Below, piece by piece: positions 1-22,458 of a DNA stretch of 22,458 nucleotides; the stretch's first letter is position 1; the number at the start of each line of letters is the position of its first letter. This DNA comes from a virus. Both the position numbers and the translations under genes were made by a program. Location of the stretch: IMG/VR virus record IMGVR_UViG_3300042691_020188, positions 1 to 22,458 of that record; one strand, written 5' to 3'. The notes under the pieces were generated by a model. The model was not told the origin of the DNA. It saw nothing but the letters and a program-made list of their open reading frames with translations, and did no database searches.

Positions 1-719
1 TCGATCTGTCGAGCGGCTACACGGTCAACGACGTTTCCATGACGGCAAAGACCATCACGCTCAACACGTTTTTCGGATTCGTTTACGGATTCACGGACGT
101 CGAGCGCAGCAAGTCGTCCATCATGCTGAACGAGTTGTTCATCCAGCCAGCATTGCAGGCACTTGGCAACAAGGTGTTCGGTGATCTCTGGAACTTGGTC
201 ACGGCAGCAAACTTCGCACAAACCGCGCTCAACACGACCGCCGGCGATTTTGATCGCTCGGATTTGGCCGACTTGAGCGCAACGCTCACGGGTGACCTGA
301 AGGCGCCTAAACAAAACCGTTCGGTTGTTCTCAACCCGACCTACTACGCGTCTTTGGTGAAGTCCCTTAACAGCGCTGAAATCCCCGGGATCACCGCGGA
401 CAAGGCCGAGGGCGTTGTTCCTCGCGTTGCAGGGTTCGACGTTTACCAGACGGACCTCGCAGACGCTAACGGGACCGAGTATCTCCAGGGCTTTGCTTTC
501 CAAAAAGCATCCCTGTTGATGGCTGGCCGTTCGGTCGACTCCACCGGCGCCGCTGCGGCTGGCGTTGAAGTGGCCGACGTTGTGATTCCTGACCTCGGAC
601 TGCCCGTGCAGTTCCGCAAATGGTACGACCCAGACCTCGGGGTGCTCAAGTATTCCTGCGGCATCCTGTACGGGATGAGCGTTGGGCAGAACTTCGGCGT
701 TCGTATCATCAACGACTAA
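1..719 (+). CDS. Major capsid protein (5' truncated)
   Basis: The reading frame is already open at base 3 (DLSSGYTVNDVS...) and runs to a TAA at 717-719, so the N-terminus lies outside the window and the ATG at 39 is probably internal. About 238 residues are visible. The text has the feel of an HK97-fold coat protein: a helix-rich segment (SIMLNELFIQPALQAL), a segment reading VVLNPTYYASLVKSL, a loop with GFDVYQTDL, and a C-terminal stretch with FRKWYDPDLGVLKYSCGILYGM typical of subunits that end with a beta-rich axial domain. Its position before head-tail joining genes and directly before a strong terminator fits the most abundant virion protein. The fold is inferred from pattern and synteny. 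A different capsid lineage (for example P22-like) remains possible. Confidence 0.8.
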   Translation, partial: DLSSGYTVNDVSMTAKTITLNTFFGFVYGFTDVERSKSSIMLNELFIQPALQALGNKVFGDLWNLVTAANFAQTALNTTAGDFDRSDLADLSATLTGDLKAPKQNRSVVLNPTYYASLVKSLNSAEIPGITADKAEGVVPRVAGFDVYQTDLADANGTEYLQGFAFQKASLLMAGRSVDSTGAAAAGVEVADVVIPDLGLPVQFRKWYDPDLGVLKYSCGILYGMSVGQNFGVRIIND

Positions 720-733
720 TTCAACCCGCTTGG

Positions 734-762
734 GCCGCCCCTCTAAAACGGGGGCGGCTTTT
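734..762 (+). terminator. Intrinsic terminator after the capsid gene
   Basis: GCCGCCCC at 734-741 and GGGGCGGC at 751-758 form a perfect 8-bp GC stem with a 9-base loop, followed directly by TTTT (759-762) and more T-rich sequence. It begins 15 bases after the capsid stop codon, where it would limit read-through from capsid mRNA into the tail genes. This is the only textbook intrinsic terminator I see in the window. Confidence 0.85.
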
Positions 763-780
763 GGCTTTCCAGAGATCACC

Positions 781-1014
781 ATGACCAAAATCGCTTTTGT
801 GACGCGCCGTCTGACCGGAGCAAAGCCTGAGATCCTTTTTTCATCCGACAAATCCGCCGAGGCCGTCGAGTTTTACCGCGCATTTAAAGGCACCGGAGAA
901 ATTTCACTTTTCGTCCACCCTACGCCTGAGCGGACCAAAAAACTCAAGTCCGAGCCGGTGGCGGCGGAACTCATTCAAGACGCACCCAAACGAGGCCGCA
1001 AAGCTGTCCTGTGA
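781..1014 (+). CDS. Hypothetical protein between capsid and head-tail genes
   Basis: This 77-residue basic protein begins at the ATG at 781; the same frame extends upstream through the capsid terminator, so earlier starts are unlikely. A weak purine stretch (AGAGAT) lies about 7 bases before the start. The sequence MTKIAFVTRRLTGAKPEILF looks like two beta strands, and the lysine-rich C-terminus ends in KRGRKAVL. No family is recognised. Its stop overlaps the GTG start of the next gene by four bases (GTGA), so the two are probably translated together. Position suggests a minor head or head-tail accessory role, which is inference only. Confidence 0.6.
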   Translation: MTKIAFVTRRLTGAKPEILFSSDKSAEAVEFYRAFKGTGEISLFVHPTPERTKKLKSEPVAAELIQDAPKRGRKAVL

Positions 1015-1310
1015 CGTTTCACGCCATCAACGCAGAGGCCGCGCGCAAGTCGATTGACTTTATGGGGCAACCCTTTGTTTACAAGGGGACGACCTATAAA
1101 GGAATCATCAACGAGTTGACCGCGGACGGGGAATTGCAAATTGGCGGAAATCGCGACACTTTTGCCGCGTCGGTTTACGTCCGCAAAAACTCGTTTCCCG
1201 TCCCGATGATTGGCGACCGGATTACGGTCTCGGGTGTGGATCGCTACATCGCATCCATCGCATCGGATCCAATTTCGTACACTCTCACGCTCGAGGACAC
1301 CACCCAATGA
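1011..1310 (+). CDS. Putative head-tail joining protein
   Basis: This 99-residue protein starts at GTG 1011 inside a GTGA overlap with the preceding stop. It is mostly predicted beta strand: FVYKGTTYKGIINELTADGELQIGG, then a turn, then VPMIGDRITVSGVDRYIASIASDPISYTLTLED. Small beta-barrel proteins of this length, with a GDxItV element near the middle and located just after the capsid gene, are typical head-tail stopper or joining proteins (lambda gpFII / SPP1 gp16 type role). The assignment rests on length, strand pattern and synteny, since no diagnostic motif exists. It overlaps the next gene by ATGA. Confidence 0.5.
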   Translation: MTFHAINAEAARKSIDFMGQPFVYKGTTYKGIINELTADGELQIGGNRDTFAASVYVRKNSFPVPMIGDRITVSGVDRYIASIASDPISYTLTLEDTTQ

Positions 1311-1690
1311 TCGACCTCCCCTTGTGTCAGGCTATCCGCGAGACGCTCAGTCCTGATTTCCCTGGCGTCTTCATCGGGGTGCCGCATGAGCCGGCGTCGG
1401 TTACGATTCCAGCGTGCATCCTCAACCTAAGCGGCGACGCGGTGGTCGGGGGACCGTTGGTTCGGGGGTCCCTCGAGGTGACCGTGATGACGAGCTGCAA
1501 CGAGTATTCGACCGACCAGCACGCGCAGCTAGTTAAAGACGTCGCGGAGGCCGTGCGGGATGTCGTGGTCGAGTCTGAAGTGGTTCAGCTTTACGGGGTG
1601 GTGCCTACTTCCACGAAATCTGAAACTGACGGGAATCATTTTCAAACAATTCTTACCTTCATCGTCGGCTACGGTCCGACAGAAAGTTGA
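1307..1690 (+). CDS. Putative tail terminator / tail completion protein
   Basis: This 127-residue protein starts at ATG 1307 within an ATGA overlap. It begins with a helix (LPLCQAIRETLSP), then shows strands around ACILNLSGDAVVGGPLVRGSLEVTVMTSC, a second helix with acidic residues (HAQLVKDVAEAVRDVVV) and a final strand (FQTILTFIVGYGP). This alpha-beta-alpha-beta arrangement and the length match tail-terminator proteins of long-tailed phages (lambda gpU type), which cap the tube and join it to the head. It lies between the joining protein and the tube-like genes, where such a gene is expected. It could instead be a neck protein. Confidence 0.5.
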   Translation: MIDLPLCQAIRETLSPDFPGVFIGVPHEPASVTIPACILNLSGDAVVGGPLVRGSLEVTVMTSCNEYSTDQHAQLVKDVAEAVRDVVVESEVVQLYGVVPTSTKSETDGNHFQTILTFIVGYGPTES

Positions 1691-1706
1691 CACCATAAAA
1701 AACTGT

Positions 1707-2018
1707 ATGCCTGCTTCATTTGGAATCACCGACCAATTCGGAGGAACCGCGCCATCTGGCGGATGGGTTCAATCAACGGAATCAACCGAAACTTGCGAAG
1801 TGGCAACAATTCGCAACGAAGCCGGCGCAACTATTGCAGCGCAGGCAAAGGGCGTCGCAACAAAAGTCGTCGTGATCAAGTCCAAGGGCGACGTTTCCGT
1901 GACCGCCCCCAGCACGGGCAACGTGGGATCCGGTAAAGTAACAAGCTCGAAAATCACGGAATCAAACGACGATTTTTCCAGCGCGGAAGTCACGTTCACA
2001 TCTTACTCCACAATTTAA
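1707..2018 (+). CDS. Tail tube-like structural protein, copy 1
   Basis: The 103-residue protein starts at ATG 1707 (MPASFGITDQFG); the open frame extends upstream inside the previous gene but that part is a shadow. No Shine-Dalgarno sequence is visible; TTGACACC lies 20 bases before the ATG. The protein is Ser/Thr/Val-rich and looks all-beta. Its C-terminal half (SGKVTSSKITESNDDFSSAEVTF) aligns by eye with that of the next gene (SGKVVVTSVKKSQSNEDFEKYEY), so the two look like tandem paralogues. Position before the tail chaperone pair and tape measure suggests a tail tube subunit or tube-associated protein, but at about 100 residues it is short for a major tail protein. Confidence 0.6.
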   Translation: MPASFGITDQFGGTAPSGGWVQSTESTETCEVATIRNEAGATIAAQAKGVATKVVVIKSKGDVSVTAPSTGNVGSGKVTSSKITESNDDFSSAEVTFTSYSTI

Positions 2019-2020
2019 TT

Positions 2021-2335
2021 ATGCCATCCGCAAACGGTTTTGGAATTACTCTGGTGGCCGACACTTTGGCTGAGAGCGTCGACGTTTCCTTTGAGACGGA
2101 CGTTAAGGTGCTGATCGACAAGAGCGGCGAATTCAGCCAGGCGCAGGTTTATGACGTGACCGGCACCTTTTCTGTTAAGGGCAGCGGCACAACCGCAATT
2201 GCAGTCGGATCCGCGTCGGGCGCCCCTTCCAATCTATCTGGCAAGGTGGTTGTGACGAGCGTTAAGAAGTCTCAAAGCAACGAAGACTTTGAAAAATACG
2301 AGTACAGCGGGACCTGCTACTTAAGCGCCAGCTAA
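2021..2335 (+). CDS. Tail tube-like structural protein, copy 2
   Basis: This 104-residue protein follows the previous stop after two bases, starting at ATG 2021 (MPSANGFGITLVADTL) with no recognisable ribosome binding site. It is beta-rich and shares with its neighbour a central GxxS/T-rich stretch and the C-terminal motif SGKV...SN-(D/E)-DF near residues 74-92. The pair may be heteromeric or one may have replaced the other's role. A tail tube function is inferred from location. The ends of the two genes are not similar enough to call the duplication recent. Confidence 0.6.
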   Translation: MPSANGFGITLVADTLAESVDVSFETDVKVLIDKSGEFSQAQVYDVTGTFSVKGSGTTAIAVGSASGAPSNLSGKVVVTSVKKSQSNEDFEKYEYSGTCYLSAS

Positions 2336-2367
2336 TCACCCCGGCGGGGATACGCACGAGATCACAA

Positions 2368-2820
2368 ATGAAAATCGGACAGACCATCGACTTCATTAGG
2401 GACAACGAAAACCCAGTGAAGTCAAAGAACACCAGGACAATTGCGGCGGCGCTTTCATGCGGCTGCAAATTTGCGGAACGCTCGTTCCTTGACACCATCG
2501 AGCAGACCGATGCCGGTCCCAAACGGACAGTCACTTGGAACATGGACGGCGACCAGAAAGCCGTTTTTCGCCCAAACTTCCAAGAGGAGGCGCTTACCTT
2601 TACCGAGGTCCGCAAACGATACGAAGATTTACAGTGGTGCGAGGCAAATCCCGACCATCCGATTTCGTACCTTCGCGCGTTCAACGACAACTTGAACCGA
2701 CTCACGGATTTTGTGAAGCAAAGCAAACCGCTCGCGCTAATCCGGCGGGGAAACCGGATGGTCCTCATCCCTCAGGACTGCGACCAGGCTAAGAAGGAAA
2801 AGTTTCTCGCAATGCTATGA
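2368..2820 (+). CDS. Hypothetical tail-region protein
   Basis: A 150-residue protein from ATG 2368. It is mostly helical in its second half (EVRKRYEDLQWCEANPDHPISYLRAFNDNLNRL) and contains four cysteines (CGCKF near residues 31-33, then C91 and C138 approximately) without a recognisable metal site. No family is recognised. It sits between the tube-like genes and the chaperone G homologue and overlaps the latter by ATGA at 2817-2820. A structural or assembly role is the obvious guess but nothing in the protein proves it. Confidence 0.65.
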   Translation: MKIGQTIDFIRDNENPVKSKNTRTIAAALSCGCKFAERSFLDTIEQTDAGPKRTVTWNMDGDQKAVFRPNFQEEALTFTEVRKRYEDLQWCEANPDHPISYLRAFNDNLNRLTDFVKQSKPLALIRRGNRMVLIPQDCDQAKKEKFLAML

Positions 2821-3215
2821 ACCGCCCCAAAGAAAACGAAGCAGCATTTTCAGAAGGCGAGCAACAGGTCGGCAAACTGCGGCTCAGACCGTTCACCATC
2901 GGCACGCTTTCCATCTGTCGGCAATTAAAGCTCACGATGTTTATCGGATCCGAGGAGGGGACACCGGAGCTAGACCAGCAGCGGCAAATAATGGCATTTG
3001 CTTGGGCACAGTCCGCGCCCCTCGGGGAGGTGCTCCGATGCATCCGCACGGGCAAATGGGTGGAGGCCGTCGAGGAGTTTGAATTCACGATTGAACCCAG
3101 TCAGATCAATGAAATCGTTTCAGAGATCAACCGCATCTCACAGTCGGTCAAAGCGGCGGCGGTCGAAGTGGAGGAGAAGCCGGGGCACGGCACGGAGAAC
3201 GCGCCCCCAAACTGA
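2817..3215 (+). CDS. Tail assembly chaperone, short form (gpG-like)
   Basis: A 132-residue protein from ATG 2817 (ATGA overlap), ending at TGA 3213-3215. It has the size and layout of lambda gpG-type chaperones: an N-terminal segment with LRLRPFTIGTLSICRQL, a helical core and an acidic, low-complexity C-terminus (VEVEEKPGHGTENAPPN). These chaperones bind the tape measure protein during tail assembly and are absent from the virion. The last sense codons form the slippery heptamer C CCA AAC right before the stop, and the -1 frame continues as a conserved-looking protein to 3439. Identification rests on position two genes before the tape measure together with the frameshift signal. Confidence 0.75.
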   Translation: MNRPKENEAAFSEGEQQVGKLRLRPFTIGTLSICRQLKLTMFIGSEEGTPELDQQRQIMAFAWAQSAPLGEVLRCIRTGKWVEAVEEFEFTIEPSQINEIVSEINRISQSVKAAAVEVEEKPGHGTENAPPN

Positions 3216-3439
3216 TCAAGCCAGAGTATACGGCGGCGTTGACCTTTACTCTGGCGAAAGAAACCGGATGGACCGAAAACTTTATCCTTTGGCAACTGCC
3301 GATGAGTCGAGCGCTTCAGTATTACCACGCCGCACTCTGGAGCAACGGCGCTTGGACCGTTCCTCCGCGGGAAGCGCCCCGGGCGGAGTTGGAACAGCTT
3401 TTTCAGGCCTTTGACAACCTGAGCGACAACGATGATTAA
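2817..3439 (+). CDS. Tail assembly chaperone, frameshifted long form (gpGT-like)
   Basis: A -1 slip at 3206-3212 would join the 132 residues of the short form to about 75 residues read in the -1 frame (LIKPEYTAALTFTLAKETGWTENF... to TAA 3437-3439), giving a product of about 207 residues. The downstream part has no ATG; the first alternative start in that frame is TTG 3239, which lies inside the stimulatory stem, so independent initiation looks less likely than frameshifting. The T-like part contains FILWQLPMSRALQYYHAAL, a helical motif reminiscent of T domains that contact the tail tube protein. In lambda a few percent of ribosomes shift, and the G:GT ratio matters for tail assembly. Confidence 0.72.
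3206..3255 (+). promoter_or_regulatory. Programmed -1 ribosomal frameshift signal
   Basis: The heptamer CCCAAAC at 3206-3212 reads C CCA AAC in the upstream frame and fits the X XXY YYZ rule; the zero-frame TGA follows at once. After a 7-base spacer (3213-3219), GCCAGAGTA at 3220-3228 pairs perfectly with TACTCTGGC at 3247-3255 to give a 9-bp stem with an 18-base loop. Slippery site, spacer length, stem and an open -1 frame are all present, as in the G-GT switch known from lambda-like phages. Heptamer identity differs from lambda GGGAAAG. Confidence 0.8.
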
Positions 3440-4127
3440 GACCACCGTCAAAATGTCGCGTTTCTTTGACGCGCTGGATGCCTACAGCCAAGGATCCAAA
3501 AAGAGCTGGGAAACACTGTTTTTGAAGCAATGCGAGCAGATTGGGAAGCAGATTATAAAGGTGACTCCACCAATGCAGGCCAATAGACTCGGCAAAGATT
3601 CTTTTGCGACAGCAAAGAAGCGGGGACAGGCTGCGGTTCAGTCGGACATTCTTCGGGTTTTCAGTCCGTTCAATGAAAACTTTGCATCGCGCTTTCACGG
3701 GAAAGCTGTCGTCAAATTTGAGTGGGACATGGAGCGGATCCACATGCAAAATCGCGTTCGAGGTCGTGTAAAGGGGAAGGTTCGCGACATTCCAGCGGAG
3801 CAAGACATTTTGACCGCCTACATCAAGCGAAAAAAGAAAATGGTTGGGTATTTAGCATCGGGCTGGAATTCTTTAATAGGAAAAGCAAAAGTCACCGGCA
3901 TTCCAAACTGGATCAAAGACAAAAACGCAGGGGGTGCGGCGCAGATTGTCGCAAGTGACCGCATTTTAAAATTCTTAGCAACCAACAGCGCCCGATTTGC
4001 GTCCAACCTTCGCGGCATTGAGCGCTACATGCAAATTGCGGTTGATCAGCAGGCAATTAACCTTTGGAAGCAGGTGCGGCGAAATCAAGAAAGACTTCAG
4101 GCGCGGATGACAGCCAGGACAAAATAG
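3432..4127 (+). CDS. Hypothetical tail-region protein upstream of the tape measure
   Basis: A 231-residue, strongly basic protein from ATG 3432, overlapping the chaperone long form by eight bases. It contains helical segments (SWETLFLKQCEQIGKQIIKVTPP; SGWNSLIGKAKVTGIPNWI) and a basic C-terminal helix (LWKQVRRNQERLQARMTARTK). The phrase IKVTPPMQAN...A near the N-terminus is reminiscent of minor tail or HK97 gp10-like proteins, but its location after the chaperones is unusual for that family. Two bases separate it from the tape measure start. Function is not assigned beyond a probable tail role. Confidence 0.65.
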   Translation: MIKTTVKMSRFFDALDAYSQGSKKSWETLFLKQCEQIGKQIIKVTPPMQANRLGKDSFATAKKRGQAAVQSDILRVFSPFNENFASRFHGKAVVKFEWDMERIHMQNRVRGRVKGKVRDIPAEQDILTAYIKRKKKMVGYLASGWNSLIGKAKVTGIPNWIKDKNAGGAAQIVASDRILKFLATNSARFASNLRGIERYMQIAVDQQAINLWKQVRRNQERLQARMTARTK

Positions 4128-4128
4128 T

Positions 4129-5694
4129 ATGGCAATCCAAGTAGGTTTTGAAATCGACGTTGCAGGATTCAAACGCGGAATCGATCAGGTGCGGTCCGCG
4201 TCAGCAACTTTGCAGACTGGAATCGGCACGGCAATTAAAGGCGCCGCGGCGGCGTTTGCAGCAGGGTCTGCGGTCATTGTAGCGGCAGCGCATGGAATGT
4301 ACGACGCAATGAGCCAGGGCGGCGAATTGGTCGACCTTAGCGAACGCACCGGGCTTGCAATCGACAAGCTAATGGAATTGCAGTTTGCTTTCGACCAAGC
4401 TGGGATCGGGGCGGCGGAAGTCGGACCACTGGTCAACAAAGTGCAAAACGCCATTGCCGACGCAGCGGCAGGATCTGCGGCGGGGCAAAAGGTATTTGCT
4501 GACCTCGGGCTTTCCCTTGAGGAGCTGGGGACGATGGATGCGGCGGCGCAGATGGAAGCCATCGGGCAGGCAATTGCAGGCATCGAGGACCCCATTCGAC
4601 GGACACAGGCATCGATGGACATTTTCGGGAAGTCGGGCGGCAAAATGCTGGCGCTATTTGCAGCCGGAGGATCCGCTGAAGCCAAGGACGCACTTGGCAA
4701 GCAAGCCGAAGTCATGGCGAAAAACGCCGCCTATTTTGATTCGATTACCGACAAGCTCGGGACGGCGGCAATCAAGATCCGCGGACTTTTCATCGGCATG
4801 GCTGCGGAGCTTGTGCCGGATTTGCTCGATGCGGCAAACAGGTTGAACGCACTTGATTTTACCGACATTGGAAAATCAGTCGGATCCGCCGTGGCAACAA
4901 TTGTGGATTTATTCACAAGCGGAATGATTAGTGATGCTTTTTACATCGGATTGAAAATTGCGATTATGAAAATGATCAATTTATTTGTGCAGACTTTTGT
5001 AAACGCCGTCGCAATCATAGAAACTCCGCTTGTTGCGCTTTTTGCTTTTATTGTAAGCGCACTTGAAGACCCTTTGAAAATGGCGTTCAACAAAGCGGGA
5101 GCGGTGCTTTTAGAGGCAGCAGGCAAAACACTTGAAATGATTGGCGCTGGATTGCAAAAGTTTTCATCAACGCGAGAGCTTGGCAAATCAGTCACACAGA
5201 CAGGACTGGACACGCAATGGAAAGCGATCGACATGGAAACCGCAGCGGAAAACATCCAGGGCAATATGGGTGGATTTAGCGGCATCATGGAAAAAGCAAA
5301 ATCCGATGCGATTGAAATTGTCGGGATGATGTTTGAGGAGACACAAGGCATTGATTTGTTCAGCGACAAAACGAAAGCCGAACTTGAAGACCTGAAAACA
5401 ATTTGGCAGCAATCCCAGTCGTCCGCTCAATCGGCAAAAGACAAACTTGCGCCTGCTGAACCAAGAAAAGGAACCGGCGACGGATTGACTGTTGTCCCGC
5501 CAGCAGGCCGGGGGCAATCGTTTGAAGCAATTACCTCCTCAATGGCACGCATCGGCGGCGGCGGATTGACCGCGGGAATGTCGTTCACAGTGTCGCCAAT
5601 GGTGGACCAGCAAAAGGTCACTAACGGGCTTTTAAAGCAACAGAACGAGCTAATGCTCAGACAAGGACCAACCTCGGGCGTGATGCTCGCCTAA
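4129..5694 (+). CDS. Tail tape measure protein
   Basis: A 521-residue protein from ATG 4129 with no visible SD sequence. It is Ala/Gly/helix-rich, with an N-terminal opening typical of tape measures (VGFEIDVAGFKRGIDQVRSA), a small-residue hydrophobic stretch around residues 33-55, and a long hydrophobic region around 271-316 that could insert in the host membrane during DNA passage. The C-terminal part is Gln/Ser-rich and low in hydrophobicity. It directly follows the chaperone genes, as tape measures do. At roughly 0.15 nm per residue a fully extended helix would correspond to a tail near 78 nm, a rather short tail if the protein is not processed. Confidence 0.88.
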   Translation: MAIQVGFEIDVAGFKRGIDQVRSASATLQTGIGTAIKGAAAAFAAGSAVIVAAAHGMYDAMSQGGELVDLSERTGLAIDKLMELQFAFDQAGIGAAEVGPLVNKVQNAIADAAAGSAAGQKVFADLGLSLEELGTMDAAAQMEAIGQAIAGIEDPIRRTQASMDIFGKSGGKMLALFAAGGSAEAKDALGKQAEVMAKNAAYFDSITDKLGTAAIKIRGLFIGMAAELVPDLLDAANRLNALDFTDIGKSVGSAVATIVDLFTSGMISDAFYIGLKIAIMKMINLFVQTFVNAVAIIETPLVALFAFIVSALEDPLKMAFNKAGAVLLEAAGKTLEMIGAGLQKFSSTRELGKSVTQTGLDTQWKAIDMETAAENIQGNMGGFSGIMEKAKSDAIEIVGMMFEETQGIDLFSDKTKAELEDLKTIWQQSQSSAQSAKDKLAPAEPRKGTGDGLTVVPPAGRGQSFEAITSSMARIGGGGLTAGMSFTVSPMVDQQKVTNGLLKQQNELMLRQGPTSGVMLA

Positions 5695-5697
5695 TTT

Positions 5698-6408
5698 ATG
5701 CCAGCAACACTCGTTAAAACGGAAATCGTCTACAACACCAGGGACAATTCAAAAACAACGACCGAAACCTACGAATCGTTCGACGGGTACGGAACCGAGG
5801 TTGACGGCAAAGCCAACCGAAAATTTAGTCACGAGGGCGGTGTCTACCGATACTCAGGGGACACCATTGAATATTTTGAGGGGACCGGGCAAACCTCGGG
5901 CGGCGGCGGCGGCGGCGGGGACATTTATTCCGTGGACATTTCTACCGGCACAGAGCCGATTGAAACGCATCCAAGGTTTGCTTCAATTTCGCAAGACTTT
6001 TGGAGATATTGGGAAATCTGGAAATCAGATAAAACAAACGATTTGCTAAAAGCGTCAAACTTAACCGGAGATTACACAAGCAAAGTTACAAAAGGATATT
6101 GGGATCCGTTCAAATTTGACGTGGCGCCAATTTCTCAACTTGTTTTTCTTTGGCAACGTGGCACGCGAGAATATTTAGTGCCGAAGGTCGTTTCTCGGCA
6201 TCAAACTTCAGGCTCCCCGTCAAATCTTTCAAAAGTAGGAAAAATCGACACCCCTCCGTATACAGCAGGAATTAGCCGTGAATGGTTATTTAGCGGCGCA
6301 TCCTCGCGATACAACGTGGCCACAGGGACCTTCGAAACAACCTACGAATGGTTGGCCGCTGGACCTAAAGGGTGGGAGGATTACATCTACGGAGCGGGAT
6401 CTGGATAA
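5698..6408 (+). CDS. Distal tail / baseplate candidate with polyglycine linker
   Basis: A 236-residue protein from ATG 5698, three bases after the tape measure stop. A run of seven to eight glycines near residues 68-75 separates an N-terminal part (about 65 residues, rich in Thr, Tyr and charged residues) from a larger aromatic-rich part (FWRYWEIWKSD; YWDPFKFDVAP; EWLFSGASS). No family is recognised. The position after the tape measure is that of distal tail proteins. Its TAA overlaps the next ATG (TAATG), suggesting reinitiation. Confidence 0.6.
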   Translation: MPATLVKTEIVYNTRDNSKTTTETYESFDGYGTEVDGKANRKFSHEGGVYRYSGDTIEYFEGTGQTSGGGGGGGDIYSVDISTGTEPIETHPRFASISQDFWRYWEIWKSDKTNDLLKASNLTGDYTSKVTKGYWDPFKFDVAPISQLVFLWQRGTREYLVPKVVSRHQTSGSPSNLSKVGKIDTPPYTAGISREWLFSGASSRYNVATGTFETTYEWLAAGPKGWEDYIYGAGSG

Positions 6409-7148
6409 TGATACCAAAATTCTATTCAGGCCAACCTGTACGCGCTAGCGACTTAAATGCGCTCGCCGAAGAGATCCGCAAAAACGAGATCACCAAGTTC
6501 AACGGCGGCACGTTTCAGCGGAACACGGGGGGCACATCTTTAACGGTCAACGCAGGCGGCGGCGGCGGCGGGGGCGGAGCAGATGCGTCTTACCACCCAT
6601 TTCAAATCATCGACGGATACCCTGTCGAGCAGGGCGGGGTCGTTATTCGGGTTAGCGGCAACAGTTGGTTAACCAACATTGAGACCGGCGAAAAGATCAC
6701 CATCGTGGGGCTTGGAGCCGCGCCAGGATCGCCGCAGGATAACGCGAACGACCAAGGGCAATTCCCGTTACCGGCAATTGGGGAATACATCTGGCTGACC
6801 GTTGAATGCCAAGGGCTCAACATCATCGGCGCGACCATTGAATACGGCGCAGTCGGAGCGGCGCCCAATTGGGCAGACTTTCCCAAGCCGGTCGAATTCG
6901 GGGAAGGGTCGACAATTAAATATGCCGGGTATACTCGGGTTGCAATAGCCCAGGTCCACGCGGAGAATTCCGACTACGTGACCGGGATAAGCTACACAAC
7001 CGAGACCGGAGAGGTGCGCGTCGTGCGACAACTGGTTACGACGCACCTGGGGATTCAGTGGGGCATCGTTGAATCGACCGTGGCGCCTTTGCTGGTTCCG
7101 TATCACGCATCGCCGCAGATCGCTGCACCGCCGCCACCTGAACCGTGA
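6408..7148 (+). CDS. Tail-associated structural protein with polyglycine linker
   Basis: A 246-residue protein. I place the start at ATG 6408 in the TAATG junction rather than at an in-frame ATG at 6372 inside the previous gene. The start MIPKFYSGQPVRASDLNAL is a familiar opening of phage tail and fibre proteins (F..GQ.v.AsdLN.l), which supports this choice. A run of eight glycines lies near residues 51-58, followed by a beta-rich domain and a proline-rich end (PPPPEP). It overlaps the next gene by GTGA. It is likely a virion component near the tail tip. Confidence 0.65.
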   Translation: MIPKFYSGQPVRASDLNALAEEIRKNEITKFNGGTFQRNTGGTSLTVNAGGGGGGGGADASYHPFQIIDGYPVEQGGVVIRVSGNSWLTNIETGEKITIVGLGAAPGSPQDNANDQGQFPLPAIGEYIWLTVECQGLNIIGATIEYGAVGAAPNWADFPKPVEFGEGSTIKYAGYTRVAIAQVHAENSDYVTGISYTTETGEVRVVRQLVTTHLGIQWGIVESTVAPLLVPYHASPQIAAPPPPEP

Positions 7149-8755
7149 TCACGACAAAAACTGGAGCATTTTATCCGGCGATACCTCCGTATCATGCCGC
7201 GCAAAAACTGCACGGGCTACTGATCGACGAAGATCCGCTGTCCGCCATTGACCCACAAACCTGCAACATCCCGCAGGGTAGCAGCGTGGACTTTGTCAAA
7301 ATGCTGAATCTGCTTTGGCAAGTAAAGTCGTTTGATGTCGCGACTGAGTGGGATTTCAACACGCCGCCGGAAATTGAAAACTCCACGGTAACTTATTACC
7401 CGTCAAAATCGGGACAAAGCACTCAAGAAAATGTCACTCTGATCGATCCTAAACTCGGGCCGGATCCAGAAAACCCAACGGGACCACAGATCCCGACAAA
7501 CCCGTGGCGTGATATTGCGCTCGGGCTTGTGGTTGGAAATATTGCTTTTGTCGAGACTCCATACCCAGAAGACCGCGACGAGGCACGAACACAACTTCGC
7601 GAAACATACGGGGGCTTGTACGCGGAACCGTTTAGGACCGTAACTATTAAATCGGAATCCCCTTATCCTGAAGAGCGGGACAACTTGGTTGATGATTTCA
7701 ATTTTTATTTTCAAGACTGGACTGAAAGGACGCAGGCAATTCTCGACAAATTGCAGGGGAACACAACGGCGGGAGGATTGAAATGGATTGCGGAGATGCA
7801 GCGGCACCTTGAAGTGATTCCAGAAATCAAAACAGAATTTGAGAACCAATATCTGACCCCGTTGATTGCGGCGATGGATGCAACTTTTGCGGCGCAGGGC
7901 AATTCAGATCCCAATTTTACGCTGGCAAGCACTGCAAAAAGTCAAAACTTTGAATTGAGAAACGCCATCACACGACAAGAGGACATCGAGCTTTTTGAAC
8001 TCTACCGAGGATTTGAGCAAGGGCTGGATTTTCTGGGGTGGCATTATCAAAGACGATTCGGCGTTGAATGCTTTGCTTCACAGCGTGGGTTTAACTCAGA
8101 GTCAGGCGTTTTCCCGTGTGGTTTTTACTTTGAAACCGTGGCGTCGGAATACTTGTCGGCGATTTTGTTGACCGAAAGGCAAGAATTTAGGTGGACGCTC
8201 GAATCGACAACGGAATACGAATACCCGACAAAATTCGGGGAAACAATTTCAACCGGAAACACAACGGCAACAAAAACCCTCGAGTTCCAAAGCTCGCTGA
8301 TTGGGACCGACGCAACCAGAGTTCGCAAAGAAGCTCTCAACATGTTCGGGGGCGGATCAGTCAGCGGCGGAGCCTTTTCGGAGCTTGAAAATCCGTTGCC
8401 TAGTGAAATTCTCGGGGTAAGCGCGGCGTTTGTAAACCTGTACAACGCTCAGACCGGGCAACCACAAGAGGTTGATGACCCTGAAAGCTACGGTGCCGAG
8501 GCGGATGAATACGTTTACGCGGGACCCTACTTTTCCGGCAGAAATTGGAACGGCGCACGCAATTTCTTTGCCAACATTTCCGACGCGTTGATTGCAGCGC
8601 GGGAGACAGAAACCGCACAGATTGGAATGTTTCGCTTTAAATCGGCTGACGACGATGTGATTTATGAGACGCCAATTTACGGAAATCCGTTCATCTGGAC
8701 GCAGCACGACATCACATTCAAGGTGAAAAGTCTCTGGAACGACCCCGCCCCGTAG
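7145..8755 (+). CDS. Large tail / baseplate structural candidate
   Basis: A 536-residue protein starting at GTG 7145 inside the GTGA overlap. It is soluble-looking, acidic, rich in Asn, Thr and aromatic residues, with no membrane segment and no motif I recognise. Its length, compactness of the gene and place between tape measure and fibre genes suggest a baseplate, tail-tip or hub protein. The central region around residues 185-245 is helical (FYFQDWTERTQAILDKL), the remainder mostly beta. No enzymatic residues stand out. Alternatives include a minor tail protein carrying host-recognition domains. Confidence 0.65.
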   Translation: MITTKTGAFYPAIPPYHAAQKLHGLLIDEDPLSAIDPQTCNIPQGSSVDFVKMLNLLWQVKSFDVATEWDFNTPPEIENSTVTYYPSKSGQSTQENVTLIDPKLGPDPENPTGPQIPTNPWRDIALGLVVGNIAFVETPYPEDRDEARTQLRETYGGLYAEPFRTVTIKSESPYPEERDNLVDDFNFYFQDWTERTQAILDKLQGNTTAGGLKWIAEMQRHLEVIPEIKTEFENQYLTPLIAAMDATFAAQGNSDPNFTLASTAKSQNFELRNAITRQEDIELFELYRGFEQGLDFLGWHYQRRFGVECFASQRGFNSESGVFPCGFYFETVASEYLSAILLTERQEFRWTLESTTEYEYPTKFGETISTGNTTATKTLEFQSSLIGTDATRVRKEALNMFGGGSVSGGAFSELENPLPSEILGVSAAFVNLYNAQTGQPQEVDDPESYGAEADEYVYAGPYFSGRNWNGARNFFANISDALIAARETETAQIGMFRFKSADDDVIYETPIYGNPFIWTQHDITFKVKSLWNDPAP

Positions 8756-8776
8756 CGTTGACAATTGGACAGAGGC

Positions 8777-9109
8777 ATGGCCGCAGGACTCTATAATTTC
8801 ACGATTGAAGAAGGCGCCGACCTCGCGTTCGGGGTCCGCGTCAAAATCAACGACGACCAGCAAAACCTTTCCGATTGGACGTTTAAAGCGCAGGTCCGCA
8901 CTGCGGTCGATGGGGAGCTGATCACAAACCTTTCGACGGAATTGTGCGAGGACAACGAGACGTTGCGGATAGGGCTGGACGGAGTCGTGACCGACGAGCT
9001 GGTCGGGCAAGCGGCACGCTGGGACCTTTTGGCGATTACAGGCGATGGGCGGCGGATCCGATTGGTTGAAGGACGCGTCACAATTTCGGGATCTGTTTCA
9101 GAATTATGA
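8777..9109 (+). CDS. Small phage protein preceding the fibre (beta-rich, tail-tip type)
   Basis: A 110-residue protein from ATG 8777; a TTG at 8765 is a possible but less likely start. The pattern [37 protein letters not shown]...[30 protein letters not shown] C-terminus matches a widespread small phage family (F.i.qGadf...v....g.p.dLtgy..raqiR....G.vtvs) found directly upstream of tail fibres. That family is structural; the exact role is unproven. AGAGG lies one base before the ATG, unusually close for an SD. It overlaps the fibre gene by ATGA at 9106-9109. Confidence 0.7.
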
Positions 9110-11682
9110 GCGACTGTCAAAACTGCAACAGCGAACAAGATATCATCGTCGTAGAGATTCTAGCGGGCGCACCAGGGGCTGCGGGCGGACCGCAGGGAGT
9201 GCAGGGTGCGACGGGCAGCACGGGGCAGCAAGGCCCTAGCGGCGTTCCATCCACTGTTGCGGGACCGCGCGGAAATACGGGCGCCACCGGACCGCAAGGG
9301 GTGCAGGGCAACGTGGGGGCGTCGGGCGCTACCGGACCGCAGGGGGTGCAAGGCGAGTCGGGTCCGGCTGGAGAGTCCATCGTCGGGGCGACGGGGCCAT
9401 CGGGGGCTCAGGGCGGACGCGGTGACACCGGCGAACGGGGCGCTACGGGTCCCGCCGGCGAGTCAGGACTTTCGGTGACCGGACCGTCGGGACCGCAGGG
9501 TGCCAAGGGTGATACCGGCGAACGCGGAGGAACGGGGCCAGCGGGCGCGTCGGGGTTATCCGTGACCGGACCCGCAGGGCCATCCGGCAGCGTGGGCGCT
9601 ACGGGCGCCAGCGGTCCGGCTGGAGCGTCGGGGTTGTCGATTACCGGACCATCGGGTCCTCGCGGAAATACCGGAGAGCGGGGCGCTACGGGTAGTACCG
9701 GACCACAAGGCCCTAGCGGACTTGCAATCACGGGGCCAAAGGGTGATACCGGAATTTCATTGCAGGGACCCAAGGGGGACACGGGGCAGCAGGGGCCGAC
9801 CGGCGCCAGCGGTCAGTCGATTGTCGGCGCTACGGGCGCCACAGGTGCGGCTTTTACGGGTGCAACCGGAAGTCGGGGCGCCACCGGATCTACGGGGCCA
9901 GTCGGGGCAAGCGGTCAATCAATTACCGGAAACACGGGTGCGTCGGGCGTCAAGGGTGACACCGGATTGCAGGGGCCTCAAGGCGCTACGGGTGCATCTG
10001 GGCAATCTATCGTAGGCGATACAGGTGCGAGCGGTTTGCAAGGCCCTTCGGGACTGTCGATTACCGGGGCCACCGGACCACAGGGCGCCACCGGAGCCAG
10101 CGGACAATCGGATCGCTACGCAACGACCTCAAGCACATCAATGTCGGTCGCTACCGGCGCAAAGACTTTTACGGTCGAGCAAAACCTGTCTTGGACTAAT
10201 TTGCAGCCAGTCGTGATTGCCAACGAGGCGGGGACGGCAAAAATGCAAGGCAGCATTTCGGGATACACCAAGGCGACCGGCGTGATGATTGCGAACGTGA
10301 CCAGCGTCACTGGCACGGGAACTTTTGCAGCGTGGCAGGTTAACCTCGACGGGATTGCGGGGGTGGCAGGGGAGACGGGGCCACAGGGCGCTACGGGTGC
10401 CACCGGACCAGTGTCCACCGTTGCAGGACCATCGGGTGCGACGGGCGCGACCGGACCAGCGTCCACAGTCTCGGGACCCTCGGGGGCAACGGGGCCTAGC
10501 GGCTTGCAGGGCTTGCAGGGGGTGCAGGGAAATACGGGTGCAACCGGACCAGTTTCAACGACTCCTGGAGCGACGGGCGCTACGGGGCCACAGGGCGACG
10601 CTGGGGCGGGTATCAACATCAAGGCGCCGGTGCGCGCAGCGACAACCCTCGCGTTAAACGCGACCAGTCAAAACAATCACCAATCGCTGATTGCGGTAAA
10701 TGCCGGGGCGCTTGTCATTGATAACATTTTGGTACAAGTCGACGATGAGGTGCTGATCAAAGACCAAGAAGACGCACGGCAAAATGGGATCTATGTCGTG
10801 ATTGACTCGGGCGGGGTGACCCCGTTCCACCTTGACCGCCGCGGCGACTCAAACACAAATTCAGAAATCAATCTGGGGGATGCAGTCTCTGTTTCCAGCG
10901 GGTTAGTCAATGAGGCGACGTCGTGGTATTTGGTCACAGGCGGCAACATCAACCTCGGCACAACGCCACTTGTTTGGGCGATTTACAGCAAAGTCGGAGC
11001 GACGGGCGCTACCGGACCGCAGGGAGCGACGGGTGCAGCATTTACGGGGGCGACCGGAGTTCAGGGCCCAATTGGAGCTTCAGGCATTGTTTCACCTGCA
11101 CTTTCAACTGCTATCCAATACAGCGGGACAGGATCACAGACGGCATTTACAAATTTGGGATCATCGTTTGCTGCTGAAGCGTACCTTGTCACCATTGACG
11201 GGGTACTGCAAAACCCGCGACTGGCTGGGACCGCTTACACCATTGGGTCAGCCAACAATGGCACAATTACATTTAATAGCGCCCCATCAAGCGGCTCGGA
11301 AATTATTGTCCGCTTAGTTTACGGCACGCCAGGCACGAACGGAACAAACGGAGCAACGGGCGCCACCGGAGCACAAGGACCGCAGGCGGCGGTCATTTCG
11401 CAACTTAATCAAACGAGCAGCTTTACAGTTGGAGAAACTCACCTCGGTAAATTAACAAGCTGCACTAGCGCAAACACCATTACAGTAACGCTTCCAGACA
11501 ACTCAGGCATTGTAGATGGATCGCAGTTTATGTTTGTGCGGCGAGGCGCGGGGCAGGTTGAATTTGTTTCAACTTTAACATTGATTGCGCCACAGGGTTA
11601 TCTTCTTTTCACCGTGGGATCCGTTGCAGTTGCAACAAAACTGTCATCAACGGAGTGGCTTATCACTGGCGACTTTCAATGA
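9106..11682 (+). CDS. Collagen-like tail fibre, multi-domain
   Basis: An 858-residue mosaic fibre starting at ATG 9106. Residues 1-20 (with CQNC and IIVVEIL) form a short N-terminal anchor. Gly-X-Y repeats, dominated by GATGPQG and GPSG units with few charged triplets, fill about 21-335, 417-503, 631-655 and 742-760. They are broken by four beta domains: 336-415 ([15 protein letters not shown]...GTFAAWQV), 503-629 (VRAATT...[19 protein letters not shown]), 665-741 ([13 protein letters not shown]...SGSEIIVRL) and 761-858 ([10 protein letters not shown]...[10 protein letters not shown]). All four are types commonly seen in phage tail fibres. The collagen stretches should trimerise into rods and the beta domains probably act as knobs or binding tips. 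Confidence 0.9.
9166..11060 (+). repeat. Collagen-coding degenerate DNA repeats
   Basis: Imperfect 9-base and longer units such as GGCGCTACGGGT, GCCACCGGA and GGACCGCAGGG recur through the collagen-coding parts, densest at 9166-10110 and 10366-10620. Codons vary between repeats, so the array is maintained at protein rather than DNA level, yet enough identity remains (repeats of 12 bases or more) to allow recombination and length change. Confidence 0.75.
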
Positions 11683-12836
11683 TTAATCCACTTGGAAAAT
11701 CACTGGTTGCAGGGTCTCGCAAAAGCCTTTTTCGATGGAGGCAACGCGGACCGGACATCGACTCAGGATCTGCGGTCGTTACTCGATTTGGAGAACGCAG
11801 CGCAATGTCCAACGACGGGGACATCATTGCAATTTCTGGAATAGAAAACACAATTGGGTTTGTGCAAGTTTATAAATGGGACGGAATAAAATACGAACCA
11901 CTTGGGTCTAAATTAAGCTACGGACAGGCAAATGATGAATTTGGTTTCTGGGTTGACCTAAACTCCAGCGGCACACGACTATTGGTTTGTGCAGCAGAAG
12001 CAACAAACAGGGCATTCATTTACCACTTTAACGGAACCGACTGGGTGTTAAATCGCACATTTCAAAAAGTTGGCACACAATCAACTGGAATTGCATGTAT
12101 TTCAATTAGCGGAAGCGGAAATCGTCTAGTCCTTGGTGAAGGTTATTTTGGATCTGCGTATTTGTGGGAATGGGATGGAACGCAATGGAATTCGCTTGGA
12201 AGGGTAACCGATGGGCAATCTGGACTAAAGGGGCTTGGTGTTACAATTTCTGGAGACGGATTTACATTAGGGTCTTCAATAAACGGGTTTAGCATTTTTC
12301 GCGTAGAAAGCTCAGGGAGCACTCAAAGACTGAGCTGGGACGGAAGCGGAGCTGGAACCCCCACAAGTCCATTAAAAAGAAATTGGCTTAATGAAGATGG
12401 GTCGATTTTTATTGACGAAGAAGGACAGAGCCTTGTGAACACCTCTGAACTTGCGCGATATCGGGAACCAGCGCCTTCGACAGCTTATTTAAATATTCTC
12501 GACACAAGAGTGCCCGCAATGAATTTGCCAAATACAATGATGTCCAAAACGGCGAGAATGATTTCAAATCAAATTATTTCTGGAACTTATTTCACGAGAG
12601 TTTATGACATCACTCCAAGTTACGAAAATGGATACACCAAGGTCGGGCAAGACATTCCACACACGGGAGACTCATTAGGGTATGGGCCGACTTCGCCATG
12701 GACCATTGACCGCGCATATCCAGCGATCAGCGGTGACGGAAACACAATTGGCAGAGGTCAATCCAGCCGTCCTAATTCATTGCCGTACCAAACGGGGAGC
12801 CAATCATACACCGTCCACCGACTCACAATTGAGTAA
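11679..12836 (+). CDS. Beta-propeller-like (FG-GAP type) protein in the fibre cluster
   Basis: A 385-residue protein. ATG 11679 lies in the ATGA overlap with the fibre stop; the frame extends upstream to 11655 but only as a shadow. At least four units of about 45-50 residues read like FG-GAP or kelch blades: [11 protein letters not shown]...[30 protein letters not shown]...[23 protein letters not shown]...[14 protein letters not shown] and [11 protein letters not shown] final unit near the C-terminus repeats [10 protein letters not shown]. No enzyme motif is seen. Position among fibres suggests a glycan- or protein-binding tail component. The gene looks more AT-rich than its neighbours, compatible with separate acquisition. 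Confidence 0.7.
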
Positions 12837-12857
12837 TTTGACACCCACCACGTTTTT

Positions 12858-13811
12858 ATGCCGCTGACAAAAGTTTCAAGCTCGATGATGAAGGAAACCG
12901 GTCTCACCGCCGGTACTTACGGCGGGGTGACGTACGATGCCGCAGGACGCGCAACTGCGGCGCCTGGACCGTTTGGAGGGGGGGGAACGGATGTGCAGGT
13001 TTTTACTTCAAGCGGCACCTGGACAAAACCCGCGGGCGCAACCGCAGTCGAGATTCAATTGTTGGCTGGCGGCGGCGGTGGTGGATCTGGTCGAAAAGAT
13101 GCGTCAACGACAACCGTGGTTAAATGCGGCGGGGGGGGCGGGGGCGGGGGCAGTTGGCTGAACGTTACGCTAAACGCTGACGCGCTCGGCGCAACAGTTG
13201 CAGTCACTGTTGGTGGCGGCGGAAATGGCGGGGCAGCGCAAAGTGGCAACGCAGACGGAAACAACGGGAGCGCGGGAGGAAATACGATTTTCGGATCAAT
13301 TATTGCACTTGGGGGAAACTTTGGATTAGGCGGCACAATTAATACGGGAACTGGCGGATTAGCATCGCTAAATTCCAACGCAGGCGCGTCTGCGGCAGTC
13401 AATGGGGGATCGGGCGGCGGTGGGTTTCCGTCTGGCATCACAGTTGCGTGGATGTTTGGCGGCGCGGGAGGCGGCGCGGGGGGTGGCATTTCAAGCAGCA
13501 ATTCATCGTTTGCTGGAGGCGCAGGGGGGCGATCAAATGCACTAAATTTAACTGGCGGCGCTTTAGGCTCGAGTGCTGGGACAAACGGCGGCGCCGGGAA
13601 CGCAAACACAAACGCGTCCGCCGGTCTAATCGCTGTTGGGTCTGGCGGAGGCGGAGGTGGATCATCTGCGACGGTAAACGGCGGGAGCGGTGGCGCTGGC
13701 GGATTTCCATCTGGCGGGGGCGGGGGCGGCGGAGCAACGACCGCAGGGACGTCATCCGGCGCAGGCGGCGCAGGCGCAGCGGGGATTGCAATCATTACGA
13801 CCTATTTTTAA
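12858..13811 (+). CDS. Glycine-rich tail adhesin / receptor-binding protein
   Basis: A 317-residue protein from ATG 12858, TTGACACC lying 20 bases upstream and no SD. Residues 1-40 (KVSSSMMKETG...AAGRAT) are an attachment-like N-terminus. A glycine-rich domain follows, opening with VQVFTSSGTWTKPAGATAVEIQLLAGGGGGG, the hallmark of the phage glycine-rich domain family, and extends to the end (GIAIITTYF) with many GGGGG and GGAGG runs. In T-even gp38-type adhesins, such runs pack as polyglycine helices at the receptor-binding tip. Two G8 homopolymers occur in the coding strand (12978-12985 and 13131-13138). Stop codon is at 13809-13811, sharing a base with the next start. Confidence 0.82.
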   Translation: MPLTKVSSSMMKETGLTAGTYGGVTYDAAGRATAAPGPFGGGGTDVQVFTSSGTWTKPAGATAVEIQLLAGGGGGGSGRKDASTTTVVKCGGGGGGGGSWLNVTLNADALGATVAVTVGGGGNGGAAQSGNADGNNGSAGGNTIFGSIIALGGNFGLGGTINTGTGGLASLNSNAGASAAVNGGSGGGGFPSGITVAWMFGGAGGGAGGGISSSNSSFAGGAGGRSNALNLTGGALGSSAGTNGGAGNANTNASAGLIAVGSGGGGGGSSATVNGGSGGAGGFPSGGGGGGGATTAGTSSGAGGAGAAGIAIITTYF

Positions 13812-13984
13812 TGAACTACGCAATTTACGAAACCGCAACCGGACTGATTGCGAACATTTGCATTTGGGATGGGGAGGCTTACTGGCACCCAGGCGAAGGG
13901 CTCAACGTTGTTGCACTGGCCGACTCTGGCGCAGGCATTGGTTGGACCTACAGCAACGGCACTTTCAAACCACCCACTGAATGA
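13811..13984 (+). CDS. Small tail-accessory protein (57 residues)
   Basis: A 57-residue protein from ATG 13811 to TGA 13982-13984. It opens [30 protein letters not shown] and ends [16 protein letters not shown]. This layout (YAi.....G.v.Ni.iwDG...w.P.eG....v......IGW.Y..g.F..P) is a recurring small phage protein found beside fibre genes and as the tail of larger fibres. It may be a fibre accessory or assembly factor. It overlaps the next collagen gene by ATGA. The ATG directly abuts the adhesin stop, so coupled translation is likely. Confidence 0.75.
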
Positions 13985-14658
13985 GCTGTCCTCCATCATT
14001 AAAAACCGTTTGCGTTGAGATCCTCGAGGGACAGCGGGGACCGCAGGGATTGCAGGGTGTTCAAGGCATTCAGGGGCCGAGCGGACCAGTCGGAGCGTCG
14101 GGGCTATCCGTCAAAGGCGACACCGGCGAAGCATCGACCATTGCGGGCGCTACGGGGGCGACTGGCCCCGCTGGCGCATCGATCAAAGGGGACAGCGGCG
14201 AGCGCGGTGAAAAGGGCAGTACCGGGCAGCAGGGCATCCAAGGCATCCAAGGGGTGCAGGGCTTGCAAGGCAATGTCGGGGCCACCGGAAGCACCGGCCC
14301 AGCCGGGGCGGTCGGAGCGTCGGGGTTGTCAGTGACCGGCAGCACGGGCGCTACCGGAGCACAAGGCCCTTCGGGTGTTCCATCAACAGTTGCGGGACCT
14401 CAGGGGGCGACGGGCGCCACCGGACCAGTAGCGACGCCGGCTTTTGCTTGGGACCTAACGACCTCAAGCGGAGCGGCGCTTGAAACTCTTTCCATCAACG
14501 GCTTCACGACCGACGACATCCCGGCGCTTTACCACGTTTCAATTGATGGCGTGAATCAGCACGCCGACGCTTACACGCTCGCCGGCGGGATCCTGACCTT
14601 TGCAGAGACGGTTGACGCGGCCGCACAGGTAGAAGTCAAAAGACCCAAACTCGTATGA
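13981..14658 (+). CDS. Second, short collagen-like tail fibre
   Basis: A 225-residue protein from ATG 13981. The N-terminus ([16 protein letters not shown]) repeats the VEIL.G anchor of the larger fibre at 9106, so both probably attach to the same partner. Gly-X-Y repeats run from about residue 16 to 150 and include charged triplets (GERGEKG, GDTGEAS). The C-terminal 75 residues form a compact domain with [36 protein letters not shown], related in pattern to the SIDGVLQ-type domain inside the large fibre. It overlaps the first lysis-region gene by ATGA. Confidence 0.88.
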
Positions 14659-14819
14659 ACTACATCCTTGATCGACTGAAAGAGCCTTCAACCTGGCGCG
14701 GCATCCTAGCAATGATCACCGCGGTCGGCGTCAAACTGCATCCTGAAATGCAGGAAGCCATCATTTCCGCGGGACTCGCGCTTATCGGTATGGTGAACAT
14801 CTTCCGCAAGGAGTCGTGA
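14655..14819 (+). CDS. Small holin-like membrane protein (54 residues)
   Basis: A 54-residue protein from ATG 14655 to TGA 14817-14819. [54 protein letters not shown] contains two hydrophobic stretches (about 16-29 and 35-48) and a basic C-terminus. The LKEPSTWRG opening followed by two hairpin-forming hydrophobic segments is typical of small phage membrane proteins next to endolysins. It fits a holin or holin-accessory role. Both ends overlap neighbours by four bases. The hydrophobic segments are short, so membrane topology is uncertain. Confidence 0.75.
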
Positions 14820-15073
14820 TTGTTCCGCTGATCAAAGCGGTCCAGTATTTGCTCGAGTTAAAAGCGGTTCGGGCGCGGTGGGACCTCGAGCGGGAGATTG
14901 AAAACTATGTCCAGCACGTTGAAGACCTCATTACAGCAAAACGCGACGCTGGCGATCATGCTGGGGCTGATCTTTTGCGGCACCAGTTGCTCCGGTCCTC
15001 GAGCGTTGCCATCCCTAAACAACCAGATTCTGCGGTTGAAATCGGGGGAACGGTACGCGGCGCAGGCGGATGA
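14816..15073 (+). CDS. Lysis-region protein, possible inner spanin-type partner
   Basis: An 85-residue protein from GTG 14816 (GTGA overlap). It has a hydrophobic start ([18 protein letters not shown]) followed by a charged helix (RARWDLEREIENYVQHVEDLITAKRDAGDH) likely to form a coiled coil. The last 167 bases overlap a second gene in another frame that encodes a lipoprotein-like product. This nested layout recalls Rz/Rz1 spanins, in which an inner-membrane coiled coil partners a small outer-membrane lipoprotein. The N-terminal membrane segment is weak and the order of features is not a perfect match, so the spanin role is tentative. Confidence 0.55.
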   Translation: MIVPLIKAVQYLLELKAVRARWDLEREIENYVQHVEDLITAKRDAGDHAGADLLRHQLLRSSSVAIPKQPDSAVEIGGTVRGAGG

Positions 15074-15161
15074 AACTTGGCACTCGGATGGACGTTTTCG
15101 TGCGCTAGAGCAGGAACTGATCAATGCAACCGCAGCGCTTAAACAAGCACAAAACCGATGA
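14907..15161 (+). CDS. Lipoprotein-like lysis protein, nested (possible o-spanin)
   Basis: An 84-residue protein; I prefer ATG 14907 over TTG 14898. It shows Lys near the start, a hydrophobic stretch (LAIMLGLIFC) and then GTSC, a lipobox-like site that is non-canonical at position -3 (Gly). The mature part has LPSLNNQILRLKSGERYAAQADETWHSDGRFRALEQELINATAALKQAQ, mostly helical. It starts inside the gene at 14816 in another frame and overlaps it by 167 bases. This arrangement is typical for embedded spanin subunits. It overlaps the next gene by ATGA at 15158-15161. Confidence 0.6.
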   Translation: MSSTLKTSLQQNATLAIMLGLIFCGTSCSGPRALPSLNNQILRLKSGERYAAQADETWHSDGRFRALEQELINATAALKQAQNR

Positions 15162-15475
15162 ATTTAAAAGACGCTGGGATCGACCTAGGGCTTGCAATTG
15201 CTGGACTGTTCGGAAGCATACTAATGAGCAGCAAGCAAGCTGGTGCGAATCTGCCGAGAGCAATTGCGTCACTTGTTGGAGGTGCGGCGTCTGCGAACTA
15301 TGTCACGCCCCTGCTTTTAAAAATCGCGCACCTTGAAGGGGAACCGCAGTACGGGTACGCCGCCGGCTTTTTGCTAGGATTTTGCGGACTTCGGGCAGTC
15401 GAAACACTCAGCGAGAAACTAATCCCATCAAATGAACTTCAGTCCACTAGTACTCGCAAACGCACTCGCAAATAG
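15158..15475 (+). CDS. Membrane protein, holin candidate
   Basis: A 105-residue protein from ATG 15158. Three hydrophobic segments are apparent near residues 9-26 (DLGLAIAGLFGSILMSS), 37-56 (ASLVGGAASANYVTPLLLKI) and 65-82 (YGYAAGFLLGFCGLRAVE), ending in a very basic tail (TSTRKRTRK). The small-residue-rich transmembrane pattern and basic C-terminus fit class I holins, which pore the inner membrane to time lysis. It lies two genes before the endolysin. Its last 44 bases overlap the following gene. Which of the several membrane proteins here is the true holin cannot be settled from sequence. Confidence 0.65.
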   Translation: MNLKDAGIDLGLAIAGLFGSILMSSKQAGANLPRAIASLVGGAASANYVTPLLLKIAHLEGEPQYGYAAGFLLGFCGLRAVETLSEKLIPSNELQSTSTRKRTRK

Positions 15476-15791
15476 CGTGCTCGCCGTTTCGGCAATTCAC
15501 TTGTGGCTCAAAATCTTTGGGCACGATGATTCGCCGATCTACCGACACAAATATGCGGCTCACCTTTGCAAATTGGCAACGACGGTTACAATTTGCGGAT
15601 CTGTCGCAAACATCTTCGCCCATGAACCGCCACCGATTACCGAATTCATCCTCAACATCGGCGTCGCGTGCAATTACGTCTGGTTGTCGTGGTTTTCGAG
15701 CTTAACAGTTGACGCACCCACAAAGAAGAATGGACACGCACCCAAACCCACTCCCCGCGCTCGGGCTAAACGTCGCAGCGCTCGCGCTTAG
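15432..15791 (+). CDS. Membrane protein of the lysis cassette
   Basis: A 119-residue protein from ATG 15432, overlapping the upstream holin candidate by 44 bases. Hydrophobic segments lie around residues 7-28, 46-63 and 72-91 (TEFILNIGVACNYVWLSWFSSL); the end is proline- and arginine-rich (PKPTPRARAKRRSARA), so the C-terminus is probably cytoplasmic. A soluble stretch HDDSPIYRHKYAAHLCK precedes the second segment. It could be a holin, an antiholin or another membrane accessory. Its 3' end overlaps the next small gene by 62 bases in a different frame. Confidence 0.6.
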   Translation: MNFSPLVLANALANSVLAVSAIHLWLKIFGHDDSPIYRHKYAAHLCKLATTVTICGSVANIFAHEPPPITEFILNIGVACNYVWLSWFSSLTVDAPTKKNGHAPKPTPRARAKRRSARA

Positions 15792-15885
15792 TTTCTCGGG
15801 CATTGAGCAGGGACTGCGGATTGCGGGGCTCCTTTTTAGCGTACTCATCGGGGCGATCACTTTGTTCCGAATGCTCAACAAATGA
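15730..15885 (+). CDS. Small membrane protein (51 residues) before the endolysin
   Basis: A 51-residue protein from ATG 15730 to TGA 15883-15885. It reads MDTHPNPLPALGLNVAALAL, then a glycine/glutamate turn (SFSGIEQGLRI) and a second hydrophobic segment (AGLLFSVLIGAITLFRML). Two transmembrane hairpins fit a holin-like or antiholin-like peptide. It overlaps the gene before it by 62 bases and the endolysin start by four bases (ATGA), so its translation is likely linked to that of the endolysin. Confidence 0.7.
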   Translation: MDTHPNPLPALGLNVAALALSFSGIEQGLRIAGLLFSVLIGAITLFRMLNK

Positions 15886-16481
15886 AACTTTCCGACGCGG
15901 GACTGGAACTCCTCCTCGAGCATGAGGTCGGGGGCGGACAGGCTTATTTTGAAAAGTATTTGGCCGTGCCAACGTGGCCGGGCTTTGAATCGGGCGTGAC
16001 CATTGGAATCGGGTATGACCTAGGCTACGCAACCGAAACGGCTTTTAAGACGCATTGGAGCGCGCTGGATGAGGAGGTCCTCGAGCGTCTTGGGAAATCA
16101 ATTGGCATCAAAGCGCTCAACGCGCGCCCCTTTGTTTCTGCGTTTAAGGATATCAAAATCGAGTGGGAACTGGCGCTCGAAGTTTTTAAAAATCACACTT
16201 GCGCGCAACACACCATTAACATGCTCCGCTTTGCGCCGGCGGCGGTTGACCTTCCGCCCGACGCGCAGGCGGCACTGTTTAGCCTAGTTTTTAACCGCGG
16301 AGCCTCGACCAAAGGGGAGCGACGCGTTGAGATGGCGCAAATCGCTCAGGTGATCAGCGCCGGTCAACCCGAGAAGGTTCCGTTTTTGATTCGCTCAATG
16401 AAACGACTTTGGCCGCAGGGATCCGGGCTTGTCCGCCGTCGGGAGGATGAAGCCAAACTTTGGGAATCAGCTTTTGCATGA
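15882..16481 (+). CDS. Endolysin, GH24 / pesticin-type lysozyme
   Basis: A 199-residue protein from ATG 15882. The stretch LLLEHEVGGGQAYFEKYLAVPTWPGFESGVTIGIGYDLGY (residues 10-49) carries the catalytic Glu (E13 or E15), the SGVTIGIGYD element that provides the downstream Asp/Thr pair, and a WPG turn common in phage muramidases. Later, ALFSLVFNRG (about 126-136) matches the conserved AL.S..FN.G helix. It has no signal peptide, so it needs the neighbouring holin. It cleaves peptidoglycan glycan chains. It lies at the end of the lysis cassette and overlaps the phosphoesterase by ATGA. Confidence 0.88.
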   Translation: MKLSDAGLELLLEHEVGGGQAYFEKYLAVPTWPGFESGVTIGIGYDLGYATETAFKTHWSALDEEVLERLGKSIGIKALNARPFVSAFKDIKIEWELALEVFKNHTCAQHTINMLRFAPAAVDLPPDAQAALFSLVFNRGASTKGERRVEMAQIAQVISAGQPEKVPFLIRSMKRLWPQGSGLVRRREDEAKLWESAFA

Positions 16482-17353
16482 AACCAAAATCCGCGTGGCA
16501 ATGGCAGGAAATCAGCCGAAATGTGCACGCAGGCATTTTGTCAGTCAAAAGCGTCAAGGACGAGGGGTGGGTCCTGCTAGTGTCAGACGTGCATTGGGAC
16601 AACCCGAAATGCGACAGGAAAAGACTCAAACGGGATTTTGACGAGGCGGTCAAACGGGACGCGTTGATCGTTTCAAACGGCGATTTCTTTTGCGCGATGC
16701 AGGGCAAGTACGACCGACGCTCGAGTAAAAAAGACCTCAGGCCGGAGCATCAAAAAAACAACTACCTCGACGCGCTTGTCGAAACCGCAGCGGATTGGCT
16801 TGAGCCTTACAAACGCAACCTGGCGTTACTCGGGCAGGGGAACCACGAGACCGCCATCGCAAAGAATCACGAAACCGATTTACTCGACCGGCTGGCATGC
16901 ACGATGCGGCGCCGCGGAGGCATCACGACGGTCGGCGGCTATTCGGGCTACGTCCGATTTATCTGTTCACTTGGGGGCATCAAGCGGGATGGAATTGTTT
17001 ACCATTACCACCACGGACCTAATGCCGGGGGACCCGTCACCAAGGGCGTGATCGGCGCAAACCGGATGTCGAGCTACTTAACGGACGCGCATATCGTCCA
17101 TACCGGACACTCGCATGATTCTTGGCAATTTCCGATCCGACGGCTACGGCTGACGAATCACAACAAAATCCAACAGGAAACGCAGATGCACATCCGCACC
17201 GGCGGCTATAAGGATGAGTATGGAGAGGGGATCGGCGGCTGGGCAATCGAGCGGGGAATGCCACCTAAGGTCCAAGGGGGCGCCTGGGTGCGGATCTACG
17301 CGGAACCCGGAGACGCGCGGCTTTATAACTTTGAAATCACCGCGACCCGATGA
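16478..17353 (+). CDS. Calcineurin-like metallophosphoesterase
   Basis: A 291-residue protein; ATG 16478 in the ATGA overlap is preferred over 16460. All metallophosphatase motifs are present: D37-x-H39 (VSDVHWD), G68-D69, G121-N-H-E124, H178/H179 and G210-H-S-H213. It is therefore probably an active two-metal hydrolase. Members act on phosphoproteins, nucleotides, nucleic acid ends or phospholipids; the substrate here is not evident. No signal peptide is seen, so a cytoplasmic role is likely. It stands between endolysin and glycosyltransferase and overlaps the next gene by ATGA. It may be involved in nucleic acid or nucleotide metabolism. Confidence 0.85.
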   Translation: MKPKSAWQWQEISRNVHAGILSVKSVKDEGWVLLVSDVHWDNPKCDRKRLKRDFDEAVKRDALIVSNGDFFCAMQGKYDRRSSKKDLRPEHQKNNYLDALVETAADWLEPYKRNLALLGQGNHETAIAKNHETDLLDRLACTMRRRGGITTVGGYSGYVRFICSLGGIKRDGIVYHYHHGPNAGGPVTKGVIGANRMSSYLTDAHIVHTGHSHDSWQFPIRRLRLTNHNKIQQETQMHIRTGGYKDEYGEGIGGWAIERGMPPKVQGGAWVRIYAEPGDARLYNFEITATR

Positions 17354-17604
17354 GCGACGACGAAAAAATGCAAATCATCCAGCGAGCAAAGGATTTGCTG
17401 TGCGAACATTTTGAGGCCGGTGAGATTTTAGTCCAAGACCACGACCCCGAAACCGATGAGACCGCCACCTGGACGGGCGGATGGGGCAACCGATTAGCGC
17501 GGGACAGGCACATCGCGCTCCGGTATCAAGAACGGGTAATCATCGGCGACCGTCCCGATGACGACGACGACGAGGAAGACGACGACGAGACCGCAGCAAC
17601 TTGA
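17350..17604 (+). CDS. Small acidic-tailed protein
   Basis: An 84-residue protein from ATG 17350 (ATGA overlap). The N-terminal two thirds are ordinary (MSDDEKMQIIQRAKDLLCEHFEAGEILVQDHD, then GGWGNRLARDRHIALRYQERVIIGD) and the last 17 residues are almost only Asp and Glu, encoded by GAC/GAG repeats at 17559-17591. Such tails often mimic nucleic acid or modulate a basic partner. No family is recognised. It is followed by a 95-base non-coding gap, so it ends the phosphoesterase unit. Confidence 0.6.
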   Translation: MSDDEKMQIIQRAKDLLCEHFEAGEILVQDHDPETDETATWTGGWGNRLARDRHIALRYQERVIIGDRPDDDDDEEDDDETAAT

Positions 17605-17699
17605 CCCTAAGACAGATTGTGGCAATTTGCGATTGCCCATTGCGGGTCGCGGCGTCGGGTTAGTCGTGTTTCTCGGCGCCGCGTCACTTTCCAATACCC
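17605..17699 (+). other. Non-coding gap with a long-loop inverted repeat
   Basis: This gap holds CGCGGCG (17648-17654) facing CGCCGCG (17677-17683), a perfect 7-bp arm pair with a 22-base loop, plus the palindrome GGCGCC inside it. It has no T-tract, so it is not a standard terminator. No promoter with good -35 and -10 boxes is visible. It could be a processing site, an operator or a structured leader for the glycosyltransferase mRNA. Confidence 0.4.
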
Positions 17700-18830
17700 A
17701 TGAGATTCCACATTCCCGGGCTTGCCCATACCGTAACCGAGTCAAGCCAGTACAGCGCATGCGCGTTCACTCAAAAGGTTTTCAAACTTTGCGGCATGCT
17801 GAAGGGGCTCGGGCATCACGTCATCCACTACGGGCACGAACGCTCGACCGTTGACTGTTCGGAGCATGTGACCGTGACCAATGATGAGGTTCTGCGGGAG
17901 GCGTACGGGGATTACAACTGGCGAAAAGAATTCTTTAAACACGACCAGAATGATCACGCTTTCCGCGTGCATGCTGAAAATACCGTGCAGGCAATTCAAC
18001 ACCGGAAGCGCCCCAACGACTTTTTATTGTTACCCTTCGGCTGGGGACACAAGCGGATTGCCGACGCGCACAAGGATCTGATTTGCGTCGAGTCGGGGAT
18101 CGGATACAGCGATTCATTTGCTCAATTTAAAATCTTTGAATCCTACGCGCTGATGCACGCGTTTCACGGGACGGAATTCGTGCGGGAGGCAAAAATGGGT
18201 TTTTACAATTCATTCGTGGTCCCAAACCATTTCGACCCGGAGGACTTTAGTTTCAAGCTCGAGCGGGAGGACTGGATTCTTTACCTCGGGCGCATGACGC
18301 AGGGCAAAGGGCTCCACATCATCCTCGACGCAACGCGGAGGGCGGGAAAGCGGCTTATCGTCGCAGGGCAGGGCGATTTCAAGGACATCCCATACACCGG
18401 ATCAATGGATCATGTGGAGTACGTCGGATATGCGGATCGCGAGAAGCGTCGGGACTTAATGAGCCGATGCGGGGCGCTAATCATCCTCTCGCAATACATC
18501 GAACCGTTCGGTGGCGTGGCGGTGGAGGCGATGATGAGTGGGGCGCCGGTGATCGCGTCGGATTGGGGGGTATTTCCTGAAACCATCCGGCACGGGGAGA
18601 CGGGCTATCGGGTGCGGACGATGGAAGACACCGTATGGGCGCTTAAAAACGTGGGGCGCATCTCTCCTACTGTTTGCCGAGATTGGGCTGTGAAAAACTA
18701 CAGCAACGAGCGGGTTGGGCGGATGTATAACGAAGTTTTCCGCAAGATCCTCGATATTTACGACGGGAGCGGCGGATGGTACGCAGAACGACCGGAGCGC
18801 ACCGACCTCGAGTGGCTTCGGAAATATTGA
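17700..18830 (+). CDS. GT4-family glycosyltransferase
   Basis: A 376-residue protein from ATG 17700, without a visible SD. The C-terminal half is typical GT-B/GT4: ILYLGRMTQGKGLHIILDA (about 199-217), a Val-Glu-Tyr-Val-Gly turn, and the E-x7-E signature E268-PFGGVAV-E276 followed by AMMSGAPVIASDWGVFPETI. The N-terminal half includes HIPGLAHT and VESGIGYSD, the acceptor-side domain. It should use a nucleotide-sugar donor, but neither donor nor acceptor can be told. Possible targets are phage DNA bases, virion proteins or the host surface. No sugar-nucleotide synthesis gene is seen in the window. Confidence 0.88.
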   Translation: MRFHIPGLAHTVTESSQYSACAFTQKVFKLCGMLKGLGHHVIHYGHERSTVDCSEHVTVTNDEVLREAYGDYNWRKEFFKHDQNDHAFRVHAENTVQAIQHRKRPNDFLLLPFGWGHKRIADAHKDLICVESGIGYSDSFAQFKIFESYALMHAFHGTEFVREAKMGFYNSFVVPNHFDPEDFSFKLEREDWILYLGRMTQGKGLHIILDATRRAGKRLIVAGQGDFKDIPYTGSMDHVEYVGYADREKRRDLMSRCGALIILSQYIEPFGGVAVEAMMSGAPVIASDWGVFPETIRHGETGYRVRTMEDTVWALKNVGRISPTVCRDWAVKNYSNERVGRMYNEVFRKILDIYDGSGGWYAERPERTDLEWLRKY

Positions 18831-18852
18831 CCATTTCGGTAATCTCAACAAA

Positions 18853-19296
18853 ATGGAACCTCACACGACATTTGACCACGCCGCGCTCGACTCGGAGGCC
18901 GAAATCGTCGCCGAGGAGCTGCGGTTGAGCGTCGCCCAGGCGCAGCGGGTCGTTGAGTGGCGGCGCCGGCAGGAAGCGCAGTCCACCAGGGCAACGCAGG
19001 CCGATCAACTTGGGCGCGTTTGCCAATTCTTTTTGGCGGAGGGCCAAAACGCACGACTAGCCGCGGTAGCGCTTTGCTTCGCCGCTGGACTCAACCGGCG
19101 CATTCGCTGGAATAGCATGCGGGATGCGGCTAAAGAGCTCGGTTACACCGTTGCGGAAATTTCCAAACTCACGCTCAAGGCGCAGGACGCGCTCGGACTA
19201 CCTCGGAACCTAAACAACAAACGCGCGGAGCACGCCGGCACCTACTCAGCGGTGCAGGCGGCGAACCCGTGGCGGAGCAGAAAATTCAAATTATGA
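18853..19296 (+). CDS. Hypothetical protein with possible helix-turn-helix
   Basis: A 147-residue, mostly helical protein. ATG 18853 is chosen because the frame further upstream overlaps the glycosyltransferase end. An Arg-rich helix (QAQRVVEWRRRQEAQ, about 28-42) is followed by a segment near 87-108 (NSMRDAAKELGYTVAEISKLTL) that reads like a helix-turn-helix, and by a basic tail. It may bind DNA, for instance as a regulator or terminase-small-subunit-like protein, but this is inferred from that segment alone. It overlaps the next gene by ATGA at 19293-19296. Confidence 0.6.
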   Translation: MEPHTTFDHAALDSEAEIVAEELRLSVAQAQRVVEWRRRQEAQSTRATQADQLGRVCQFFLAEGQNARLAAVALCFAAGLNRRIRWNSMRDAAKELGYTVAEISKLTLKAQDALGLPRNLNNKRAEHAGTYSAVQAANPWRSRKFKL

Positions 19297-19886
19297 TCAC
19301 CCAGGACAATCAACCGTACTCAATCCACGCGCAGGGACTTCAACTCGGGGCGCAGGCATCGCAGGAACAGGCCAAGTGGGCGTTTCAGCAACTCGAGACA
19401 CTCAGCCAGGGATTGAACTACGCGATCGGCGACTGGGCTATTGTTTGCGAGGAGCGGTTCGGAAAAGACTGGGTAAACGAGATCCTTGAGCAGTCCACGT
19501 TCAGCTTCGACGAGCTTAACGCGTCGGTATCTGTCGCACGCAAAATCCCTCCTAGCAAGCGAGTTGCGTCACTAAGTTTCGAGCATCACGTCATCGCATC
19601 GCGGCACGAACAACCGGAGCTTGCGCTTAGTTGGGCGCAGTCGCAACAACTCACGCCGCAGGAGCTTGCGGTCTGCATGCGAACGGGTAAGCAAATGACT
19701 AGAGCCGAAATTGCGGCGGGGCGGTCCGTAAACACTTGGACGACGCCGCTTTCCGTTGTCGACAAGTTTACGTCGTGGAGAAAGAAAGTTCCCGTAAGTG
19801 ACTGGACGCGAGAAGATAAGGAACAGGTGCTGCGGGACTTTGAGCCGGTGATCGAATTTCTGAACGAAATCCGCGCTGGACTGTAA
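19293..19886 (+). CDS. Hypothetical protein with GDW...LSFEHH pattern
   Basis: A 197-residue protein. I choose ATG 19293, inside an ATGA overlap, over GTG 19269 which would overlap the preceding gene by 28 bases. The text YAIGDWAIVCEERFGKDWVNE, then LNASVSVARKIPPSKRVASLSFEHHVIASRHEQPELALSWAQSQQLTPQEL resembles a helical domain seen in several phage and plasmid proteins (GDW...FG...; vA.kvp.s.R...LsfsHH..ia), of uncertain, possibly DNA-related function. No enzymatic motif is seen. It is the last gene before the longest non-coding gap. Confidence 0.65.
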   Translation: MITQDNQPYSIHAQGLQLGAQASQEQAKWAFQQLETLSQGLNYAIGDWAIVCEERFGKDWVNEILEQSTFSFDELNASVSVARKIPPSKRVASLSFEHHVIASRHEQPELALSWAQSQQLTPQELAVCMRTGKQMTRAEIAAGRSVNTWTTPLSVVDKFTSWRKKVPVSDWTREDKEQVLRDFEPVIEFLNEIRAGL

Positions 19887-20040
19887 AAAATCTCGAAGTA
19901 ATTTTTTGCGATTCTTGTAACTCCCGCAGCTTCATCAAGTTACGGGGCGCAAATTATTTTGCAAAAATGCTTGCACGGGGGCTCAGGTCCGTATGTAGTG
20001 GGCGCCGTCACAACGACACCAACCTAAAACAAACACGACA
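19887..20040 (+). promoter_or_regulatory. Intergenic control region before the early genes
   Basis: This 154-base gap is the longest non-coding stretch in the window. It holds the inverted pair GTAACT (about 19918-19923) and AGTTAC (about 19938-19943), a palindrome TTTTGCAAAA (19957-19966), and TGCAA (19960-19964) facing TTGCA (19971-19975), which look like operator half-sites. TTGCAC (19971-19976) followed 15 bases later by TATGTA (19992-19997) is a weak sigma70-like promoter candidate. AAACACGACA abuts the start codon at 20041. The region is a good candidate for early transcription control; promoter strength is not convincing from sequence alone. Confidence 0.5.
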
Positions 20041-20301
20041 ATGACTATTCTTAACCTGCTTCCTTACGTTCGCGAGACTCGCCGATTTGGCGTAACTTAC
20101 GTTCATTCTGCTACGCGCGCTGTTGTTCATGGCTTTGACGGTCTTACTGGCACTCTAGATGGGCGCCCGGTGCGCGCCACTTACTGCGGGTGGGGGCGCT
20201 CACTGCAAACTGCGCGCGGCCACAAATACAAAGCGCATTTGCGCTACGTCGATACCGACAAGCCAGTGCCAACAAAATTGATTGATCAGGTGCAGCCTTA
20301 A
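20041..20301 (+). CDS. Hypothetical early protein
   Basis: An 86-residue basic protein from ATG 20041, with AAACACGACA directly before the start and no SD. Text such as FGVTYVHSATRAVVHGFDGLTGTLDGRPVRATYCGWGRSLQTARGHKYKAHLRYVD suggests a small beta barrel with many Arg, Tyr and His residues. No family is recognised. It is the first gene after the control region and may be an early regulator or a nucleic-acid-binding protein; this is inference. Confidence 0.6.
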   Translation: MTILNLLPYVRETRRFGVTYVHSATRAVVHGFDGLTGTLDGRPVRATYCGWGRSLQTARGHKYKAHLRYVDTDKPVPTKLIDQVQP

Positions 20302-20311
20302 AAACACGGCC

Positions 20312-20479
20312 ATGACAAAGTTAAACATCTTCTGGATCTCCGCCGTAATGGCGGCAAGCGACATTGCTATGCTCAGTCAATTTGCCGGCACCGGCACGGC
20401 AATTGTTTACGCGGTATTGACCGGCACAGCGCTGTTTCTGATGGTGCAGGCGGCAATAGCGCAGGTGGAGGAAAAATGA
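20312..20479 (+). CDS. Small membrane protein (55 residues)
   Basis: A 55-residue protein from ATG 20312 (the frame extends to 20282 but the AAACACGGCC element sits directly before 20312). It has two hydrophobic segments, about residues 5-22 (NIFWISAVMAASDIAMLS) and 28-48 (GTAIVYAVLTGTALFLMVQAA). It resembles small phage inner-membrane proteins whose function is unknown, for example superinfection-exclusion peptides; no family assigned. It overlaps the next gene by ATGA. Confidence 0.6.
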   Translation: MTKLNIFWISAVMAASDIAMLSQFAGTGTAIVYAVLTGTALFLMVQAAIAQVEEK

Positions 20480-20760
20480 GCCTTTACACTAAAGAATTTG
20501 CAGAGTCGATTTGGCTTCCTTTTACAGGCGGACCGTTTCGAGATGCAATCGCAAACGTGCATTCGACCATTGATGAGTTGCTGGCTGATCCTCGCAGCTT
20601 TGAAACTGCAACAGGCGGCAAATTTACAGAGACAGAGGTCGGAAATTTGTGGGGGATGGTTACCGCACAAAAGCGGCGCGTGCAGGCGCTTTATTTGGCC
20701 GCAACGACTTCGCTTTCATTTTTTGCAGCGCAGGATTTAGCGGAGGAGCAAATCGGATGA
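20476..20760 (+). CDS. Hypothetical early protein
   Basis: A 94-residue protein from ATG 20476 (ATGA overlap). It is helical, with a short central stretch (VHSTIDELLADPRSFETATGGKFTETEVGNLWGMV) and a moderately hydrophobic C-terminal helix (ALYLAATTSLSFFAAQDLAEEQ). No family or motif is recognised. It lies in a run of coupled small genes and overlaps the next start by four bases. Confidence 0.6.
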   Translation: MSLYTKEFAESIWLPFTGGPFRDAIANVHSTIDELLADPRSFETATGGKFTETEVGNLWGMVTAQKRRVQALYLAATTSLSFFAAQDLAEEQIG

Positions 20761-20981
20761 GGCAGGCAGCACAACGAAGCCTGACGCTTCACGGTGGATT
20801 GCCAATCGCACGCGGATGCGCGGTTTACCCAGACTTTCCAGAAGCTCGTGAAATCTCAGCAGCTTGCGACGCCTGGCTTCGCAAACGCGGACTAATTGAG
20901 CCCGACAATTTTTGCTACGGAGCAAAGACCAAACAACAAACCCAAGAAAAAAACACGACAGATGAAACGACTCTACTTTGA
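20757..20981 (+). CDS. Hypothetical small protein
   Basis: A 74-residue protein from ATG 20757 (ATGA overlap; upstream frame is a shadow). It has GCAVYPDFPEAREISAACDAWLRKRGLIEPDNFCYGAKTK, a helix-turn pattern with two cysteines, then a Gln/Thr-rich tail. The tail overlaps the start of the exonuclease gene by 20 bases. No family is recognised. Confidence 0.5.
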   Translation: MRQAAQRSLTLHGGLPIARGCAVYPDFPEAREISAACDAWLRKRGLIEPDNFCYGAKTKQQTQEKNTTDETTLL

Positions 20982-21582
20982 CATTGAGACCGGACCCGCC
21001 GACGACGCGGTCCAATTTGAACCAACCTTTGAAGCGTCAAAGGTTTTAAAGGACCCCGTCAAGATTGCGGCGGACATCGCTGACAAACGCGCGGCGTGGT
21101 GGGATCGACTGGCGCTTTCGGCGCTCACCGGGCAGGTCTTGGCGATCGGCTGGGCAGGGGATGACGGGGAGGTGACGGTGATTACTCAGACCTCAATTGT
21201 TTCCGAGGTCGACGTCATCACGGCGTTCTGGAACGCGACCCGAAGCGCTGAGACGCTTGTCGGATTCAACTCCAACGCGTTCGACCTTCCGTTTCTATGG
21301 AGGCGCAGCATCAAGCTCGGGATCGTCATTCCTGAAGGAATCTTTGAGCCGAATCGCCGGCTTTTCAGCAACAACATTGACCTCATGGAGCGGTGGTGCT
21401 GGTTTGATAGTCAGGCGCGAGTCAGCCTGGATAATCTTGCCAAGTTTTGCGGATTCCCAGCCAAAAAAGGATCCGGCAAGCATTTTGCGGAGCTAATGCG
21501 GGAAAACATTGAGGAGGCCGTGGCGTACTTGGTTCACGATGTGAAGCTCACCAGGGCAATCGGGAGGAGGATGGGCGTATGA
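20962..21582 (+). CDS. DEDDy-type 3'-5' exonuclease (DnaQ / PolB-like)
   Basis: A 206-residue protein from ATG 20962, one base after AAACACGACA. Motifs of the DEDDy superfamily are present: Exo I FDIET with D7 and E9, Exo II VGFNSNAFDLPFL with D108, and Exo III Y189-LVH-D193. It therefore should remove nucleotides from 3' ends using two metal ions. Such stand-alone exonucleases in phages serve proofreading, recombination or recycling of host DNA. No polymerase domain is attached. The segment ALTGQVLAIGWAGDDGEV is typical of the PolB-like exonuclease branch. It overlaps the next gene by ATGA. Confidence 0.85.
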   Translation: MKRLYFDIETGPADDAVQFEPTFEASKVLKDPVKIAADIADKRAAWWDRLALSALTGQVLAIGWAGDDGEVTVITQTSIVSEVDVITAFWNATRSAETLVGFNSNAFDLPFLWRRSIKLGIVIPEGIFEPNRRLFSNNIDLMERWCWFDSQARVSLDNLAKFCGFPAKKGSGKHFAELMRENIEEAVAYLVHDVKLTRAIGRRMGV

Positions 21583-21800
21583 CCATTGAGGAATTTAAAG
21601 AGCTTCAGGAATGTTACTACGCGTCCCTCGACTTAATCATTCACGGGCGCCCCAAGGACACCAACGGCGACTCCGGTGATTGGTGGCGGAGGGCAGTCCA
21701 CATCACACTTAAAGAATTTGCCGACCTAATTCAAAAACATGACCCACGTCAAGCACTTACAGAGACTCCTGCTAACCATCCTGATCGGGGCACTAATTGA
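21579..21800 (+). CDS. Hypothetical small protein
   Basis: A 73-residue acidic protein from ATG 21579 (ATGA overlap). MTIEEFKELQECYYASLDLIIHGRPKDTNGDSGDWWRRAVHITLKEFADLIQKHD is helical with a Trp pair. No family is recognised. The last 62 bases overlap the next small gene in another frame. Confidence 0.55.
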   Translation: MTIEEFKELQECYYASLDLIIHGRPKDTNGDSGDWWRRAVHITLKEFADLIQKHDPRQALTETPANHPDRGTN

Positions 21801-21900
21801 GGCCGGTTGGCACGGATTGACCGCATGCCTAGGCATCACGGGCTACGAGATTACAATCTTCGAGGGAGCACTTCTTTACATTTGCACAGCCAATGAATGA
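21739..21900 (+). CDS. Small membrane protein (53 residues), overlapping
   Basis: A 53-residue protein from ATG 21739, in a different frame from the 21579 gene, to TGA 21898-21900. It reads MTHVKHLQRLLLTILIGALI, then EAGWHGLTACLGITGYEITIFEGALLYICTANE. One clear hydrophobic segment spans about residues 9-22 and a weaker one 43-52. AAAAAC precedes the ATG. It fills an otherwise empty interval between 21800 and 21893, which supports it being real, but the evidence is modest. Confidence 0.45.
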   Translation: MTHVKHLQRLLLTILIGALIEAGWHGLTACLGITGYEITIFEGALLYICTANE

Positions 21901-22117
21901 GGCACAATTGAAAGCACGAATCGCGCAGCTTGAAATCGAGCTGGCGCGGGTGAAAAAAGAGCGGGAACTGGAGTCGGTTTTGCAAGCGAGGATTGCGGCA
22001 AACGCCGATCGGTACTTTTTGCAATTGGAGGCAATCAAACATGCCACCTTTGCGGACATTCACGGGATTGTCGTGGCGGATGTCGAAGACTTCAGCGGAT
22101 TGGAGGAGCGGGAATGA
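21893..22117 (+). CDS. Coiled-coil small protein
   Basis: A 74-residue protein from ATG 21893. Residues 1-48 (EAQLKARIAQLEIELARVKKERELESVLQARI) have heptad spacing of Leu/Ile and are probably a coiled coil. The rest (FADIHGIVVADVEDFSGLEERE) is acidic. No family is recognised. It overlaps the previous gene by eight bases and the next by ATGA. Confidence 0.55.
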   Translation: MNEAQLKARIAQLEIELARVKKERELESVLQARIAANADRYFLQLEAIKHATFADIHGIVVADVEDFSGLEERE

Positions 22118-22359
22118 TCGACTACGACCTTGCAAATAGAATTGTCCTGGACGGACTTCGCAAGGGGATCGTGAAGTTTCCCTTTGAGATCCTAAAAGAA
22201 AAGGAACCAGGGCGCCGGAAGACAACGACCGGAGCATGCTTCCGGTGCGGCGTCGAGTTTCAGCGGAACACGACGAACACGAAATACTGTTTGGACTGTC
22301 ACGAAGCAATGCGGATCGACCGTCGGGCTGCGGCAAAAATGTCGGTTGCGAGACCCTAA
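22114..22359 (+). CDS. Zinc-ribbon small protein
   Basis: An 81-residue protein from ATG 22114 (ATGA overlap). C42-F-R-C45 and C59-L-D-C62 form a CxxC...CxxC zinc ribbon or knuckle, followed by a basic helix (RIDRRAAAKMSVARP). Such proteins bind nucleic acid or act as partners in transcription and replication. The N-terminal 40 residues (LANRIVLDGLRKGIVKFPFEIL) are helical. No exact family is named. Confidence 0.68.
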   Translation: MIDYDLANRIVLDGLRKGIVKFPFEILKEKEPGRRKTTTGACFRCGVEFQRNTTNTKYCLDCHEAMRIDRRAAAKMSVARP

Positions 22360-22418
22360 AACTCGACCGGTTGACCTGCCCCCGGGACAAGGGTGGGAAG
22401 TTACAAAGAACACTAAAC

Positions 22419-22458
22419 ATGGCAGTACTAACAGCAAACAGCGGCGGCGGATCACGCA
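22419..22458 (+). CDS. Start of a further gene (3' truncated)
   Basis: ATG 22419 opens a frame that reads MAVLTANSGGGSR and runs off the window end. AACACTAAAC abuts the ATG, related to the element before three other early starts. The opening with a Gly-rich stretch recalls early phage single-strand DNA-binding or DUF669-like proteins (ending around GGGG..), but 13 residues are not enough to say. Confidence 0.45.
   Translation, partial: MAVLTANSGGGSR

Follow-up and report, generated by a model that had tools for sequence, protein, structure and literature searches.

A CCCAAAC heptamer in the window (the whole stretch of DNA analyzed here, a 22,458-base metagenomic contig record of an uncultivated virus) is, with high confidence from comparison with its relatives, a −1 programmed ribosomal frameshift site, through which a single start codon would serve a pair of tail assembly chaperones. 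Frameshifted phage tail chaperones are a known phenomenon, and the signal described here, judged from the conservation of its elements, is a strongly conserved one of a known kind, located in a chaperone-like family that is named by none of the searched libraries.

Layout of the G–T junction

The features of the window described below are all on the + strand. The short form of the putative chaperone, G (positions 2817–3215), is a zero-frame open reading frame (ORF) of 132 aa, whose ATG start codon shares bases with the stop codon of the preceding ORF (ATGA). The last codons of G are CCC (3204–3206), CCA, AAC (3210–3212) and TGA (3213–3215), and the slippery heptamer, C_CCA_AAC, occupies 3206–3212. 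Since the first base of the heptamer is a third codon position, both tRNAs would be able to re-pair one base back. The TGA directly abuts the heptamer and is included in a 7-nt spacer (TGATCAA, 3213–3219), which is of equal length in the aligned relatives. The hairpin consists of a 5′ arm (GCCAGAGTA, 3220–3228), an 18-nt loop (3229–3246) and a 3′ arm (TACTCTGGC, 3247–3255), the arms forming nine Watson–Crick pairs that start 7 nt past the heptamer. T, the −1-frame extension (3212–3439), has 75 codons plus TAA; it opens with CTG (3212), ATC and AAG and closes with the TAA at 3437–3439. Fusion of G and T gives 132 + 75 = 207 residues, with PPN-LIK at the junction. The heptamer, TGA, spacer length, stem, loop, the end of the −1 frame at 3439 and the 207-residue product had all been given in the preliminary description, and each was found to be exact to the base. 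Of the 217 heptamers of the form XXXYYYZ that the two strands of the window contain, five were directly followed by a stop codon, and CCCAAAC at 3206–3212 was the only one to combine a direct stop with a 9-bp Watson–Crick stem located 4–9 nt downstream.

In the mechanism that we propose, most ribosomes would translate C_CCA_AAC without shifting and stop at the TGA beside it, releasing the 132-aa G. A minority, delayed by the hairpin 7 nt downstream, would slip back by one base (CCA to CCC and AAC to AAA), pass the stop codon and continue in the −1 frame to produce the 207-aa GT. On the lambda model, the tape measure protein would be coated by G, and the T part would serve to bring in the tail tube protein. 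That the shift takes place during translation, and often enough to be useful, is our inference, as are the ratio of G to GT and the function as chaperones.

Relatives were collected by protein searches. The search with G detected six close relatives in viral contigs, and an alignment-based search with G added more distant ones, including two Akkermansiaceae genome assemblies. The T protein matched about 150–230 viral loci per scan; the 80 best matches of each scan were taken, and together these were reduced to 128 distinct sites. The preliminary description had proposed a complete −1 frameshift signal in a G/GT-type gene pair. This proposal was borne out by the heptamer, present at 128 of the 128 sites, and by covariation of the stem, the chaperone label being drawn from gene order and layout. 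It had also presented so clean a set of components as a rarity, but in the G/T family of the window such a set is the rule.

Chaperone-like identity of G and GT

A chaperone role for G/GT is likely by analogy, as suggested by the order of the genes, the two-frame arrangement and weak similarities of fold. The tape measure protein gene is located at 4129–5694 and matched PHROG tape measure families (best E value, 2.1e-16). A layout in which a short and a frameshift-extended product arise from one start codon is present in the window and conserved in the relatives. Neither G nor T had a significant match in Pfam, PHROGs or cultured phage genomes, and nothing convincing was obtained for T in NCBIfam; the best T family match was phrog_978 (E value, 0.038), which was detected in one of 42 T members. 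Sequence and fold searches of the PDB returned no matches. The AlphaFold models were confident for both G (pLDDT 84.7) and T (pLDDT 88.6), but all their fold matches were weak, those to named chaperones having E values above 0.1: among them, G resembled a tail assembly chaperone from a Gordonia phage, and T a tape-measure chaperone from a Burkholderia phage. As neither protein belongs to a named family by sequence, the chaperone label is an assignment by layout and position. Known tail chaperones share little sequence with each other, and the missing family match is therefore compatible with the analogy.

In lambda G/GT (J02459), as proposed for the window, ribosomes slip by −1 on an X_XXY_YYZ heptamer shortly before a short ORF ends, so that a short and a longer protein are made, and the tape measure gene lies downstream. 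The annotations of P2 E/E+E′ (AF063097) and HK97 gp13/gp14 (AF069529) likewise show chaperone pairs with a −1 frameshift ahead of the tape measure gene. It is unlikely that the frameshift is real but that G/GT constitute some other structural or assembly pair of the phage; the lack of a significant chaperone-family match and the weakness of all fold matches are compatible with such a pair, but lambda, HK97 and P2 likewise place a two-frame gene shortly before the tape measure gene, and named phage chaperones of the tail or the tape measure are among the weak fold matches of both proteins. If G and GT are tail chaperones, as we favor, the frameshift signal would offer a sequence signature for spotting such proteins in uncultivated phages, including those with relatives in Verrucomicrobiota assemblies.

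The window also differs from these phages in several respects. No sequence similarity was found between lambda G/T and G/T of the window, and the tape measure gene comes directly next in lambda and P2, whereas a 231-aa ORF intervenes in the window. This ORF (3432–4127) had no Pfam or PHROG match. The lambda site is GGGAAAG, with a stop codon 15 nt past the heptamer and a longest stem of 6 bp, and the P2 site is TTTTTTG, with a stop codon at 18 nt and nothing comparable to the stem, whereas the window has CCCAAAC, a distance of 0 nt and a covarying 9-bp stem. The composite of an AAC heptamer, an abutting stop and a covarying hairpin was absent from the lambda and P2 sites compared. The heptamer of HK97 (AF069529) was not located by a scripted search.

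Several other genes of the window drew our attention. The tail tube gene was not found by a family search of the window. Two adjacent proteins of about 104 aa (1707–2018 and 2021–2335), both beginning with MP(S/A)..G, are weak paralogs (BLASTP E value, 5e-4) and possibly represent a duplicated tail protein, neither having a convincing family match. Two separate ORFs (9106–11682 and 13981–14658) matched the same tail-fibre families (phrog_819, 5073, 6320 and others), as if a fibre module had been duplicated. The ORF at 17700–18830 gave a near full-length match to the phage glycosyltransferase family phrog_3408 (E value, 9e-111).

Conservation of the slippery heptamer and the T frame

At all 128 distinct sites among the matches listed, a heptamer in the correct register is present, and T starts 6 nt beyond its first base. 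The heptamers at these 128 sites were GGGAAAC (42), GGGAAAG (39), CCCAAAC (34), AAAAAAC (9), CCCAAAA (3) and GGGAAAA (1). On a tree of G and T, which was built by a quick method and contains several long branches, at least 10 swaps of the first triplet among CCC, GGG and AAA could be counted. Since each swap replaces three bases and alters a residue of G, it is slipperiness, and not the protein sequence, that is conserved. The preliminary description had called for an alignment of related phages, and had named the finding of relatives with the stem but with no slippery site as evidence against a frameshift. In the alignment, the stem covaried and the heptamer switched its triplet but stayed slippery, and the heptamer was kept in 128/128 among the matches listed. 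A literature search, which depends on the spelling of the motif, found no CCCAAAC reported as a frameshift site. A divergent T relative (L309, match at 953) had no homotriplet heptamer in the scanned region.

Heptamer composition also bears on transcriptional slippage, in which RNA polymerase would stutter on the C5 run (3204–3208) or on A runs and the altered mRNA would then be read normally. Five C residues do precede AAAC in the window, and C7 or A6 runs occur in a few relatives, but at GGGAAAC, the heptamer found most often, runs of more than three are unusual, which makes slippage of the polymerase highly unlikely. Moreover, it is on the ribosome that the conserved register, the hairpin downstream and the neighboring stop codon all act.

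The T frame is a conserved coding sequence that has no start codon of its own. In the window, no ATG, GTG or TTG was found in the −1 frame from the preceding stop codon to the junction, and the first start candidate in this frame is a TTG at 3239, which already lies within the conserved T domain. Among the 128 sites of the matches listed, none had one of these codons within the 12 codons upstream of T, and the T open frame was entirely devoid of them at 114 of the 128. As T lacks a start codon of its own, it would be reached by the shift. Re-initiation or internal initiation after termination of G, giving T as a separate protein and no fusion, could be imagined from the position of T, which lies in another frame and begins beside the G stop codon, and from a non-standard CTG (3212–3214) that overlaps the TGA. 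However, besides the lack of an upstream start codon at any of the 128 sites, a start at the TTG at 3239 would remove conserved T residues, and the conserved heptamer and its triplet swaps would be left unexplained, so that we regard a separate T as extremely improbable. A sequencing or assembly error, or decay of a gene in which G and T once formed one frame, might be suspected of an uncultivated metagenomic contig, but is refuted, as 128 distinct sites drawn from many different metagenomes share the two-frame layout, which two Akkermansiaceae assemblies have as well.

The abutting stop, the hairpin and the two kinds of site

A stop codon directly followed the heptamer at 79 of 89 AAC/AAA sites, and was one codon later at 8 and 30 nt away at 2, whereas all 39 GGGAAAG sites had the stop one codon later. 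In two published phage sets, the mean distance of the stop past the heptamer was 26 and 36 nt (PMC10885494). The identity of the stop was unconstrained across sites (TAA, TGA or TAG). At gap-0 sites, the leucine codon of T overlapping the stop was CTA in 53 cases, CTG in 23 and CTC or CTT in none, although CTC and CTT make up 62% of the CTN leucine codons in the same contigs. This bias in codon choice indicates that the stop itself, beyond the T codons, is under selection; the sites share ancestry, and the counts thus do not amount to a formal probability. Two relatives, L157 and L159 (T at 2501), carry GGGAAAC and retain the hairpin with the zero-frame stop 30 nt off, so the abutting stop is dispensable.

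A stop placed right after a slippery site exposes the ribosome to the release factor before slipping, and the release factor competes with the shift, lowering frameshifting (PMC4373837). The possible gain in efficiency that the preliminary description attributed to the abutting stop is unsupported. The HIV-1 site with an engineered stop resembles the window in that the stop directly follows the heptamer, and the release factor competes where tested (PMC4373837), but it involves eukaryotic ribosomes and unrelated genes, and the likeness is one of architecture only. The AAC codon is a weak slip site, A_AAA_AAC slipping less than A_AAA_AAG in E. coli (PMC5009743). Because of these two properties, we infer that the abutting stop probably serves as a competing in-frame exit, at which binding of the release factor would help to set the G:GT ratio, and that the hairpin may offset the weakly slippery AAC. 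The same A-site codon is found in the g-t frameshift of the haloarchaeal viruses HCTV-1 and HCTV-2 (G_GGA_AAC and A_AAA_AAC; PMC5009743), whose hosts are archaeal. With more than 100 natural versions of the site, which differ in their heptamer, hairpin and stop distance although the protein can still be aligned, the contribution of each element becomes testable, as does the reason for keeping the stop directly after the slippery site in the G/T family.

A structure 5–9 nt downstream is a common but not obligatory feature of −1 frameshift sites, and certain tailed phages, according to a review, seemingly shift with no stimulatory signal; in the window, a 7-nt spacer precedes the stem. The predicted RNA fold of 3213–3270 had an energy of −16.5 kcal/mol (z = −2.27 against dinucleotide shuffles), and the 36-nt hairpin reached z = −4.2 against a null in which the T protein was kept and synonymous codons were shuffled. 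Across relatives, z under the synonymous-codon null averaged −3.3 over 49 distinct AAC sites, as against −0.5 over 8 AAG sites. The hairpin was found in the same alignment columns in most AAC/AAA members; in a few GGGAAAC relatives (L095, L139, L200 and L202), the stem was absent from the canonical columns. In 49 diverse sequences, 90% of the stem cells were paired, as compared with 32–43% when the partners were slid, and both sides were altered in 39 cells. The covariation score was 0.342 versus 0.181 in shuffles, none of 500 shuffles being as high. These data indicate that the stem is under selection. E. coli dnaX likewise has a heptamer followed by a hairpin, together with an upstream Shine–Dalgarno stimulator (PMC3711429), whereas none is selected in the family of the window: GGAG/GAGG was no commoner than predicted from synonymous codon choice (Wilcoxon p = 0.76).

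The GGGAAAG members, which form one single clade on the tree, were without the canonical stem. As a whole, the comparison is suggestive of AAC sites having the hairpin and AAG sites mostly lacking it, the association being graded as suggestive because at most about four independent contrasts are available, none of them opposite and their number far from sufficient for significance; the strict criterion by which stems were called for these contrasts is noisy, scoring 44 of 94 AAC/AAA sites as stem-bearing. The wider family may, as a tentative and somewhat doubtful possibility, contain two designs of chaperone frameshift: AAG alone, with no hairpin and a stop at least one codon away, versus AAC with a co-selected hairpin and abutting stop, in which slippage would partly occur while the stop occupies the A site, and the G:GT ratio would be set by competition with the release factor. 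A host tRNA-Lys(CUU) was considered as a cause of AAC versus AAG, but in a pattern search of a small sample its gene was present in both GGGAAAG Akkermansiaceae assemblies and in several AAC hosts, and thus fails to separate them.

A second large group of viral contigs had mostly AAAAAAG, with the stop 27–30 nt away, and no structure (mean z of +0.8 over 49 sites). Among the divergent Verrucomicrobiota loci, the AAG loci L283, L285, L288, L289, L294 and L296 had no structure beyond the null, and the AAC loci L286, L287, L291, L292 and L295 had a predicted hairpin from 6–7 nt downstream. In two of these genome loci, L294 (match at 1501) and L296 (reverse strand), the AAG heptamer is directly followed by TAG, indicating that an abutting stop is also found without AAC or a hairpin.
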